Of a stretch of DNA of 64,000 nucleotides, positions 1-64,000 are shown in pieces (within the stretch, counting starts at the first letter, position 1; each line of letters opens with the position of its first letter). The translations under genes and the position numbers were made by a program. The stretch covers positions 31,690-95,689 of the forward strand of contig CALWHB010000002.1 in NCBI GenBank assembly GCA_944380275.1. The letters are read 5' to 3'. Source of the DNA: an uncultured Christensenellaceae bacterium. GTDB lineage: Bacteria > Bacillota > Clostridia > Christensenellales > UBA3700. A model generated the notes under the pieces. That model saw only the letters and a program-made list of their open reading frames with translations. It had not been told where the DNA came from and searched no databases.

Positions 1-271
1 GCTCAGAGCCTTCTTCAATCGCTTTTTTATAAGCGGCGAGAACTTCTCGGTTTATATTATCTCTCGTTTCGGTATTAAGCGGATGAGCAATGTCCTTGTA
101 TTCTCCGTCCGGAGTTTTACGACTGGGCATAGCGATAAAAAGACCCAGTTTGCCGTCGATAATCTTAATGTCGTGCAGGACGAAACACTCGTCAAACACT
201 ACTGATGCAACAGCTTTGAGTCTGTCATTTTCTTTGGCAACCAGTCTTATTTTGATGTCGGTTATTTTCAT
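1..271 (-). CDS. spoVG: SpoVG, septation/sporulation RNA-binding regulator (C-terminus cut by window edge)
   Basis: The 90 residues visible begin [11 protein letters not shown] and contain [18 protein letters not shown] and GLFIAMPSR, the well-conserved core of SpoVG. Known family members are small RNA/DNA-binding proteins that affect asymmetric septation, sporulation and surface gene expression. The ATG at 271 is preceded by an AGAGGAA ribosome-binding site, which fixes the start. The stop codon lies outside the window to the left. It is transcribed away from murC, with its own promoter in the gap. In many Clostridia spoVG sits close to murC and purR, so this context is normal. Identification is firm; the missing part is only the short C-terminal tail. 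Confidence 0.95.
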
Positions 272-303
272 GAAAAATTCCTCTGAAATTTTATGTTAAT
301 ATC

Positions 304-332
304 AATATATCATAAAAGTCTTTAAAAAACAA
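304..332 (-). promoter_or_regulatory. Sigma-A promoter of spoVG
   Basis: On the minus strand TTGTTT (332-327) and TATATT (309-304) are separated by 17 bases. A TGA directly before the -10 makes an extended -10. It lies 33 bases upstream of the spoVG ATG. Read by eye, not experimentally supported. Confidence 0.55.
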
Positions 333-471
333 TACTTTTAATTAAAAAAAACTTAACGATTTTTTTAATTTTAATTTAAGGCGTTGAGTATGATTTTTGT
401 TGTCGTTTTACTCTGAAGGAGCTGAGTCGTAAATATATTATTGTAAAAATCCGTGAAAAAATTGCGACTTC

Positions 472-501
472 AGGACAGTTTTTTCAAAGAGAGCATATAA
501 T
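472..501 (+). promoter_or_regulatory. Promoter of murC, abutting the start codon
   Basis: AGGACA (472-477) and a perfect TATAAT (496-501) are 18 bases apart. Only five bases separate the -10 box from the murC ATG at 507, so the transcript would begin at or next to the start codon. Confidence 0.5.
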
Positions 502-506
502 GTTGT

Positions 507-1868
507 ATGCTTAAACTGACCGATTTTAAAAGTGTGCATTTCATAGGAGTATGCGGTGTGAGTATGAAAACGCTTGCATTGCTTTGCGCGCGTGAAGGAC
601 TCAAAGTCAGCGGTTCTGACAGGGCTGAATCCGACGTAATCGAAACGCTGTGTAAAAACGGCGTTTACGCATACGCAGGCAGCAACGCAAGCGTGGCTGA
701 AAAAGCAGAACTCGTAGTATATACCGCATGTATTCCGGATGATGACCCGGAACTCGTCAGAGCGAGAGCGTGTCGCAGAACGGTTATGGAAAGAAAAGCG
801 TTTCTCGTACTTGTTCAGAACATGTGCGATAAGACCGTCGCAGTTGCAGGTACTCACGGGAAGACGACCGCTACAGCAATGCTTTCTGCGATAATGCAAG
901 CTCAGGGCGTAAACTTCATAGGGCATATCGGCGGGGATTATCCCGGCGGGGAGATAAGTCTTGTGGACAGCGGCAGAGAAGTTTTTCTGACAGAGGCTTG
1001 CGAGTATAAGAGAAGTTTTCTTTCGCTTTCACCCGACGTTGCAATTGTACTCAACGTTCAGTTTGACCATCCCGATTGTTACAAGGATATAAACAAGCTT
1101 AAAGACGCTTTCGGCAGGTTTACGCAAAACGTAAAAAAAGGTGGATTGCTTGTAGTCGATTACAATCTGAAAGACGACTTCTGTCCTGAGGGAGTCAGAA
1201 AGGTTACCTTTGGGTTCAACCCAGCGTGCGATTATCGCGCTGACGACATCAAATACGACGGTGGCAGATACACTTTTTCTCTTTACAGATTCGGAGAATA
1301 TGTTGCAAGATACTTTTTGCACGTTTACGGAAAACACAATATACTCAATGCCTTAGCTGCCATAGCAGCGGCAGAAGGTATAGGGCTGGACGCCGTTTAT
1401 GCGGGAGAATCACTGAAAAATTTTGCAGGCATAAGCCGACGTTTTGAGTGTAAAGGGATGCTCAAAGGCGGCGCGAGAGTGATTGTGGATTATGCGCATC
1501 ATCCTGACGAGATAGCAGCGGCGATAGACACCGCGAGGGTGATGACCAGAGGTGAGATAAGCGTGTTTTTTGAGCCGCATACGTTCAGTCGTACTAAGTC
1601 GCTTATAGACAGGTTCGCAGACTGTTTTTACTGGGCGGACGAGGTGATTATCCTGCCCACGTACGCGGCAAGAGAAAAAAATATTGAAGGAGGAACGGCT
1701 TACGATTTGTATCAGAGGCTGAAAAAGAAAAAGACGGCGTGCCTTTATATGGACGGGTACGATGCCGCTGCGGATTATATAAAAACAAAACTTGACAAAA
1801 GCGGGATAATTCTTCTTCTCGGAGCAGGAACGGTAGACAGAATATCAGATATGCTGTTCAAACGATAA
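507..1868 (+). CDS. murC: UDP-N-acetylmuramate--L-alanine ligase (MurC)
   Basis: Cytoplasmic Mur ligase that adds L-alanine to UDP-MurNAc with ATP, the first step of the peptidoglycan stem peptide. The 453-residue length is normal for MurC. The N-terminal nucleotide-binding segment reads HFIGVCGVSM, departing from the usual GIGGIGM. The ATP-binding loop VAGTHGKTT lies near residue 113, and the C-terminal domain carries VDYAHHPDEIAAA, the MurC form of the HHP signature. No convincing Shine-Dalgarno lies at the right distance; an exact TATAAT ends six bases before the ATG, so the mRNA may be leaderless. An out-of-frame ATG at 499 was rejected because it does not open this protein. A strong terminator follows at 1931. 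Confidence in the family is high; only the altered glycine motif is unusual. Confidence 0.93.
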   Translation: MLKLTDFKSVHFIGVCGVSMKTLALLCAREGLKVSGSDRAESDVIETLCKNGVYAYAGSNASVAEKAELVVYTACIPDDDPELVRARACRRTVMERKAFLVLVQNMCDKTVAVAGTHGKTTATAMLSAIMQAQGVNFIGHIGGDYPGGEISLVDSGREVFLTEACEYKRSFLSLSPDVAIVLNVQFDHPDCYKDINKLKDAFGRFTQNVKKGGLLVVDYNLKDDFCPEGVRKVTFGFNPACDYRADDIKYDGGRYTFSLYRFGEYVARYFLHVYGKHNILNALAAIAAAEGIGLDAVYAGESLKNFAGISRRFECKGMLKGGARVIVDYAHHPDEIAAAIDTARVMTRGEISVFFEPHTFSRTKSLIDRFADCFYWADEVIILPTYAAREKNIEGGTAYDLYQRLKKKKTACLYMDGYDAAADYIKTKLDKSGIILLLGAGTVDRISDMLFKR

Positions 1869-1930
1869 TCTACACGGGCTGGAAAAAATTGATATATAAT
1901 CTGTTTGTGAAAACAATTTGCGAGAAATAA

Positions 1931-1956
1931 AAAAACCTCTGTGAAAAGAGGTTTTT
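1931..1956. terminator. Bidirectional intrinsic terminator between murC and the MDR gene
   Basis: A perfect 10-bp stem (AAAAACCTCT, 1931-1940, with AGAGGTTTTT, 1947-1956) with a 6-base loop. A-run and T-run on the two sides allow it to serve both convergent genes. Confidence 0.85.
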
Positions 1957-2027
1957 GATTTTCTGTACAGACATAATCGATTGGGTAAAAAGCCGGCAAT
2001 AATAAAACCTTTACCGTATCAATTATA

Positions 2028-2996
2028 TCAGCATTTCACGATGGTTTTCAATGCGTGAGGCGCGTCTTTTGCAAGACTTGCAAACACATCTGCCGCCTCT
2101 GAAATGTCGACGATTCTTTCGACGAGTTTATCCACCTTGACGACTTCTGTAGCAATCATGTTTATTCCCGTTTCGATTTCGCCGTCGCCGTTGTTAAGAC
2201 CGAAGATTTCAAGACCCTTTGTGAACACGAGAGCGAGGTCCGCAGACAGTTCTTCAGTCTTCTTGTCCAGTCCCGCGAGGCACAGCTTTCCTCCGTCCCT
2301 CATACAGGAGAGAAGTCCTTCTGCGTTAGGGTAAGAATCCAGGTCCAGCACCATATAGTCGCACATTTTTCCTGAAGTTATTTCTTTTACCTTCTGGAAG
2401 ACGTTTTCTTCGCCGGGATTGACCGTATAATAAATTCCCAGGTCCTGAGCGAGGTCGAGAAGTTCCTGGTTTTTGTCGATGATTACCGGGATAGCCTGAT
2501 AATAAATGGCAAGCTGACCTATGATGTAATTGAGCGAAGAGCAGCCGTTGAGCAAAATATACTGGGTTTTGCCCACGTCAAGCTTTTCGAGCGCGCTGAC
2601 AGCGAGCGCGACGTCTTCGATAAAAACGACAGATTCGTCGCTTATTCCTTCAGGGATAGCGTATACTTCAGAGTCGGGGCAGATTACGTAATCGGCAAGA
2701 TAGCCGTTTTTGTCCACGCCGCTCACCTGAAGAGAACCTGAGGATTTACGATAAGGGGAGAGCATTACTCTCTGCCCGGTTTTCAAGGTAAAATCAGAAC
2801 TTTCGCTGACTAAGCCCATGGCAATTCTCGAAGGCATAATCGGATAAAAATTTGCTTTGCCTTTATAAGCCGAGAGGTCTGAAGAGGTGATAGACGCGCG
2901 GGCAATGCGAACTTTTACGCAATCGTGCGGTACGTCTTTTTCTTCGTTGACGACCGTTTCGAGTTTGCCGGGTTCTGTTAAAACCAAAGATTTCAT
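2028..2996 (-). CDS. Medium-chain dehydrogenase/reductase (MDR) family protein lacking zinc ligands
   Basis: The order of elements (N-terminal GroES-like part, Rossmann part, C-terminal ALKTIV ending) is that of zinc-type alcohol dehydrogenases and L-threonine dehydrogenases. At 322 residues it is a little short. The catalytic Cys of the usual CG(S/T)D motif is replaced by ITSSD, the usual GHE is replaced by AMGLVSE, and the dinucleotide loop GxGxxG reads LNGCSSLNYIIG. So catalytic zinc is probably absent and cofactor binding may be weak or different. Substrate cannot be deduced. The ATG at 2996 has an upstream GAGGAAG ribosome-binding site. It is monocistronic, with its own extended -10 promoter and a small palindrome near the transcription start. 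It could be a scaffold or a sensor rather than a classical dehydrogenase. Confidence 0.75.
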   Translation of the reverse strand: MKSLVLTEPGKLETVVNEEKDVPHDCVKVRIARASITSSDLSAYKGKANFYPIMPSRIAMGLVSESSDFTLKTGQRVMLSPYRKSSGSLQVSGVDKNGYLADYVICPDSEVYAIPEGISDESVVFIEDVALAVSALEKLDVGKTQYILLNGCSSLNYIIGQLAIYYQAIPVIIDKNQELLDLAQDLGIYYTVNPGEENVFQKVKEITSGKMCDYMVLDLDSYPNAEGLLSCMRDGGKLCLAGLDKKTEELSADLALVFTKGLEIFGLNNGDGEIETGINMIATEVVKVDKLVERIVDISEAADVFASLAKDAPHALKTIVKC

Positions 2997-3010
2997 AAAA
3001 CTTCCTCACA

Positions 3011-3020
3011 CACTTAAGTG
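3011..3020. promoter_or_regulatory. Palindrome CACTTAAGTG at the MDR gene transcription start
   Basis: A perfect 10-bp palindrome lies between the predicted -10 box and the ribosome-binding site of the MDR gene, over the likely +1. This placement suits a repressor operator, but no matching regulator is known from the window. Confidence 0.25.
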
Positions 3021-3026
3021 GTTTTT

Positions 3027-3055
3027 ATCATAGCATAAAAAAACTCAAATTGCAA
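3027..3055 (-). promoter_or_regulatory. Promoter of the MDR gene
   Basis: Minus strand TTGCAA (3055-3050), 17-base spacer, TATGAT (3032-3027) with TGC just before it (extended -10). Confidence 0.55.
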
Positions 3056-3132
3056 GGCAAAAGACGGTTATAAAGCCGGACAGCGTAAAATGAAGTAAAT
3101 TTTTCAATACGCAAAAAAACCGCTAATAACGC

Positions 3133-3161
3133 TTGACTTGCAAAAAATAAATATGTATAAT
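3133..3161 (+). promoter_or_regulatory. Sigma-A promoter of rpmE
   Basis: TTGACT (3133-3138), exactly 17 bases, then TATAAT (3156-3161). Transcription should start near 3168, leaving a 30-base leader before rpmE. Confidence 0.7.
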
Positions 3162-3197
3162 CGTATGTGCGTAAAAGAATACAGTGAGGTGAAGAAC

Positions 3198-3401
3198 ATG
3201 AAAGAGAGCATTCAACCCAAATATCATGACGTGGTTATCCAGTGTACCTGCGGCGAGAAGTTCGTTTGCGGTACCACTAAGGACGTCGACGTCATTAAGG
3301 TAGACGTTTGCAACAAGTGCCATCCTTTCTATACCGGCAAACAGAAACTCGTTGATACCGGCGGTAGAGTAGATAAGTTCAAGAAACGTTACAGTCTGTA
3401 A
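3198..3401 (+). CDS. rpmE: 50S ribosomal protein L31, zinc-binding type
   Basis: A 67-residue protein starting [11 protein letters not shown], the typical L31 opening. Cys16, Cys18, Cys38 and Cys41 match the zinc-coordinating positions of the C+ form of bacterial L31. The protein sits on the large subunit, bridging to the small subunit. The open frame extends upstream to 3138, but the ATG at 3198 is chosen because GAGGTGAAG precedes it at the proper distance and because it matches the family start; the upstream codons overlap the promoter. The gene is followed at once by a terminator and then by the DUF1385-prmC-prfA cluster, a common clostridial arrangement. Confidence 0.95.
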
Positions 3402-3413
3402 TCGGATAATAAT

Positions 3414-3446
3414 GGTGCGGGGACTTATCCCGCACCGTATTTTTTT
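3414..3446 (+). terminator. Intrinsic terminator after rpmE
   Basis: An 8-bp GC-rich stem GGTGCGGG (3414-3421) with CCCGCACC (3429-3436), followed by a run of T. It probably reduces, rather than abolishes, read-through into the DUF1385 gene, for which I see no separate promoter. Confidence 0.75.
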
Positions 3447-3460
3447 ATGGAGGCTATGCG

Positions 3461-4798
3461 ATGAGAAAAAAGAGCGTAGGAATAGGCGGACAGGCGGTTA
3501 TCGAAGGAGTCATGATGCGCGGCAAGCGCAGTATGGCGACTGCGGTACGCGACGAAAACGGCAATATCGTTGTAGAAAGTCAGTATCTGAAACCTGTCGA
3601 AGAAAAGAGTTTTCTGTTCCGCGCGCCCTTTTTGAGAGGCATATTCAGCTTTTTCGGCACTATGGTTTCGGGTGTCCGCACGCTTATGCGTTCGGGAGAA
3701 GTCTTTGACGGAGAGCAGGAGCCTTCCAAGGCGGAAAAATGGTTTGCTAAGACCTTTAAAGTCGACGTATTCAGCGTAGTCATGGCGATATCGGTCGTTA
3801 TCGGCGTAGCGTTGTCCGTCGGCTTGTTTTTCTTTTTGCCTCAACTTATAACAACGGGCATAATCGCGCTTTTCAAGATAGACGCTCAGGCGAACGTAGG
3901 CGTGCAGATTGCGATGAATCTGCTTGAAGGATTTGCCCGTATGCTGATATTTATAGGATATATCGCGCTCACGTCCGCTATGAAAGACGTAAGGCGCGTG
4001 TATATGTATCACGGTGCGGAACACAAAACGATAAGCTGTTACGAGCACGACCTTGAACTGACCGTGGAAAACGCTCAGAAGATGACGACGGTACACGACA
4101 GATGCGGTACGACGTTTATGTTCATCACGATGGTAGTAAGCGTGCTTATATTCTCGCTCACAGGCTGGAGCGGACAGCTTTGGGTAAGATTTCTGATAAG
4201 ACTTGCATTGATACCCGTAGTTTCCGGCGTAAGTTACGAGGTGCTTAAGTTTCTCGCAAAATTCGACAATCCTTTCGTAAGAGCGCTCAAAGCTCCGGGA
4301 CTTCTTTTGCAGAAACTGACGACGAGAGAGCCTGACGATTCTATGGTAGAAGTCGCGATAGTCGCGTTTAAAACAGTTCTCGAAATGGACGAAAATCCGG
4401 ATTTGCCTGAGCTTAAATTCGATACTAAACTATTAAAGCGCAAGGTGGAAGAACAGTTACTTTCAACAGGGATAACCAAAGAGAGAGCAAAGCAACTGAT
4501 TTGCACCGGTATGGGCGTACAGGCAGAAGAGTACGAGCAGATAAGCCATATAAAACACTCCCGTATGCAGCTTATGCTCAGTGCGGCAAAAGGCGAAATC
4601 ACTGACGCGGAGCTTTGTGAAAAAGCGGCGGAGCTTAACGCGAAAGTTGAAGAGGAGAGAAAGGCAAACGAGCAGATTATAAAAGAAAGAGAAGACTCCG
4701 CAAAGGCAGACAATCACGCTGACGGACAGACAAAAGAAGAGGCTGAAGAGCAAAACGGAAAGTCGGATAATAAAAAAAACGGCGGAGATGACAAGTGA
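3461..4798 (+). CDS. DUF1385 family membrane protein (YqhQ-like) with charged C-terminal tail
   Basis: The opening KSVGIGGQAVIEGVMMRG is the hallmark of DUF1385 proteins (B. subtilis YqhQ), whose function is not established. Hydrophobic segments at roughly residues 105-137, 150-170, 212-232 and 235-252 indicate an integral membrane protein. The conserved YMYHGAEHKTISCYE stretch lies between them. After about residue 310 the protein continues as a highly charged Glu/Lys-rich tail likely to form helices or coiled coil, making it longer (445 residues) than the usual roughly 300. GGAGG is well placed before the ATG at 3461. The stop overlaps the GTG start of prmC by four bases, so translation of the two is probably coupled. 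Conserved linkage with rpmE and release-factor genes hints at a translation-related or envelope role, but that is inference. Confidence 0.85.
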   Translation: MRKKSVGIGGQAVIEGVMMRGKRSMATAVRDENGNIVVESQYLKPVEEKSFLFRAPFLRGIFSFFGTMVSGVRTLMRSGEVFDGEQEPSKAEKWFAKTFKVDVFSVVMAISVVIGVALSVGLFFFLPQLITTGIIALFKIDAQANVGVQIAMNLLEGFARMLIFIGYIALTSAMKDVRRVYMYHGAEHKTISCYEHDLELTVENAQKMTTVHDRCGTTFMFITMVVSVLIFSLTGWSGQLWVRFLIRLALIPVVSGVSYEVLKFLAKFDNPFVRALKAPGLLLQKLTTREPDDSMVEVAIVAFKTVLEMDENPDLPELKFDTKLLKRKVEEQLLSTGITKERAKQLICTGMGVQAEEYEQISHIKHSRMQLMLSAAKGEITDAELCEKAAELNAKVEEERKANEQIIKEREDSAKADNHADGQTKEEAEEQNGKSDNKKNGGDDK

Positions 4799-5616
4799 AA
4801 CCGCTGAAAGACGTTCTTAAAGAGATAGCAGAGGAGATTTGTTTTACAGATGCGGATTCAAGCGAGCCGGACTGGATAGCATGCCATGTGCTGGGTTGCG
4901 GAAGGGCGTCATTACGTCTTATAAGAGATGTTGAGGACGGCAAATACCGTGAAATGCTTGCTCTCGCAAAAGAGCGTGCGACAGGAAAACCTCTCAGTCA
5001 GGTGCTGGGATATACAGAATTTCTCGGACTGAGGATATGCGTGAACGTCGACGTGCTTTGCCCCAGGCAGGAAACAGAACTGCTTGCCGAACAAGGCATC
5101 ATTTATCTGAAATCAAAAAAGCGTGCGCGCGCGCTGGATTTATGTACCGGCAGCGGATGCATTGCGGTCGCGCTCTCAAAGTTTTCGGATGCCGACGTTA
5201 CAGCAAGCGACGTTTCGCAAAGCGCGATTTGCGTTGCAAAAGGCAATGCGGAACGCAACGGAGTAAAAATAAATTTCGTACTTTCCGACGCTTTCGACGG
5301 TGTTGAAGGGATATACGATTTGATAGTATCCAATCCTCCCTACATACCGACTGCGGATATAGAAACGCTGGATAGCGAAGTAAAGGATTATGAGCCGAGG
5401 CTGGCTCTCGACGGCGGAGAGGACGGACTGGATTTTTACAGGATAATAGCAAAAAACGCTGCAAGCAGACTGAGCGACGGCGGTATGCTGTTGCTTGAGT
5501 GCGGTAAGGGACAATCAGAGGAAATAATAAATATGCTTTCGGGGTTCGACTGCAACGTTATATTCGACCTCGCGGGCATAGACAGAATAATAAAGGCGGT
5601 AAAAAAGAGTGTTTGA
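4795..5616 (+). CDS. prmC: Release factor N5-glutamine methyltransferase
   Basis: SAM-dependent enzyme that methylates the glutamine of the GGQ motif of peptide release factors. A SAM-binding loop [15 protein letters not shown] is near residue 112 and the catalytic NPPY motif is at residues 180-183, which coordinates the substrate glutamine. The 273-residue length fits. It starts with GTG at 4795 within the stop codon of the preceding gene (GTGA overlap) and its own stop overlaps the start of prfA, its substrate. Neighbouring enzyme and substrate genes support the call strongly. Confidence 0.95.
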
Positions 5617-6676
5617 AAAACTCGAAGGCATGAAGAAAAAGTTTGAAGAACTGACTGAGGAGATTTCCAATCCCGCGGTCATTGCCGATACCGCAAAATG
5701 GCAGAAACTCGTAAAAGAGAGGTCTGCCATGGAAGAACCCGTTGCTCTTTACGAAACATATACGGCAAACGAGGCAACGATTTCCGAGTGTCGTGAAATT
5801 ATCGACGACGGCTCTGACAAAGAGATGGTGGCTCTTGCAAAAGAAGAGCTGTCAGTCGCGCTTAAAAAAAGAGATGAAATCTCAGAAGAGCTGAAAATCG
5901 CACTTCTGCCCAAAGACCCTGACGACGACAAAAACGTAATCATAGAGATACGCGCGGGAGCTGGCGGCGACGAGGCAGGTTTGTTCGGCGCAGAACTCGT
6001 CAGGATGTACGAACGTTTTGCAGAGCGTTGCCGTTGGAAGGTAAAGGAAGTCGATATAAACGCAAACGACCTGGGCGGCATAAAAGAGGCGGTATTCATG
6101 ATTAGCGGACACGGCGCATACAGCAGACTGAAGTTCGAAAGCGGCGTGCATCGCGTGCAGAGAGTGCCTGAAACAGAATCTCAGGGCAGGATACACACTT
6201 CCACCGTTACCGTGGCGGTTTTGCCCGAGGCGGAAGACGTAGAAGTGGAGATACTTGAAAAAGACCTCAAGATAGACGCCTACCGCGCCGGCGGAGCGGG
6301 CGGACAGTACGTAAACAAGACAGAGTCCGCGATAAGAATCACACATCTGCCCACGGGCATAGTGGTTACCTGCCAGGACGAAAAATCGCAGGGCAAGAAC
6401 AAAGAAAGCGCGATGAAAGTGCTGAAATCCAGGGTGTACGACTATTACCGCCGTCAGCAGGAAAAGGAGTACGCCTCCAGCAGAAAGATGCTGGTGGGGA
6501 CGGGCGACCGCTCTGAGCGTATACGCACGTACAATTTTCCGCAGGGAAGAGTTACCGACCACAGGATAGGGCTTACGCTTTATTCTCTCGATTCCTTCCT
6601 GGACGGAGATTTGTTTGAAATGCTCGACGCTCTCGCGCTTGCAAGCAGAAACGAATTGCTGTCGTCGGAACAATAA
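5609..6676 (+). CDS. prfA: Peptide chain release factor 1
   Basis: Class I release factor that reads UAA and UAG and triggers peptide release on the ribosome. The GGQ catalytic tripeptide is at residues 231-233 ([14 protein letters not shown]). The stop-codon reading loop appears as VPETES followed by [14 protein letters not shown], so the PxT tripeptide of RF1 is PET; RF2 would show SPF. The GTG start at 5609 gives [15 protein letters not shown], the expected N-terminus. It overlaps prmC by eight bases. Length 355 residues is normal. Confidence 0.96.
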
Positions 6677-6735
6677 TACGATACGGCATCTTACATTGAT
6701 ACTATTTTATTCAGACCGGAATAGAGGAGAAAGAC

Positions 6736-8127
6736 ATGATTAAGTACAACAAAGACAAGAACTTGTTGATTGAAAGCAACTGGCGACCCTTCCTTCAGGA
6801 CGTAGAGCAGCCCAACCTTTTCCGCGACCTTTTCGATTACGATACCGTTCCCAAAGTCGCGTTCAACTTCAGACAGACTCCTATGGATATGCCTGAAGAA
6901 ATATGGATTACCGATACCACGTTCCGCGACGGACAGCAGTCCACCTCCCCCTTTACGGTAGAGCAGATAGTCAATATTTACAAACTTCTGCACAAACTTG
7001 GAGGAAAGAAAGGGCTGGTAAGACAAAGCGAGTTTTTCCTGTATTCCGAAAAGGACAGGGCGGCTGTCAGAAAGTGTATGGAACTGGGTTACGATTTCCC
7101 CGAAGTTACCAGCTGGATACGCGCCAACGAAAAGGACTTTGAACTCGTCAAGGAGATGGGCATCAAAGAAACGGGTATTCTCGTAAGCTGTTCTGACTAT
7201 CACATCTTCAAGAAGATGAATATGACGCGCAAGCAGGCGGCTGAAAAGTACCTCAACATCGTCAAGATGGCACTTGACAAGGGCATAGTTCCCCGTTGCC
7301 ATTTCGAGGACATCACGAGGGCTGACTTTTACGGATTTGTCGCGCCGTTCGCTTACGAACTGATGAAACTGCGCAAGGAAAGCGGTGTGGATATTAAGAT
7401 AAGAGCGTGCGATACGCTCGGATACGGTCTTTCTTATCCCGGCGTAACTCTTCCCCGCAGCGTACCCGGCATAATCAGCGGTCTAAAATATTATGCGGAA
7501 GTACCCAGCGAACTTCTCGAGTGGCACGGACACAACGACTTCTACAAGGTCGTTACCAATGCGACCACCGCATGGCTGTACGGCTGTTCTTCTGTCAACT
7601 GCTCTCTGCTGGGCATAGGAGAGAGAACAGGCAACTGTCCTCTCGAGGCGATGATGATAGAATACGCGTCGCTCAAAGGCACGGACGATGGTATAGATTT
7701 CAGAGCGATTACAGAAATCGCAAAGTATTTCGAGGACGAACTGGGATACATAATTCCTCCCCAGACGCCGTTTGTAGGCAAGTCCTTCAACACGACGAGA
7801 GCGGGCGTACACGCGGACGGACTGCTCAAGGACGAGGAGATATACAACATATTCAATACCGAAAAACTGCTGGGCAAGCCTCCGCTCGTATCGGTAGACG
7901 CTCACAGCGGCCTTGCGGGCATAGCTTACTGGATGAACGGTTTTTATTCTTTGCCCGAAGGACATAAGGTGGACAAGCGCGACGACATCGTAGTCAAGGT
8001 TAAAGAGGTCATCGACAAACAGTATGAGGGCGGCAGAACCACGTATATGGGCGACGACGAACTGGATGCGATAATCACTTTGCTTGCACCCGAACTGCAT
8101 AAGAAACTTGTCATAAAGACTTATTGA
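6736..8127 (+). CDS. DRE-TIM metallolyase, probable Re-citrate synthase
   Basis: A 463-residue member of the isopropylmalate/homocitrate synthase superfamily. The metal-binding DRE-TIM motif appears as ITDTTFRDGQQ near residue 57, with HFEDITRAD and the ligand motif EWHGHNDF further on. The combination RQSEFFLYS, EVTSWIRAN and CHFEDITRADFYGF is what I recall from the Re-face citrate synthase subfamily described from Clostridium kluyveri, which makes citrate from acetyl-CoA and oxaloacetate in anaerobes lacking the common Si enzyme. It lacks the long regulatory C-terminal domain of LeuA. AGAGGAG precedes the ATG. It stands 59 bases after prfA without a clear promoter. A homocitrate or isopropylmalate synthase role cannot be excluded, but no leucine or lysine genes are nearby. 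Confidence 0.75.
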   Translation: MIKYNKDKNLLIESNWRPFLQDVEQPNLFRDLFDYDTVPKVAFNFRQTPMDMPEEIWITDTTFRDGQQSTSPFTVEQIVNIYKLLHKLGGKKGLVRQSEFFLYSEKDRAAVRKCMELGYDFPEVTSWIRANEKDFELVKEMGIKETGILVSCSDYHIFKKMNMTRKQAAEKYLNIVKMALDKGIVPRCHFEDITRADFYGFVAPFAYELMKLRKESGVDIKIRACDTLGYGLSYPGVTLPRSVPGIISGLKYYAEVPSELLEWHGHNDFYKVVTNATTAWLYGCSSVNCSLLGIGERTGNCPLEAMMIEYASLKGTDDGIDFRAITEIAKYFEDELGYIIPPQTPFVGKSFNTTRAGVHADGLLKDEEIYNIFNTEKLLGKPPLVSVDAHSGLAGIAYWMNGFYSLPEGHKVDKRDDIVVKVKEVIDKQYEGGRTTYMGDDELDAIITLLAPELHKKLVIKTY

Positions 8128-8159
8128 CGACGGTTTGGGTATATTTTTCGTAAAAGCTA

Positions 8160-8188
8160 TTGAAATCCGATTTAGTTTAGTCTAAAAT
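8160..8188 (+). promoter_or_regulatory. Promoter of the P-loop protein / thrC unit
   Basis: TTGAAA (8160-8165), 17-base spacer, TAAAAT (8183-8188). Confidence 0.5.
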
Positions 8189-8218
8189 ATAAGTATAAAC
8201 TTAATCGGAGGGCAAAAC

Positions 8219-8632
8219 ATGGTAAATCTGATTTGCGGAAGCAAAGGCTCCGGCAAGACCAGCCGAATTATCGAAAAGGCGAACGCGGACGTAAAAACCG
8301 CGAAAGGCGACTGCATCTTCATCAACGATACCGACAGGTATATGTACGACGTCGACCGCGGCGTAAGGCTGATTGACGTAACGGAATATCCCGTTGCAGG
8401 AGAAGAGGCATTGCTCGCGTTCATATGCGGTCTTGCTGCAAGCAGAAACGATTTGACAAACCTTTACATAGACGGTGCGTCGAGAATCGCAGGATGCGGA
8501 CCGGAAAAGATGAAGAAATTTTACGAAGAGCTGGGCAAACTTGCGGATAAACTCTCTTTGTCCGTAACGGTTACAGTCAGCGCGACCGCAGAAGAATTAC
8601 CTGATTTCTTATTGAAATACAAAATTATCTGA
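8219..8632 (+). CDS. Small P-loop nucleotide-binding protein of unknown function
   Basis: A 137-residue protein with a perfect Walker A motif GSKGSGKT at residues 7-14 and a plausible Walker B strand, LTNLYIDGASR, near residue 82. Nothing else is recognisable; there is no helicase, kinase lid or DNA-binding domain, and no membrane segment. GGAGGG lies well before the ATG. It forms a two-gene unit with thrC, nine bases apart, yet an amino-acid biosynthetic role is not apparent. Function unknown. Confidence 0.8.
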   Translation: MVNLICGSKGSGKTSRIIEKANADVKTAKGDCIFINDTDRYMYDVDRGVRLIDVTEYPVAGEEALLAFICGLAASRNDLTNLYIDGASRIAGCGPEKMKKFYEELGKLADKLSLSVTVTVSATAEELPDFLLKYKII

Positions 8633-8641
8633 GGAAATAAA

Positions 8642-10138
8642 ATGAATTATATCAGCACTCGCAATAAGAGCGAGAAGTGTAGCGGCGCAGAGGCGATTGT
8701 CAACGGACTCGCGCCCGACGGAGGACTTTATGTCCCCGAAAGCCTGCCGAGGCTAACCAAAGAAGATTTTATAAATCTGGCGAAAGAGGACTATCCGTCG
8801 AGAGCGGCGCGCGTCCTCTCGCTTTTGCTGAGCGACTATACTTACGAAGAATTGTTGGATTACACGACAAAGGCATATTCCCGTTTTTACGGCGACGACC
8901 CGTGTCCTTTGGTCAATATAGACGAAGGCGTTTATGTGCTTGAACTGTGGCACGGTCCCACCTGCGCGTTTAAAGATATGGCTCTGACCATGCTGCCGCA
9001 CCTTCTCAGCGCGGCACGCAAAAAGGTTGGCGAAAAGGACAAGACCCTTATTATGGTAGCGACTTCGGGCGATACGGGCAAAGCCGCGCTTGAAGGATTC
9101 AAAGACGTTGAAGGTACAAACATCATCGTGTTCTATCCGTCAAAGGGCGTATCCGATATGCAGAAACTGCAGATGAAGACTCAGACGGGCGACAACGTAT
9201 GCGTATGCGCTATTGAGGGCAACTTCGACGATACTCAGAACGCAGTCAAGAACATCTTTGCGGATAAGAAGATTAACGAAGAAATTCATGCCGGAGGGTT
9301 CAAACTCTCTTCTGCAAACTCTATCAACTGGGGCAGACTCGCTCCTCAGATAGCGTATTATGTTTCTGCGTATTGCGACCTTCTTGACGAAGGCAGGATA
9401 GAGTACGGCGACAAAGTCAATTTCTGCGTTCCCAGCGGCAACTTCGGCAACATACTCGCGGCATATTATGCTATGAAAATGGGCGTGGGCGTAAACAGAC
9501 TTATCTGCGCGTCCAACGTCAACCACGTGCTGACAGACTTTTTCAGAACGGGAGTTTACGACATAAACAGAGATTTCCACAAGACGATTTCTCCTTCTAT
9601 GGATATTCTCATTTCTTCAAATCTGGAGAGATTGCTGTTTGAAATAAGCGGCAGGGACGACAAGCTTACGGCAGAGCGCATGAAGGCTTTGAAGACAGAG
9701 GGCAAATACAGCGTTTCGGCAAAAGAATTAGAGGCGTTGCAGTCGCTGTTCTCCGTGGGATATGCCGACGACGAAGAAACCAAAGAAACCATAGCTTATT
9801 CTATGGACGAGTACGGTTATCTGATGGATACGCATACCGCGGTGGCTTACGGCGTCTACTGCGATTATGTTGACGAGAGCGCGGACGAAACCCCGACGGT
9901 AGTCGTTTCTACCGCCAACGCGTACAAGTTCCCCGCAGACGTATACGAGGCTGTTAGCGGCAACAGAGTGGACGACGCGTTCGAGGCGACTGAAAAGCTC
10001 TGCGAAGAAACGGGAGAAGAAGTTCCCGAACCTCTCAAAGGACTCAAAGAGCGTCCCGTACGATTCGAAGAGGTAATCGACAGGAGCAGAATCGCAGACA
10101 AAGTAGTGGAGTATTGCAGACAGGCGTCTAACAGATAA
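8642..10138 (+). CDS. thrC: Threonine synthase
   Basis: PLP enzyme converting O-phospho-L-homoserine to L-threonine. The N-terminus with YISTRN and GLAPDGGLYVPE, the PLP-lysine motif HGPTCAFKDMAL near residue 105, and the phosphate-binding VATSGDTGKAAL are diagnostic. The FVPSGNFGN-type motif (CVPSGNFGN) is also present. Length 498 residues matches the longer class of threonine synthase. TGAGGAA precedes the ATG. It ends just before a strong convergent terminator. No homoserine kinase or homoserine dehydrogenase is present in the window. Confidence 0.95.
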   Translation: MNYISTRNKSEKCSGAEAIVNGLAPDGGLYVPESLPRLTKEDFINLAKEDYPSRAARVLSLLLSDYTYEELLDYTTKAYSRFYGDDPCPLVNIDEGVYVLELWHGPTCAFKDMALTMLPHLLSAARKKVGEKDKTLIMVATSGDTGKAALEGFKDVEGTNIIVFYPSKGVSDMQKLQMKTQTGDNVCVCAIEGNFDDTQNAVKNIFADKKINEEIHAGGFKLSSANSINWGRLAPQIAYYVSAYCDLLDEGRIEYGDKVNFCVPSGNFGNILAAYYAMKMGVGVNRLICASNVNHVLTDFFRTGVYDINRDFHKTISPSMDILISSNLERLLFEISGRDDKLTAERMKALKTEGKYSVSAKELEALQSLFSVGYADDEETKETIAYSMDEYGYLMDTHTAVAYGVYCDYVDESADETPTVVVSTANAYKFPADVYEAVSGNRVDDAFEATEKLCEETGEEVPEPLKGLKERPVRFEEVIDRSRIADKVVEYCRQASNR

Positions 10139-10202
10139 TCCGCGCTTTAAAGTAAACAAACGCAATCCGCGCGTTTTTAAAATACTGCAGATAAATTGCA
10201 TA

Positions 10203-10236
10203 AAAATACGACCCCTTTAAAACGGGGTCGTATTTT
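10203..10236. terminator. Bidirectional terminator between thrC and the flavodiiron gene
   Basis: A perfect stem of at least 11 bp (AATACGACCCC, 10205-10215, with GGGGTCGTATT, 10224-10234) and 8-base loop, flanked by A and T runs. Confidence 0.9.
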
Positions 10237-10300
10237 TTGTTGTGGTGATTTATAAAAAGATTAAGTCGAAAGATAACAGCGCAATCTAATCCGGCAGAGA

Positions 10301-11500
10301 TTACTTGAGCGCGCCGGCAAGCTGTCTGCCGTATTCTTTTGCGGATTCTATGTCAGCCGCCGTGGGTACGAAACAGACTTTGAGCCCTTCGCCGACCACA
10401 GCCATTTTAAGTCCTGAAACTCTCGCTATAACATTGGGGACAGCCTCGCCGCTCCAGCCGTAAGAACCGAAGACAGCGACCGGCTTTTTGCGGCTGTTTA
10501 TCGCGTCCACGCCGGCGAGCAAATCCCATACGGGCGGAACTGCGTCAGAATTGAGGGTGGGAGAGCCTATCGCGCACGCGTCGCAAGAATTGATTTTTGC
10601 GCGCATTTCAGACATATCGTTCTCGATGAGGTTGTAAGTTTCGCAAGCCGCGTCGGGGATTACTTCCTTTACGCCTTCGGCGATAGCCTCAGCGAGTTTT
10701 GCCGTGCAGCCGTATGCAGAGCAGTAGAACACTGGGATTGTCTTTACCGCGTTCTTGACAGGCTTGCTCCAGTTTTTGTAGCAGTCGAGTACGTACGGCA
10801 GCAGTCCGTTCTTTGTCAGTACGGGACCGTGGCTGGGGCATACGGTTTCAAACGGATATTTTGCAATCTTTGCGGTGCCGGCGATTACGAAGGGCTTGAA
10901 AGGACCGAAAATGGCGTCGTAATAACCCTTGAAAGCCTCTTTGTATCCGTCGACGTTTTCCACATCCTTGTCAAAGACCTTCTCGCTGCTGTAATGAGAA
11001 CCGAATACGTCGCAGCTGAAAAGCACCTTTTCTTCAGCGCAGTACGTGAACATACTGTCAGGCCAGTGCAGCAGCGGTGCGACGGTAAACGTAAGCGTTA
11101 CGCCGCCAAGGTCGAGAACTTCGCCGTCCTTTACGGGGCGGGATTTAAAGGGTTCGTTTACGATGTTTTTCAGGTAGTTGAGCGCGACCGCCGTTGCGAG
11201 AACGGTAGCGTCTGGACACAGCCTGAGCAGGTCTGCGAGTGCGCCTGAGTGGTCGGGCTCTGTATGATTCAGCACGATGTATTTTATTTTTGCAGGGTCG
11301 GCAACTTCGCGTATGTTCGCCTCGTATTCGCCCTTGAAATCAGCGTGCGATGCCTCAATCAGAGCAACGTCGTCGCCTTTTACGATATAAGAGTTATAGC
11401 TGGTACCGTATTTTGTTTCCATCACTATATCGAAAACTCTGAGGTCGGGATTCTGCACTCCGACGCTGTAAATTTTGTCAGTAATTCTGTTTGCTGCCAT
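10301..11500 (-). CDS. Flavodiiron protein (oxygen/nitric oxide reductase)
   Basis: Cytoplasmic A-type flavodiiron protein of 399 residues: a metallo-beta-lactamase-like diiron domain followed by a flavodoxin domain. Iron ligands are visible as the H-x-E-x-D-H set (H79, E81, D83, H84), H145 (LLHWPDS), D164 (SCDVFG) and a later His in CPSHGPV. The FMN-binding flavodoxin part starts near residue 250 with FYCSAYGCTAKLAEA. Family members reduce O2 to water or NO to N2O in anaerobes. The open frame runs further upstream, but ATG 11500 is selected because GGAGGAG precedes it and the family begins there. It lies 40 bases downstream of the small glycyl-radical-domain gene in the same direction, so the two are likely one transcript protecting oxygen-sensitive enzymes. 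Confidence 0.92.
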   Translation of the reverse strand: MAANRITDKIYSVGVQNPDLRVFDIVMETKYGTSYNSYIVKGDDVALIEASHADFKGEYEANIREVADPAKIKYIVLNHTEPDHSGALADLLRLCPDATVLATAVALNYLKNIVNEPFKSRPVKDGEVLDLGGVTLTFTVAPLLHWPDSMFTYCAEEKVLFSCDVFGSHYSSEKVFDKDVENVDGYKEAFKGYYDAIFGPFKPFVIAGTAKIAKYPFETVCPSHGPVLTKNGLLPYVLDCYKNWSKPVKNAVKTIPVFYCSAYGCTAKLAEAIAEGVKEVIPDAACETYNLIENDMSEMRAKINSCDACAIGSPTLNSDAVPPVWDLLAGVDAINSRKKPVAVFGSYGWSGEAVPNVIARVSGLKMAVVGEGLKVCFVPTAADIESAKEYGRQLAGALK

Positions 11501-11540
11501 ATTGAAATCTCCTCCGTAAATTGCAGAATATTGTAGATTG

Positions 11541-11807
11541 TTAAATTCCGTGTTTAACTCTGTCCCTTTCTTCGGCGCGTTTAGCATTGTTGAAACGGTC
11601 GAGGGTACCAACAAGATAACCCGTTATGCGGCGTATCCTTTCAAAAGGTACGTTTTCAAAAGTATATTTGAGGTCGACGTAGTCGCCGTCTACAGTAACG
11701 TCCATCTGAGAAATGTTTTTATCGGGGTATTTCTTTTTACCGTAATCGATATAAGCGTCGATTTCTTTCTGTTCAAGCTGACCGCCGTTTACGTTTACTT
11801 TTATCAT
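11541..11807 (-). CDS. Stand-alone NrdD-type glycyl-radical domain protein
   Basis: An 88-residue protein without cysteine. Its second half, from RIRRITGYLVG to AEERDRVKHG, matches the extreme C-terminus of anaerobic class III ribonucleotide reductase (E. coli NrdD has RRVCGYLG, FNAGKQEE and VKRRVKH), the segment that carries the radical glycine; here that would be Gly63. The rest of NrdD, including its cysteine zinc site and active-site barrel, is absent. The first half (about 50 residues) is unassigned. The start at 11807 has GGAGG seven bases away; an upstream TTG was rejected. It heads a likely operon with the flavodiiron protein. By analogy with GrcA/YfiD, the spare glycyl-radical subunit of pyruvate formate-lyase, it may rescue oxygen-cleaved NrdD. 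Similar short proteins in databases are often named anaerobic RNR; whether it carries a radical is unknown. Confidence 0.8.
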   Translation of the reverse strand: MIKVNVNGGQLEQKEIDAYIDYGKKKYPDKNISQMDVTVDGDYVDLKYTFENVPFERIRRITGYLVGTLDRFNNAKRAEERDRVKHGI

Positions 11808-11861
11808 AATTTTATCCTCCGGCAAATATTTTTAAAATTCGCTTTACTTTTTATCGCATAT

Positions 11862-11867
11862 AATATA
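11862..11867 (-). promoter_or_regulatory. Extended -10 promoter of the glycyl-radical/flavodiiron operon
   Basis: On the minus strand TATATT (11867-11862) is preceded by TGT, forming an extended -10; no good -35 box is present. The predicted start is about 11855, which puts the 11889-11906 palindrome near -42, the position used by class II Crp/Fnr activators. Confidence 0.45.
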
Positions 11868-11888
11868 ACATATTTTCAGAAGAAATAT

Positions 11889-11906
11889 ATGTTGCAAATG
11901 CAACAT
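11889..11906. promoter_or_regulatory. Palindromic operator, probable Crp/Fnr-family binding site
   Basis: ATGTTGCA-AA-TGCAACAT is an 8+2+8 inverted repeat in the intergenic region between the Crp/Fnr regulator gene and the divergent glycyl-radical/flavodiiron operon. It would sit near -42 for the minus-strand operon (activation) and only 13 bases before the regulator ATG (autorepression). Size and symmetry fit Crp/Fnr sites; the specific sequence is not one I can assign to a characterised regulator. Confidence 0.6.
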
Positions 11907-11919
11907 TTTGAGGAAAATT

Positions 11920-12567
11920 ATGGATATTTTTAAAATAAATCTTTTTGACGGGATAAGCGGCGAGGACGTAGAGAGGATGATAGTATGTTTCGGCGCGGTT
12001 TTCAGAAGTTTCAAGACAGGTGCGACTATATACGACTATCCGGGCAGCGGCGACGACGTTGGAGTAATGCTTGAAGGTAAGGCGTCGATGATACGTACGG
12101 ACGAAGACGGAGAGGTCGCGGTTATGGAACTTTATTCAGAGGGCGACATATTCGGAGAGGTGCTTGCTTTTGCCAACGAAACGGGCGACAGCGTCAAAGT
12201 TATTGCAGAGAGCGATTGCAACGTTATGTTCATCAAGTATTCGCAGATAACAAAACGCTGTGAAAGAGCATGCGAGCATCACAGCAGGCTTGTAGGGAAT
12301 ATGTTCGGGCTGATAGCGAGAAAGACGCTTTTGCTGAGCAGAAGAATAGAGATATTGTCAAAAAAGACCACAAGAGAAAAGCTGATGTATTATTTTCAGA
12401 CGCTTTCAAAGGATTACGGCGCGGAGTTTGAACTGCCTATGTCGGTAACACGACTTGCTGAATACGTATGCGCTGACAGGAGCGCGATGACGAGAGAACT
12501 GTCGCGTATGCAGTCGGACGGACTCATTGAGATAAACAAGAGAAGAGTAAAGCTCAAAAAGGCATAA
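11920..12567 (+). CDS. Crp/Fnr family transcriptional regulator
   Basis: 215 residues with an N-terminal cyclic-nucleotide-binding-like beta roll (about 15-110, with GEVAVMELYSEGDIFGE), a dimerisation helix, and a C-terminal winged helix-turn-helix (about 150-215) containing SVTRLAEYVCADRSAMTRELSRMQ. The Arg residues needed for cAMP binding are not evident, and the cysteine pattern of FNR iron-sulfur clusters is absent, so the effector is unknown; haem or a metabolite is possible. The ATG at 11920 has a close TGAGGA site; a TTG 12 bases upstream was rejected. Divergent from the flavodiiron operon with a shared palindrome, it is the obvious candidate regulator of that operon. Confidence 0.9.
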   Translation: MDIFKINLFDGISGEDVERMIVCFGAVFRSFKTGATIYDYPGSGDDVGVMLEGKASMIRTDEDGEVAVMELYSEGDIFGEVLAFANETGDSVKVIAESDCNVMFIKYSQITKRCERACEHHSRLVGNMFGLIARKTLLLSRRIEILSKKTTREKLMYYFQTLSKDYGAEFELPMSVTRLAEYVCADRSAMTRELSRMQSDGLIEINKRRVKLKKA

Positions 12568-12716
12568 AAATTTTTGCAGCGCATTAACTTTACAGGTTGA
12601 TTGCGATAGACCGTAAGGGACAAACGTGATTTTGAGAAGACAGTTTTATTTTTTCAATTTGAAGACATGTTTTTGAAAATACGGCAAAATCTGAGGAATA
12701 TCGAATAATTTAATCA

Positions 12717-12746
12717 AAAAAGACGCGCCCTGACACGCGTCTTTTT
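12717..12746. terminator. Bidirectional terminator between the Crp/Fnr gene and the HtrA-like gene
   Basis: An 11-bp stem AAAAAGACGCG (12717-12727) with CGCGTCTTTTT (12736-12746), 8-base loop. The 149 bases before it hold nothing I can name. Confidence 0.85.
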
Positions 12747-12827
12747 GATTTGATATTTGATTGCCTGAATTTTATCTGACTTTCCGCTCTTTATGCCTTT
12801 ATGCGGTAAAATTTTGAAAACGGATTG

Positions 12828-14153
12828 TCAGACTGCTGAAAAGCTGTCTTTTTCAGCCGTAACGCTCACGCTCATTGCCTCGCCGTTTCTGGTGAAGTTT
12901 ATAGTGATTGTATCTCCCTCTTTTGCCTTGAGCAGGTATTCGCGCGCTCTGAAAGAAGTATCCACCTTGACGCCTTCTTCGCCGTTTATTGAAACTGATA
13001 CCAGAACGTCGCCTTGTTGCAACAAGCCTTCGACAGCCGCTCCCGTGCTTATTTCGCCTACCGCATACGTGTATACGGTACGTATAATGCCGTCGGAATC
13101 AATGTAAGTCGTCATATCTGAGAGTTCCATAGTGATGCCAAGGCTGAAACGCTGACCGTTGTTTTCGATTATATTGTCAGCAACCGCTACCGCAAGACTT
13201 GCAGGGATTGCGTAACAGATGTTGTCGTCAGTCGTATCTGCTGATTTTGCGTCGGAAATGCCCATAAGTTCGCCGTATTCGTTGAACATACCGCCGCCGG
13301 AGTTACCGCTGTTGAGAGCGGCGTCCGTGCGGTAAACGCGTACGTTGGACGAGGAGTCGGTAGTGATGTATTCAGACTCGACAGAAACTATGCCAGACGT
13401 TACCGAGAAGGTGTAAAGCGTGGGGCAGCCTACCGCAAAAGTCGCCTGACCTGCGACGGGGTCTGAAGTATTTACTTTTACGGTTGCGACCGTGTCTTCG
13501 AGGAAGAAATCCGAAGAGGCTTTTATTACCGCAATATCGTTGCTTTCCGACGCGCCCACGACGGTTGCGCTAATCATATCGTCTTCCATAACCCTGTTGT
13601 AAAGATAAATTTTTATATTGCTGCAATATTCGCTCTTGTAGGTGTCGTATATCACGTGATAATTTGTTATTATATATGCGGTATTTCCGCTGAGCTTATA
13701 AATTACGCCTGAACCCGACCACGCATGCTGACTCTGACCGAAGGGGGTAGTGTAAGGACTTGTGCATATAATACCGACCGCGCTTTTCAGGGCTTGCTGT
13801 ACGGTTGAGGTTATGCTTGGGGTAACGTCAAGACCGAGCGACGCGTAAAAGTCTGCCTCTGTAGCTCCCGGATTGCTTTCGAGATATTTAGCAATAAGTT
13901 CGTCGAGAGAGAAAGCGTCTTTTCCGTCAGTACCGTTAGTTCCGTCGACGCCGTCTTTGCCGTTGGTGCCGTCTGAACCTTTAAGGCTTTCGAGCCACTC
14001 GCTTTCCGTACCTTCAAAGCCGTTTCTGACAGCGATTTCATAAGCCGACTCGCCCTTTGTTTCAGAACCTATGCAAGAGCATAGCAAAACCGCGGTAAAC
14101 ACGGTTATAACAATTGCCACAATCGCGGTGAGGATGATTTTTTTTGATTTCAT
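12828..14153 (-). CDS. HtrA/DegP-like trypsin-fold serine protease, lipoprotein with collagen-like repeat
   Basis: A 441-residue surface protein. Residues 1-27 form a lipoprotein signal ending in the lipobox LCSC, with Cys27 as the lipidated residue. Residues 36-57 resemble the NGFEGTESEWLESLKG linker often found before collagen-like stretches in gut Firmicutes. Seven Gly-X-Y triplets follow at 59-79. The protease domain shows a complete triad: His166 (TNYHV), Asp206 (SNDIAV) and Ser285 (GNSGGG). A PDZ-like domain covers the last roughly 100 residues. It is therefore a membrane-tethered, extracytoplasmic quality-control or processing protease. GGAGGCG lies before the ATG. The collagen-like spacer between lipid anchor and protease is unusual for HtrA. 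Confidence 0.88.
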   Translation of the reverse strand: MKSKKIILTAIVAIVITVFTAVLLCSCIGSETKGESAYEIAVRNGFEGTESEWLESLKGSDGTNGKDGVDGTNGTDGKDAFSLDELIAKYLESNPGATEADFYASLGLDVTPSITSTVQQALKSAVGIICTSPYTTPFGQSQHAWSGSGVIYKLSGNTAYIITNYHVIYDTYKSEYCSNIKIYLYNRVMEDDMISATVVGASESNDIAVIKASSDFFLEDTVATVKVNTSDPVAGQATFAVGCPTLYTFSVTSGIVSVESEYITTDSSSNVRVYRTDAALNSGNSGGGMFNEYGELMGISDAKSADTTDDNICYAIPASLAVAVADNIIENNGQRFSLGITMELSDMTTYIDSDGIIRTVYTYAVGEISTGAAVEGLLQQGDVLVSVSINGEEGVKVDTSFRAREYLLKAKEGDTITINFTRNGEAMSVSVTAEKDSFSAV

Positions 14154-14311
14154 ATACGCCTCCGTTATTTTTCGTAAAAAGTATATGTCTTATCTATGAA
14201 ACGAATCTTAAAAATCGCAATAATTTTAGCATAATAATACACGGTTTAGCAATAAAACGTGTGTCAGACGGCTTAATTTTTCGTGTTTCAGAATTTATAG
14301 TTATATTATTA

Positions 14312-14341
14312 TTGACATAATGTATATTTATGTATTATGAT
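14312..14341 (+). promoter_or_regulatory. Promoter upstream of rtcB
   Basis: TTGACA (14312-14317), 18-base spacer, TATGAT (14336-14341). Transcription would start near 14348, just before the leader hairpin at 14370. Confidence 0.5.
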
Positions 14342-14369
14342 TTATAATATACCGATTAAAGAATATAAT

Positions 14370-14392
14370 AAAACCGGATTTTCCCGGTTTTT
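14370..14392 (+). terminator. Terminator-like hairpin in the rtcB leader
   Basis: AAAACCGG (14370-14377) pairs with CCGGTTTT (14384-14391), 6-base loop, ending in five T. No gene precedes it on the plus strand: the upstream gene diverges. It lies between the predicted promoter and rtcB, so it may act as an attenuator. A second stem (GGCTT 14400-14404 with AAGCC 14426-14430, enclosing CTGC/GCAG) follows. Confidence 0.6.
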
Positions 14393-14466
14393 AGGTGAGG
14401 GCTTTGAGCTGCATTGCAGGTGATTAAGCCGCTGAAAATGTGAAGAAAGGGAGCGGATATAGTTAT

Positions 14467-15642
14467 ATGATAGAGTTTGACAACGTGAAGATATTTACAG
14501 ACAGAATTGAAGAATCCGCTCTTGCTCAGTTGCACACCCTTTGCGACAGCGGCATTTTTGACGGTCAGCCCATAAGGATTATGCCCGACGTGCATACGGG
14601 TGCAGGTTGTGTCATAGGTTTTACAGTTCCTCTCAAAGATAAAGTCGTCCCCAACCTTGTAGGAGTAGATATATCCTGCGGCATGCTGTGCGTTCCTGTC
14701 GGGAAGAGGAAGGTGGATTTTTCCGCCGTGGACGAGGTGATAAAAAGACGCATACCGTCCGGCAGAGATACCGGCGCGTATTCTGAAGAGGCGAGAGATA
14801 TTTTTCAAAACCTGCGTTGTCGTGATTTTATCGGAAATAAGGAAAGAATAGAGATGTCGATAGGCACTCTGGGCGGAGGAAATCACTTTATTGAAATAGA
14901 TACCGATGAGGACGGATTTTATTATCTTGTAGTCCACAGCGGGTCGCGTAATCTGGGAGTGCAGGTAGCTGAATATTATCAGAAAAGAGCGTGCGCGGAG
15001 CGTAAGAAAAAGGCGGCTGAAAGACTTGTATCGCAGTACAGGGCAGCGGGCAGAGAAAGGGAAATAAACGCCGCGATAGCGCAGCTTGCGAAAAACGACA
15101 GATTGCCTAAAGAACTCAATTATCTTGAGGACGAATCCATGCAGGATTATCTTTTCGACTCTGCTTTATGCGGAAAATACGCGGACCTGAACAGAAAGAA
15201 GATGGCGGAAATCATAATTGAGGAGTGTTTTCCCGGTGTAAGAATAGAGGACGGTTTCACAACTCTTCACAATTGTATAGGAGAGGACGGGTATATAAGG
15301 AAAGGCGCGATAAGCGCGAAAAAAGGACAAAGAGTGCTGATACCTCTCAATATGCGCGACGGATGCATTATGGGCACGGGTAAAGGAAATGCAGACTGGA
15401 ACTTTTCTGCTCCTCACGGCGCAGGCAGAATTATGTCGCGCGCGGCGGCGAAAGAGAATATAAAGCTTGACGAATACATAGCGTCGATGAAAGGAGTGTA
15501 TTCTTCAACGGTGACAGAAGATACAATCGACGAATCGCCTTTTGCATACAAACCGTCGGACGAGATTACAAAACTGATAAAAGATACCGTAGATATTGAA
15601 AAAAGAATATACAGCGTATACAATTTCAAGGCGGCAGAATAA
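14467..15642 (+). CDS. rtcB: RtcB-family RNA ligase
   Basis: GTP- and Mn-dependent 3'-phosphate/5'-hydroxyl RNA ligase of 391 residues, involved in RNA repair or tRNA healing. Conserved elements are IRIMPDVHTGAGCVIGFT, the metal-site GVDISCGM, GTLGGGNHFIE, VVHSGSRNLG and the guanylation-site histidine in APHGAGRIMSR. The start at 14467 (MIEFDNVKIFTD) fits the family; a GTG at 14440 in frame has no better support and would add nine residues. The gene stands alone. A terminator-like hairpin in its leader suggests conditional expression. No RNA cyclase or archease gene is nearby. Confidence 0.92.
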   Translation: MIEFDNVKIFTDRIEESALAQLHTLCDSGIFDGQPIRIMPDVHTGAGCVIGFTVPLKDKVVPNLVGVDISCGMLCVPVGKRKVDFSAVDEVIKRRIPSGRDTGAYSEEARDIFQNLRCRDFIGNKERIEMSIGTLGGGNHFIEIDTDEDGFYYLVVHSGSRNLGVQVAEYYQKRACAERKKKAAERLVSQYRAAGREREINAAIAQLAKNDRLPKELNYLEDESMQDYLFDSALCGKYADLNRKKMAEIIIEECFPGVRIEDGFTTLHNCIGEDGYIRKGAISAKKGQRVLIPLNMRDGCIMGTGKGNADWNFSAPHGAGRIMSRAAAKENIKLDEYIASMKGVYSSTVTEDTIDESPFAYKPSDEITKLIKDTVDIEKRIYSVYNFKAAE

Positions 15643-15843
15643 TAACTTTCAGGAGAAACAGAGCTGATTTTGCAGAGAAGGAAAGGCTGAGAAGTTTTCT
15701 GCGAAAATGTGAATTATGCCGAAAAACGGACAAAATGCGGGAGTGACTGTGCAGATTTATACTAAGAAACGTGCCGTATTTGTCGTCGCAAAAGCGCGCG
15801 TCTGACATTTGAGCGCGGCTTGCAAAAAAGAGGTTTTTTTTAA

Positions 15844-15872
15844 TTGCCAAATATCGCAATGTTTGATATAAT
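15844..15872 (+). promoter_or_regulatory. Promoter of the PEP carboxykinase gene
   Basis: TTGCCA (15844-15849), 17-base spacer, TATAAT (15867-15872). The leader is about 70 bases. The preceding 200 bases after rtcB hold no recognisable feature. Confidence 0.65.
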
Positions 15873-15948
15873 ATTAACAATTGCGAAGTGCAGTCAAACG
15901 CGCTTTGCAAATCAATATTTGAAATATATTTTATAAGGAGAATCATAT

Positions 15949-17727
15949 ATGACAGATTTGACTTCTAATAAGCAAGTACTGGCTTTCGTAGAAGAAACTC
16001 AGAAACGCTGCCAACCCGACAATATCGTCTGGATTGACGGTTCTCAGGAACTTTACGACAAGCTGACTGCTGAGGCAATCGCTACCGGCGAGATGATTAA
16101 GCTCAACGAGGAACTGCTCCCCGGATGCTTGCTCCACCGCACCAAAGAAAACGACGTTGCCCGCGTTGAGAACAGAACATTTATCTGCTCCCGTACCAAA
16201 GAAGACTGCGGTCCTACCAATAACTGGTGGAAACCCGAAGAGGCTTATGCAACCCTTTACGGTATTCTTGACGGCGCGTACAAGGGCAGAACGATGTACG
16301 TTATCCCGTTCTCCATGGGTCCTGTAGGCGGCGCGCTCTCCAAAATCGGTATTGAAATCACCGACAGCATTTACGTCGTTCTCAACATGAGAATCATGAC
16401 CCGCGTAGGCAAAGACGTACTCAAGGCTCTCGGCGACAGCAACGACTTCGTAAGAGGTACGCATGCTAAATGCGACGTTGACCCTGAAAAGAGATATATC
16501 TGCCAGTTCCCTGAAGACAACGCGATTATTTCGGTAAACAGCGCGTACGGCGGCAACGTTCTTCTGGGCAAGAAGTGTTTCGCTCTTCGTATCGCGTCCT
16601 ATCAGGGCAAGAACGAGAACTGGATGGCAGAGCATATGCTCATCCTCGGTATCGAAAAACCCAACAAAGAAACCGTATATATGGCGGCTGCTTTCCCGTC
16701 CGCATGCGGCAAGACCAACCTGGCAATGCTTATTCCGCCTGAGGGTTACCGCAAGAACGGTTACAAAGTATTCTGCGTAGGCGACGACATCGCATGGATT
16801 AGAAAGGGCAAGGACGGCAGACTTTACGCTATCAACCCTGAGAACGGATTCTTCGGCGTTGCTCCCGGTACCAACCAGAAATCCAACCCCAACGCTCTTG
16901 CTGCTACCAGAAAGAACACAATATTCACCAACGTTTGCCACAATCTGGAGAACAACACGGTATGGTGGGAAGGACTCGACAAGAATCCGCCCGAACATGC
17001 TATCGACTGGAAAGGCAATCCCTGGAACGGCAAGACTTCCACAGAGAAGGGCGCACACCCCAACAGCAGATTTACCGCTCCCGCGGTCAACTGCCCCTGC
17101 ATCAGCCCTGAGTTCGAGAACGGCAACGGCGTTCCGCTCAGCGCGTTCATCTTCGGCGGCAGACGTGCTAAGACGGCTCCGCTCGTATACCAGGCAAAAG
17201 ACTGGGAGAACGGTGTATTCGTCGGCTCTATCATGGCAAGCGAAACCACCGCTGCGGCAGCAGGCGCGGTAGGCGTTGTAAGACGCGACCCGATGGCTAT
17301 GCTCCCGTTCTGCGGTTACAACATGGGCGACTACTGGCAGCACTGGCTCGACATGGGCAAGAGCGTAGACGCAGACAAACAGCCCAAGTTCTTCAACGTA
17401 AACTGGTTCAGAACAGATGACGAAGGTCATTTCATCTGGCCGGGATTCGGTGACAATATGAGAGTCCTCGACTGGATGCTCAAGAGAATCGCCGGAGAGG
17501 TTGAGGCAGAAGAAACCGCTATCGGTTATGTTCCTAAGGCTGAAGACATCAACATCGAAGGCCTCGATATGAGCGTCGACACCGTCAAGGGTCTTCTCGC
17601 TATCGACAAAGAGAACTGGAAGAAAGAAGTCGAAGGCATCAAAGAGTTCTATGCTAAGTTTGGCGACAAGCTCCCCAAAGAGCTGGCTAAGCAGGCTGAA
17701 GAGCTGGAAAACAAACTCAACAAGTAA
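15949..17727 (+). CDS. pckG: Phosphoenolpyruvate carboxykinase (GTP)
   Basis: Interconverts oxaloacetate plus GTP and PEP plus CO2 plus GDP. Length 592 residues and the P-loop AAFPSACGKTNLAML mark the GTP-dependent family; the reactive cysteine lies in that loop. Other conserved blocks are SMGPVGGALSKIGIEITDS, the FVGSIMASETTAAA region and NWFRTDDEGHFIWPGFGDN, which contacts the guanine nucleotide. AAGGAGAA precedes the ATG. The gene has its own strong promoter and a terminator. In fermenting gut anaerobes this enzyme often runs in the carboxylating direction toward oxaloacetate, which would feed the Re-citrate synthase homologue and aspartate aminotransferase of this window; that is inference. 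Confidence 0.96.
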   Translation: MTDLTSNKQVLAFVEETQKRCQPDNIVWIDGSQELYDKLTAEAIATGEMIKLNEELLPGCLLHRTKENDVARVENRTFICSRTKEDCGPTNNWWKPEEAYATLYGILDGAYKGRTMYVIPFSMGPVGGALSKIGIEITDSIYVVLNMRIMTRVGKDVLKALGDSNDFVRGTHAKCDVDPEKRYICQFPEDNAIISVNSAYGGNVLLGKKCFALRIASYQGKNENWMAEHMLILGIEKPNKETVYMAAAFPSACGKTNLAMLIPPEGYRKNGYKVFCVGDDIAWIRKGKDGRLYAINPENGFFGVAPGTNQKSNPNALAATRKNTIFTNVCHNLENNTVWWEGLDKNPPEHAIDWKGNPWNGKTSTEKGAHPNSRFTAPAVNCPCISPEFENGNGVPLSAFIFGGRRAKTAPLVYQAKDWENGVFVGSIMASETTAAAAGAVGVVRRDPMAMLPFCGYNMGDYWQHWLDMGKSVDADKQPKFFNVNWFRTDDEGHFIWPGFGDNMRVLDWMLKRIAGEVEAEETAIGYVPKAEDINIEGLDMSVDTVKGLLAIDKENWKKEVEGIKEFYAKFGDKLPKELAKQAEELENKLNK

Positions 17728-17729
17728 TT

Positions 17730-17800
17730 CCTTTTTCCTGCGGTTAGGAAAAAGGTATCGCCAAAAAATCGCATCCGTCCTTCGGGACGGATGTTTTTTT
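17730..17800 (+). terminator. Tandem hairpins ending the PEP carboxykinase transcript
   Basis: First hairpin: CCTTTTTCCT (17730-17739) with AGGAAAAAGG (17746-17755), two bases after the stop. Second: CATCCGTCC (17772-17780), TTCG tetraloop, GGACGGATG (17785-17793), followed by a T run; this is a textbook terminator. The remaining gap to 18085 shows only a minor GCATGC-containing inverted repeat at 17861-17878. Confidence 0.9.
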
Positions 17801-18085
17801 CTGCGATTATCGGTTTGACTGATAAAAATTCTTTGTGCCGTTTAAATTTTAAAAGCGTAAGCATGCTGCGCGGCATGCAGATTATGATATACGTGAGGGA
17901 TATGAACATGAATTTGCGGACTTTTTGTTTTCTCCGCAGCAAAAATCAATATTAAAATTTGCACGGGGGCGATGCGACCGTCAGTACCCACGCGGCAGAT
18001 AAAGAGTCATTTTACGCATATTTTACACCCGTGCGCGCCTTTGGTAAATTGTTTGTAAAAAGCCTTGAGAATTGATAAAAGGCAA

Positions 18086-18114
18086 TTTACAAAAACACTT
18101 TTATGTAATATATT
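18086..18114 (+). promoter_or_regulatory. Promoter of the MMPL gene, abutting its start codon
   Basis: TTTACA (18086-18091), 17-base spacer, TATATT (18109-18114). Exactly six bases separate the -10 from the ATG, so transcription should begin at the A of the start codon. Confidence 0.6.
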
Positions 18115-18120
18115 TAGAGT

Positions 18121-20421
18121 ATGAAACGCTTTGCAAAATTTATAGTCAAATACAGATTGATTATTCTCGGCGTGATGTTGCTTTTGACAATCGCGTCGCT
18201 TTTTGCATTGGCTTACGTAAACGTAAATTCAGACATACTGTCTTATCTGCCTGACGAAGTCGATATGACTGTAGGTATGAATTTCATGAAGGAAAACTTC
18301 GATATGCAGGGCGACGCAATAATCGGCGTTCAGGGGGCGACTTATGACGATATGCTCGAACTTGTAAAGCTTATCGAAGACAAGGGCGGTACAAAGCAGG
18401 GAGGAATTATCTGGTACGGCTTGCTCAAAGATATGCAGGATATCGACTGGTCGGCTCTCGAAAGTCCGTTTATGCAGGCTATCGTAGATGCTATGCTGGA
18501 CAAATACGGTCTTACTCTTGACAGCCTCAAGGATATGACACAGCAGCTTTCCACAAATCCCGATATAGTCAATTTGTTCCATCCGGATGAAAACACCTAT
18601 CTGCTTATGCTCCAGCTCAATGTGCCCAGTTCTTCAAACGAGGCTATGAATCTGCTGTCAGACATAGAAGATTTTCTCGGAAATAAGGGATTTGAATATG
18701 CTATGGGCGGCAGCACTCAGATAACGCGCGAAATATTTGACAGTACGATTGGAGAGATAGGCAAATACGCCGTAGTCGCAATTCTCGTAATGTTTATAAT
18801 CCTGTTGCTTACGTCAAATTCTCTGATTGACCCGATAGTGTTTATGGCAACGCTGGGCGTTTCCATAATCGTGAATATGGGAACAAATCTGATTTTGCCC
18901 AGTGTATCTGTCGTTACTTATGCTGCGTCGTCTATACTTCAGCTTGCGCTGTCTATGGACTATGCGATATTCCTTATGCACTCTTTTGCGGACGAGCAGA
19001 AGAAAACTCTTGACGACAAGCTGGCGTTGGAAAGGGCAATCCCCAAAACCTTTGCGACCATATCCGCGTCTGCACTCACGACCGTGGGCGGTTTCCTTGC
19101 GTTGTTTGCGATGAGGTTCAAGATAGGTGCAGACCTCGGCATAGTACTTGCAAAGGGCGTTTTCCTCAGTCTTGTAACAGTTATTCTGTTGCAGCCTTGT
19201 CTTATGTTGCTGACAAAGAAAATTGCGCGCAAGACTCAGCACAGGATAGTCGTTCCCAAATTCAAAAACGTCGCGTCTTATGCCGTTACGCACAGAAAAA
19301 CCATAGTTATCATTGCTCTTGCTCTGCTGATTCCCGTTGTAATTATGCAGAACATGGTTCAGCTTACTTATATAAAATTCGTAGAGGAAGACCCCAATCC
19401 GACTGCGATAACTCAAAAGGTTGACGCACTCAGCAATTCGCTCGTAATAATCGTTCCTGCAAAGACAGAAATGCTCAACGGCGAAAGCAATGTCGACGAC
19501 CAGTATGAATTTATAGAAAAGATAAAGGCTCGTGAAGACGTAAATGCCGTAATGGGACTTTTCTCGATGCTGCCGCAGGATTGCGCTGAAGGAATAGTGA
19601 ATCTCGTCAACGACGAAGATATGGGAAGTATGATGCAGAGTTCGGGCATGGATATGTCGATGATTACGGGATTTCTGAACAACGGGTATACTATGTATTC
19701 GGTAATGCTCGACGCAGACCCTGAGTCTGACGAAGGAGCGGTCGCACTCAAAGAAATACGCGCACTTATCGATGAAACCTTCGGGCAGGGAGAATATTAT
19801 ATTACCGGTATGACACAGGCAGTCAGCGACCTTCAGGATATAACGCCGACAGACTTTATGGTGGTTTCAATAGTGTCGATAGCGATAATATTCGTGATAT
19901 TGCTGTTTACGTTGAGGTCGATAAAGATGTCGACTATAGTCGTGCTTGTGATTGAGTTCGGAATTTTCGTCAATCTGTCTATAAGCTATATTTTAGGGCA
20001 GAGCGTAAACTTCATGGCGTATATTATACTAAGCTCCATACAGCTCGGCGCGACGGTTGACTATGCTATTTTGTATGCCGTAAAGTATCAGAAATATCTT
20101 GGACAGCGTTCTGCAAGAGAGGCGGCTTATAGCGCGCTTACAGAAAGCGGTGTGTCCATAATGACTTCTGTCGCAATTCTTGCCGGATGTTGTATTTCCG
20201 TATCGCTTATAACGTCAAACATTATAGTCAGCGAAATCACTATGATGATTGCACGCGGTTCTATAATAAGCGGCGTTCTCGTCATGGTGCTGCTGCCTGC
20301 ATTGTTGATAATTTCAACGGGAAATCAAAAACTCGAAAGACGAAGTATCAGAAAACTGCAGGACAAAATATTCAGGAAGGATTACAATAAAAAGGCTGAC
20401 GGCGGACAGCAGAATTCATAA
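18121..20421 (+). CDS. MMPL/RND superfamily transporter
   Basis: A 766-residue polytopic membrane protein with the RND pattern: one N-terminal transmembrane helix, a large extracytoplasmic loop (about 35-200), a block of about five helices (205-370) that includes the conserved SMDYAIFLMHSF stretch, a second helix at about 390, a second loop, and a final helix block with GATVDYAILYAVKY. The Asp-Tyr-Ala-Ile motifs in both halves belong to the proton relay region. Family members export lipids, polyketides or peptides; the substrate here is unknown. There is no Shine-Dalgarno, and a good promoter ends six bases before the ATG, so the message appears leaderless. No accessory protein gene is adjacent. 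Confidence 0.9.
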   Translation: MKRFAKFIVKYRLIILGVMLLLTIASLFALAYVNVNSDILSYLPDEVDMTVGMNFMKENFDMQGDAIIGVQGATYDDMLELVKLIEDKGGTKQGGIIWYGLLKDMQDIDWSALESPFMQAIVDAMLDKYGLTLDSLKDMTQQLSTNPDIVNLFHPDENTYLLMLQLNVPSSSNEAMNLLSDIEDFLGNKGFEYAMGGSTQITREIFDSTIGEIGKYAVVAILVMFIILLLTSNSLIDPIVFMATLGVSIIVNMGTNLILPSVSVVTYAASSILQLALSMDYAIFLMHSFADEQKKTLDDKLALERAIPKTFATISASALTTVGGFLALFAMRFKIGADLGIVLAKGVFLSLVTVILLQPCLMLLTKKIARKTQHRIVVPKFKNVASYAVTHRKTIVIIALALLIPVVIMQNMVQLTYIKFVEEDPNPTAITQKVDALSNSLVIIVPAKTEMLNGESNVDDQYEFIEKIKAREDVNAVMGLFSMLPQDCAEGIVNLVNDEDMGSMMQSSGMDMSMITGFLNNGYTMYSVMLDADPESDEGAVALKEIRALIDETFGQGEYYITGMTQAVSDLQDITPTDFMVVSIVSIAIIFVILLFTLRSIKMSTIVVLVIEFGIFVNLSISYILGQSVNFMAYIILSSIQLGATVDYAILYAVKYQKYLGQRSAREAAYSALTESGVSIMTSVAILAGCCISVSLITSNIIVSEITMMIARGSIISGVLVMVLLPALLIISTGNQKLERRSIRKLQDKIFRKDYNKKADGGQQNS

Positions 20422-20604
20422 CGGTAAGACGCGGCAGACACAGTCTGTATTACGGCAGCATCGGTCGTCAGTTATAAATTTTTTGCTCGCAATCAATCTG
20501 TTTCGTTTGAGAGGAAAAAACTTGCCCGTTATGATGTTGAACAGCGGTGAAGTCATGAGATTTTAAAAGACGTGTAAATTTTATATATCGGTAAATATAA
20601 TAAG

Positions 20605-20634
20605 AAAAACTCCCCTGCGAAAGGGGAGTTTTTT
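20605..20634. terminator. Bidirectional terminator between the MMPL gene and serA
   Basis: AAAAACTCCCC (20605-20615) with GGGGAGTTTTT (20623-20633), small loop, T run on the plus side and A run on the other. Confidence 0.88.
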
Positions 20635-20685
20635 ATCTGTCGGACATTGCGTCCGGATTTTGATTCAATTGACTTTGGACTTTTA

Positions 20686-21846
20686 TCAGTCAAAGACTCT
20701 TACTTTTATAAAACCTTCCTGGCTCTGCATCTGCTTTATTGTTTCTTCATCAACCTTTGCGTCTACGTCAAGCAGCATATATCCTATTTCGCCTTTGGAT
20801 GCAGATACGAGGTTTGCGATGTTGATGCCTTTCTTTGCGATGAAAGAGGTCGCGGTAGCAATCATGTTTGCGACGTTCTTGTGCAGAATGCTTACGCGGC
20901 AAACGCCCGTTCTCGGTGCGGATGCAGAAGGGAAGTTGACGCTGTTTACGACATTTCCGTTTTCAAGGAAATCCTTGAGCTGGCGCGCAGCCATAACCGC
21001 GCAGTTGTCTTCAGCCTCCGGAGTGGATGCTCCCAGGTGAGGGATGGTGATTATGTTGTCAATGCCGAGGAGTTCGGTTTTGGGAAGGTCGGTTACGTAT
21101 CTGCCCACTTTGCCGTTCTTTACTGCGTCTACGACGTCAGCATTGTTTACCAGTTCGCCTCTTGCGAAGTTGAGGATAACCACGCCCGTCTTCATAGAGT
21201 TGATGCTCTGTTCGTTGATAATGTTTTTGGTCTGTTCTGTTGCGGGGACGTGCAGAGTGATGTAGTCTGATTCTGCAAACAGCTGATTTACATCGGTGAT
21301 GTGAACGACGTTTTTGTCAAGCATAAGAGCACCGTCAACGCTGAGGTAGGGGTCGTAACCGAGTACCGTCATACCCAGTTCTATTGCGATGTTCGCGACC
21401 AGTCTGCCGATTGCGCCCAGACCCACGATGCCCAGCGTCTTGCCTTGGATTTCCTGACCGACGAAAGCTTTTTTGCCTTTTTCTACCTGCTTATCCACGT
21501 CATCGCCTTTGAGGGATTGAGTCCAGTTTATACCCTGAACGATTTTACGGCTGCCCAGGAGCATACCTGCGATTACGAGTTCTTTTACCGCGTTTGCGTT
21601 CGCGCCGGGGGTGTTGAACACGCAGATGCCTTTTGCAGTCATCTTATCGATAGGAATATTGTTTACGCCTGCGCCTGCGCGTGCGACCGCCTGTACGCTT
21701 GCGGGAACTTCGTATTCGTGCATAGAGAAACTTCTGAGAAGAATCGCCTGGGGATTGCTTACGTCAGAACCCACCGTGTAGGACTGTTCCGGCAGTATAC
21801 TTTTGACTTTGGGGCTTATTTCGTTGAGTTTGAGTATGTTTATCAT
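20686..21846 (-). CDS. serA: D-3-phosphoglycerate dehydrogenase
   Basis: NAD-dependent first enzyme of serine synthesis. 386 residues: substrate-binding part with GAGVNNIPID and NTPGANANAVKEL, Rossmann domain with GIVGLGAIGRLVA near residue 142, the catalytic region NFARGELVN and the IPHLGASTPEAE histidine motif, and a C-terminal ACT domain (about 315-386) that in homologues gives feedback control by serine. ATG 21846 is preferred over an in-frame GTG nine bases upstream because AGGTGA fits it. It follows serC by 19 bases in one operon. Confidence 0.95.
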   Translation of the reverse strand: MINILKLNEISPKVKSILPEQSYTVGSDVSNPQAILLRSFSMHEYEVPASVQAVARAGAGVNNIPIDKMTAKGICVFNTPGANANAVKELVIAGMLLGSRKIVQGINWTQSLKGDDVDKQVEKGKKAFVGQEIQGKTLGIVGLGAIGRLVANIAIELGMTVLGYDPYLSVDGALMLDKNVVHITDVNQLFAESDYITLHVPATEQTKNIINEQSINSMKTGVVILNFARGELVNNADVVDAVKNGKVGRYVTDLPKTELLGIDNIITIPHLGASTPEAEDNCAVMAARQLKDFLENGNVVNSVNFPSASAPRTGVCRVSILHKNVANMIATATSFIAKKGINIANLVSASKGEIGYMLLDVDAKVDEETIKQMQSQEGFIKVRVFD

Positions 21847-21865
21847 TTTATTCACCTGTGTAGTC

Positions 21866-22939
21866 TTATTTGTTTTCGAGTTCGAATTTCTTCATAAATT
21901 CGATAAGAGTCTTTACGCCTTCGACAGGCATAGCGTTGTAGATAGACGCGCGCATGCCGCCGACGAGCTTGTGTCCCTTTATTGAGAGCAGACCGTTCTT
22001 TGCCGCCTCTGCGACGAACTTTGCGTCAAGGTCCTTGTCACCGGTTACGAAGGGGACGTTCATGAGAGAGCGGTCCTCTTTGTTTACATAGTTGTGATAG
22101 AAAGAGCTGTTGTCGATAAAGTCGTACAGCAGTCCCGCTTTGTACTCGTTGACTTTCTGAATTTCTTTTACGCCGCCCATTTTCTTGAGATAACGCAGGT
22201 TGAGCATAGCCATATATATGGAGAAACACGGGGGAGTATTGTAAAGACTCTCGGCGTCTGCCTGAGTACTCCATTTAAGCATTGTGGGGCAGATGGACTG
22301 TTCTTTTCCGATGAGGTCTTTGCGTACGATGACAATGGTAACGCCTGCAGGAGCGACGTTCTTCTGCGCGCCTGCGTACATTACGCCGTATTTGCTGACG
22401 TCCATGACTTCGCTGAGGATGTTTGAAGAAACGTCTGCGACGAGAACACCGCTCTTGGGCGTGGGAAGAGAAGTGTAGCGCGTACCGAATATAGTGTTGT
22501 TCTGCGTTATGTACAGATAATCCGCGTTGTCGGAGAGCGTAAGCTCTTTGGGGATATAGGTGTATGTTTTGTCTTCTGAGGACGCAGCCAGTCTGATGTC
22601 ACCGTAAGGTTTAGCGGCTTTGTAAGCCTTCTTTGCGAAGTTGCCGGTTACGACGTAATCCGCAACGCCTGAACCGCTGAGCAGGTTGAGGGGGATAGCG
22701 TCAAACTGCTGCGACGCGCCGCCCTGAACGAGCAGTATTTTGTAGTTGTCGGGAACGTTCATCAATTCTCTGAGAAGAGAGAGGCACTCCTGGTGAATAG
22801 CGTCGTACTGTTTGCTGCGGTGGCTCATTTCTGTAACGCTCATGCCGCATCCCTGGTAATCGACAAAATCTGCCTGTGCCTGTTGAAGAACCTCAAGCGG
22901 GAGCATTGAGGGTCCCGCGGAAAAATTGTAAGCTCTCAT
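21866..22939 (-). CDS. serC: Phosphoserine aminotransferase
   Basis: PLP enzyme making 3-phosphoserine from 3-phosphohydroxypyruvate. The opening YNFSAGPSMLPLEVL, the PLP region ADVSSNILS and the Schiff-base lysine in GAQKNVAPAG are diagnostic; length 357 is normal. AAGGAAG precedes the ATG. First gene of the serC-serA operon; the phosphatase serB is not in the window. Confidence 0.96.
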   Translation of the reverse strand: MRAYNFSAGPSMLPLEVLQQAQADFVDYQGCGMSVTEMSHRSKQYDAIHQECLSLLRELMNVPDNYKILLVQGGASQQFDAIPLNLLSGSGVADYVVTGNFAKKAYKAAKPYGDIRLAASSEDKTYTYIPKELTLSDNADYLYITQNNTIFGTRYTSLPTPKSGVLVADVSSNILSEVMDVSKYGVMYAGAQKNVAPAGVTIVIVRKDLIGKEQSICPTMLKWSTQADAESLYNTPPCFSIYMAMLNLRYLKKMGGVKEIQKVNEYKAGLLYDFIDNSSFYHNYVNKEDRSLMNVPFVTGDKDLDAKFVAEAAKNGLLSIKGHKLVGGMRASIYNAMPVEGVKTLIEFMKKFELENK

Positions 22940-22985
22940 ATATATACTTCCTTTATTAAATATTTTTAAATAAATATTAATTTAT

Positions 22986-23014
22986 ATTATACGCTCATAT
23001 ATGCGCGCGCGCAA
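22986..23014 (-). promoter_or_regulatory. Promoter of serCA
   Basis: Minus strand TTGCGC (23014-23009), 17-base spacer, TATAAT (22991-22986); leader about 40-45 bases. Confidence 0.5.
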
Positions 23015-23088
23015 CAACTTTTGAACAAAGTTTGTGAATATTTTGCCAAAATTTTCTATATACTATCAAAAACGTAACGGAGGGAGTT

Positions 23089-23802
23089 ATGAGAGCAGTG
23101 ATAATGGCTGGAGGTGTCGGCAGCAGGCTCAGACCGTTAACCGACAGGATACCAAAGCCTATGGTTAAAATTATAGACAAACCGGTGCTGGAATACACGG
23201 TAGAGCAGCTGGCGCGATGCGGAGTCAAGGACATAGCGATGACTCTTTGTTACCGTCCTTCAGTAATAATAAGACATTTCGGCAACGGTTCGGCGTGGGG
23301 TGTGAATATTGAGTATTTTATAGAAAAAACGCCTTTAGGAACGGCGGGAGGAGTAGCTGCCGCTGCTAAAGGTGCAGACGGCCCCGTACTTGTAGTAAGC
23401 GGAGATGCGTTTACGGATATGGATTTTTCAAAGTTAGCAGACTTTTACTTTAAAAGCGGCGCGCTTGCTGCGATGGCTGTAAAAGAGGTGGCTGACCCGT
23501 CAGCGTTCGGCGTCGTGGTATCTGATAAAAACGGCAGAGTTCTGCGCTTTGAAGAAAAGCCGCTCAATCCCGTTTCGCATACGGTGAATACGGGAGTTTA
23601 CGTTATGGATAAAGCGGCTTTAAGCATGGTGCCTGAAAACACAAAGTACGATTTTGCTAAAGACTTGTTTCCCAGGCTGTTGGGCAAGCTTTATGCGTTT
23701 GAAACAGACTGTTACTGGTCTGACATAGGCACGCTTTCGTCTTATTATCTGACAAACAACGACGTCGCGCTCAATGCCTCTAAATTCGGAATTTGCATAT
23801 AA
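23089..23802 (+). CDS. Sugar-1-phosphate nucleotidyltransferase
   Basis: A 237-residue single-domain nucleotidyltransferase. The start AVIMAGGVGSRLRPLT with IPKPM is the nucleotide-binding signature, VVSGDAFTDMD provides the metal-binding Asp, and FEEKP and NTGVYVMD complete the fold. It resembles the N-terminal half of mannose-1-phosphate guanylyltransferases and the glucose-1-phosphate thymidylyl/uridylyl group, but lacks the beta-helix acyltransferase or phosphomannomutase domains sometimes attached. The exact nucleotide and sugar cannot be told. GGAGGGAG precedes the ATG. Monocistronic, divergent from serCA. Confidence 0.85.
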   Translation: MRAVIMAGGVGSRLRPLTDRIPKPMVKIIDKPVLEYTVEQLARCGVKDIAMTLCYRPSVIIRHFGNGSAWGVNIEYFIEKTPLGTAGGVAAAAKGADGPVLVVSGDAFTDMDFSKLADFYFKSGALAAMAVKEVADPSAFGVVVSDKNGRVLRFEEKPLNPVSHTVNTGVYVMDKAALSMVPENTKYDFAKDLFPRLLGKLYAFETDCYWSDIGTLSSYYLTNNDVALNASKFGICI

Positions 23803-23916
23803 TATAAATATTTATGCGCGACCTGACAGTGTATGCGACAGCAGGTTCGGCGCGGCTGCAGTTTTTACGCGACAGCAAATTTGCGCTATAACAATTTACA
23901 CGACTGCATATAAAAA

Positions 23917-23945
23917 CGACCTTGCCGTGAGGGAAGGTCGCTTTT
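23917..23945. terminator. Terminator between the nucleotidyltransferase and zinc-ribbon genes
   Basis: CGACCTT (23917-23923) with AAGGTCG (23934-23940), flanked by AAAAA and CTTTT. Confidence 0.65.
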
Positions 23946-23974
23946 GGATTTTGTAGCAGTCGATAAATCAGTCG

Positions 23975-24499
23975 TCAGATTTTTTGTTCGTCTGAAAGTT
24001 TTTTGCCGCATTTGTCGCAGAAGTTTGCGTCTGCGTCAAGGCTTGCGCCGCAATGAGGACATGTCTTTGAGAGTGCCGCGCCGCATTTTTTGCAGAAAGC
24101 CGAATCCTTATCGTTCAACGACCCGCAAACGGGGCATATCGGAGCGTCGCTGTTTTTTACGGCGTTGCTTATAGCTGATATTCCCGGCTGAATCTGCTTG
24201 CCCGCCTCGTTGAATACGGGTGTGGTTTCGTGCATATTATAGCGCATTATCTCTTTGCGGAAACCTGCCAGCGTGAACATACCGCCGAAAGCCATCGCAG
24301 GAAGACCTATAAACAGGCACCAGAATTTCGTGGGTTGTTCAAAATTGCTCGCGCTTGAAATAAAATCAGCAAATCCGATGATTGCGAATACCAATCCCGC
24401 GACTATCACAATAGGTCCGATAATTTTAAAAATCGTCTTAACCTTTTTGTGGTTGTGCAGCTGTTTTTCTTCAAGGTCTTTTTTTTCTTCTTCGTTCAT
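23975..24499 (-). CDS. Membrane protein with C-terminal double zinc ribbon
   Basis: 174 residues. A charged N-terminus rich in Glu/Lys, two transmembrane segments (about 25-47 and 58-80, the latter with GLPAMAFGGMFTLAGF), then a C-terminal part with four CxxC knuckles (CPVCG, CKKCG, CPHCG, CDKCG), i.e. two zinc ribbons of the type named zinc-ribbon or double zinc ribbon domain. Function unknown. The longer reading frame starts upstream in the promoter; ATG 24499 with AAGGAGG is chosen. A similar layout is found in the protein at 46478, so the two are likely paralogues. Confidence 0.85.
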   Translation of the reverse strand: MNEEEKKDLEEKQLHNHKKVKTIFKIIGPIVIVAGLVFAIIGFADFISSASNFEQPTKFWCLFIGLPAMAFGGMFTLAGFRKEIMRYNMHETTPVFNEAGKQIQPGISAISNAVKNSDAPICPVCGSLNDKDSAFCKKCGAALSKTCPHCGASLDADANFCDKCGKKLSDEQKI

Positions 24500-24523
24500 A
24501 AAAGCCTCCTTCTTCTTATTAAA

Positions 24524-24551
24524 ATTATACCAATAAGACAAAATTTGTCAA
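24524..24551 (-). promoter_or_regulatory. Promoter of the zinc-ribbon membrane protein gene
   Basis: Consensus TTGACA (24551-24546) and TATAAT (24529-24524) with 16 bases between. Confidence 0.7.
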
Positions 24552-24622
24552 TACCGAAATGAACGCTAAGACAAAAAACGTCAATACTTTTAAAGCCGCG
24601 CCTCAGTCAGAGGCGTTATTAA

Positions 24623-24651
24623 TTGACATAGGAATATTATTTAATTATAAT
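24623..24651 (+). promoter_or_regulatory. Consensus sigma-A promoter of the rnj operon
   Basis: Perfect TTGACA (24623-24628) and TATAAT (24646-24651), 17-base spacer. A short CGCCTC/GAGGCG hairpin at 24599-24615 lies just upstream. Confidence 0.8.
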
Positions 24652-24727
24652 ATATGTGTGTAATTATGCGTTTGAGCGTTATATATGCGTATCCGCATAA
24701 TTCTGACAGATAAATACGGAGGCTGTA

Positions 24728-26386
24728 ATGGCAAAAAAATATAAATCGCTCAAGGTCGTTTTTCTCGGCGGCGTTGGCGAAATAGGCAAGAATATGACCG
24801 CGATTGAGTACGGCGACAATATCCTCATTATAGATTGCGGCTGCATGTTCGGTACGTACGACACTCCGGGTGTGGATTTGATTATCCCGGATTTTTCGTA
24901 TATTGACGAGAATATCGACAAGATTAAGGGTATAGTGCTGACGCACGGACACGAGGACCATATAGGCGGCGTGCCTTATCTTGTAAAGGACAGGCTTGAA
25001 AACGTAAAGATTTACGGCAGCGACCTTACTCTCGCACTTCTTAAAAACAAATTTAAAGAACACGGCATCACTTCTCCCAAACTGGTTACGGTAAAGGGCG
25101 GCGACGTAAAGAACGTGGGCTGTTTCGACGTAGAGTTTGTAAGGGTTACGCACAGCATTTCCGGGGCATACGCGCTTTCGATAAAGACTCCTGTCGGCGT
25201 CGTGTTCCATACTGGCGACTTCAAGGTGGACCACACTCCGCTTGACGGAGAAAGCATAGACTTGCTGCGTCTTGCCGCAATAGGAGAAAAGGGCGTGAAG
25301 ATAATGCTGGGAGAGTCTACCAACGTAGAGCGTGACGGCTATACGATGAGTGAGCAGAAAGTGGGGGAAACGCTTGACAAGATTGTGTCAGCAAATACAG
25401 ACAGCCGCATCATTATCGCGACTTTCGCGTCCAACGTGAACAGGATACAGCAGATTATCAACATCTGCCAGAAGTACAACCGCAAGGTGGCTTTCAACGG
25501 CAGAAGTATGAAGAATATAAGCGAAATTGCGACCAAACTGGGCATAATGAACGCAGACAACGGCACTATCGTGGATATTGAGAAGATAGGAAAGTACGCG
25601 CCGGGAGAATTGTGCATAATCACGACCGGTTCCCAGGGCGAGCCTATGAGCGCGCTGACTCGTATGGCGTCGGGCGACGACAAAGTCAGTGTGGGAAGGC
25701 AGGACGTTGTCGTCATATCGTCATCGCCTATACCCGGCAACGAAAAAATGATATATACAGTCATCAACAATCTGTGCAAACGCGGCGCAAGGGTACTTTA
25801 CGGTTCGCTTGCAGAGCTGCACGTATCCGGACACGCATGCAAAGAAGAGTTAAAGCTCATGCAAAGGCTGATACATCCGCAGTATTTTATCCCCGTACAC
25901 GGAGAATACCGTCATCTGAAGATGCATCAGGAACTGGCTATGAAACTGGGTATGAGCGAAAGCAACATACTTATACCGGAAATCGGCGATATGGTAGAAC
26001 TCAAGCAGAAAAAACTGATAAAGACGGGCAGCGTAACCGCAGGCAACGTATACGTTGACGGGCTTGTGGACGTAGACAGTCTTGTACTTAAGGACCGTCA
26101 GCAGTTGAGCAACGACGGTTTTGTGATACTTCTCGTTACGATAGGGCTGGAAACGTCGTCGCTGCTTGCTCCTCCCGAAATAATAACGCGAGGACTTCAG
26201 ATTTCTGAAGAGCATATCGACCCCATAAAAGAGATAATATGCACGACGGTAGAAAAGACAAACTATAAGGGCGCGAAAGACAGAGGCGGGCTGAAGTCGA
26301 GCCTGCGCCGTCAGGTAGCGAGATATATTGCCGGCAAACTCAAGCAAAAGCCGATGATTCTGCCTATAATCACAGAGGTCGAGTGA
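24728..26386 (+). CDS. rnj: Ribonuclease J
   Basis: 552-residue metallo-beta-lactamase/beta-CASP RNase with 5'-3' exonuclease and endonuclease activity, central to mRNA turnover and rRNA maturation in Firmicutes. The two-metal motif THGHEDHIGG (His73, His75, Asp77, His78) is intact; the beta-CASP histidine region includes TTGSQGEPMSALTRMA and HVSGHA, followed by FIPVHGEYRHL. A C-terminal domain completes it. ACGGAGG precedes the ATG. It is the first gene of a long run ending with the cyclophilin gene, all with gaps under 40 bases or overlaps. Confidence 0.95.
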   Translation: MAKKYKSLKVVFLGGVGEIGKNMTAIEYGDNILIIDCGCMFGTYDTPGVDLIIPDFSYIDENIDKIKGIVLTHGHEDHIGGVPYLVKDRLENVKIYGSDLTLALLKNKFKEHGITSPKLVTVKGGDVKNVGCFDVEFVRVTHSISGAYALSIKTPVGVVFHTGDFKVDHTPLDGESIDLLRLAAIGEKGVKIMLGESTNVERDGYTMSEQKVGETLDKIVSANTDSRIIIATFASNVNRIQQIINICQKYNRKVAFNGRSMKNISEIATKLGIMNADNGTIVDIEKIGKYAPGELCIITTGSQGEPMSALTRMASGDDKVSVGRQDVVVISSSPIPGNEKMIYTVINNLCKRGARVLYGSLAELHVSGHACKEELKLMQRLIHPQYFIPVHGEYRHLKMHQELAMKLGMSESNILIPEIGDMVELKQKKLIKTGSVTAGNVYVDGLVDVDSLVLKDRQQLSNDGFVILLVTIGLETSSLLAPPEIITRGLQISEEHIDPIKEIICTTVEKTNYKGAKDRGGLKSSLRRQVARYIAGKLKQKPMILPIITEVE

Positions 26387-26393
26387 TGTTCGT

Positions 26394-27002
26394 ATGACAG
26401 AGTGTCAGAAAAGGCTGAGAGAACTCAGCCCGGCATATGAGGCGGTTGCGAGAGAAGAACATATCCCGGTGATAAGACCTGAAAGTCTGAAACTTCTGCT
26501 TGCGGCTGCAAAAAAGACGAAGTGCCGCAGGGTACTTGAAATAGGCACGGCGATAGGGTATTCCACTGCGTGGCTTGCCGTTGAAACTGGTGCGGCGGTG
26601 GATACGATAGAACGCGATTGCACAAGACTTGACAGGGCGAAGAAGTTCTGGCAGGAGATAGGGATTTCCGGCAGAATAAACGCTTATCTCGGCGATGCGG
26701 ACGAGCTGGTGGGAAGACTCGCAAAAGAGAATACATACGATTTTGTGTTTATCGACGCGGCAAAGAGCAGATACTCGGATTATCTCGACGCGGTATATCC
26801 TTCGCTTGAAAAGGGAGGCGCGGTATTTGCAGACAACGTGTACTATCTGGGACTCGTAAAAGGGGACGCCTATCCGCCGCATAAGCACAGGACTATCGTA
26901 ACGAATATGCGCGCCTTTCTGGCAAAAATAAACGACAAAGAAAAATTCTATACGACTGTATACGACACGGAGGACGGCACGGCAGTATGTGTGAAACTGT
27001 AA
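26394..27002 (+). CDS. trmR: tRNA 5-hydroxyuridine methyltransferase-like O-methyltransferase
   Basis: 202-residue class I SAM methyltransferase of the caffeoyl-CoA O-methyltransferase-like family. The SAM loop VLEIGTAIGYSTAWLA lies at about residue 47, an acidic VDTIERD strand at 72, and the metal/catalytic FIDAAKSRY at about 119. In B. subtilis the same family member (YrrM/TrmR) makes 5-methoxyuridine at the tRNA wobble position and is encoded beside the U32 hydroxylation proteins. Here it overlaps the U32 gene by 16 bases, which strongly favours this role over metabolite O-methylation. The ribosome-binding site is weak, consistent with translation coupled to rnj, eight bases upstream. Confidence 0.75.
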   Translation: MTECQKRLRELSPAYEAVAREEHIPVIRPESLKLLLAAAKKTKCRRVLEIGTAIGYSTAWLAVETGAAVDTIERDCTRLDRAKKFWQEIGISGRINAYLGDADELVGRLAKENTYDFVFIDAAKSRYSDYLDAVYPSLEKGGAVFADNVYYLGLVKGDAYPPHKHRTIVTNMRAFLAKINDKEKFYTTVYDTEDGTAVCVKL

Positions 27003-28216
27003 AAACAGAACTTCTCGCTCCCGCAGGGGACTTTGACAAACTCAGGACGGCTCTGCATTTCGGCGCGGACGCGGTTTACGTCGGAGGCAACGAGTTCTCT
27101 CTGAGAGCAAACGCGAAGAATTTTACGGACGAACAGCTCAGAGAGGCTTGCCGTTATGTCAGGGAGAGAGGAAAAAAGATATACGTCGCGGTAAACGTAT
27201 TTGCAAAAAACGACGACTTTGACAGACTTCCGGGATATTTGAAATTTTTGCAGGACGCAGGTGTTCACGGCATTATCGCAACTGACCCCGGAGTGATAGA
27301 GTTTTGTAAAAAATACGCGCCCGTGTTGGAGATTCATATTTCCACTCAGGCGAACACGACGAATAAATACGCCGCGAAATTCTGGGCTGACCAGGGTGCG
27401 AAACGCATTGTCCTTGCCAGGGAAACGACGCTTGAAGAAATAAAGGAGATAAGAGATTATCTTCCATCCGACGTGCAGATAGAGTCTTTTGTACACGGTG
27501 CAATGTGCATTTCGTACAGCGGCAGATGTCTGCTTTCAGCCGTGCTTGCCGGCAGGAGCGGCAACAGAGGTGACTGCGTTCAGGCGTGTCGCTGGGAGTA
27601 CGAGATTACAGAGAAAAACCGCAAGGGGGAGCGACTGCCTGTTTTCGAGGACGACAGGGGGACTTACATACTCAACAGCAAAGACCTGAATATGCTTGCG
27701 CATATAGGAGAGCTGATTGAAAGCGGAGTTTATTCCTTCAAGATAGAAGGCAGGATGAAGTCGCAGTATTACGTTGCAAGCGTCGTGAACGCATACCGCA
27801 AGGCAATCGACGGCTTTACTGCGGATAACAATTATAAAGTGCCTGAGCTTTTGCTTGCGGAACTTGAAAAGAACAGCCACCGCGACTATACGACCGGATT
27901 TTATTACGGTGAGAAAGACAGCGTTTGCACTTCGACTTCTCAGCCGAAATGCGGTTATGAATTTACCGCGCTGGTCAAAGGATACGACGAGGAAAAAGGT
28001 GCGATTGTCGTTGAAATGAGAAACCGCTTTGCGGTGGGCGACGAACTTGAAGTGCTTTCGCCTGACGACGATTGTTTCGGCAAGACGATAAAAATAAAAG
28101 AGATGTTTGACGAAAGCGGTGTGCCGATTACGGACGCAAAGCTGGTGCAGCAGACGGTCTATATACCCTCTGATTGCAGGGCGGGCAAGGACGATATATT
28201 GAGAAAGAAGGTGTAA
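26987..28216 (+). CDS. trhP: U32 family protein, probable tRNA wobble-uridine hydroxylation protein
   Basis: 409-residue peptidase-U32-family protein. It shows the family signature ESFVHGAMCISYSGRCLLSA near residue 170, a CVQACRWEY cysteine pair and an N-terminal TIM-barrel start ELLAPAGDFDKLRTALHFGADAVYVGG. Despite the old name, members TrhP/RlhA act in prephenate-dependent RNA hydroxylation, and cysteines of the signature probably bind an iron-sulfur cluster. Adjacency to the TrmR-like methyltransferase mirrors the B. subtilis yrrMNO order and points to 5-hydroxyuridine formation in tRNA. B. subtilis has two consecutive U32 genes; only one is present here. The 16-base overlap with trmR suggests coupled translation. 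Confidence 0.8.
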   Translation: MCETVKTELLAPAGDFDKLRTALHFGADAVYVGGNEFSLRANAKNFTDEQLREACRYVRERGKKIYVAVNVFAKNDDFDRLPGYLKFLQDAGVHGIIATDPGVIEFCKKYAPVLEIHISTQANTTNKYAAKFWADQGAKRIVLARETTLEEIKEIRDYLPSDVQIESFVHGAMCISYSGRCLLSAVLAGRSGNRGDCVQACRWEYEITEKNRKGERLPVFEDDRGTYILNSKDLNMLAHIGELIESGVYSFKIEGRMKSQYYVASVVNAYRKAIDGFTADNNYKVPELLLAELEKNSHRDYTTGFYYGEKDSVCTSTSQPKCGYEFTALVKGYDEEKGAIVVEMRNRFAVGDELEVLSPDDDCFGKTIKIKEMFDESGVPITDAKLVQQTVYIPSDCRAGKDDILRKKV

Positions 28217-28217
28217 C

Positions 28218-29474
28218 ATGAAAAAAACCGTTGTTATTTTGTATACGAAAGGCATGTACGATACAGTTGCGCGCGACATATACAACTATATGACAAAAAG
28301 GTATGCCGATTGCGACGTGGTAGCGATAGACGAGGACAGGTACAGCAATCTGTATTCAGCGCAGTTTGTCAGAAACACTTACATCTTTACCGCACGCAAT
28401 ATGGCGTGGTTCAACCGTTTAGCGGTAAGTATACGCGAAAAATTTCTGCCTAAAAAGATAGACAAGACAGTAAAACCTTATGAGAATAAAGAACTCAAAG
28501 AGGAAAACCCGACGAGAAATTACCGCCAGAAATTCCATAAGGTAGACAATATCTTTATGCGTTTCAATCCCGAAGTCGTAATTTGTCTTTCGCCTAAGGC
28601 ACACAACAAAGCGATACTGGCAAAGCAGAGACTTGCTATGGACGACGTGAAAGTGTATGCGATGATTACCGATTTTTCTCTCAATAAAGCTTTCATAAAT
28701 TATCAGAGCGACGGATATTTTGTGCAGAACGAAGTAATAAAACAAGCTCTGATAGCAAATAAGGTGGACGAAGAAAAGATAAAAGTTTGCGGTACGGTAA
28801 TAGACGAGGAGAGGCTTACGAAAGTAACCCGTGCCGAAGGCCGCGAAAAGATTGGCATAAAAAACGATTTGCCCACGGTTACGATAAGCGGAGGAAGATA
28901 CGGCGTGAGCTATGTGAAAGACACCTTTGACACTCTTGCTCCTTATACGGACAGACTCAACCTCGTGGTGCTGACGGGCGGCAGCGCGTCGATAGAAAAA
29001 TTTGTTTTGACATACTGCAAGGCGAAGAATTACAAAGAGAATATTTTTATGATTAAAGGCAAGGCTGACATGAACGCCGTTTATGCGGTAACAGACGTAA
29101 TTGTATGTTCTCCGACGACGGTAACGATGTATGAGATTTTTGCAAAAAATATCCCGTGCGTGTTGATTAGAAGTCTTAACAACAATGAAAGAGGCAATCA
29201 TACCTTCCTTGCCGAAGAGCAGCTTGCAATGCGCGGAGGAAAGGACGAACAGCTTGCCACGGCAGTTCTCGGATTTATAAACAACAACAATATAAAACAG
29301 GAATACCTTTACAATCAGCGCAAGTTTTTCGACGCGGGAGCGATAGAAGGATTCACAAAGGAGATATACAGAGAAAGTTGCATCATAAACAAAGAGAGAG
29401 AGGATGCAAAAGCCGAAAAATCGCAGAAGGAAAGCGAAAGCGTACCCGTGCCTCTCGCGGACGAGGAGAAGTGA
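28218..29474 (+). CDS. GT-B glycosyltransferase, MGDG synthase/MurG-like
   Basis: 418 residues in two Rossmann-like halves. The first contains FNPEVVICLSPKAHNKAIL, YAMITDFSLNKAFINYQSDGYFVQNEVIKQALIANKV, closely following the pattern of diacylglycerol glucosyltransferases (UgtP) and MGDG synthases. The second half holds the nucleotide-sugar region VTISGGRYGV, IKGKADMNAVYAVTDVIVCSPTTVTMYE. The lipid acceptor is therefore likely diacylglycerol or another membrane lipid, with UDP-sugar donor; not proved. The usual N-terminal GGGH-type loop is not seen. The last 30 residues are charged and low complexity. AAGGTG precedes the ATG; one base separates it from the U32 gene. Confidence 0.7.
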   Translation: MKKTVVILYTKGMYDTVARDIYNYMTKRYADCDVVAIDEDRYSNLYSAQFVRNTYIFTARNMAWFNRLAVSIREKFLPKKIDKTVKPYENKELKEENPTRNYRQKFHKVDNIFMRFNPEVVICLSPKAHNKAILAKQRLAMDDVKVYAMITDFSLNKAFINYQSDGYFVQNEVIKQALIANKVDEEKIKVCGTVIDEERLTKVTRAEGREKIGIKNDLPTVTISGGRYGVSYVKDTFDTLAPYTDRLNLVVLTGGSASIEKFVLTYCKAKNYKENIFMIKGKADMNAVYAVTDVIVCSPTTVTMYEIFAKNIPCVLIRSLNNNERGNHTFLAEEQLAMRGGKDEQLATAVLGFINNNNIKQEYLYNQRKFFDAGAIEGFTKEIYRESCIINKEREDAKAEKSQKESESVPVPLADEEK

Positions 29475-29475
29475 A

Positions 29476-29763
29476 ATGGTCAAACACGTTGTTATGTACA
29501 AACTCAGAGAGGACTGTAAGGACAAGGCAGAAGAGCTTATGGGAAAGTTTCTTTCAATGAGAGGAAAGATAGAAGGGCTTACCGACGTCTGTACAGGCAG
29601 GGATTTTAAGAGAGAGGGCAGGAGTTACGACGTTGCGCTGATAAGCACGCTCGAAAGCAGAACTGCGCTTGAAAATTACGCCGTTCATCCCGTGCATCTT
29701 CCGATACTCGCTTACGCAAAAACGATAGTTGAAAAATCGCACAGCGTGGATTTTGAGATTTAA
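29476..29763 (+). CDS. Dabb (stress-responsive A/B barrel) domain protein
   Basis: 95 residues starting MVKHVVMYKLRED, the typical Dabb opening, with ALENYAVHPVHLPI, the HPxH segment seen in this dimeric ferredoxin-like fold. Members have diverse or unknown functions, some binding hydrophobic ligands. The start at 29476 has GAGGAG and follows the previous stop by one base. Confidence 0.85.
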   Translation: MVKHVVMYKLREDCKDKAEELMGKFLSMRGKIEGLTDVCTGRDFKREGRSYDVALISTLESRTALENYAVHPVHLPILAYAKTIVEKSHSVDFEI

Positions 29764-29802
29764 TTTCCGGCAATTTGAATCTTAAGGAAACAAGGAGAAT
29801 AT

Positions 29803-30297
29803 ATGAAAATTGTTATAAAACTTAAAGACGGCAGACAGATGAAAGCAACTCTTGACGAAAAAGCCGCACCGATTACCGTAAGCAACTTCTGCAAACTGAT
29901 TGACGAGAAGTTTTTTGACGGACTTATCTTTCACCGCGTAATTCCCGGATTTATGATTCAGGGCGGAGGCATGAACGCTCAGATGAGAGAAAAGAGGGCT
30001 AAGTCGATAAAAGGGGAATTTGCCTCCAACGGCATAAAAAACAATATTTCGCACGTGCCGGGAGTGCTTTCTATGGCACGTACTCAGGTAAAAGACAGCG
30101 CAAGTTCACAGTTTTTCATCTGCGTTGCAGACTGCACCTTTCTGGACGGAGAGTATGCCGCTTTCGGCAAACTGGATGACGAAGACAGCCTTGCAACTGC
30201 TATATCCTTATCAGAGGTAAAGACAGGAAGATACGGTTATTTCGACGACGTTCCGCTTGAACCGATAGAGATAGAAACAATAGAGAAAATAGGCTGA
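29803..30297 (+). CDS. ppiB: Cyclophilin-type peptidyl-prolyl cis-trans isomerase
   Basis: 164-residue cytosolic cyclophilin. The catalytic motif FHRVIPGFMIQGG is at residues 43-55, and SSQFFIC matches the substrate-binding region. No signal peptide. AAGGAGAA precedes the ATG. It is the last gene of the rnj operon; the hairpin at 30494 would end the transcript. Confidence 0.93.
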   Translation: MKIVIKLKDGRQMKATLDEKAAPITVSNFCKLIDEKFFDGLIFHRVIPGFMIQGGGMNAQMREKRAKSIKGEFASNGIKNNISHVPGVLSMARTQVKDSASSQFFICVADCTFLDGEYAAFGKLDDEDSLATAISLSEVKTGRYGYFDDVPLEPIEIETIEKIG

Positions 30298-30493
30298 CAC
30301 AAAACATAAAGGCGTTACGAAAAGAGGCGACTGCAAAGCAAGGATTTGCCGCGGAATATAGCGTGAAGTATTGCTGGGTAAAAGCTGACGGCAAATTTCA
30401 GCAAAACATAAAAATCTGAGTGTTCGTATTTGTCTTAAGTGAAGTTTGTCTGCCATAAATTGACAACGATTTAAAGGCGCAAAACGCACAGCT

Positions 30494-30536
30494 CGTCGCA
30501 TACTACAGTTATGGAGTATGCGGCGATTTTTGTTTT
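30494..30536 (+). terminator. Terminator after the cyclophilin gene, overlapping the next start codon
   Basis: CGTCGCATACT (30494-30504) pairs with AGTATGCGGCG (30515-30525) with one G-T wobble, followed by ATTTTTGTTTTATTT. The ATG at 30511 of the next frame sits in the loop. Confidence 0.75.
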
Positions 30537-31086
30537 ATTTATACTTACCGCAGCTGCTGCAATGCGGCTTGCCACAAACGGAAAAGGAGGGAAAGAAGTA
30601 GTTTTTCTCGTCGTCTTTTTCGCTTTGCTTTGCGTCGAACCGTGGGGGAGTAAAGTGAAAATCGCGCCTTCGGTTATTCTTCTTTCGGTTGCAGGGATTG
30701 TTCATGTCATTAAAAGCCGCGACGTTCAGATTGCTCTCTGTACGCTCTGCGTATCGGCTGCGACGGTGAGCGCGGCAGGAAGTACTGCGGCGTCAGCAGG
30801 ATTGTCCTGGGTTACCGTGGGGTGCGTCGCTCTGTGTGCGTTGGTATGCAAAGGGGCGCGTGCAGGCACGGTATACGCGCTGGGAGTAACTGCGGGAGAG
30901 GTATGTCTGTTATTGAGCGACATAAATACGACGTTTTATCTTGACTTGTTTACTGTACAGACGGCATATGCGGCAGTCGTATGCGCCGTCGTTGCACGGT
31001 TTTTTGCAAAGATTTCAGAATTTTGTTGCGGTGTCGGGAGCGACGGCAATCGCAAATGTTTAAACCGCCCTTTGGTTATGCGGTAA
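30511..31086 (+). CDS. Predicted polytopic membrane protein of unknown function
   Basis: A 191-codon frame rich in Ala, Val, Cys and Leu with about five or six hydrophobic segments (near residues 3-18, 29-42, 51-66, 72-90, 95-112, 117-150). No family is recognised. There is no ribosome-binding site and the first ATG lies in the loop of a strong terminator hairpin. Translation may start at an internal codon such as Met18 (30562), or the gene may be decayed. The frame's length and membrane-like pattern argue that it is or was coding. Treat the start as unknown. Confidence 0.45.
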   Translation: MEYAAIFVLFILTAAAAMRLATNGKGGKEVVFLVVFFALLCVEPWGSKVKIAPSVILLSVAGIVHVIKSRDVQIALCTLCVSAATVSAAGSTAASAGLSWVTVGCVALCALVCKGARAGTVYALGVTAGEVCLLLSDINTTFYLDLFTVQTAYAAVVCAVVARFFAKISEFCCGVGSDGNRKCLNRPLVMR

Positions 31087-31126
31087 TAGTGATTTTGAGC
31101 CGCTGAGTTTATTTGCGCGCGCTTAC

Positions 31127-31155
31127 TTTACTTTATTGCGCGGATATTATATAAT
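31127..31155 (+). promoter_or_regulatory. Promoter of the DUF512-der operon
   Basis: TTTACT (31127-31132), 17 bases, TATAAT (31150-31155). Confidence 0.6.
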
Positions 31156-31184
31156 TTTACAGTAAATACGCTTTAGGAGTCGTT

Positions 31185-32480
31185 ATGCCAAAAATCGTAA
31201 AAGTTGACAAAGACGGCGTCGCGGCAGAACTCGGTTTCGAGGTCGGCGACGAAATACTCGGATTCGACGGTCATCCGTACGAAGACGTACTTGACTATAT
31301 TTTTTACGACGGCGCGGAAAAATTTGTAATAAACGCCCGTACCAAGGACGGCGAAACCGTGGATTGCGAAGTGGAAAAGTTGCCTGAAGAGAGCATAGGC
31401 GTTGAGTTTGACGACGAGAGGCAGCTTGTGCCTATACATTGCAGAAACAAGTGTATATTCTGTTTCGTTGACCAGCTCCCCGCAGGCATGAGAGATACTC
31501 TTTACGTAAAAGACGACGATTACAGGCTTTCTTTCGTCAGCGGCAATTACGTTACGCTGACAAACGTGTTCGACAAAGAAATGGAGAGAATTTTAAGACT
31601 ACATCTCAGTCCGCTATATATTTCGGTACATTGTTACGACAAAAAGCGCAAGACTGAAATGATTGCCAACCCGGAGGGCGCGAAACTGTTTGAAAAGATG
31701 CAGCTGCTTGCCGCTCACGGAATAGTGATGCATACGCAGATTGTACTTTGCAAAGGCGTGAACGACAAAGAGATTTTGCGCGAAACTCTTGAAGAACTGG
31801 CAAAACTGCGCCCTCAGGTGGCGTCTGTCGCGATAGTTCCGGTAGGGCTTACCGGACACAGAGAAAAGCTGAAAAAGCTGGACGCGATAGACAGAGATAC
31901 AGCAAGAGAAGTGATAGAGATGACTCAGGCTTTCGATAAGGCGCAGGGAGGAGGTTTTGCTTACTGTTCGGACGAATTTTATCTGAAGGCGCAACTTCCT
32001 TTGCCCTCTTTCGAGAGTTACGGCGACTTTTCCCAGATAGAAAACGGAGTGGGACTTGTCAGAGCTTTTGAAAGAGAAGTAGAAGAAAGCCTTAAGGATT
32101 TGCCCGTTTCTCAGAGCGAGGGGAGTGTCGCTTTCATTACCGGGCAGTCTTTCAAAGGCGAACTCAAAAAATGCCTTGACAAAGTAAGCGCGTATTTTCC
32201 GCGTTGCAGATTCAGGATTGTAGACATATACAACGACTATTTCGGCAGGAGCATAACCGTCGCGGGGCTGATTACCGCGACCGACATAATCGCTCAGGCA
32301 AAGGATTTGCCGTCTTACACGGTGATTCCTTCCACTATGCTGAGAGAGTTTACGCATACTTTTCTTGACGGTATAAGCGTCGAAGAACTTGAAAGAAAAC
32401 TAAACACAAAAATAATAGTAAGCGCGTCGGGCGCAGACCTTGTACGCGCGGCAAAGGAGGCTACGGGACAATGCAGGTAA
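31185..32480 (+). CDS. DUF512 protein: PDZ-like plus radical-SAM-like domain
   Basis: 431 residues. A PDZ-like start (GVAAELGFEVGDEILGFDG), then CRNKCIFCFVDQLP, a CxxxCxxC cluster motif of the radical SAM type at about residues 86-93, then the DUF512 C-terminal region with ITGQSF and the VPNTMLR-like VIPSTMLR. The function of this widely conserved clostridial family is not established. It overlaps der by ten bases, a conserved linkage suggesting a connection to ribosome assembly or RNA modification; that is inference. AGGAG precedes the ATG. Confidence 0.88.
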   Translation: MPKIVKVDKDGVAAELGFEVGDEILGFDGHPYEDVLDYIFYDGAEKFVINARTKDGETVDCEVEKLPEESIGVEFDDERQLVPIHCRNKCIFCFVDQLPAGMRDTLYVKDDDYRLSFVSGNYVTLTNVFDKEMERILRLHLSPLYISVHCYDKKRKTEMIANPEGAKLFEKMQLLAAHGIVMHTQIVLCKGVNDKEILRETLEELAKLRPQVASVAIVPVGLTGHREKLKKLDAIDRDTAREVIEMTQAFDKAQGGGFAYCSDEFYLKAQLPLPSFESYGDFSQIENGVGLVRAFEREVEESLKDLPVSQSEGSVAFITGQSFKGELKKCLDKVSAYFPRCRFRIVDIYNDYFGRSITVAGLITATDIIAQAKDLPSYTVIPSTMLREFTHTFLDGISVEELERKLNTKIIVSASGADLVRAAKEATGQCR

Positions 32481-33799
32481 AACCTTTGGTTGCCATCGTG
32501 GGCAGACCCAACGTGGGCAAATCCACGCTTTTCAATAAAATAGTAGGCAAGCGCATCTCCATCGTCGAGGATTACGAGGGAGTTACGCGTGACCGTCTTT
32601 ACTGCGATACAGAGTGGTGCGGATACGCCTTTACTCTTATTGATACGGGCGGACTTGACGTAAAGAGCGAGGACGAAATGTGGTCGCACATACGCCGTCA
32701 GGCGCAGGTGGCGGTCGACATCGCCAACGCGATTATATTCGTCGTGGACGGAAAGGGAGGACTGACTTCCAACGATATAGAAGTCGCGTCCTTTCTGAGA
32801 AAGAGCAAAAAGCCCGTAGTTCTTGCCGTAAACAAACTGGACAATTACGAGGAAGACAGGATATACGATTTTTACAATCTCGGCATAGGCGACCCCGTGG
32901 GGGTTTCTGCAGAGCAGGGGCTTGGCATAGGCGACCTTCTCGACGAGGTGGTAAAGCATATAGAAAAAACGCCGGCAGAAACAGACCCGGAAGTTCTCAA
33001 TGTCGCCATTGTCGGCAAACCTAATGCAGGCAAATCGTCCGTTACCAACAAGATACTGGGATACGAGCGCGTTATAGTCAGCGACGTTGCCGGTACGACG
33101 CGCGACGCGATAGACACAGCTTTTGAGTGGAAAGGACAAAAATTCAATATCATCGATACGGCGGGCATAAGAAAAAAGTCGAGCGTGGACGAGGGAGTCG
33201 AACAGTACAGCGTCATACGTTCTCTTGCGGCTATAAGACGCGCGGACATCGTGCTTGTTGTTATAGACGCAAAAGAAGGAATATCGGAGCAGGACGTAAA
33301 GATTTGCGGATACGTTCACGAACAGGGCAAGCCTTCGGTAATCGTAATGAACAAGTGGGACCTTGTAGAAAAGGACACTCATACGGTAAATACCTTCAAT
33401 AAAAAGCTGGAGGGAGAACTCAAATTCATGTCGTATTTCGTGCCTGTATACGTATCTGCAAAGACGGGGCAGAGAGTTGAAAAACTTCTCGCAACGGCTA
33501 TGGAAGTATATGGTGAATCAAGCAAGCGCGTTGCGACGGGAGTACTCAACGACATAATAAGAGAGGCTGTGCTTGCCAACGAGCCGCCTACTTTCAACGG
33601 CAAAAAGCTGAAGATATATTACGTTACGCAGACGTCGACCAATCCGCCAGTATTCGTGTTCTTCGTAAACGACGACAAACTGCTCAATTTCAGCTATCGC
33701 AGATATCTGAATAATGCGCTCAGAAATGCGTTTACTTTCAAAGGCACTCCGATAAAACTTGAGATGAGGAGCAAGGACTCAAAGGATTACGAAATGTAA
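32471..33799 (+). CDS. der: Ribosome biogenesis GTPase Der
   Basis: 442-residue protein with two consecutive GTPase domains: GRPNVGKST at residues 11-19 with DTGG, and a second P-loop GKPNAGKSS near 180 with DTAG; NKxD motifs NKLD and NKWD are both present. A KH-like domain ends the protein (about 350-442). Der is essential for 50S subunit maturation. GGAGG lies ten bases before the ATG inside the end of the DUF512 gene. Confidence 0.96.
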   Translation: MQVKPLVAIVGRPNVGKSTLFNKIVGKRISIVEDYEGVTRDRLYCDTEWCGYAFTLIDTGGLDVKSEDEMWSHIRRQAQVAVDIANAIIFVVDGKGGLTSNDIEVASFLRKSKKPVVLAVNKLDNYEEDRIYDFYNLGIGDPVGVSAEQGLGIGDLLDEVVKHIEKTPAETDPEVLNVAIVGKPNAGKSSVTNKILGYERVIVSDVAGTTRDAIDTAFEWKGQKFNIIDTAGIRKKSSVDEGVEQYSVIRSLAAIRRADIVLVVIDAKEGISEQDVKICGYVHEQGKPSVIVMNKWDLVEKDTHTVNTFNKKLEGELKFMSYFVPVYVSAKTGQRVEKLLATAMEVYGESSKRVATGVLNDIIREAVLANEPPTFNGKKLKIYYVTQTSTNPPVFVFFVNDDKLLNFSYRRYLNNALRNAFTFKGTPIKLEMRSKDSKDYEM

Positions 33800-33820
33800 T
33801 TCTCAACGTGTGCGTTTTAC

Positions 33821-33849
33821 TTGATACTGCGCGCGCGTTGTGGTAAAAT
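33821..33849 (+). promoter_or_regulatory. Promoter of the aminotransferase-yfcE-hydrogenase operon
   Basis: TTGATA (33821-33826), 17 bases, TAAAAT (33844-33849). Confidence 0.6.
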
Positions 33850-33914
33850 GTAGCGCGGAAGGCAAAGCGGCTTTCCCTGAAAAGGATAACAATTTTTCAT
33901 ATACAGAGGTCTTT

Positions 33915-35177
33915 ATGAAGTATACCAACTTGACCAAAGAGCAACTCAAAGAACTTTTGGACTCCGCAAAAAAGGAGTACGAAGAAATCGCGGCAAAAGG
34001 CTACAAAGTAGACATTGCCCGCGGCAAGCCCTGCAACGCTCAGGCGGCTCTCGCTTTCGATATGCTGACTGCTCCTGAGGCAAACGAATTCCCTATGTCC
34101 TATCTCAATTACGGCATGCCTGAAGGTATTCCTGAGATGAGAAAACTTTTCGCACAGCTGCTGGGTCTTGAGCCTTCTCAGATTATCGTGGGAGGCAACA
34201 GCTCTCTCAATATGATGTACGATACGGTGCAGAGGGCAATGCAGTTCGGTCTTCTCGGCGAAAAGCCGTGGAATAAATGCGAGAAAGTCAGATTCCTTTG
34301 CCCTGTACCCGGTTACGACCGTCATTTTGCGCTTACGGAACATTTCGGTATAGATATGATAAATATCCCGATGGACGACAACGGACCCAATATGGACCTC
34401 GTCGAAAGCCTCGTGGCAAGCGACGAGAGCATAAAAGGAATCTGGTGCGTTCCCAAGTATTCCAACCCGACGGGTATCGTATACAGCGACGAAGTAGTCG
34501 AAAGACTTGCGACTATGAAAACGGCTGCCAAAGATTTCAGAATTTTCTGGGATAACGCTTATTGCGTTCACGAACTTACGGACGAACCCGTAGAGCTTGC
34601 CAACATTATGACAATCGCAAAGAAGGCGGGTACCGAAGACAGGATATTCGAGTTTGCGTCCACGTCCAAAATCACCGTTGCAGGCGCAGGCGTAGCATGT
34701 ATGGGCGCAAGCGAGGCAAATATAAAGGACGCGATGAGCCATATCTTCTATCAGACGATAGGCAACGACAAGGTAAACCAGTACAGACACTTCAGGTTCC
34801 TTCAGTCGGTTGAGCATATAAAAGAGATAATGAACGCTCAGAAAGCTATCATAAAGCCCAAATTCGACGCTATCGTAAGCACTCTTGAAGAAAACCTCGG
34901 CGACGATTGCGATATCGCGAAGTGGACAAATCCCAAGGGCGGATATTTTATCAGTCTTGACGTACTTGACGGTTGCGCGTCGAGAGTCGCTGCGCTTTGC
35001 AAAGGCGCGGGACTGACTCTTACGGGTGCAGGCGCAACTTATCCTTATAAGAGGGACGACAGCGACAAAAACCTGCGTATCGCGCCCACGTACACCAACG
35101 GCGAGGACGTTTCTATCGCGGCAACCATACTTGTTGCTTGCGTAAAACTCGCTTGCCTTGAAAAACTCGCGGCATAA
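33915..35177 (+). CDS. Aspartate aminotransferase-like PLP enzyme (Aminotran_MocR type)
   Basis: 420 residues. The blocks GKPCNAQAALAFDML, SYLNYGMPEGIPEMRKLFAQLL, YSNPTGIVYSDE and the PLP-lysine region FASTSKITVAGAGVACM are of the fold I class I group that Pfam calls Aminotran_MocR (PF12897), members of which act as aspartate aminotransferases in actinobacteria. There is no GntR DNA-binding domain, so it is an enzyme and not a MocR regulator. The frame continues 25 codons upstream, but ATG 33915 with AGAGG is chosen since the promoter lies in that extension. Substrate oxaloacetate/aspartate is likely but not proved. Confidence 0.85.
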   Translation: MKYTNLTKEQLKELLDSAKKEYEEIAAKGYKVDIARGKPCNAQAALAFDMLTAPEANEFPMSYLNYGMPEGIPEMRKLFAQLLGLEPSQIIVGGNSSLNMMYDTVQRAMQFGLLGEKPWNKCEKVRFLCPVPGYDRHFALTEHFGIDMINIPMDDNGPNMDLVESLVASDESIKGIWCVPKYSNPTGIVYSDEVVERLATMKTAAKDFRIFWDNAYCVHELTDEPVELANIMTIAKKAGTEDRIFEFASTSKITVAGAGVACMGASEANIKDAMSHIFYQTIGNDKVNQYRHFRFLQSVEHIKEIMNAQKAIIKPKFDAIVSTLEENLGDDCDIAKWTNPKGGYFISLDVLDGCASRVAALCKGAGLTLTGAGATYPYKRDDSDKNLRIAPTYTNGEDVSIAATILVACVKLACLEKLAA

Positions 35178-35185
35178 GGTAGATT

Positions 35186-35731
35186 ATGGCAAAACTTTTT
35201 ATTGCGTCGGATATTCACGGCAGCGCGCATTTTGCGGAGCTGATGCTTAAAAGATTTGAGGAAGAAAAAGCTGACCAGCTGATACTTCTGGGAGATATTT
35301 TCTATCACGGTCCCAGGAATCCTCTTCCTCAGGGATACGCTCCCATGCAGGTGGCGGAAATGTTAAAGCCGTACGGGGACAGACTTCTCGTAGTCAAAGG
35401 CAACTGCGACAGCGACGTGGACGCAATGATTGCGCCGTTCGAGTTTGTAAACCTCGCTCAGCTTTACGTTGACGGGGCAAAGATAACGTTGCAGCACGGC
35501 GACAAATACTGCAAAGACAATGTGCCTGCAAATTGCGGCAACGCATTGATATACGGGCATTATCACACGTCTTTCGTAATGAGAGAAGGCGGCAGGGTAA
35601 TAGCAAATCCGGGGTCGGTTTCACTCCCCAAAAACGGTACTGAGGCGGGCTATATTATAGTCGAAAACGGCGTGCTTACGCTCAAATCGCTTTCGGACGC
35701 AAAAGTTCTGGCAAAAGAGGAGATTTTATGA
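35186..35731 (+). CDS. yfcE: YfcE-type metallophosphodiesterase
   Basis: 181-residue calcineurin-like phosphoesterase. All metal-binding motifs are present: SDIHGS, LLGDIFYHGPR, VKGNCDS, and YGHYHTSF. YfcE-family enzymes hydrolyse phosphodiesters with Mn; the natural substrate is unknown. It follows the aminotransferase by eight bases and overlaps the hydrogenase gene by four (ATGA). Confidence 0.92.
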   Translation: MAKLFIASDIHGSAHFAELMLKRFEEEKADQLILLGDIFYHGPRNPLPQGYAPMQVAEMLKPYGDRLLVVKGNCDSDVDAMIAPFEFVNLAQLYVDGAKITLQHGDKYCKDNVPANCGNALIYGHYHTSFVMREGGRVIANPGSVSLPKNGTEAGYIIVENGVLTLKSLSDAKVLAKEEIL

Positions 35732-37167
35732 AAATTTTTGACACAAAGGTTCAGGAGCTCAAATACGAAGTGCTTAAAGCCGTGATAAAAGCGGCTGACA
35801 GCGGTGATATGAGCAATATATATATGGATGTTCCAAAGCAGATTTCACCCGGTCCCAAGCCGACCATGAGATGCTGTATATATAAAGAAAGAGCAATCGT
35901 TCAGGAGAGAATAAAAATGGCTCTCGGCGGCGACAAGTCCAATCCCAACAGCGTTGAAGTTATCGACGCGGCGTGCGACGCATGTCCTATCGAAGGTATG
36001 TATATAACCCCCGCATGCAGAGGCTGTATTTCTCACAAATGTCAGCAGGCTTGTCCTAAAAACGCAATTACCATCGTTGACAACCACCCCGTTATCGACA
36101 AAGATAAATGCGTAGAGTGCGGCAGATGTGCAAAAGCCTGCCCGTACAGCGCGATTATTGAGCAACGTCGTCCTTGCGTAAGGAGCTGCAAAGTCGGCGC
36201 GATTTCGATGGACGAAAACAAGAAAGCGAAGATAAACAACGACAAGTGCATATCGTGCGGCGCGTGCGTTTATCAGTGTCCGTTCGGCGCGATTGTAGAC
36301 AAATCGCTGATTATGGACGTTCTCGACATACTTAAGAAGTCTGAGAACAATACAAAATATCACGTATACGCCGTTGTCGCTCCCGCGCTTGCAAGCCAGT
36401 TTACTGGCGTACCTCTCGCAAAAGTCGCAAGCGGTATAAAGAAACTGGGATTTTACGACGTCGCGGAGGCTGCTCTCGGCGCGGACATAACTCTTTACCA
36501 TGAGGCGAAAGAGCTTAAGGAACGCGGAATACTGACGACGTCCTGCTGTCCGTCTTTCGTGATGTTTATAGAAAAGAATTTCCCAGAACTCGTAAAATAC
36601 GTTTCGAGTTCGGTTTCTCCGATGATTGAAACAGCTATGCTGATAAAGCGCAACGACCCGACGGCGAAATGTATATTTATAGGACCTTGCACCAGCAAGA
36701 AACTTGAATACCGCCTGCCCAAGACAAAGGGCGCGATAGATTGCGTAATGTCGTTTGAAGAATTGCAGGCTTTCTTCGATGCGCGCGATATAGAACTTCT
36801 CAAGCTTGAGGATTGCCCCGTGGACGAGGCGTCTTATTACGGCAGAATATTCGCAAAATCAGGCGGTATTACTCAAGGCGTTGTTAACGTGGCTAAATCT
36901 ATGGGACTCGACAACGTAAAGCCGATAGCTATGAACGGTATAGAAGAGTGCAGGATAAATCTTCTCAAGTTCAAACTGGGAAGAGCCGCAGAGAATTTCT
37001 TTGAAGGTATGGCGTGCGACGGCGGTTGCCTCAACGGTGCGCTGATATTGCACCACGAGCAGAAAAACGTCGTCGAAATCGACAAATACGGCAACTCCGC
37101 AAGCCACAAGGATATTTCTTCAAGCGTAGCGAAGTACGAAGACAGCCTGAAGAATCAAACAGAATAA
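35728..37167 (+). CDS. Monomeric [FeFe] hydrogenase, probable group B
   Basis: 479 residues, cytoplasmic. The N-terminal half carries four-cysteine ferredoxin-like motifs (CDACPIEG, CRGCISHKCQQACP, CVECGRCAKACP, CISCGACVYQCP) for several 4Fe-4S clusters. The H-cluster domain has TSCCPSF (271-277), GPCTSKKLE (319-327) and FFEGMACDGGCLNGA (424-438) in place of the canonical TSCCPxW, MPCxxKxxE and ExMACxGGCxxGGG. These variants are those I associate with group B hydrogenases of Clostridia, whose physiological direction is poorly known. No maturase (HydE/F/G) or NADH-linked subunit genes are in the window, so partners are probably ferredoxins. Why it is in an operon with an aminotransferase and YfcE is unclear. 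Confidence 0.88.
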   Translation: MKIFDTKVQELKYEVLKAVIKAADSGDMSNIYMDVPKQISPGPKPTMRCCIYKERAIVQERIKMALGGDKSNPNSVEVIDAACDACPIEGMYITPACRGCISHKCQQACPKNAITIVDNHPVIDKDKCVECGRCAKACPYSAIIEQRRPCVRSCKVGAISMDENKKAKINNDKCISCGACVYQCPFGAIVDKSLIMDVLDILKKSENNTKYHVYAVVAPALASQFTGVPLAKVASGIKKLGFYDVAEAALGADITLYHEAKELKERGILTTSCCPSFVMFIEKNFPELVKYVSSSVSPMIETAMLIKRNDPTAKCIFIGPCTSKKLEYRLPKTKGAIDCVMSFEELQAFFDARDIELLKLEDCPVDEASYYGRIFAKSGGITQGVVNVAKSMGLDNVKPIAMNGIEECRINLLKFKLGRAAENFFEGMACDGGCLNGALILHHEQKNVVEIDKYGNSASHKDISSSVAKYEDSLKNQTE

Positions 37168-37187
37168 ATTCGTTGTGCCGGTTAAAT

Positions 37188-37213
37188 CCTCTCCGCAGGG
37201 AGAGGGTTTTTTT
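37188..37213 (+). terminator. Terminator after the hydrogenase gene
   Basis: CCTCTCC (37188-37194), loop GCAG, GGAGAGG (37199-37205), then seven T. Confidence 0.88.
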
Positions 37214-37284
37214 ATCTTTGTTTTGATACGAATTTACGCTTTAGATACGGCAGAATACGTTGAAATCTTTTCTGGTTGCTATTA

Positions 37285-37436
37285 TCCGGAGATACGACAA
37301 ATAAATACTTCGCAGGCATACAGCGCATATTACGGTACAAAAGCACAACGCAGGTATATGGCGCATATTACGGTACAAAAGCACAACGCAGGTATATGGC
37401 GCATATTACGGCACAAAAATACAACTCAGAGATACG
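37285..37436. repeat. 38-bp tandem repeat, about four copies
   Basis: Two adjacent 38-base units (37323-37360 and 37361-37398) are identical; each begins GCGCATATTACGGTACAAAA. A third copy (37399-37436) is diverged and a fourth, more degenerate one precedes (37285-37322, about half the positions matching). There are no spacers, so it is not a CRISPR. Reading frames through it change frame each unit, so it is probably non-coding. It opens a gene-poor stretch of nearly 1 kb (37168-38160). Confidence 0.85.
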
Positions 37437-37562
37437 GTACATATATATGGCAGGAAATAAGACTCTGCAATCTGGCTTTGAATTTATCCTGCCTGAGGTT
37501 TTAGGGTTTGACATAAAAATCTGTGTTCAACCCAATCAATTTTATTAAATTCAAAATAATCG

Positions 37563-37696
37563 ATACTGCACGTTTATATTTTTTATTATGAACGCGTCGG
37601 TCGCACTGCAGGCAATCACGTTTTATGCGTTAATATCGACGCTTAATTATGAAAATCTTTATCATATCACTATAATACAATCCGTGCAGTATTTTT
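37563..37696. other. Nested inverted repeats, possible structured RNA
   Basis: ATACTGCACG (37563-37572) is complementary to CGTGCAGTAT (37683-37692), which is followed by a T run. Inside lies a second pair, GCGTCG (37594-37599) and CGACGC (37637-37642). No gene is visible here. It could be a small structured transcript or a decayed element; no convincing promoter was found. From 37697 to 38030 I see nothing further. Confidence 0.25.
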
Positions 37697-38032
37697 AGCG
37701 TATTCAGGCGGTTTAATCCGACAAAAGTTTATTTGCAATCCAATCGGCTGAATTATTAAAATCAAAGACGCACTGTGCATGCCTTAGCAAAGGATGCAAA
37801 CCCGGATTAAGGCAACTTATTCACGTATCCAAAGCGGTAATATATCGTTAAATTTTTGATATTATGTTGTTTTGACACAGCAATCCGTATTGTATCGGCT
37901 AATATTTTCTGTTTACTACCGCACATGCCTTCAGACGGTGATTTTCAATGAGCGTTTTAGCGGGGTAAACATATATATTGTTGTATATTTTCAATCTGAT
38001 TCTTCCTGAAAAGCAAAAAAGGCAGGTTTGGG

Positions 38033-38063
38033 GCATGTTTGTATTATTTCGGTACGATACAAA
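38033..38063 (+). promoter_or_regulatory. Candidate sigma-E sporulation promoter of spoIVA
   Basis: GCATGTTT (38033-38040) and GATACAAA (38056-38063), 15 bases apart, resemble the B. subtilis sigma-E elements (-35 near KMATATT, -10 CATACAHT). spoIVA is sigma-E dependent in B. subtilis. GATACAAA is also half of an 8-bp inverted repeat with TTTGTATC (38085-38092). Confidence 0.4.
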
Positions 38064-38160
38064 TAAAAATTGCGAATAAAACATTTTGTATCCTGACGCG
38101 AGGTATAAACGGGACAAATCCCTCATAGTTTATAAAAGAACAAACCTTTGGAGGGAATTT

Positions 38161-39636
38161 ATGCAACAGTTCGACTTATACCGCGATATTTCCATGCGTA
38201 CAAACGGAGATATTTATATAGGCGTGGTTGGCCCCGTACGTACGGGCAAATCCACGTTTATCAGCAAATTTATGCAGACTCTCGTTCTGCCTGCGATAAA
38301 GGACGTACACCGCAAAAAGCGCGTTACGGACGAGTTGCCGCAATCTGCTGACGGCAAAACTATAATGACAACTCAGCCCAAGTTCGTGCCGGACGAGGCT
38401 CAGACTGTAGAGCTGGGCGAAAATCTGAGGGCAAAAGTAAGGCTGATAGATTGCGTGGGGTATCTTGTCGACAATGCAGAAGGACATATTGAGGACGGCA
38501 AACCGCGCCTTGTGGATACGCCGTGGAGCGAAGAGAAGATGCCTTTTGAAAAAGCGGCGGAATACGGGACGAAAAAGGTCATGACAGACCACTCCACGAT
38601 AGGCATTGTGGTAACGAGCGACGGCAGCGTAACCGAACTGCCGAGAAAAGCTTACGAAAAAGCCGAAGAGCGCATCGTAAACGAAATGAAGGAGTTGGGC
38701 AAGCCGTTTGCGATAGTTCTCAATACAAAGAAGGAAAAGGATGCTGACAGCAAAAAACTGGCGGCTAAACTGAGCGAAAAATACGGCGTTCCGGTAATTC
38801 TTCAAAACGTAATGCAGATGGGACAGGAAGAAATCGCACAGGTACTCAAAGCAGTGCTTATGCAGTTTCCCGTAGAAAGCATAGGCGTTGTGATGCCCAA
38901 ATGGTTGCAGGCATTGCCGAGAGATAACGAGATTATATCTGACGTGATTGACAAGGTCGCGGCGGCATCCGACGCGGTAAAAATAATGGACGATTACGAA
39001 AAACTTTGCGGAGTGTTTGACGAAGACGAATATATTCAGAAAATCGCGCAGACAGACGTAGATTTCGGCAAAGGAAAAATCACGCTTGAGCTTTCTCCCG
39101 TACAAGGGCTGTTCTATCAGGTTCTGAGCAAGCAATGCGACCTGAAGATAGAAAACGACTTTGAACTCGTATCGTATATCAAATCTCTCGGCTTTGCAAA
39201 AAAGCAATACGACAAGCTGTCTGATGCGGTAAAACAGGCTGACGAGTTAGGTTACGGGGTCGTAGTGCCTGCAGACGACGATATGAATCTGGATGCGCCG
39301 GAGATTGTAAAACGCGGTTCGAGATACGGCGTAAAGCTCAAGGCGAGCGCACCGTCATATCACATTATGAAAGTAAACGTAGAAACAGAGGTCAATCCGA
39401 TAATGAGCGAATCGCAGGACGAAAATATGCTCAAAGAGTGGCTGGAAGGTTTCGGTGAAGACAGCAAGGGGGTCTGGAAGACAAATATGCTTGGCAAATC
39501 GCTTGACAGCATAGCAAAAGACGGATTGACTGCAAAACTCGCGTCTATGCCTGCTGATACCAGACTTAAGCTGAGGAAGACTGTGAACAGGATAATAAAT
39601 GAAGGAAAGGGCGGAGTGCTTTGCATACTTCTCTGA
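38161..39636 (+). CDS. spoIVA: Stage IV sporulation protein A, spore coat morphogenetic ATPase
   Basis: 491 residues. SpoIVA coats the forespore surface on the mother-cell side, polymerises with ATP hydrolysis, and is the basement layer for coat assembly and cortex formation. The Walker A motif GPVRTGKST is at residues 24-32, DCVGYLVDNAEGH is the switch-like region, and the C-terminus ends VLCILL, matching the conserved membrane-contact tail. ATG 38161 with TTGGAGGG is chosen over the earlier in-frame ATG at 38086. Its presence shows the organism is, or descends from, a spore former. Confidence 0.97.
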   Translation: MQQFDLYRDISMRTNGDIYIGVVGPVRTGKSTFISKFMQTLVLPAIKDVHRKKRVTDELPQSADGKTIMTTQPKFVPDEAQTVELGENLRAKVRLIDCVGYLVDNAEGHIEDGKPRLVDTPWSEEKMPFEKAAEYGTKKVMTDHSTIGIVVTSDGSVTELPRKAYEKAEERIVNEMKELGKPFAIVLNTKKEKDADSKKLAAKLSEKYGVPVILQNVMQMGQEEIAQVLKAVLMQFPVESIGVVMPKWLQALPRDNEIISDVIDKVAAASDAVKIMDDYEKLCGVFDEDEYIQKIAQTDVDFGKGKITLELSPVQGLFYQVLSKQCDLKIENDFELVSYIKSLGFAKKQYDKLSDAVKQADELGYGVVVPADDDMNLDAPEIVKRGSRYGVKLKASAPSYHIMKVNVETEVNPIMSESQDENMLKEWLEGFGEDSKGVWKTNMLGKSLDSIAKDGLTAKLASMPADTRLKLRKTVNRIINEGKGGVLCILL

Positions 39637-39643
39637 CGACTTC

Positions 39644-39680
39644 AACCGATAAACGCATTTATTTGCGTTTATCGGTTTTA
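39644..39680 (+). terminator. Terminator after spoIVA
   Basis: A perfect 14-bp stem (39644-39657 with 39664-39677), 6-base loop, then T. A second smaller hairpin AAGGCG/CGCCTT lies at 39784-39801 before a T-rich stretch; its role is unknown. Confidence 0.85.
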
Positions 39681-39895
39681 ATATGAAGAATTCAATAACA
39701 CGTCAGTCCGGTTGATTACTGATAATAAAAAAACAAAGAGAAAACAGAAAAGGCAGGTACGGAAAAATCAGAAAATAATTTAAAAGGCGAATAAACGCCT
39801 TGTTTATATTTTTGCTCCGGTATAGAGTTGTTTTGAAATTAATACTAATTAATAATAATTGATAATAATAAAATATAACAAAATTTTACATGTTT

Positions 39896-39924
39896 CACCA
39901 AAATTTTAATTTCCGCATAAGATA
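39896..39924 (+). promoter_or_regulatory. Sigma-K-type promoter of the Cys-rich protein gene
   Basis: CACC (39896-39899), 16-base spacer, CATAAGATA (39916-39924). The B. subtilis sigma-K consensus is MACM, 16-17 bases, CATANNNTA, so every defined position matches. There is no sigma-A promoter here. The predicted start is near 39931. Confidence 0.65.
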
Positions 39925-39965
39925 TATTGTTCACTCTGAATTAAGGGTGGAAAAGGACGTGCAAT

Positions 39966-40217
39966 ATGTGTTATTCAAACGGTAATTGCGGCTGCGGATG
40001 CGGTGCGGGTTCTTGCTTTTCCTGTTCCGATTCCGCCTGCTGTAACAATTCTACTCGCAGCTGTTCGTGCGGCGGAGTTTCGGGTTGTTCCGATATGCCG
40101 TACTATGTCAACCCCTGCGGTTGGTACAGCGTAAACCGCGTCGCGGTTCTTGCGTTGGTAAGCCTTGAGTCTGACAGTTGCGGCTGCAATTCTTCTTCAA
40201 GCGGTATCTGCTGCTGA
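39966..40217 (+). CDS. Cysteine-rich small protein, candidate spore coat component
   Basis: 83 residues of which 16 are Cys, together with many Ser and Gly; it begins MCYSNGNCGCGCGAGSC and ends SGICC. A short central stretch (about 44-68) is less cysteine-rich and mildly hydrophobic. No known family is recognised. AAGGA lies eight bases before the ATG and a terminator follows, so it looks like a genuine monocistronic gene. The position directly after spoIVA and the sigma-K-type promoter suggest expression in the mother cell late in sporulation, where Cys-rich coat or crust proteins become cross-linked. A metal-binding or secreted peptide role is an alternative. Confidence 0.8.
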   Translation: MCYSNGNCGCGCGAGSCFSCSDSACCNNSTRSCSCGGVSGCSDMPYYVNPCGWYSVNRVAVLALVSLESDSCGCNSSSSGICC

Positions 40218-40233
40218 GAGCATAAAAACAAAG

Positions 40234-40257
40234 CGGGTCGGTTCAGACCCGTTTTTT
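40234..40257. terminator. Terminator between the two convergent Cys-rich genes
   Basis: CGGGTC (40234-40239), loop GGTTCA, GACCCG (40246-40251), six T after; A-rich on the other side, so it may work in both directions. Confidence 0.75.
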
Positions 40258-40492
40258 ATTTTGCAGAGATATGCGCAAATTTCGTGATATTGTCATATCT
40301 TATGTTTTATCTTTGCGGCTGTTTAAACGAAACAAATGTTGTTTCATATTTTGCCTGGTTTGTCATGAGGGATATTTATTAGATATGACTTTTGCGACTG
40401 TCTGCACGATTTTACGAATATCCGTGCAGATTCAGTATCGGTTGGAATTTTCAGGTTTGTTTTGTGAAATCTGATTTTGCGTTATCGGATTT

Positions 40493-40660
40493 TCAGCAGC
40501 AACAGGTATTGTCAGAAAGCGAGGATGCGCTTGTTCCGAGGCATTTTGAGAAAGCAAGGCAGCAGACTATAAGCGACATCGGGTCGCAGCAGTTTACAGC
40601 GCATTGAGAATTGTTTCCTGACGAGTAGCAGAGTAATGCAAGCAATAACAGATTGTTCAT
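40493..40660 (-). CDS. Second small Cys-rich protein (55 residues)
   Basis: A short minus-strand frame, under common annotation cut-offs. It starts MNNLLLLALLCYSSGN, has ten Cys among 55 residues, paired as CC in three places, and ends in CCC. AAGAGGTGAAAT is an excellent ribosome-binding site right before the ATG at 40660. The hydrophobic N-terminus could be a membrane or signal segment. It converges on the larger Cys-rich gene, and its upstream region has a sporulation-type promoter candidate. No homologue is recognised. The region between the two genes (40258-40492) shows only a TCTGCACG/CGTGCAGA inverted repeat at 40401-40430. Confidence 0.6.
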   Translation of the reverse strand: MNNLLLLALLCYSSGNNSQCAVNCCDPMSLIVCCLAFSKCLGTSASSLSDNTCCC

Positions 40661-40730
40661 ATTTCACCTCTTTTACAAAATAGGGCTGAATCTGACAAAA
40701 ATTTTGATTTTTTTGCCGATTCATCGCTAT

Positions 40731-40759
40731 ATAATATGTTCATACGACGATATATATTC
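40731..40759 (-). promoter_or_regulatory. Candidate sporulation promoter of the 55-residue Cys-rich gene
   Basis: Minus strand GAATATA (40759-40753), 14-base spacer, CATATTAT (40738-40731). The upstream box fits the sigma-E -35 (KMATAWW); CATATTATA also fits the sigma-K -10 pattern. No sigma-A pair was found. Confidence 0.35.
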
Positions 40760-40877
40760 ATAGGCATTATTGGCTTAGAGAAAAAACTTTTAAACGCGAG
40801 CATTAAATCGTTGCGCAATCGAATAAAAACGAAATGCCTTATAACGCCAAAACTAACATAAAGAGAGGAAAAGCTAT

Positions 40878-41231
40878 ATGATGTATGACAGCTGTCTGTC
40901 TATTACGGAGCAGCAGGAAAGGAGCATTTTGCGCAGTATGCCGCCCAAAGCGGCAACAGAAAATTTAGCGAGATTTTTCGACGTATTTTCAGACAATACG
41001 AGGCTCAGGATTCTGTCTGCGCTTTCGATGAAGGAACTTTGCGTGGCAGACCTGTCATTTATTCTGTCTATGAGGCAGAGTACCGTTTCTCATCAGTTGA
41101 GATTGCTCAAAGACGCGCGCATAGTCGACTGCCGCAGGGCAGGAAAACTGATACTTTACGCCGTGGTCAATCCGTATGTGAACGACGTGTTGCTTACGGG
41201 CGCGAAACAGTTTGCCCAGAGTGCAGGCTGA
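40878..41231 (+). CDS. ArsR/SmtB family transcriptional regulator
   Basis: 117 residues forming one winged helix-turn-helix: ARFFDVFSDNTRLRILSAL, then ELCVADLSFILSMRQSTVSHQLRLLKDARIVDCRRAGKLILYAV. The alpha-3 metal motif of ArsR/CadC (ELCVCDL) is ELCVADL here with a single Cys, so metal sensing through this site is doubtful. AGAGGA precedes the ATG. It has no obvious target gene: the divergent neighbour is the 55-residue Cys-rich gene and the downstream one is uvrC with its own promoter. Confidence 0.88.
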   Translation: MMYDSCLSITEQQERSILRSMPPKAATENLARFFDVFSDNTRLRILSALSMKELCVADLSFILSMRQSTVSHQLRLLKDARIVDCRRAGKLILYAVVNPYVNDVLLTGAKQFAQSAG

Positions 41232-41405
41232 TATATCTTGCGATATAATCGTGTTTGCGGTTTAAGGCAAATGCCGTGAGTTTTTGCTGAAAAGCAGCGA
41301 GATTTTGTCCTGTTCAGTCTGAGCTGAAAAGGGTATTTCCTGCGCACGGAAGATATATTTTAACAACATGTTTACTTCGCCGCTTTTGCGTGCAGGTCAA
41401 ATTGC

Positions 41406-41434
41406 TTTATATTATCCTTTTAGTGTGATATAAT
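41406..41434 (+). promoter_or_regulatory. Extended -10 promoter of uvrC, abutting the start codon
   Basis: TTTATA (41406-41411), 17 bases, TATAAT (41429-41434) preceded by TGA. Seven bases separate it from the uvrC ATG. Confidence 0.55.
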
Positions 41435-41441
41435 TACGGGT

Positions 41442-43280
41442 ATGAAACAATTGGAGCAAAAACTCAAAGACCTGCCTCACAAAAGCGGCGTTTATATTAT
41501 GTACAACGAGGCGCGGCAGATACTGTATATCGGCAAGGCGCGCGACCTGTTCAAGCGCGTTCATCAGTATTTCGGCAATAAGGCAAACCGCACACAGAAA
41601 GTCATAAAACTCGTTGAAAAGATTTACGACCTCGATTATATCATTACCGCAAACGAGGTAGAGGCTCTTGTGCTTGAAAACAATCTGATAAAAAAGCACA
41701 AACCGCCTTATAATATTCTGTTAAAGGATGACAAAAGCTATCCGTTTATCAAAATAGATTTAAAAAAGCCTTATCCGCGTGTCGAGGTGGTCAGAAAGCT
41801 GAAGAACGACGGAGCGAAATATTTCGGACCGTATATGCAGGGGATAAGCACTCAGGATATTCTGGGGCTAATCAACAGCGCGTTCTGCGTACGTACCTGC
41901 AAGATGGACCTGACTAAAGTTCCTCAAAATCACAGACCGTGTCTGAACTATCACATAAAGCGTTGTTACGCGCCGTGTGCGGGGCTGATTTCGAGAGAAG
42001 AATACGACGCGATAATAAAAGAAATCGTCGCTTTTCTTCAGGGCAACGACAAAAAGATAGCAGAGGTACTTACCGCAAAAATGAAGGAGGCATCCGAAAG
42101 AGAAGAATACGAACTCGCTCTGACTTACAAACAGAAACTTCAGGTGCTTGAAAAGCTCGTCAGGAGGCAGGTGGGCGTACTTCCCAAGGATTTCGATATG
42201 GACGTTTTCGCCGTTGCGTCAAACGGACTCAATACCGTGGCTGCGGTCATATTCGTGAGAGGAGGCAAAATAGTTGGCGGCGACAAGCACGTGATAGAGG
42301 GCGTATCTCTCGACGAAGGCAGTGCGCTCTCCAATTTTATAATGCGGTTTTACGATATGACAGGCTATGTCGCAAGCGAAGTGATAACGTCCACACAGAT
42401 AGAAGACGGCGACGTACTGAGGGAATATCTCAGCGAAAAAGCAGGCAGGAAGATAAACGTAATTTGTCCGCATCAGGGGGTAAGAAGGCAGCTTGCCGAT
42501 ATGTCGCAGGGCAACGCGCAGGATTATCTCGAAAAGTCGCTTTCTGTAAAAGAAAGAAAAGAGAACATGACTATGGGGGGAGTGATACAGCTTGCGGAGT
42601 ATCTTAAGCTTGCAAAACTTCCCGTTCGCATGGAGTGTTACGACATATCGCACATAAGCGGCACAAACAAGGTCGCGTCAATGGTCGTATTTGTCAACGG
42701 TGAGGCAGAGAAGTCGCATTACCGCAAATTCAAGATAGAAACCGTTGAAGGGAACGACGATTTTGCCTGTCTACAGGAAACTCTCAGAAGAAGGCTTGCA
42801 GACATGAAGGAAAGGGCAGGCGACGTGAGCTTTTCTTCCCGTCCCGACCTTATCGTGATAGACGGAGGAAAGGGACAGCTCAGCAGCGTTATGGAAGTGG
42901 TTGCGGACTGCGATACGGAGGGTATAAATTTCATAAGCCTGGCAAAGAGAGAAGAAGAGGTATTTCTTCCGGGGCAGAGCGTGCCCGTAATCCTGCCCAG
43001 GGACAGTTACGCTCTCAGACTACTTCAGAGAATAAGGGACGAGGCGCACAGATTTGCGATAACTTTCCACAGAAATCTCAGAAAGACTTCGCAGACAAAG
43101 AGCGCGTTGCTTGCTATAGAAGGAGTGGGAAAAACGAGAGTAAAACTTCTTTTTGATTCTTTCAAGACGCTTGACAACATAAAAAAGGCGAGCATAGAAG
43201 AACTCACGGCGGTAAAAGGAATAGACCGGCGCACGGCAGAGAACGTATATGCCGCGTTCCGCAAAGATAGCGGCGATTAG
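41442..43280 (+). CDS. uvrC: Excinuclease ABC subunit C
   Basis: 612-residue nuclease of nucleotide excision repair that makes both incisions. The N-terminal GIY-YIG domain is clear (SGVYIMYNEARQILYIGKARDL), followed by the UvrB-contacting UVR motif region (about 200-235), the RNase H-like domain with ECYDISHISGTN and DLIVIDGGKGQL, and C-terminal helix-hairpin-helix repeats (EGVGKTRVKLL, TAVKGIDRRTAENVY). There is no Shine-Dalgarno; the promoter -10 ends seven bases before the ATG, so the message is probably leaderless. No uvrA or uvrB in the window. Confidence 0.96.
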   Translation: MKQLEQKLKDLPHKSGVYIMYNEARQILYIGKARDLFKRVHQYFGNKANRTQKVIKLVEKIYDLDYIITANEVEALVLENNLIKKHKPPYNILLKDDKSYPFIKIDLKKPYPRVEVVRKLKNDGAKYFGPYMQGISTQDILGLINSAFCVRTCKMDLTKVPQNHRPCLNYHIKRCYAPCAGLISREEYDAIIKEIVAFLQGNDKKIAEVLTAKMKEASEREEYELALTYKQKLQVLEKLVRRQVGVLPKDFDMDVFAVASNGLNTVAAVIFVRGGKIVGGDKHVIEGVSLDEGSALSNFIMRFYDMTGYVASEVITSTQIEDGDVLREYLSEKAGRKINVICPHQGVRRQLADMSQGNAQDYLEKSLSVKERKENMTMGGVIQLAEYLKLAKLPVRMECYDISHISGTNKVASMVVFVNGEAEKSHYRKFKIETVEGNDDFACLQETLRRRLADMKERAGDVSFSSRPDLIVIDGGKGQLSSVMEVVADCDTEGINFISLAKREEEVFLPGQSVPVILPRDSYALRLLQRIRDEAHRFAITFHRNLRKTSQTKSALLAIEGVGKTRVKLLFDSFKTLDNIKKASIEELTAVKGIDRRTAENVYAAFRKDSGD

Positions 43281-43288
43281 TCAATCGT

Positions 43289-43317
43289 TTGACAAAACGG
43301 ACGTTCGGTTATATTAT
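43289..43317 (+). promoter_or_regulatory. Promoter of the HAD-hprK operon
   Basis: TTGACA (43289-43294), 17 bases, TATTAT (43312-43317). Confidence 0.6.
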
Positions 43318-43374
43318 AAATATGTGTGGGCATAAAAGTATTATTTTCAGTCCCGTGGCAGAAAGAGAAGGAAT

Positions 43375-44187
43375 ATGAAATACAAGGCAATTTTCAGCGA
43401 TTTTGACGGTACGCTTTATTCAGACAATTACGAGGTGTCGCAAAAAAATATTGACGCTATTCACGATTACGAGGCAAGAGGAGGAAAGTTCTTCGTCGCA
43501 ACGGGTCGTCTTTTTCAGGCGATTTATCCTCACGTTTCCTCACTCGGACTCAAAGGAGAGGTCATAGTCTATCAGGGCGGAGGAATTTTTGACATTGAGA
43601 GCAAAAAAGTCATCTGGCAACAGACTATCGACAACGCTACCGCAGTTGATTGTCTGAGAAAGCTTGAAGAAGAGGGCATTTCCGTAAATATGGTATACAT
43701 AGACGACAAGTGTTACGGCACAGAGCCGCACCCTGCGATTGACCTCTTTTGCAAGATATGTAAGATAGGATGCGAGTATGTGGGTGAAAAGCTGTCTGAT
43801 TACGTGGCGCGCACGGGCGCGACTCCCAACAAACTTCTCGCAATGGTAGAACCTGACAAAGCTCTGCCTCTTGCAGACAAATACCGCAAGGCGTATGACA
43901 AAAGGCTTGCGCTGATGCGTTCGCAGCCGTTTATGGTAGAGTTTACCGCTTACGGGCTGAGCAAAGGCGCGGCGGTCGAAAAAGTGTGCGCGATGCACGG
44001 ATTGAAAAGAGAAGAGATTATCTGTATAGGCGACGCGGACAACGATATTCCGATGATAGAATATGCCGGGTTGGGAGTTGCCGTCATGAACGCTATGCAG
44101 ACTACCAAGGACAGGGCGGACGTCATAGGCGTCAGCAACAACCACGACGCAATCGCGTGGGTAATAGAAAATTTCTGTAAGGACTGA
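43375..44187 (+). CDS. Cof-type HAD-IIB family phosphatase
   Basis: 270-residue haloacid dehalogenase hydrolase. Motif I is FSDFDGTLYSD, motif II lies in FVATGR, and motif IV is CIGDADNDIPMIEYAGLGVAVMNA; the C2B cap is inserted between. Such enzymes dephosphorylate sugar phosphates or flavin intermediates; the substrate is unknown. GAGAAGG precedes the ATG. It begins a four-gene unit and is separated from hprK by only two bases. Confidence 0.92.
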   Translation: MKYKAIFSDFDGTLYSDNYEVSQKNIDAIHDYEARGGKFFVATGRLFQAIYPHVSSLGLKGEVIVYQGGGIFDIESKKVIWQQTIDNATAVDCLRKLEEEGISVNMVYIDDKCYGTEPHPAIDLFCKICKIGCEYVGEKLSDYVARTGATPNKLLAMVEPDKALPLADKYRKAYDKRLALMRSQPFMVEFTAYGLSKGAAVEKVCAMHGLKREEIICIGDADNDIPMIEYAGLGVAVMNAMQTTKDRADVIGVSNNHDAIAWVIENFCKD

Positions 44188-44189
44188 TT

Positions 44190-45146
44190 ATGAAGGAGCA
44201 AGGCAACGTATTTGACAACGAATACGCTATCAGCGAAAGCGTAAAAATCAAAAATTTCTGTCAGGACTGCAATCTTGAGCTGTTGCAGGGCAACGAAACG
44301 GATTATATCACTTTCAGTTCCGGACTTCTCAACCGTCCGGGATTGCTGCTTGCGGGATTTGACGATTATTTCGGCGCAGGCAGAGTGCAGATGATAGGAA
44401 ACGCAGAATATTATTATATCAAATCGCTGCCTGACGACAAAAAAGAACATGCGATAGAGATGTTGTTTTCAAAGCGCGTACCTTGCGTAATCTACACCCG
44501 CTCGATAAATCCCAGTTCTCTTGCGCTTGAGGTAGCGTCGAGATACAATATACCGGTATTCCTTTCGCACAAGACGACTACCGCGCTGAATACAGATATT
44601 GCAAACTATCTTGAAAAGCTGCTTGCGCCCATGAAGAGCGTGCATGCGACTTTGCTTGAGATAAGCGGTATAGGCGTGTTGCTGACGGGCAAGAGCGGAC
44701 TGGGCAAAAGTGAAACTGCGCTTGAACTGATACACCGCGGACACAGGCTTGTAGGGGACGATGCCGTCATTGTAAGAAGGATAAACGACACTCTGACAGG
44801 CACCGCGCCGGAAAGAATAAAGTTTTTTATGGAAGTACGCGGCATAGGCATTATTGACGTCAGGAGCCTTTACGGCGTTTCGTCCGTTTTGCCGGACAAG
44901 AGCATAGATATGGTCATAGAGTTGAAACAGTGGAACGGAGATGCAGATTTCGACAGACTGTGCAACGAAGAAAAATACGAAGAGATTCTGGGAATAAGCG
45001 TGCCTAAGCTGACGCTGCCTGTAATGCCGGGCAGAAACCTTGCCGTCGTGGTAGAGGTTGCCGCACGCAACTACCGTATGAAAAAGATGGGATACGACGC
45101 GGTTGCGGATTTGCTTAAAAACCAGAAGAAAACGGGAGAGAGATGA
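44190..45146 (+). CDS. hprK: HPr kinase/phosphorylase
   Basis: 318-residue bifunctional enzyme that phosphorylates HPr (and Crh-like proteins) on the regulatory serine, the sensor of carbon catabolite control in Firmicutes. The Walker A loop GKSGLGKS is at residues 167-174, the catalytic His corresponds to His152 (VHATLLEI), and the family signature EVRGIGIIDVRSLYG is intact. It overlaps the next small gene by four bases. A histidine-less HPr-like gene lies 2.3 kb away on the other strand; no PTS genes are in the window. Confidence 0.96.
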   Translation: MKEQGNVFDNEYAISESVKIKNFCQDCNLELLQGNETDYITFSSGLLNRPGLLLAGFDDYFGAGRVQMIGNAEYYYIKSLPDDKKEHAIEMLFSKRVPCVIYTRSINPSSLALEVASRYNIPVFLSHKTTTALNTDIANYLEKLLAPMKSVHATLLEISGIGVLLTGKSGLGKSETALELIHRGHRLVGDDAVIVRRINDTLTGTAPERIKFFMEVRGIGIIDVRSLYGVSSVLPDKSIDMVIELKQWNGDADFDRLCNEEKYEEILGISVPKLTLPVMPGRNLAVVVEVAARNYRMKKMGYDAVADLLKNQKKTGER

Positions 45147-45319
45147 CAGATTACGAGAAGATGAAACTCGCAGAAAAATACGACGAGGACTGCGATTGCA
45201 TAGAAGAGGAAGAAGACCTTGAAAGAGCAGAGCGTTACGAAAGCGATGCAGAGGCTTTCAAGAGGAGATACAAAGAGTTTTATACAGATATAAAACTCAG
45301 CCATAAGGAGGACTGGTGA
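45143..45319 (+). CDS. Small acidic protein in the hprK operon
   Basis: A 58-codon frame beginning MTDYEKMKLAEKYDEDCD and ending HKEDW, with an ATGA overlap with hprK and GGGAGAG before its ATG. The next gene starts one base after its stop, and the AAGGAGG of that gene is inside this frame. About a third of residues are Glu/Asp. It looks helical; no family recognised. The tight operon fit makes it a probable real gene despite its size. Confidence 0.7.
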   Translation: MTDYEKMKLAEKYDEDCDCIEEEEDLERAERYESDAEAFKRRYKEFYTDIKLSHKEDW

Positions 45320-45320
45320 T

Positions 45321-46220
45321 ATGTTGATGAATACTTTCTGGCAGGTTTTTTGCCTTGTCGCAGGTCTGGGTGCGGCGGTCGTCAGTCCTTTTATCGTAAT
45401 GAAGACTTTCGGAAAATCGAGAGAGCGTGCTGAAAAATTCATGTACCGCCTGATGATTTTCGTGCTTGTTTACAAAATACTTCATTTTACGCTGATGCCC
45501 ACGATATTCCGTCAGGACGCTGTCAAACTTATACCGGTAGAGATTAGTTCCGTCAGCTATTTTCTTATGCCTATCGCATATCTTTCAGGTTGGAAAGCCA
45601 TCAAAGAAACGGGCAGATTCGTCGGCTTTTTCGCAGGACTCGTGCAGTTGCTTGCAATGAGCATATCGCCGTCGTCTTTCGTAAACAGCGATATGACAAA
45701 TTTCACATTTATAGAAAGCATTATAATGCATTATTGCCTATACCTCGGCGGTCTTGTATGGAATTTTACCATTGAGCCGCTCAGATATAAGGATTTGTGG
45801 AAGGCTCTTGCAGGATTTTTGGTAATTCTTCTGTGGGGAACTCTCGCTGCATTTACCTGGAGATACGATTACGTCAACGACAAACCGGAAAACATCATGT
45901 TTATACAGGAGTGCGTGTTGCCTGAATTTCTGCTTATCCCCGGTTTTGACAAAAACCATCTCTTTATAATAGAATATCTGGCTGTATTCTTTGTCTATAT
46001 AGCGATACTTTACAAGTTGTCAAGGCTTGCTTTCAAGAGAAGAAATCCGGAGCCGCGTTCTCCGTGGGGAGGCGGTTCATACAAAAAATATCTGAAGGAA
46101 AAAGACAGATTGCCGCTCAATTTTTACGGAATAAAAGAACACGTCGCTTATTATCTGCCTATAATAGAGGCGAGGGACGAAGGAAAAACGGCAGAAAAGA
46201 CTCCTGCGAGGACACAATAA
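45321..46220 (+). CDS. Integral membrane protein, YwaF/TMEM164-like
   Basis: 299 residues with about seven hydrophobic segments (near 5-25, 40-58, 70-90, 98-118, 130-148, 160-182, 212-232). The pattern LIPVEISSVSYFLMPIAYLSGW followed by FFAGLVQLLAMSISP and IMHYCLYLGGL recalls the YwaF (TIGR02206) family of unknown function, but the resemblance is modest. The C-terminal 70 residues are hydrophilic and basic. AAGGAGG nine bases upstream selects the first ATG over a second at 45327. Last gene of the HAD-hprK unit. Confidence 0.7.
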   Translation: MLMNTFWQVFCLVAGLGAAVVSPFIVMKTFGKSRERAEKFMYRLMIFVLVYKILHFTLMPTIFRQDAVKLIPVEISSVSYFLMPIAYLSGWKAIKETGRFVGFFAGLVQLLAMSISPSSFVNSDMTNFTFIESIIMHYCLYLGGLVWNFTIEPLRYKDLWKALAGFLVILLWGTLAAFTWRYDYVNDKPENIMFIQECVLPEFLLIPGFDKNHLFIIEYLAVFFVYIAILYKLSRLAFKRRNPEPRSPWGGGSYKKYLKEKDRLPLNFYGIKEHVAYYLPIIEARDEGKTAEKTPARTQ

Positions 46221-46268
46221 AATCCGTCGCGGCAGTTTTTGTCATACGCAAATAATCGCAAATCAAAC

Positions 46269-46308
46269 ATCGCAAGATTCTGAGTAACGGGGACCTTGCG
46301 ATTTTTTA
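46269..46308 (+). terminator. Terminator of the HAD-hprK operon
   Basis: ATCGCAAG (46269-46276) with CTTGCGAT (46295-46302) and a T run; loop of 18 bases. Confidence 0.65.
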
Positions 46309-46418
46309 TAAACCGGGAAATCCAAAATATAGCTATGACTGTTTCAAACATATTGAATACATCAAATATAAGAAAAAATACATAACAGTAATTACACTTA
46401 CAGTTATAAGCAGCAGTA

Positions 46419-46447
46419 TTGACAATTGATTTTCAAGGTAGTATAAT
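46419..46447 (+). promoter_or_regulatory. Consensus promoter of the second zinc-ribbon gene
   Basis: TTGACA (46419-46424), 17 bases, TATAAT (46442-46447). Confidence 0.78.
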
Positions 46448-46477
46448 AAAGAAAAAAATAAACGGAGCGTTATTTCT

Positions 46478-46882
46478 ATGGCAGATAAGAAAAAATCCGG
46501 CGGTGCAAAGGGATTTTTGCGAGGTTTCGGGCTGTTTGCGACGATAGTCGGGCTTATAGCCGCGGCGGTCGGCATAGCGTTGCTTATGACTGACAGCGTA
46601 GCGGAAGATAAGATAAAATTCGGATTGTCGATTGCTGGTATCGCGGTGGCATTTGTAGGAGCGGTGTTGATTCTCATCGGCGTCAGGAAGTCAAAGGACG
46701 AGGACGAGGCGGCTGCGCCTATAAATTGTATGTATTGCGGAGAGCCTAATCCTCCTGCAAGCAAATATTGCCGTAAATGCGGCAAACCGCTTGTGAAAAA
46801 ATGCGTGAACTGCGGCGCGGTACTCGATATGGACGCAAAGTACTGCAATACCTGCGGTGTAAGAGTGAGAAAGGATTCTTAA
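46478..46882 (+). CDS. Membrane protein with C-terminal double zinc ribbon (second copy)
   Basis: 134 residues: a short basic N-terminus, two transmembrane helices (about 15-37 and 48-68), and a C-terminal region with CMYCG, CRKCG, CVNCG and CNTCG knuckles. The architecture matches the protein at 23975-24499, though the helices and linkers differ, suggesting ancient paralogues. Function unknown; zinc ribbons on the cytoplasmic side could bind protein or nucleic acid. It has a consensus promoter and a strong terminator, so it is expressed alone. Confidence 0.85.
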   Translation: MADKKKSGGAKGFLRGFGLFATIVGLIAAAVGIALLMTDSVAEDKIKFGLSIAGIAVAFVGAVLILIGVRKSKDEDEAAAPINCMYCGEPNPPASKYCRKCGKPLVKKCVNCGAVLDMDAKYCNTCGVRVRKDS

Positions 46883-46886
46883 AAAA

Positions 46887-46913
46887 CAAACGCCTTAAAA
46901 AAGGCGTTTTTTT
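46887..46913. terminator. Bidirectional terminator, zinc-ribbon gene and DUF4364 gene
   Basis: AAACGCCTT (46887-46895), AAAA loop, AAGGCGTTT (46900-46908) then T run. Confidence 0.88.
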
Positions 46914-46921
46914 TATTGATT

Positions 46922-47440
46922 TTATTCGACGAGGTTGTCGTGTATAAGCTCGTAAATATTCAATGCTTTGTCCGACCAGTGTTTGAAAATCCATTTTGCG
47001 GTATTGCGGTTCTGGACGTTGAGTTTGAGTTCGAGAAGAGGGACGGTAACGCTCTCTATCTTCAGAACAACGGTATACGTGCCGTCTGAATTTTTGTAGT
47101 AGTCAGAGGAGTAATCCTGTTTTCTTCTGTATATCAGTCTGTTTGCCTTCACGTGTTCGGTAATACTGTCGCGAAGAGAAGAGGGGATATGAGTATAAAA
47201 ATGTTGCAGACACTCTCTGCCGTCGCTGGTTATTGAGTAATGCGCCACAGAGCCGCGGGGAGAAACGTTTGTCAGAAAATCGCTGGACGCAAGTTCAGAA
47301 AAACTTTCTTTTGCGTCTATGTAAGCGAGCCACTCGTTGGAAACCGCCATTTCAATTATTATATCCTCTTTCATTGCAACTTCCATTTTATCGAAGATGA
47401 AGAGAAGGATTACTTTGTTTAACGCCTTGGTGTCAAGCAT
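46922..47440 (-). CDS. DUF4364 family protein
   Basis: 172 residues starting MLDTKALNKVILLFIFDKM, the typical DUF4364 opening, with a winged-helix-like N-terminal half (about 1-85, including SITSDGRECLQHFY) and a beta-rich C-terminal half. The family is common in Clostridia and of unknown function; a regulatory role is only suggested by the fold. It starts two bases after the stop of the HPr-like gene, so the two are one operon. Confidence 0.82.
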   Translation of the reverse strand: MLDTKALNKVILLFIFDKMEVAMKEDIIIEMAVSNEWLAYIDAKESFSELASSDFLTNVSPRGSVAHYSITSDGRECLQHFYTHIPSSLRDSITEHVKANRLIYRRKQDYSSDYYKNSDGTYTVVLKIESVTVPLLELKLNVQNRNTAKWIFKHWSDKALNIYELIHDNLVE

Positions 47441-47442
47441 AA

Positions 47443-47673
47443 TCAGACGTAGATAAACGGAGAAAGCTGTTCAAGAAGGTCGTCGCAGTCCTGGCTGTAA
47501 ATTTCAAGGACTACAGGTCTGTTGAGGTCAAGGGAGAAGAGTCCGAGTATGGATTTTGCGTCAACGACATAGCGGCCGCTCCTCACGTCTGCGTCGTAAT
47601 CGTATGAAGAAATGATGTTGACGAATTTTTTAACGCTCTCTGTTGTGTTGAGCAACAAGCTTACTGATTTCAT
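47443..47673 (-). CDS. HPr-like protein without catalytic histidine
   Basis: 76 residues. The region AKSILGLFSLDL (39-50) aligns with HPr LKSIMGVMSLG, so Ser41 corresponds to the regulatory Ser46 phosphorylated by HPr kinase. The protein contains no His at all, so it cannot be a PTS phosphocarrier. That combination is like Crh of Bacillus, but divergent elsewhere. GGAGTG lies before the ATG and a promoter at 47711-47740. It precedes DUF4364. Its kinase gene hprK lies 2.3 kb away, making a regulatory link plausible but not shown. Confidence 0.78.
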   Translation of the reverse strand: MKSVSLLLNTTESVKKFVNIISSYDYDADVRSGRYVVDAKSILGLFSLDLNRPVVLEIYSQDCDDLLEQLSPFIYV

Positions 47674-47710
47674 GTGTACACTCCGTTCATAAAAGAATAT
47701 GTTCTATGTT

Positions 47711-47740
47711 ATTATAAATTAATTTAAGAGGATTTTGCAA
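47711..47740 (-). promoter_or_regulatory. Promoter of the HPr-like/DUF4364 operon
   Basis: Minus strand TTGCAA (47740-47735), 18 bases, TATAAT (47716-47711). Confidence 0.6.
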
Positions 47741-47828
47741 TGATTTATGCGTTTTTCTCTAAATTTTACATTATGTGTATTATCGTAGTGAAATCGCGTT
47801 CTTTCATATTATTCTGGTCCGGTATCCC

Positions 47829-47857
47829 TTGCAATAATTGCGGTTTAATAGTATAAT
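47829..47857 (+). promoter_or_regulatory. Promoter of the unknown gene at 47903
   Basis: TTGCAA (47829-47834), 17 bases, TATAAT (47852-47857). Confidence 0.65.
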
Positions 47858-47902
47858 ATAAAAATAAAGGGTTATGGCGCAATCAGCGCAGGGAAGGATT
47901 TT

Positions 47903-48619
47903 ATGGCAAACGAAAGCGTACAGCAGGTGTATACCGGGTTCGTCGCGAGGTGCAACGACTTTACAAAAGGCAGATTTATTATGGCAGGAAATGCCATAAA
48001 GGGTCTTTTGCGTTATCTTGCGTCCAATCCGTCCCTGATGGGATACGTTGCAAAGTGTAATACCGGCGTCGACTACAAGAAAGAATTTCAGGCTGCGATA
48101 GTGGGCAATTCATTTAAGTTGCCGCCGTCTTCGAGGGGAATCGTCGCGCTTGTAACGGGTCTGTTGTACGAGTTTGACAGAGGCACTCAGAGCTTTCACA
48201 AGTTTCTCAAGACGTTTTTCAGGTCAGACGACATCGACCAGTCGTTCAGGATGTTCTGCAACAGCGTCATTACGGCATACGTGCTTGCGTTCAAGAACGT
48301 ACTCGACGATAAAGAGGACGAAAAGTCCGCACGTTTCGGCGAGGGGGATTTTGTCGTCCAGGACATAGTAAAAGAAAACGTTGTGCCTTATATAACTTCG
48401 CTTACGGAACTCGTCGTTTCTGACGACAGATTGTCAGACGAAACAAAAGACGATTATATCACGATGCTTGAGGGGCTTTATTATGCGTTTGAAATAGCGA
48501 GCGCAAAGATGGTCAAGGTGGTATGGCTGGGACTGAGGTCTGTTATGGAAGGCTACCGCAATGCGTATTCTTATCTCGACGGCATGCAGGCATTGATGCA
48601 GGCTTACGCTCTGATATGA
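47903..48619 (+). CDS. Conserved-looking cytosolic protein of unknown function
   Basis: 238 residues, predicted mostly helical, without signal peptide or clear transmembrane segment. Recognisable stretches such as SRGIVALVTGLLYEFDRGTQ and YRNAYSYLDGMQALMQAY do not belong to a family I know. GGGAAGG precedes the ATG and promoter and terminator frame it as a single gene. No function is proposed. Confidence 0.8.
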   Translation: MANESVQQVYTGFVARCNDFTKGRFIMAGNAIKGLLRYLASNPSLMGYVAKCNTGVDYKKEFQAAIVGNSFKLPPSSRGIVALVTGLLYEFDRGTQSFHKFLKTFFRSDDIDQSFRMFCNSVITAYVLAFKNVLDDKEDEKSARFGEGDFVVQDIVKENVVPYITSLTELVVSDDRLSDETKDDYITMLEGLYYAFEIASAKMVKVVWLGLRSVMEGYRNAYSYLDGMQALMQAYALI

Positions 48620-48681
48620 CGTCAGAATTGCTGAAAACGGCTTTTCTGACAAGCTGATGTAAGAAAAACAGTTGAAAACTG

Positions 48682-48720
48682 ACGGATTTTCGTACAAAAA
48701 CGTAAAATCCGTCTTTTTTA
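48682..48720 (+). terminator. Terminator after the unknown gene
   Basis: GACGGATTTT (48682-48691) with AAAATCCGTC (48705-48714), then six T; the next promoter starts immediately after. Confidence 0.85.
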
Positions 48721-48750
48721 TTGCCAAAGCATACCCGCAACTGATACAAT
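48721..48750 (+). promoter_or_regulatory. Extended -10 promoter of the NSS transporter gene
   Basis: TTGCCA (48721-48726), 18 bases, TACAAT (48745-48750) preceded by TGA. Confidence 0.6.
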
Positions 48751-48780
48751 ATATAAACAATCGAAGAATCCGGAGGATTT

Positions 48781-50256
48781 ATGCAGGAAGATAACAACGG
48801 CTTTGCTATGCAGGAAGGAGCCGCAGAACAGTCGACTGAACAATGTGCCGTCGGACAAGCCTCTCAAGGGCAGACGACAGAGGTCGCAGAAGGAAAGGAA
48901 GTAAAAAAACATAAAGGTTTTACGGGAAAGATAGGGTTCGTCCTTGCTGCGGCAGGTTCTGCTGTAGGACTGGGTAATCTGTGGAGATTTCCTTATCTTG
49001 CGGCAAAATACGGCGGCGGCATATTCTTGCTTTGTTATATCGCACTTGCCGTTACGTTCGGTTTCAGTCTGCTCGTGCTTGAAATAGCGATAGGCAGACT
49101 TACCGGTAAGGACGTTATAGGTGCGTTCGGCAAACTCAACAAAAAGACAAAATGGTTCGGATTTGTTTCGCTGATAGTACCCGTAATGATTGTTCCGTAT
49201 TACTGCGTGATAGGCGGCTGGGTTACAAAATATCTTTTCGCTTATATAAGCGGGGACGGTACGACAGGTATGATGACGGGAGAAAACGCGTCGCTTTATT
49301 TCAGCAACTTTATTTCTTCGCCGTGGGAACCTATCGTATTCTTTATCGTGTTTGCATTGCTTTCTTTTGCCGTGGTCATTTTCGGCGTTCAGAAAGGTAT
49401 AGAAAAGATAGGCAAGATACTTATGCCCATGCTGGCAGTGCTTTCTGTGGGACTTGCGATTTTCGCCATGTGTCAGAAAGGCGCGCTTGAGGGCGTCAAG
49501 TATTTCCTCGTGCCTAAAGTTGAAGGCGTAAACATCGCAGAGGTTTTCCTGGCGGCTCTGGGACAGTTGTTCTATTCGATGTCGCTTGCGATGTGTATAA
49601 TGATTACTTACGGCTCGTATATGAAGAAGAATACCGATATTCAGAAGTCCGCAAGGCAGATAAGCGTTTTCGACACTTGTTTCGCAATCGTGGCAGGACT
49701 TATCATCATACCTTCTGTATTCGCGTTTTCTTCAACTCCGCAGGACGTTATGCAGAGCAGCGGACCCACGCTTATGTTCGTGGCTTTACCCAACGTATTC
49801 AGCCAGATACCGGGCGCAGGGATTATAGGCGCGCTCTTCTTCCTGCTGGTACTTTTTGCGGCATTGACTTCCGCAATCTCTCTTATAGAGGCGATAGTTG
49901 CCGTTTTGAGAGAGAATCTGGGTATGAAGAGGTGGCAGGCATGTCTTGTGGTGTTCGGTATAGTCCTTCTTCTGGGAATACCGTCTTCTCTCGGATTCGG
50001 CGTACTTAAGGCTCTTTCGATAGGGGATATGACTTTGCTCGACATTTTCGATTATGTCAGCAACAGCATACTGATGCCGATTGTTGCTATAGGCACTTGC
50101 ATAATTGCCGGATATTTCGTAAACTTCAGGGCGATAAAGGACGAGATAGGACTCAAAGTCAACAGCTGGCGCGACAAGTATTTTTCGGTAATGATAAAAA
50201 TTATCGCGCCCGTGTGCATGTTGCTTATTCTCATATTCAACATAATCGGACTGTGA
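48781..50256 (+). CDS. Neurotransmitter:sodium symporter (NSS/SNF) family transporter
   Basis: 491 residues, LeuT-fold. After an unusual hydrophilic, Gln/Glu-rich N-terminal tail of about 45 residues comes the family signature KIGFVLAAAGSAVGLGNLWRFPYLAAKYGGG in TM1, whose unwound part binds sodium and substrate. Twelve or so helices follow, with AALGQLFYSMSLAMCIMITYGSY (TM6) and LFAALTSAISLIEAIVAV (TM8). Bacterial members import amino acids with sodium; the substrate here is unknown, possibly tryptophan, tyrosine or a branched-chain amino acid. GGAGG precedes the ATG. Confidence 0.93.
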   Translation: MQEDNNGFAMQEGAAEQSTEQCAVGQASQGQTTEVAEGKEVKKHKGFTGKIGFVLAAAGSAVGLGNLWRFPYLAAKYGGGIFLLCYIALAVTFGFSLLVLEIAIGRLTGKDVIGAFGKLNKKTKWFGFVSLIVPVMIVPYYCVIGGWVTKYLFAYISGDGTTGMMTGENASLYFSNFISSPWEPIVFFIVFALLSFAVVIFGVQKGIEKIGKILMPMLAVLSVGLAIFAMCQKGALEGVKYFLVPKVEGVNIAEVFLAALGQLFYSMSLAMCIMITYGSYMKKNTDIQKSARQISVFDTCFAIVAGLIIIPSVFAFSSTPQDVMQSSGPTLMFVALPNVFSQIPGAGIIGALFFLLVLFAALTSAISLIEAIVAVLRENLGMKRWQACLVVFGIVLLLGIPSSLGFGVLKALSIGDMTLLDIFDYVSNSILMPIVAIGTCIIAGYFVNFRAIKDEIGLKVNSWRDKYFSVMIKIIAPVCMLLILIFNIIGL

Positions 50257-50422
50257 GATAAATATAGGTTTAAGCGTCGCAGAGTATTCAACCGAACCGC
50301 GCTTATGTTTTGTCTGTTTCTGCAATATCCGGTTGGTATTATTCCGGCAGAGAGCAGAGATAAACAGGCGGTTAGGGGTATATACCGTATATGCTGCAGA
50401 GCGAATATTTGCTTATGATATA

Positions 50423-50453
50423 AAAACGCGTCCCTTGCACAGGGGCGCGTTTT
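50423..50453. terminator. Bidirectional terminator after the NSS gene
   Basis: AAAACGCGTCCCT (50423-50435) with AGGGGCGCGTTTT (50441-50453), one wobble pair, 5-base loop. The 160 bases before it hold nothing recognisable. Confidence 0.82.
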
Positions 50454-50510
50454 GAATTTTAAAGCTTTATTCTGCTTTCAGAGTCTTGCACAATCCGTAT
50501 TGATTTTAAA

Positions 50511-51122
50511 TCAGCCGTGTTGTCCGGGGGTTTCGAGAGGAACGGGATGGTCCAGGCTTTCGAGATAAGCGAGAGTAGTTTTTACGCATCCGTCTATTCC
50601 TATCAGACCGCTGTCGAGGCAGAGATGGTGATTTTCTGCCATGCCCCATTTCTGATATGTGTAAAACTCGTAATATTTTTTGCGTTTCTTGTCGATTTTT
50701 TTGACGTGAGCCTCCATTTTTTCAGGTTCTATGCCCAGGTTGAGTGCGTTTTTGCGAGCGACGCGTTTTTTCAGGTCTGCGTGTACGTAAATTTTTACGG
50801 AATCTTCGAGGATAGCGTCCGCACATCTTCCAAGTATTACGCAGGGACCTTTTTTTGCGATTTCTTTTATCGCGTTGCTCTGTGCGATATAAATCTGGTC
50901 AGACATCGGCATAAAGTAGGTAGAGTAGAAAACGCCGGAAAGCATCGACGGCGCACTTTCTTCGTGATGCTGAAGAAATTCTTCGCACATTGCCGTTCCC
51001 TGTGCGGCAAGAGCAATCAGCTCTTTGTCGTAAAATGGAATATTCAATGCCTGAGCGAGTTTGATTCCGAATTCTCTGCCGCCGCTGCCGAACTGACGGC
51101 TGATTGTGATAACCTTATCCAT
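50511..51122 (-). CDS. Cytidylate kinase-like family protein
   Basis: 203 residues of the Cytidylate_kin2 type. The P-loop is ISRQFGSGGREFG at residues 7-19, with CVILGRCADAIL and RVARKNAL following. Compared with true Cmk, the NMP-binding inserts are reworked, and these proteins, common in Clostridia, are uncharacterised; nucleotide kinase activity is plausible. GGAGTGGAG precedes the ATG. Confidence 0.85.
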   Translation of the reverse strand: MDKVITISRQFGSGGREFGIKLAQALNIPFYDKELIALAAQGTAMCEEFLQHHEESAPSMLSGVFYSTYFMPMSDQIYIAQSNAIKEIAKKGPCVILGRCADAILEDSVKIYVHADLKKRVARKNALNLGIEPEKMEAHVKKIDKKRKKYYEFYTYQKWGMAENHHLCLDSGLIGIDGCVKTTLAYLESLDHPVPLETPGQHG

Positions 51123-51157
51123 ATCTCCACTCCTTATCGTATAAGTATTCTAATTAT

Positions 51158-51186
51158 ATTAAAACACCCTCAGGGCAGGTTGTCAA
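51158..51186 (-). promoter_or_regulatory. Promoter of the cytidylate kinase-like gene
   Basis: Minus strand TTGACA (51186-51181), 17 bases, TTTAAT (51163-51158). Confidence 0.6.
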
Positions 51187-51522
51187 TACGGGTTTTGAAA
51201 AAACGGTGCATAATTTTGCAAAAAATATTAATATTTACTAAGAAATTTCCTGTTTTAGTTTGCATATACGCTGCGGTAAGAATAAAAATTCCTCTTTAGT
51301 TTAAGAATCTTATTTCATGCAGACAAGCCTCAGATTTAAAAAATTTCGAGAAAAAGCAGATTGTTTTGCGAGTAAATGATAAAAATTCAACAATGGAAAA
51401 ATTCAACGCGGAGCAAAGCAAAAATATTATAAATTTCTGCGTGCCGCCTGAGCTTTGCCCGGTTTGCCCAAAATTTCAGGTACGAGTTACACGTTTTTGT
51501 GGGAACAGGCATGTTTACTGTG

Positions 51523-51747
51523 CGACAACTGTTGCACCGTATCATATACAAAAATTTAGTCACTACCGCTTATATTCAATAATAAAGGCAGAAACCGTCG
51601 CGCAATATATTCATAAAAAATTGCCGCTGCCGCTCGTAAGCAATTTAAAAACTCAGCAACATTTGCGCTGTATATGCATAATAAAACTCCTGCTGCCGTT
51701 TATGTGGCATTTAAAAAGGCAGCAACCGTTACTTGCATATGTATAAA
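51523..51747. repeat. Degenerate tandem repeat, period about 66 bp
   Basis: Matching blocks recur every 65-66 bases: CGACAAC (51523), CAGAAAC (51589), CAGCAAC (51654), CAGCAAC (51720); GCTGCCG at 51626 and 51692; ATTTAAAAA at 51643 and 51709. The last two units are clearest. The run lies inside a 760-base gap (51123-51885) otherwise holding only the two flanking promoters. A 126-codon frame (51366-51746) crosses it, but lacks a ribosome-binding site and looks incidental. Confidence 0.6.
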
Positions 51748-51812
51748 GAGAAAAATGCAGCCGAAAATACCGATAAAATCACAACTTTTTTTGCGAGATT
51801 TAAAAATTAGTA

Positions 51813-51841
51813 TTGCCTCAGTCCTTCCTCTTTGCTATACT
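51813..51841 (+). promoter_or_regulatory. Extended -10 promoter of the aldo/keto reductase gene
   Basis: TTGCCT (51813-51818), 17 bases, TATACT (51836-51841) preceded by TGC. Confidence 0.6.
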
Positions 51842-51885
51842 TATGCTATACGGCAGACTTTTTCGGTCGTATTTTCGGAGGTAAT

Positions 51886-52737
51886 ATGAAGGATTTGCGC
51901 GATTGTTTCGTTATGAACGACGGCAACAAAATACCCTGCGTCGGTTTCGGTACTTTTAAAATACCTGACGGGGATGCGACTTACGGATGCGTAAGAGAGG
52001 CTCTCAAACTGGGATACCGTCATATAGATACGGCATTTGTTTACGGCAACGAGCAGAGCGTCGGCAAGGCAGTTGCCGACAGCAAGATACCCAGAGAAGA
52101 GATTTTTGTAACAAGCAAGCTTTGGGGTACTGACAGAGGATATAAGAGTGCGCTTGAAGGTTTTGAAAAGTCAAGGAAAAATCTGGGACTCGACTATATA
52201 GACCTCTTTCTTATCCACTGGCCGGCAAACGCTAAGAATTACAGCGACTGGCAGCAGATAAACTGCGATACATGGAAGGCTTTTGAAGAAATCAAGGCAA
52301 GCGGCAAGGTGAAGAGCATAGGACTTTCCAACTTTCTGCCGCATCATATACTCAGTATCCTTGAAAAATGCACAGTGAAACCTGCCGTAGACCAGGTCGA
52401 AATGCATCCCGGTTATCCGCAGTTCGACGTCATCGCTTTCTGCAAAGAAAACGACATACTCGTGGAGGCGTACAGACCTTTGGGAAGAGGAGAGGTTCTC
52501 GTAAACGAAGAGTTTGTCGCCATGGCGCACAAGTACGGTAAAACGCCTGCGCAGCTTGCGGTAAGATGGGCTTTGCAACACGGCGCGGTGCCGCTGCCGA
52601 AGTCCGTGAGAGGAGATAGGATGGCAGAAAACGCCGATGTGTTCGACTTTGAAATATCTTTATCCGATATGTATTTTATAGATTATATGCATCCTTTCGG
52701 CGGCAGAGGTCAGCATCCTGACGAGGCGGATTTCTGA
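51886..52737 (+). CDS. Aldo/keto reductase
   Basis: 283-residue NADPH-dependent oxidoreductase. It has the catalytic tetrad context: DTAFVYGNE (Asp and Tyr), VTSKLWG (Lys) and FLIHWP (His), plus the signature IGLSNFLPHHI and the cofactor motif VPLPKSVRGDRMAEN. Of the AKR5-like group, related to 2,5-diketo-gluconate reductases; the natural substrate is unknown. The start at 51886 has CGGAGGT; the frame upstream overlaps the promoter. Confidence 0.93.
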   Translation: MKDLRDCFVMNDGNKIPCVGFGTFKIPDGDATYGCVREALKLGYRHIDTAFVYGNEQSVGKAVADSKIPREEIFVTSKLWGTDRGYKSALEGFEKSRKNLGLDYIDLFLIHWPANAKNYSDWQQINCDTWKAFEEIKASGKVKSIGLSNFLPHHILSILEKCTVKPAVDQVEMHPGYPQFDVIAFCKENDILVEAYRPLGRGEVLVNEEFVAMAHKYGKTPAQLAVRWALQHGAVPLPKSVRGDRMAENADVFDFEISLSDMYFIDYMHPFGGRGQHPDEADF

Positions 52738-52774
52738 TAATTCTTAACGCAGACGGTGAAATACGAACAAATTT

Positions 52775-52804
52775 AATCCGCTCTTCAAAAGGGCGGATTT
52801 TTTA
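52775..52804 (+). terminator. Terminator after the aldo/keto reductase gene
   Basis: AATCCGCTC (52775-52783) with GGGCGGATT (52791-52799), one wobble, T run after. Confidence 0.82.
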
Positions 52805-52821
52805 TAGGTCGGAATAGCCCG

Positions 52822-52884
52822 GCAAATTAGTTTTCAAACCCTGCAAACAAGTTTTCAAGCCCGACAAATTGGTTTCCAAAAATA
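52822..52884. repeat. 21-bp degenerate tandem repeat, three copies
   Basis: Units GCAAATTAGTTTTCAAACCC.. (52822-52842), GCAAACAAGTTTTCAAGCCC.. (52843-52863) and ACAAATTGGTTTCCAAAAAT.. (52864-52884). The shared core is GTTTTCAA. Confidence 0.65.
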
Positions 52885-52941
52885 AATTGTTTATTTTAAG
52901 TGTAGAGATGTCATTTCTTTTGAGCTATTTATCGTTCTTTA

Positions 52942-52971
52942 TTGACACGGTGATTGAAAGTGTGATAGTAT
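52942..52971 (+). promoter_or_regulatory. Promoter of the uracil permease gene
   Basis: TTGACA (52942-52947), 18 bases, TAGTAT (52966-52971) preceded by TGA. It leaves a leader of about 150 bases. Confidence 0.5.
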
Positions 52972-53084
52972 TTATGAAAACGGATTACGGAAGAAGGCTA
53001 TGTACGGTTTTGCATTTGTTGAATCTGAAAGAGAGAATATTACATACGGCAAGTCTTTTTCCTTTTTGTTTTTCAATTGAGTTT

Positions 53085-53114
53085 ATCACAGCCTTTCAGG
53101 GTTGTGATTTTTTT
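53085..53114 (+). terminator. Terminator-like attenuator in the uracil permease leader
   Basis: ATCACAGCCT (53085-53094) pairs with GGGTTGTGAT (53099-53108), TTCA loop, followed by seven T, and only two bases later the AAGGAGG of the permease. Located inside the leader, it should act as an attenuator. A weak antiterminator partner GGCTATGT lies about 90 bases upstream. Confidence 0.65.
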
Positions 53115-53128
53115 ATAAGGAGGCTTTT

Positions 53129-54817
53129 ATGCAGGAAAAGACAAAGTCCAACGTCTTTGTAAAGGCGTGGAACGCGATTAAGCTTGAGAACGGCAAAGAA
53201 TATCTTCTTGCCGTACAGCATCTTTTCGCAATGTTCGGAGCAACGATACTGGTACCCCTTCTTACGGGCATGAACGTATCCGTCGCCCTCGTAACGGCAG
53301 GTCTTGGTACGTTGCTGTTCCACCTTGTTACAAAAGGCAAAGTGCCGGTATTCCTCGGTTCGAGCTTTATGTTCATATCGTGTGTTGCGATGTACACCCT
53401 CGGTCCGGACGGAATCCCCACGCAGGAAGGAGTTCAGACTGCTCAGGCAGGTATAATATTTGCGGGACTTCTTTATCTGGTTTTCGCACTCTGCGCATAT
53501 TTTCTCGGCGCGGAGAGGATAAAGAAAGTATTTCCTCCCGTCGTTACCGGTCCCGTAATCATACTTATCGGTCTTGGTCTTGCAAGTACGGGTATAAACG
53601 ACGCCAGCGGTGCAAACGCGGCAGAAGGATTCGGTCCCACATGGCTTTGCTGGCTTATCGCAGCGTTTACCGCGGCAATAGTCATACTGTTCAACGTGGT
53701 AAAATTCAAGAAGAACAAAGTGTTCAAAATTTTCAACATAATACCTATTCTGGTAGGTATAGCGTGCGGATATCTGCTTTGTGTAATCCTGCACTTCTGC
53801 GGCGCGATAGAAATGGATTTCAGCGGTATCGTTTCCGCTCACTGGTTCAATATACCGTATGTTTCAAAAGACGTCAACGGAATACGGTTTTTCAGTCTGC
53901 CCAGCTTTAAAAACTGGGGTGCGGTACTGTCGATAGCGATTGTCGCGATAGTTCCTTTTATGGAGCATATCGGAGATATTACGACAAACGGTGCGGTAGT
54001 AGGCAAAGACTTCTTCAAGGACCCCGGTCTGCACAGAACGCTTTTGGGTGACGGTGCAGCAACCATACTTGCAGGTTTCTTCGGCGGTCCGTGCAACACG
54101 ACTTACAGCGAAAACACGGGTGTTCTTGCGACGACGGGCAACTACAATCCCAAAATCCTCAGATGGACGGCGGTATTTGCAATATTCCTGGGATTCTTCG
54201 GCAAATTCGGCGGATTTTTGCAGACGATTCCCGTACCCGTGCGCGGCGGTATAGAGATAATTCTTTACGGTATGATTTCCGCGATAGGTCTGCGTACGCT
54301 TGCGGCGTCCAAAGTCGATATGACAAAGTTCCGCAATATCATAGTCGTCGCGCTTATACTTGTAATAGGAATAGGCATAGTCGTAAACGGCGGTATCAAT
54401 ATCACGTTCTCCGAAACGGTAAAAATGAACCTCTCCGGCGTATTCGTTGCAACGATAGTCGGTATTATTGCCAACACCGTTCTGCCCAAGATTAAGAACG
54501 AAGTGAGAAACATGGGCAGCGAAGAGGACATTGCGGCTGCGAAGATAGCTTACGGCGAAGTGGACGCGCCCGTGGAAACTGGCGAAACGGCAACAGGAAA
54601 TGCGGCAGAAGAACTTGCAGTATGCGAAACGGCAGAGGCGGAAATGCATGTCGACGCAGCACCTGCAGAAGATGCTGAAGAAAGTGCGAAGGCGAATATT
54701 GCAGAAGAAAATGCCGCAAATCCAGAAGTGGAAAATGACGGCAAGAGCGAAACTGCGGACGATACGACGTCTGACGCGCAGAAAGCCGCGCCTGCCAAGA
54801 ATAAGCGCAGAAAATAA
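53129..54817 (+). CDS. uraA: Uracil/xanthine permease (NCS2 family) with acidic C-terminal tail
   Basis: 562 residues. The transport part (about 20-440) has the NCS2 start AVQHLFAMFGATILVPLLTG and the substrate-site FGGPCNTTYSENTGVLATTG, with 12-14 helices; UraA-like proteins take up uracil with protons. From about residue 445 a tail of over 100 residues, rich in Ala, Glu and Asp and ending in KNKRRK, is added; this is not part of the transporter fold and is unusual. AAGGAGG precedes the ATG. A leader terminator points to regulation, perhaps by pyrimidines, but I found no PyrR-binding sequence. Confidence 0.92.
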   Translation: MQEKTKSNVFVKAWNAIKLENGKEYLLAVQHLFAMFGATILVPLLTGMNVSVALVTAGLGTLLFHLVTKGKVPVFLGSSFMFISCVAMYTLGPDGIPTQEGVQTAQAGIIFAGLLYLVFALCAYFLGAERIKKVFPPVVTGPVIILIGLGLASTGINDASGANAAEGFGPTWLCWLIAAFTAAIVILFNVVKFKKNKVFKIFNIIPILVGIACGYLLCVILHFCGAIEMDFSGIVSAHWFNIPYVSKDVNGIRFFSLPSFKNWGAVLSIAIVAIVPFMEHIGDITTNGAVVGKDFFKDPGLHRTLLGDGAATILAGFFGGPCNTTYSENTGVLATTGNYNPKILRWTAVFAIFLGFFGKFGGFLQTIPVPVRGGIEIILYGMISAIGLRTLAASKVDMTKFRNIIVVALILVIGIGIVVNGGINITFSETVKMNLSGVFVATIVGIIANTVLPKIKNEVRNMGSEEDIAAAKIAYGEVDAPVETGETATGNAAEELAVCETAEAEMHVDAAPAEDAEESAKANIAEENAANPEVENDGKSETADDTTSDAQKAAPAKNKRRK

Positions 54818-54834
54818 TCGGTTTTTATTCAATG

Positions 54835-54864
54835 CGACCCTCTGAAGAAGAGGGTCGTTTTTTT
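54835..54864 (+). terminator. Terminator after uraA
   Basis: CGACCCTCT (54835-54843) with AGAGGGTCG (54849-54857), then seven T. Confidence 0.88.
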
Positions 54865-54869
54865 ACGGA

Positions 54870-54898
54870 TTGACTTATCTGTCGCATTGTTTTATAAT
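54870..54898 (+). promoter_or_regulatory. Promoter of the EEP-DUF1294 pair
   Basis: TTGACT (54870-54875), 17 bases, TATAAT (54893-54898). Confidence 0.68.
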
Positions 54899-54948
54899 AA
54901 AAATGCGGACGCGGACAGGGTCTGCAAATCTGTAGTAGCGAGGAAATT

Positions 54949-56046
54949 ATGACCAAATTTTTGTCTGTAACTGCGTGCGTGATTCTCGCGCTCATCGCGT
55001 TGATTTTAATCGTTCTTATCTGTTACGTATGTTATGTAGGCTTGTCTTACGAAAGGATTCCCGATAATACAGAGCTTGAAATAGAAAATAATCAGAGCAG
55101 AAAAGTGGCTTTGAATACAGAGTATTCAATCGCTACTTACAACGTGGGATTCGGTGCGTACAATCACGATTTCTCTTTCTTTATGGACAGCGGAAAAATG
55201 AAAGACGGCACTGATGTGACAGGCAAGAACAGCAAGGCTGCAAGCAAAGACGTTGTGATGACGAACACAAACGGGTCTGCCGAGCTGATTGCAAAAGGGG
55301 ATTACGACTTTGTACTGCTCCAGGAAGTGGATATAAATTCCACACGCAGCTATCACGTTAATCAGTACGAACTATTCAATTCTTCGTTCGGCGAAAATAT
55401 GACACGTACGCTGGGCATCTGTTACGACAGCGCGTTTTTGTTCTATCCGCTGACAGACCCGCACGGCAAAAGTCTGACGGGACTTGCGTCGTACAGTAAA
55501 TTCGAGATGGCGTCCTCTTTGAGAAGACAGTATCCGCTTGCGACCGATTTCAGCAAATATTTCGACCTGGACAGATGTTTTGTGGTAATGCGTTATGCTC
55601 TTGAAAACGGCAAAGAACTTGTTGTCGTAAACAGTCATATGTCGGCTTACGACAAGGGAGGAACTATCCGTCAGCAGCAGCTGGAGGTGCTCAACGAGTT
55701 TCTGACAGGAGAGCAGCAGAAAGGCAATTACGTAATAGTCGGAGGGGACTTCAATCACGATATCGCGCACAGCGACGGTATGTTTGAATCGCAGCAGTTA
55801 AGACCAGGCTGGGTGTACACGCTGACCAGCGACGACCTCGTAACGGGATTCAGCTTTGTCGCGGCAACAAACGCGCCCACGTGCAGAAGTACGGATATAC
55901 CTTATGAAAAGGGAGTGAATTATACGGTCGTGCTTGACGGATTTATAGTTTCGGACAATATTGAGGTTACCGAGGTTGTCAACATAGACAATGACTTTAC
56001 CTTCAGCGACCACAACCCGGCGACAATGAAGTTTATCCTCAAATGA
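54949..56046 (+). CDS. Membrane-anchored endonuclease/exonuclease/phosphatase family protein
   Basis: 365 residues. One N-terminal transmembrane segment (about 5-30) anchors an outward-facing EEP domain. The fold's metal and catalytic motifs are visible: IATYNVGFG, FVLLQEVDIN, VVNSHMSAYD, VGGDFNHD, and FSDHNPATM at the end. Substrates of the superfamily include DNA, inositol phosphates and sphingomyelin; a surface-exposed phosphodiesterase or phosphatase is likely here. GCGAGGAAA precedes the ATG. The stop overlaps the DUF1294 start by four bases. Confidence 0.87.
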   Translation: MTKFLSVTACVILALIALILIVLICYVCYVGLSYERIPDNTELEIENNQSRKVALNTEYSIATYNVGFGAYNHDFSFFMDSGKMKDGTDVTGKNSKAASKDVVMTNTNGSAELIAKGDYDFVLLQEVDINSTRSYHVNQYELFNSSFGENMTRTLGICYDSAFLFYPLTDPHGKSLTGLASYSKFEMASSLRRQYPLATDFSKYFDLDRCFVVMRYALENGKELVVVNSHMSAYDKGGTIRQQQLEVLNEFLTGEQQKGNYVIVGGDFNHDIAHSDGMFESQQLRPGWVYTLTSDDLVTGFSFVAATNAPTCRSTDIPYEKGVNYTVVLDGFIVSDNIEVTEVVNIDNDFTFSDHNPATMKFILK

Positions 56047-56321
56047 GTCTGCCTGAAATTGGTGTAACCGCGGTTTTTGCGACAATGACCGTTTTGACCT
56101 TTATATTGTTTGCAGCAGACAAATTCAGGGCAAAGCACGGGAAGTGGAGAATACGGGAATCCGTATTGCTGGGGTGTGGATTTCTGCTGGGCGGAGTAGG
56201 CGGATTGCTGGGTATGGCAATATGCAGACACAAGACAAAACACGCGAGATTTCTGATTCTTATGCCTTTATTTGCGTTGCTTTCCCTTATTGTCGTAGCG
56301 GCGACGTATGCGTTTACCTGA
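56043..56321 (+). CDS. DUF1294 family small membrane protein
   Basis: 92 residues with three hydrophobic segments and the DUF1294 core DKFRAKHGKWRIRESVLLGCGFLLGGVGGLLGM followed by RHKTKHARF. Function unknown. ATGA overlap with the EEP gene suggests coupled expression. The following gap (56322-56632) shows nothing I can identify. Confidence 0.88.
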   Translation: MSLPEIGVTAVFATMTVLTFILFAADKFRAKHGKWRIRESVLLGCGFLLGGVGGLLGMAICRHKTKHARFLILMPLFALLSLIVVAATYAFT

Positions 56322-56632
56322 GATAATCGGACCGGTTGCCGGTACGTTTGGGTATCGCTGTTTTAATAATATTTCACAAAGTAGGCAAATTGTTTATATG
56401 ATTGAATACACTGTGTTTACGCTGTTTAGGAATTTCACAAAACGGTATGAGATAATGCAAAAAAGAGTTGCAAAAACCGGTTTTCATCAAAATTTTATCG
56501 CAGACAAACAGAATATATCTGGATATTTCACATTGAAAAAGCATAGGAGAAGGCGGATATATTCTGATAAAAAGCAATAGGGCAGGGCAGAAAAAAGCGT
56601 TTGAATACAGAAAGAATAGAGTTTATACAACA

Positions 56633-56664
56633 AAAAACTTCATACCGCGCGGTATGAAGTTTTT
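56633..56664. terminator. Bidirectional terminator, DUF1294 and GGGtGRT genes
   Basis: AAAAACTTCATACC (56633-56646), GCGC, GGTATGAAGTTTTT (56651-56664): a 14-bp perfect stem flanked by A and T runs. Confidence 0.9.
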
Positions 56665-56701
56665 CTTTGTAAATTTCTTTTTGAGCTTAAGCCGTTGTCT
56701 G

Positions 56702-57703
56702 TTAAGCCATAGCCTTTTCGACTGCGACTGCGCATGCAACGCTTGCGCCTACCATCGGGTTGTTGCCCATACCGATAAGACCCATCATTTCGACGTGAGC
56801 AGGAACTGAAGAGGAGCCTGCAAACTGAGCGTCGCTGTGCATACGTCCCATGGTGTCGGTCATGCCGTAGCTTGCAGGACCTGCCGCCATGTTGTCCGGG
56901 TGAAGGGTACGACCGGTACCGCCGCCGCTTGCAACGGAGAAGTATTTCTTGCCGTTTTCGACGCACCATTTCTTGTATGTGCCTGCAACGGGGTGCTGGA
57001 ATCTGGTGGGGTTGGTTGAGTTGCCGGTAATGGAAACGTCAACTTTCTCGTGTTTCATGATTTCAACGCCTTCGACGACGTCGTCTGCGCCGTAAACTCT
57101 GACTTTGCTGCGTTCGCCGTTGCTGTAAGCCGTCGTGTTGACAATCTTAAGCTCGCCGGTGTAGTAGTCGAGTTTTGTCTGAACGTAAGTGAAACCGTTG
57201 ATACGGCTGATAATCTGCGCAGCGTCTTTGCCAAGGCCGTTCAGGATGACCTGAAGAGGCTCTTTTCTGACGGTGTTGGCGGTACGTGCGATACCGATTG
57301 CGCCTTCAGCGGCAGCGAAGGATTCGTGTCCTGCGAGGAAAGCGAAACACTTTGTCTGTTCTCTGAGCAGCATAGCTGCGAGATTGCCGTGTCCAAGACC
57401 GACTTTACGCTGGTCTGCGACAGAACCGGGGATGCAGAAACTCTGCAGACCGATACCGATAGCCTCAGCCGCGTCGCTTGCCTTCTTGCAATTTTTCTTG
57501 ATAGCTACCGCGCAACCGACGGTGTAAGCCCAGACCGCGTTTTCAAAAGCGATAGGCTGGATGCCTTTTACGATGCTTTCGACGTCAATGCCTTTATCGA
57601 GGCAGACTTTTCTGGCGTCTTCCAGGTCCTTTATGCCGTATTCGGCAAGGCACTTGTTGATTTTGTCTATTCTTCTTTCATAACTTTCAAACGTAACTGC
57701 CAT
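56702..57703 (-). CDS. GGGtGRT protein, conserved anaerobe protein of unknown function
   Basis: 333 residues containing GGGTGRT at 260-266, the motif that gives this family its database name. Other strongly patterned stretches are IPGSVADQRKVGLGHGNLAAMLL, CFAFLAGHESFAAAEGAIGIARTANTVRKEPL and the Gly/Met-rich C-terminal MMGLIGMGNNPMVGASVACAVAVE. Several Cys are present (18, 34, 64, 72, 90, 119, 247, 326 region). No enzymatic assignment exists to my knowledge. It follows the NifU-like gene by 14 bases, a pairing I recall as conserved, which suggests it receives or works with iron-sulfur clusters. AAGGAGG precedes the ATG. Confidence 0.88.
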   Translation of the reverse strand: MAVTFESYERRIDKINKCLAEYGIKDLEDARKVCLDKGIDVESIVKGIQPIAFENAVWAYTVGCAVAIKKNCKKASDAAEAIGIGLQSFCIPGSVADQRKVGLGHGNLAAMLLREQTKCFAFLAGHESFAAAEGAIGIARTANTVRKEPLQVILNGLGKDAAQIISRINGFTYVQTKLDYYTGELKIVNTTAYSNGERSKVRVYGADDVVEGVEIMKHEKVDVSITGNSTNPTRFQHPVAGTYKKWCVENGKKYFSVASGGGTGRTLHPDNMAAGPASYGMTDTMGRMHSDAQFAGSSSVPAHVEMMGLIGMGNNPMVGASVACAVAVEKAMA

Positions 57704-57717
57704 AAGTCAAAACCTCC

Positions 57718-58410
57718 TTATTCTTTGCGCGGGTCGATTTTCTTGACCGCCTCGTTATATCTGCCGTAGTTCTTGGTATGCTTTTTGACAGCCTCGTTTG
57801 CGTCCATACCGTTTTTGATGTCTTCCATCATTTTGCCGAGGTTTACGAACTCATAGCCGATGACCTGATTGTCAGCGTCAAGGCCGATGTGGGTAACGTA
57901 ACCTTCAGCCATTTCGAGATAACGGACGCCTTTAGCGTTGGTGCTGTACATAGTGCCTACCTGAGAGCGCAGACCTTTGCCCAGGTCTTCGAGGCCGCTG
58001 CCGATGTTAAGACCGTTTTCAGAGAAAGCGGACTGAGTACGACCGTAAACAATCTGTAGGAACAGCTCTCTCATAGCGGTGTTGATAGCGTCGCAGACAA
58101 GGTCGGTATTAAGAGCCTCAAGGATGGTCTTGCCGGGCAGGATTTCAGCCGCCATAGCAGCGGAGTGAGTCATACCTGAGCAACCGAGAGTTTCGACGAG
58201 AGCCTCTTCGATAATGCCGTTTTTGACGTTGAGCGAAAGTTTGCACGCACCCTGCTGAGGAGCGCACCAGCCTACGCCGTGGGTGAAACCGCTGATGTCC
58301 TTAATCTCTTTCGCCTGAACCCATTTGGCCTCTTCGGGGATAGGAGCCGGACCGTGATTTGCGCCTTTGGTGACTTTGCACATATTCAGAACTTCACGTG
58401 AATATTCCAT
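57718..58410 (-). CDS. NifU/IscU-like iron-sulfur scaffold protein
   Basis: 230 residues. The central part resembles the IscU fold: GWCAPQQGACKLSLNVKNG, then ETLGCSGMTHSAAMAAEILPGKTILEA, comparable to the GCGSAIASSS-type block of IscU; candidate cluster ligands are Cys49, Cys56, Cys77 and Cys106. The C-terminal half (about 115-230) is an addition not present in IscU. No cysteine desulfurase gene is nearby. It is the first gene of the pair with GGGtGRT and carries a strong promoter. Specialised scaffold for that partner is the best guess. Confidence 0.85.
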   Translation of the reverse strand: MEYSREVLNMCKVTKGANHGPAPIPEEAKWVQAKEIKDISGFTHGVGWCAPQQGACKLSLNVKNGIIEEALVETLGCSGMTHSAAMAAEILPGKTILEALNTDLVCDAINTAMRELFLQIVYGRTQSAFSENGLNIGSGLEDLGKGLRSQVGTMYSTNAKGVRYLEMAEGYVTHIGLDADNQVIGYEFVNLGKMMEDIKNGMDANEAVKKHTKNYGRYNEAVKKIDPRKE

Positions 58411-58448
58411 TAGGAAAATCCTCCTTAAAAATTTCTTGCGTCGAGTGA

Positions 58449-58477
58449 ATTATATCATACCGTGAAAAAAATATCAA
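58449..58477 (-). promoter_or_regulatory. Promoter of the NifU-like/GGGtGRT operon
   Basis: Minus strand TTGATA (58477-58472), 17 bases, TATAAT (58454-58449) with TGA before it. Confidence 0.7.
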
Positions 58478-58695
58478 AGTATTTTATATATATCGCCAAA
58501 AATTTACACGTTGCGCGCGGGAAGATAAGAATTAAAGAAATTGTGTCTTCTGACCAGTAACTTGTCAGGGCAGAGAAATCTTTGTTTTAATGCTGCAACA
58601 AATGCGTATTTTGCAGGGCAGGGTGTAAAGCGGTATCGGATAAACAAAGAGCGTCGTAGAGGAATCGGCCGTGCGACGCAAAAAAGTTAAAAATT

Positions 58696-58736
58696 GCCGG
58701 ACGATAATGAAAAAGGCAAAACTTTTGTCGTCCGGC
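58696..58736 (-). terminator. Terminator of the lipoprotein gene
   Basis: GCCGGACGA (58696-58704) with TCGTCCGGC (58728-58736), 23-base spacer; on the minus strand a T-rich stretch follows. The rest of the 58480-58690 gap holds only a 17-base copy of the lipoprotein gene's 3' end (58569-58585). Confidence 0.6.
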
Positions 58737-58771
58737 GTATAATTTTTTAATTTGCTCAAAAGCAGGCAAAA

Positions 58772-59461
58772 TCACAGCGGCAGAGAAATCTTTGTCGTAC
58801 CTATTGCATAATACTCGTAAACGTCGTTTTCGTCCGTGCGGTTATTTTTGATGCTGAGTACTATTTTGTCTTCTCCGGAGCAGTCGAGAGTAACGTCGTA
58901 ATCGTTGAGGTCGCCGAAAAGTGAAGAAGAATTCTGGTTGAAATCTTCAGAAAAATCGGTTTCGTTATAGTCTGTGCCGAAGTAGTTCTGATAAATCTGT
59001 CTGTAAGCCTGTTTAAAAAACACTTCCGGGCTGACGGAAAAAGTCTGTTTTTTGCCGTTTATTTCCGCAAACTGAGAGGGGTCAAGTTTGTTATATATCA
59101 GACCGCATGCGGTTTCGACAGAGTTTAGATATTTGTCTTTATCGGCAGAATCGATGTCTTTCCACGCGCCTTCTGAATATTCTCTGACGCCGTTTCCTTC
59201 AAACACGTAATAGATAGTATTCGTATATGAATCTGTCAGGTAAGTCGAAGAATAATAAAGCGTTTCGCCTTTTTTCTCGTATCGCATCAGACTGCCCGGT
59301 TTGACGTTTGTTTTAAGAGTGAAATTGTCTAAAGATACGAAGTCTTCCGGTGTGTAATTTGTATAAGCGGATTCACCTTTTTCGCATCCCCATAATGCAG
59401 TTGCTGCGACTATCAGAAGGAGTATTGCGAGTAAAAGCAGATAATTGTTGTTTCTCTTCAT
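58772..59461 (-). CDS. Predicted lipoprotein of unknown function
   Basis: 229 residues. An N-terminal signal with hydrophobic core (residues 7-22) ends in the lipobox LWGC, Cys26 being the lipid attachment site. The mature part is Tyr-, Asp- and Asn-rich, mostly beta by appearance, without a recognised domain. GAGGTG lies before the ATG. It is monocistronic and divergent from tyrS. Surface exposed on the outer face of the membrane. Confidence 0.82.
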   Translation of the reverse strand: MKRNNNYLLLLAILLLIVAATALWGCEKGESAYTNYTPEDFVSLDNFTLKTNVKPGSLMRYEKKGETLYYSSTYLTDSYTNTIYYVFEGNGVREYSEGAWKDIDSADKDKYLNSVETACGLIYNKLDPSQFAEINGKKQTFSVSPEVFFKQAYRQIYQNYFGTDYNETDFSEDFNQNSSSLFGDLNDYDVTLDCSGEDKIVLSIKNNRTDENDVYEYYAIGTTKISLPL

Positions 59462-59579
59462 ATTGCACCTCTCTTTGAGTTAATCTGCGCGTAAATCACA
59501 AAAGTATGCGATAATCGCTCAAAGTTGAAGAAAAGTTGAAAAACAGTCCTGACATTTGAATAAAAAAAGAAAATATCGT

Positions 59580-59608
59580 TTTACAATGCAAAAAAAGGGT
59601 GGTATAAT
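59580..59608 (+). promoter_or_regulatory. Extended -10 promoter of tyrS
   Basis: TTTACA (59580-59585), 17 bases, TATAAT (59603-59608) with TGG before it. There is no room for a T-box leader. Confidence 0.7.
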
Positions 59609-59642
59609 TATTGCAAACGTATATTTGACAAAGGAGATTAAT

Positions 59643-60857
59643 ATGAACGGCACGAACATAATGGACACGCTGAAAGCCAGAGGTTTTATCAAACAAGTGG
59701 TTTTCGAGGACGAGCTTTACGAATTGCTTGGCAAGGAGAGCGTACCGTTTTATATAGGTTTTGACCCTACCGCGGACAGTCTTCACGTCGGACACTTTCT
59801 TGCGCTGATGGCAATGAGCCATATGCAGAAAGCGGGACACAGACCCATAGTCCTGATAGGCGGCGGTACGGGCAAGATAGGCGACCCGTCGGGCAGGACG
59901 GATATGCGCCGTATGATGACCAACGAAACGATTAAACACAACTGCGAGTGCTTTAAAAAGCAGATGTCGAGATTTTTCTCGTTTGATGGCGAGAACGCGG
60001 CAATCATGGTAAATAACGCTGACTGGCTGGACAATCTCAACTTTCTTGAGTTTATGAGAGATATCGGCGCAAACTTCTCTGTCAACAAGATGCTGACGGC
60101 AGAGTGTTTCAAGACGCGTATGGAAAGAGGACTTTCTTTCTTCGAGTTCAGCTATATGCTGCTGCAGGCGTACGACTTCCTCTATCTGTTCAAGCATTAC
60201 GGCTGCAAACTTGAGTGCGGCGGCGACGACCAGTGGTCCAACATACTTGCAGGCGCAGACCTGATAAGAAGAAAAGAGGGCGCGCCCGCTTTTGCGATGA
60301 CTTTCGCGCTGCTTACCACCAGCGAAGGCAAGAAGATGGGCAAGACTCAGGCGGGAGCGGTATGGCTTGACCCTGCAAAGACTTCTCCCTACGATTTCTA
60401 TCAGTACTGGAGAAACACAGCGGACGCAGACGTGGAGAAGTGCCTCAAACTGCTCACGTTTATGGACCTTGACGAAATTGCGGAACTTTGCAAATACCGT
60501 GACGAAAGAATAAATGCGGCAAAAGAAAGACTTGCTTACGAAGTTACCGCCATCGTTCACGGCAAAGACGAGGCTGACAAGGCGCAGGCTCAGGCGAGAG
60601 CGGCTTTCGGCGGACAGGGCGACGATATGCCTGAGGCGGTCGTTGCGAAAGGCGTAAACAACATTATCGATATCATGTGCGCGGTCGGCGTCTGCAAATC
60701 GAAGAGCGAGGCGAGAAATCTGATTACCGGCGGCGGCGTAAAGGTCGACGAAGAAAAGGTCGAAGGTTTTGACTATACGGTAAGCGACGAAAAACTGGCT
60801 CAGGGTGTAGTGCTGCACAAGGGCAAAAAAGTACACGTAAGGGTAAAGGCTCAATGA
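59643..60857 (+). CDS. tyrS: Tyrosyl-tRNA synthetase
   Basis: 404-residue class I synthetase charging tRNA-Tyr. HIGH appears as HVGH at 48-51 and KMSKS as KKMGKT at 230-235; [12 protein letters not shown] and GGDDQWSNI line the tyrosine pocket. A C-terminal S4-like RNA-binding domain (about 335-404) is present. ATG 59643 with AAGGAGA is chosen; the frame upstream covers the promoter. It overlaps the yigZ gene by four bases. Unlike many Firmicutes tyrS genes it lacks a T-box. Confidence 0.96.
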
Positions 60858-61483
60858 ATTGTTCCTACTACTGCGTAAAAGACAGGAGTGAACACGAAAT
60901 CGTGATAAACAAATCACGGTTCATCACGACTCTCGTTCCGGTTGAAAACGCAGAGCAGGCATTTGAAGAGATAAAGAAAATATCAAAGAAATATTCTGAC
61001 GCGACGCACAATTGTTATGCGTTTATCTCCAACAGAGAGAATACCGAACAACGGTTTTCCGATGACGGAGAACCTCAGGGTACGGCAGGCGTACCTATGC
61101 TGGAAGTGCTGAAAAAGCGCAATTTCCGTATGTTGCTTGCGGTCGTAACGAGATATTTCGGCGGCATAAAACTGGGAGCGGGCGGACTTGTCGGAGCGTA
61201 CTCGAGAAGTGTTGCGGAGGCTCTCGACAACGCAGACATCGCGCTATATGAATACGCGAGATTTATAAGCGTGAAATGCGATTATTCTCTCTATCGCAAC
61301 GTATCTGAAGAGATAGAAAAAAGCGCGCAGATAGTGAGTATCGATTACGGCGAAGGCGTATGCCTGAATTTTGCGGTAAAGTGCGATATCGCCGACGCGC
61401 TCAAAGAAAAACTGACTGACATATCCTCAGGGAAAGCTGCGATAACGGACACGGGCAGCGGATATTTCGGTTTTGACAAATAA
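60854..61483 (+). CDS. YigZ/IMPACT family protein (UPF0029)
   Basis: 209 residues. The N-terminal UPF0029 domain shows [20 protein letters not shown] and [23 protein letters not shown], which are diagnostic; the C-terminal ferredoxin-like domain follows from about 140. The family is linked to translation regulation in eukaryotes (IMPACT) but is unassigned in bacteria. ATGA overlap with tyrS fits a translation-related role. Confidence 0.93.
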
Positions 61484-61508
61484 GAAAACAAAAAACGGGG
61501 TGTTTTTT

Positions 61509-62564
61509 ATGAAAATAACCAAATCTGAAGTTTTAAAGCAAAAACCCGACTTTTCCAAACTCGGTTTCGGAAAGTATTTTACAGACCACATGCTGGTAAT
61601 GGAATACGAAAACGGCGCGTGGAAAGAACCCGAAATCGTACCGTATGCGTCTTTCCCGATGGCTCCTGCAACCAACGTGCTGCATTATGCTCAGAGCATT
61701 TTTGAGGGCGCAAAGGCTTATAAGAACGAAGAGGGCAAGATTACGGTTTTCCGTATAGACGACAATTTCGTCAGGATGAACAATTCCGCAAAAAGGATGT
61801 GCATGCCTCAGTTTGACGCAAACGTGGTCAAGCCTGCTCTCTTTGAGTTGCTCAAACTGGAAAGCGAGTGGATTCCCACAAAACCCGGCACCGCGCTCTA
61901 CATACGTCCGTTCATGTTTGCAAACGAAGAAGTTCTCGGCGTTCACGCAAGCAAGAAATACGTGTTCTGCATAATCCTTTCGCCTGTAGGAAGTTATTAT
62001 GCTCACGGGCTTGAACCCACAAAAATATTGGTCGAGGACACTCTTGTCAGAGCGTTTATAGGCGGTACCGGAGAGGCGAAATGTTCGGGCAACTACGCTT
62101 GCTCTCTGCTTGGCGGCGAAAAGGCAAACGCTCTCGGTTACGACCAGGCTCTGTGGCTGGACGGTAAAGAGCATAAGTACGTCGAAGAAGTGGGCAGCAT
62201 GAACATCTTCTTCGTGATAGGCGACGAAGTCGTAACTCCTCAGCTTGTGGGAAGTATCCTCCCCGGCATAACGAGAAAGAGCTGCCTCGAAGTGCTTAAG
62301 AAGTACGGTTATAAGGCAAGCGAAAGAAGAATTTCGATTGACGAAGTAGTCAAGGCATATGAGGACGGCACTCTCAAAGAGTGTTTCGGTACGGGTACGG
62401 CGGCAGTCATTTCACCTGTCGGAGTTATCGGATACAAGGGTAAGGATATGGTAGTCAACGGCGGCAAAATGGGCGAAATCACAGCGTTCCTTTACGACAA
62501 GATTACAGGTATTCAGCAGGAGAAATACGCTGACGAGTTCGGCTGGGTAACTCAGATTAACTGA
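61509..62564 (+). CDS. ilvE: Branched-chain amino acid aminotransferase
   Basis: 351-residue fold IV PLP enzyme interconverting Leu, Ile and Val with their keto acids. The conserved HYAQSIFEGAKAY, FIRPFMFA-like YIRPFMFANE, the lysine-containing GGTGEAKCSGNYA and the FGTGTAAVISPVG block identify the long type II BCAT. ATG 61509 with GGGGTG is preferred over an in-frame upstream ATG at 61473 that overlaps the end of the previous gene. A strong terminator follows. Confidence 0.95.
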   Translation: MKITKSEVLKQKPDFSKLGFGKYFTDHMLVMEYENGAWKEPEIVPYASFPMAPATNVLHYAQSIFEGAKAYKNEEGKITVFRIDDNFVRMNNSAKRMCMPQFDANVVKPALFELLKLESEWIPTKPGTALYIRPFMFANEEVLGVHASKKYVFCIILSPVGSYYAHGLEPTKILVEDTLVRAFIGGTGEAKCSGNYACSLLGGEKANALGYDQALWLDGKEHKYVEEVGSMNIFFVIGDEVVTPQLVGSILPGITRKSCLEVLKKYGYKASERRISIDEVVKAYEDGTLKECFGTGTAAVISPVGVIGYKGKDMVVNGGKMGEITAFLYDKITGIQQEKYADEFGWVTQIN

Positions 62565-62590
62565 TTGATTTCAATCAAAAAACGATATAA

Positions 62591-62628
62591 AACACGGGCG
62601 CAAAATTTCTGCGCCCGTGTTTGTTTTT
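62591..62628 (+). terminator. Terminator after ilvE
   Basis: AACACGGGCGCA (62591-62602) with TGCGCCCGTGTT (62610-62621), 12 bp, 7-base loop, T-rich tail. Confidence 0.9.
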
Positions 62629-62631
62629 AAG

Positions 62632-62724
62632 GTTTTCAAACTGTTTGTGCCTGCTTATTCAAACAGTTTGTTTCCGTTTATCAAAACAGCTTTTTTCTGT
62701 TTATCCAAACGCTTTCGATTTTGT
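62632..62724. repeat. 23-bp degenerate tandem repeat, four copies
   Basis: Units start at 62632, 62655, 62678 and 62701; the second reads TTATTCAAACAGTTTGTTTC.., the third TTATCAAAACAGCTTTTTTC... The first begins GTTTTCAAAC, the same core as in the repeat at 52822-52884. A further diverged unit lies near 62740-62762. Confidence 0.65.
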
Positions 62725-62783
62725 AAAGCATTTTTCAGTCTTTCAAAGAGTTTGATTTGCGGTTTTGAGTTTTTGTATTCAGA

Positions 62784-63788
62784 TTATACGTTCCAGCCTC
62801 TCGGAGTGAATATTTCGTGGAAAGTGCGCACGGCGTACCTGTCGGTAAAGCTTGCTATATAGTCACCCACGACTCTGTCGCGCGGCGTGGTTTCAAGGAG
62901 GGATACGTAAAAGGACGGCATTTCTTCCGGGTGGTTCATATAGTGAGAAAAGAGCAGTTCTATAAGTGCGACCGTCTTTTTCTCTTCGCCTTTTGCAATC
63001 GGATTTGTGTATACGCTTGCAAACATAAATTTATGCAACTTCAGGTGCATCTTTTCAAAATCGGGCGATTGCTTTACGTACGGCTTGCCGTAACTGTTGT
63101 TCACTATGTCCACTATCAGACTGTTTATCCTCGCGCTTTTTGTGTGTCCGAGAAGTTCGGTACAATCTTTAGGAAGTTCGTCTTCGCAAAGCACGCCGGC
63201 AAGAATAGCGTCCTCTATATCGTGATTTATGTACGCGAACCTGTCTGCGTATTTTATTATCTCTCCTTCGAGAGTAGAGGGTTTTCCGCTGAATTTGTGA
63301 TTTACTATTCCGTCTTTGACTTCAAAAGTCAGATTGAGCCCCTTGCCGTCGTTTTCGAGAAATTCAACGATTCTCAAGCTTTGTTCGTTGTGAGAAAAGC
63401 CGCCTTCAATCAGATTGTCCAGCACGCTTTCTCCCGCGTGTCCGAAAGGGGTGTGTCCCAGGTCGTGTCCCAGAGCTATCGCCTCTATCAAATCTTCGTT
63501 GAGATTGAGAGCGCGGGCAATCGTCCTGCCTATCTGGGCGACTTCGAGGGTGTGAGTCAGTCTTGTACGGTAATGGTCGCCTTCGGGAGAGATGAAAACC
63601 TGGGTTTTGTGTTTGAGTCTTCTGAAGGATTTGCTGTGTACAATGCGGTCGCGGTCGCGCATGAAATCCGTGCGCAGAGGGCAGGGCTTTTCTTCTCTCA
63701 CTCTGCCTTTGCTGCAATCCGAACGGCAAGCGTAAGGACTTAAAAATTCCGCCTCTTTGCGGTAAATGGTGCTTTTGAAATCTTCCAT
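62784..63788 (-). CDS. dgt: Deoxyguanosinetriphosphate triphosphohydrolase-like HD protein
   Basis: 334-residue HD-domain dNTPase. RIVHSKSFRRLKHKTQVF and RTRLTHTLEVAQIGR open the catalytic domain; metal ligands are His79, His108-Asp109 (GHDLGHTPFGH) and a later Asp in INHDIEDA. These enzymes remove triphosphate from dNTPs and balance pools. No Shine-Dalgarno is present: a TTTACA-17-TATAAT promoter ends six bases before ATG 63788, so the transcript is probably leaderless. An in-frame TTG at 63803 lies within the -10 region and was rejected. Confidence 0.93.
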   Translation of the reverse strand: MEDFKSTIYRKEAEFLSPYACRSDCSKGRVREEKPCPLRTDFMRDRDRIVHSKSFRRLKHKTQVFISPEGDHYRTRLTHTLEVAQIGRTIARALNLNEDLIEAIALGHDLGHTPFGHAGESVLDNLIEGGFSHNEQSLRIVEFLENDGKGLNLTFEVKDGIVNHKFSGKPSTLEGEIIKYADRFAYINHDIEDAILAGVLCEDELPKDCTELLGHTKSARINSLIVDIVNNSYGKPYVKQSPDFEKMHLKLHKFMFASVYTNPIAKGEEKKTVALIELLFSHYMNHPEEMPSFYVSLLETTPRDRVVGDYIASFTDRYAVRTFHEIFTPRGWNV

Positions 63789-63794
63789 GGTTTT

Positions 63795-63823
63795 ATTATA
63801 CAAAAAACGGCGGTTGATGTAAA
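63795..63823 (-). promoter_or_regulatory. Promoter of dgt, abutting its start codon
   Basis: Minus strand TTTACA (63823-63818), 17 bases, TATAAT (63800-63795), then six bases to the ATG at 63788. Confidence 0.68.
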
Positions 63824-63960
63824 GAGGGAGAGTTGCGATAAAGGGACGGTTTTTTGTTTAAAACAGTGTGGTTTTAATGCGGATTTAACCTTGATGCGGT
63901 ATTATTTTGCAAAAAGAGGGTAAACTGCGGGTAAAATCCTCAATCCGCCGCATAAAATCT

Positions 63961-63989
63961 TTGCAGAATAGTTATATTTGTGTTATAAT
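63961..63989 (+). promoter_or_regulatory. Extended -10 promoter reading out of the right edge
   Basis: TTGCAG (63961-63966), 17 bases, TATAAT (63984-63989) with TGT before it. The gene it serves lies beyond the window. The stretch 63824-63960 shows nothing else. Confidence 0.65.
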
Positions 63990-64000
63990 ATTGCAAATAT

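Follow-up and report, generated by a model that had tools for sequence, protein, structure and literature searches.

A short gene in the 64,000-nucleotide stretch of DNA analysed here (the window) encodes a stand-alone NrdD glycyl-radical protein (SA). This protein is likely to be a trans-acting radical domain of class III ribonucleotide reductase (RNR) that repairs oxygen-cleaved NrdD in the window organism, probably as an exchangeable spare part. We also favour, with some reserve, a broader reading, in which class III RNR would be a natural two-polypeptide enzyme with its oxygen-fragile radical on a small exchangeable subunit. In the Ruminococcus bicirculans family this split would be permanent and common, pairing a tail-less NrdD with either SA or a 48-62-aa tail protein; phages and other mobile elements would encode radical subunits with which they run the host reductase or rescue it.

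A separate gene for the NrdD glycyl-radical tail

The SA gene and its parts are as follows.

11541..11807, minus strand: SA, stand-alone NrdD glycyl-radical protein, 88 aa (Pfam NRDD tail, conservation, selection)
11816..11820, minus strand: Shine-Dalgarno sequence GGAGG of SA, which starts with ATG
11646..11807, minus strand: SA N-domain, residues 1-54, predicted beta-alpha-beta-beta (alignment A3, AlphaFold2)
11544..11645, minus strand: SA glycyl-radical tail, residues 55-88 (profile match, structure alignment, A3)
11619..11621, minus strand: Gly63 codon, predicted radical glycine (alignment)

The first-pass annotation had read an NrdD glycyl-radical segment from the motif, and profile searches for this region gave significant matches. 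Positions 533-562 of the 562 in Pfam NRDD correspond to SA residues 55-86 (E 2.1e-7; 30.5 bits against a cut-off of 26.2), and the NrdD model PRK14704 matched SA with an E of 1e-12 in the NCBIfam profile search. In addition, the structure of Prevotella copri NrdD (8p23) matched with an E of 3.3e-5, placing SA 55-86 on residues 707-738 of chain A and Gly63 on Gly711, which is given as the radical glycine of that enzyme in PMC11226230. The window genome has two NrdDs, both tail-bearing and the second fused to a glutaredoxin. The SA tail agrees fully with that of one of the two along 30 residues; identity with the C46 NrdD is 95% across SA residues 52-88, and SA had no match to the C16 NrdD at E <= 0.001. 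SA might instead serve another glycyl-radical enzyme, either pyruvate formate-lyase (PFL), as GrcA does according to PMC8683613, or the second NrdD of the window genome. The near-identity with C46, together with the lack of a C16 match and the presence of nrdD, nrdG and nrdR beside SA in relatives, makes this highly improbable; furthermore, no GrcA or Gly_radical model in Pfam or NCBIfam matched SA at E <= 1.

Alignment A3 (74 loci plus the window, drawn from 97 sequence groups and restricted to proteins of 84-106 aa with an ATG start from the related-locus search) showed G63 and Y64 to be invariant in 75/75 sequences; for F55-G63 the invariance is in part a product of the search, in which FxRIRRITG served as one of two scan patterns. 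E15 and Y19 of the N-domain were likewise invariant (75/75). By this alignment, the roughly 50 residues that had been called unassigned are better described as a conserved domain of their own (residues 1-54), without a clear known fold. The domain takes the position of the NrdD zinc ribbon, and the window SA contains zero cysteines, so that the ribbon before the radical loop is absent. AlphaFold2 modelled residues 1-50 with block mean pLDDT values of 82-89 and the tail with low confidence (block means 59-73; pTM 0.48); the predicted helix 74-81 coincides with the expected position of helix 723-730 in P. copri NrdD.

Full-length SA homologues with 64-76% identity are present in four genomes of the window organism's family. 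In five relatives, pN was 0.04-0.18 against a pS of 0.66-0.88 (a sixth, of unequal length, was left out), a pattern that marks SA as a real, conserved gene under purifying selection. SA could be the decaying remnant of an nrdD duplicate, given that its NrdD part is limited to the last 34 residues and that G308 encodes an NrdD with two tandem tails, a possible intermediate. However, the start codon and ribosome site of SA are conserved, purifying selection was found on both halves, and the sequence groups of SA number 45 in bacteria and 52 in viruses, which leaves decay with a negligible probability.

Tail-less NrdDs in the Ruminococcus bicirculans family

In this family, NrdD stops just before the glycyl tail in at least 51 of 148 genomes, counted among the matches listed down to about 542 bits and excluding the partial NrdD matches of G267 (42-533) and G330 (1-507). 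All 51 tail-less nrdD loci were read. A separate 48-62-aa tail gene adjoins nrdD at 39 of them, and the remaining 12 genomes carry a full SA at another locus; the tail ORF of L324 was missed by the gene caller and found on later reading. None of the tail-less-NrdD genomes searched is without a separate tail gene. SA was present in 12/12 of the tail-less-NrdD genomes without an adjoining tail gene versus 15/136 other family genomes (Fisher p 1.2e-10). Because these 12 carry SA, lack a PF02867 (class I/II RNR) match and, in 10 cases, have no second NrdD among the matches listed, the radical should come in trans from SA. PF02867 matches were found in 7 of 9 minimal-tail-gene genomes tested. Most genomes are MAGs, and the absence of another NrdD or RNR may therefore fail in single cases.

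The truncated enzymes retain the two catalytic-site and three zinc-ribbon cysteines in 54/54 aligned sequences (54 of 55 were taken in, L295 being missed by the motif). The 28 rows entered as intact NrdDs in the same alignment include three tail-less ones (L241-L243), and the other 25 all have the glycine. SA lies immediately behind a tail-less nrdD in L071 and L090 and on the viral contigs L155, L194 and L196, and no frame at these nrdD stops contains a tail motif. The same held for the nrdD stop of R. bicirculans and 11 similar loci. Near the R. bicirculans stop, one other frame reads RGYLVQ. A frameshifted nrdD had been considered for G053 (L029, L053, L279) and was dropped; this case is now read as a tail-less nrdD with a short tail ORF.

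The first-pass annotation had likened SA to GrcA. The sequence of SA places it outside that family. The idea of action in trans is considerably strengthened, because tail-less NrdDs can work only when the tail comes from SA or a minimal tail protein. The NrdDs of the window genome are intact; therefore, the split cases support a trans function in relatives and not repair in the window organism.

A predicted SA operon with a divergent Crp/Fnr gene

The neighbouring features of the window are listed below.

10301..11500, minus strand: flavodiiron protein, 399 aa, with ODP metallo-beta-lactamase and flavodoxin domains
11862..11870, minus strand: predicted extended -10, TG-N-TATATT (consensus match)
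11891..11904, no strand assigned: operator GTTGCAAATGCAAC, GTTGCA-N2-TGCAAC, conserved in Crp-linked loci
11920..12567, plus strand: Crp/Fnr-type regulator, 215 aa, divergent from SA, with cNMP-binding and HTH_Crp_2 domains

The ORF, its Gly63 tail and the gene order were confirmed as first described, with the flavodiiron ATG 40 nt downstream of the SA end and the Crp/Fnr gene divergent. The expected linkage with oxygen-defence and Crp genes in relatives held for part of the 100 loci. Crp/Fnr genes were found near SA in 38 loci (11/45 sequence groups), rubrerythrin genes in 31 and flavodiiron genes in 11 (5/45 sequence groups); linkage with oxygen-defence genes is thus only partial. Two types of neighbours recur, namely a divergent Crp/Fnr gene with rubredoxin, rubrerythrin or flavodiiron genes, and nrdD, nrdG and nrdR, and many loci carry neither. 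Together these seven families (Crp/Fnr, rubrerythrin, flavodiiron, rubredoxin, NrdD, NrdG, NrdR) account for 99 of 383 genes at most two places from SA and for 3 of 699 genes at places three to eight.

The operator GTTGCAAATGCAAC occurs as a single exact copy in the 1.78-Mb assembly. GTTGC-N4-GCAAC was found in 37/38 Crp-linked loci, and the operator lies about 41.5 bp ahead of the predicted start (37/38); operator-like sites were present in 8/62 upstreams of non-Crp loci and 1/75 viral upstreams. The first base of the -10 hexamer is 30.5 nt from the operator centre in the window and 29.5 nt in 31/37 loci. A search with at most one mismatch gave 7 sites versus 15 for the reversed control, and because the control exceeds the operator matches, a wider regulon was rejected and none is claimed. 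The regulator keeps Cys23, Cys114, Cys118 and Cys184 in 38/38 linked relatives and Cys100 in 36/38; the spacing differs from that of E. coli FNR, which belongs to a type of oxygen sensor with an iron-sulphur cluster on conserved cysteines.

SA could also be a constitutive alternative radical subunit, with either the NrdD's own tail or SA serving in normal anaerobic growth and the oxygen neighbourhood being secondary. This would agree with SA being the sole separate partner of tail-less NrdD in 12/12 family genomes and with the nrdD-SA-nrdG(-nrdR) operons among relatives, in which NrdD is intact in L096, L101 and L123 (nrdD-SA-nrdG). However, the setting that recurs most often is a separate operon that combines an activator-type site and a divergent Crp/Fnr gene with genes for rubrerythrin, rubredoxin or flavodiiron proteins. 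A constitutive subunit would not need such an arrangement, and we regard this reading as unlikely. Alternatively, SA might be a decoy or regulator that competes for NrdG or fills the NrdD barrel, stopping dNTP synthesis under oxygen. The stress-type regulation would suit such a role, as would a tail that is the same as the NrdG substrate, but a decoy leaves unexplained the genomes (also G200) in which SA has the only glycyl tail found and the searches gave no other RNR; we consider it very unlikely.

Spread of SA

Of 200 Christensenellales genomes, 19 carry SA; G168, one of these 200 and of the same genus as the window organism, is without it. SA was found on 76 of 80 viral loci fetched; in the other four (L139, L162, L193, L198) the gene caller gave no SA. 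An NrdD body accompanies SA or the short tail gene in 30/30 genomes searched, that of G026 being a fragment at a contig end. The similarity of the SA tail to the NrdD tail of its own genome was 0.922, versus 0.880 to those of other genomes (24 genomes; 0/10,000 permutations), a comparison confounded by shared ancestry. The two tails were clearly unlike, at 2-8 places, in 7/24 pairs (G007, G037, G164, G015, G114, G192, G035).

Comparison with known systems

YfiD/GrcA of E. coli rescues PFL, and according to PMC8683613 only spare parts of PFL have been validated, namely YfiD and Y06I of phage T4; to its authors, the existence of such parts for further glycyl-radical enzymes is a 'tempting speculation'. 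Like these proteins, SA is small, joins an N-terminal extension to a glycyl-radical-enzyme loop, occurs in bacteria and phages, and is expected to be activated by the activase of the parent enzyme. Like GrcA/YfiD, it carries the radical loop of a parent enzyme in its own genome (the C46 NrdD). In contrast, the SA tail comes from NrdD and those of GrcA/YfiD and Y06I from PFL, and the N-part of SA is predicted to be folded, whereas PMC8683613 describes the N-terminal half of YfiD as disordered. Unlike both, SA sits with oxygen-defence genes or nrdD/nrdG and in relatives accompanies an NrdD whose tail is permanently lost. SA shares the loop, Tyr, helix and RVKH end of the NrdD glycyl-radical domain (PF13597; P. 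copri NrdD residues 676-739), but it is a separate gene without the zinc ribbon, which remains on the NrdD body. PMC3653736 reports phage nrdD genes that introns, inteins or endonucleases divide, which likewise gives NrdD in several pieces; the tail or SA differs from these splits in being a conserved gene with its own start, in the extra domain of SA, and in its occurrence at distant loci and in bacterial chromosomes.

A model for oxygen repair

In the repair model, oxygen would cut NrdD at its radical glycine in the window organism; oxygen cleavage of glycyl-radical enzymes is known for other proteins. The cysteine-rich Crp/Fnr activator, which may sense redox state, would bind about 42 bp before the start and switch the operon on, and the flavodiiron protein, predicted to share a transcript with SA, would clear oxygen or NO. 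NrdG would place a radical on Gly63 of SA. The 54-residue N-domain may dock SA on an NrdD body without its own tail, the last 34 residues would substitute for the NrdD tail, and the loop would enter the NrdD barrel beside the thiyl cysteine so that the reductase runs. Replacement of the lost loop by SA would constitute the repair.

The copies on viral contigs suggest that a radical subunit is worth carrying for phages as well. Natural tail-less NrdDs offer a clean system for two-chain radical transfer, and isolates, among them Ruminococcus bicirculans 80/3 and R. flavefaciens, allow a direct test of the SA idea. RNR is essential for DNA synthesis, and searches of the window genome gave no class I/II enzyme. 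A radical tip that can be replaced would therefore account for the resumption of DNA synthesis in strict anaerobes after oxygen.

A separately encoded radical tail of NrdD

The first-pass annotation assigned an 88-residue protein to the glycyl-radical segment of NrdD, the class III (anaerobic) ribonucleotide reductase (RNR). Profile searches bore this out: residues 55-86 of this stand-alone protein (SA) matched the final 30 positions of Pfam NRDD over the cut-off, and also NCBIfam NrdD models and P. copri NrdD 8p23. The homology to NrdD starts at PFERIRRITGYLVG, and residues 1-54 had no match in Pfam or NCBIfam. Because SA has no cysteine, it lacks the NrdD zinc ribbon. The locus comprises:

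10301-11500, minus strand: flavodiiron gene, starting 40 nt downstream of SA
11541-11807, minus strand: SA, 88 aa, ATG start, GGAGG site, predicted radical residue Gly63
11891-11904: operator GTTGCA-N2-TGCAAC
11920-12567, plus strand: Crp/Fnr regulator gene, divergent from SA

Beside the Crp/Fnr gene, Pfam identifies a trypsin-like serine protease ending in a PDZ-like region, encoded at 12828-14153 on the minus strand; GTDGKDG-type repeats lie near its start.

AlphaFold2 predicted the N-domain of SA as beta-alpha-beta-beta (block means 82-89) and the tail only loosely, with a helix at 74-81. According to PMC11226230, P. copri NrdD has a helix (723-730) at the counterpart position after Gly711, and its radical domain is too mobile to be seen when dATP is bound.

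Within the order, 19 of 200 genomes carry SA, counting the window organism's own (coverage from residue ≤7 to ≥86), and the same search also found an NrdD tail in 17 of these (exceptions G026 and G027). Across the phylum, 14 of 398 genomes have SA from residue ≤8 (E limit 1e-15), and in 9 further genomes the search showed the tail only, within short open frames (57-105 aa). The named genome collection yielded at least 364 relatives among at least 597 pattern matches; the best 80 were kept and include isolates of Ruminococcus flavefaciens and R. bicirculans. The viral collection yielded 102 relatives among 547 pattern matches, and 76 of the best 80 loci kept have SA as an ORF of its own, in a few cases truncated at a contig end. 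E15, Y19, F55, R57, R59, R60, T62, G63, Y64, L65, K76, E79 and R83 are invariant in 75 aligned SA sequences, the invariance of F55-G63 being partly favoured by the scan pattern used for collecting them. Against five relatives, pN was 0.04-0.18 and pS 0.66-0.88, with pN low in both halves. These comparisons show the predicted radical loop of NrdD as a separately made, conserved protein.

The window genome (1.78 Mb, 89.8% complete) encodes two full NrdDs in addition to SA, and a search of it for class I/II RNR (PF02867) found none. The NrdD on contig C46 is 95% identical to SA residues 52-88, with an identical 30-residue radical loop; that on contig C16 was not matched in the search with SA. The C16 enzyme has a C-terminal glutaredoxin domain (Pfam E 9.6e-6), which suggests a built-in reductant.

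SA occurs in two genomic settings

Neighbours were counted at 100 bacterial loci, namely the window plus L034-L133 except L053, which form 45 groups at 75% identity. Some genomes enter this set twice, as with L035 and L130.

Gene families neighbouring SA (family; position relative to SA; loci; groups)
Crp/Fnr, divergent; -1; 38; 11
Rubrerythrin; +1 to +4; 31; 6
Flavodiiron; +1 or +2; 11; 5
NrdG (NrdD activase); +1 to +3; 6; 6
NrdD; -1; 5; 5
Rubredoxin; +1; 4; 4
NrdR; among the neighbours; 4; 4

Pfam confirmed the window flavodiiron and one member each of the rubrerythrin, rubredoxin, NrdG (radical SAM), NrdR and Crp/Fnr families. By profile, the seven families accounted for 99 of the 383 genes up to two places from SA versus 3 of the 699 lying three to eight places away, a contrast inflated by building the profiles from genes within four places. 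From these counts, SA therefore has two settings: Crp, SA, (rubredoxin), then flavodiiron or rubrerythrin; and nrdD, SA, nrdG, sometimes followed by nrdR. The proposed linkage with Crp/Fnr and flavodiiron genes thus held in part, at 38 and 11 of 100 loci, respectively, but many loci, e.g. L039, L047 and L091, have neither setting. In most of 17 Ruminococcus loci (5 groups; L060, L069, L114 and others; Pfam on one), an UppP/BacA gene adjoins the Crp/Fnr gene.

In the 200 nt before SA, 37 of the 38 Crp-linked loci have a TTGC-N2-6-GCAA palindrome, always in the strict form GTTGC-N4-GCAAC. The looser TTGC-N2-6-GCAA pattern occurs in 8 of the 62 remaining bacterial loci, in one of 75 viral loci and in 0.8% of upstream sequences with shuffled letters. 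In 31 of the 37, the palindrome's centre and the first base of the predicted extended -10 are 29.5 nt apart; in five, including the window, the distance is 30.5 nt, and in one it is 28.5 nt. Taking the predicted -10 hexamer start as -12, the centre falls at -41.5, where class II Crp/FNR activators bind. An exact copy of the operator occurs once in the window genome. Furthermore, the regulator's Cys23, 114, 118 and 184 are kept in 38/38 relatives and Cys100 in 36/38, which suggests a redox or iron-sulphur sensor.

Tail-less NrdDs are accompanied by separate tails

In L071, L090 and the viral contigs L155, L194 and L196, the NrdD beside SA ends at the zinc ribbon, and no GYL tail was found near the nrdD stop in any frame. 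Among 148 genomes sampled from the family of R. bicirculans 80/3, at least 51 have an NrdD whose match reaches no further than positions 530-547 of 562. We read all 51 loci: 39 (one, L324, found by hand) carry a separate 48-62-aa minimal tail gene just downstream of nrdD, at gaps of -4 to 360 nt, with a same-strand NrdG gene for 34 of the 38 tail genes called. The remaining 12, including the complete R. bicirculans chromosome, had no tail within the stretch read, and their NrdDs finish with remnants, HERIKRI for example. When 75 SA sequences were used as queries, a separate tail turned up in all 54 tail-less genomes (the 51 plus G200, G201 and G053). Full SA was present at another locus in 12/12 genomes without an adjacent tail gene and 0/39 with a minimal one; 27 of the 148 have full SA, leaving out G279, G389 and G307 (weak or partial). 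Fisher tests, which ignore genome kinship, gave p 1.2e-10 for 12/12 vs 15/136 and p 1.5e-4 for 0/39 vs 27/109.

PF02867 was found in none of the 12 genomes without an adjacent tail gene, and among the matches listed 10 of them had no other NrdD, the exceptions being G205 and G316 with one each. G200 combines a tail-less NrdD and SA, and no other RNR was found there. As counter-evidence, however, PF02867 was present in 7 of 9 minimal-tail genomes examined. The 54 aligned tail-less NrdDs keep Cys180, Cys452 (the thiyl site, judging by its motif) and three zinc-ribbon cysteines (C46 NrdD numbering). The simplest reading of these sequences is that the NrdD tail would work in trans. The minimal tail gene looks like a permanent split, and SA looks like a movable, separately controlled version of it. 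The NrdD of G308 (L360, 1314-3797, minus strand), with two complete C-terminal glycyl-radical tails in tandem, is a possible intermediate. The tail-less enzymes indicate that a separate tail may be the only radical loop.

An NrdD body is present in two of 41 IMG/VR records searched (the longer of 80 fetched), in each case tail-less and accompanied by SA; none was found in the other 39, six of 201-258 kb, such records often being fragments. The 61 neighbour proteins scanned on viral contigs included portal, head, tail and integrase families as well as transposases and reverse transcriptases; other mobile elements may therefore account for some of the contigs. The nrdD of cultured Eggerthella phage EL753P1 (OP172808, L214) contains a LAGLIDADG (intein-like) insert and lacks a tail; the tail motif lies some 500 nt downstream, broken up over two frames. 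Splitting of phage nrdD by introns, inteins or endonucleases is described in PMC3653736. At L361 (G344), L364 (G271) and L377 (G322), additional short tail genes or a copy of SA lie near HNH endonuclease, phage-type integrase and conjugative coupling protein genes (Pfam); mobile elements thus also carry radical tails.

A probable spare part for NrdD

NrdD itself is cleaved by oxygen at its glycine. According to PMC8683613, oxygen cuts glycyl-radical loops, YfiD replaces the cut loop in PFL, and YfiD is activated only with cleaved PFL present. In the titles and abstract starts of open literature and a few subscription papers, we found no description of SA or of a bacterial NrdD split at the tail. 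Because SA is encoded together with an oxygen/NO reductase behind an activator-type site, even though NrdD keeps its own tail, SA is quite probably a spare part for cleaved NrdD; repair, the N-domain role and the regulator's signal are what we infer here. In the window organism, the activator-type site would have the SA loop made together with the oxygen/NO reductase, and this loop would then stand in for that of cleaved NrdD.
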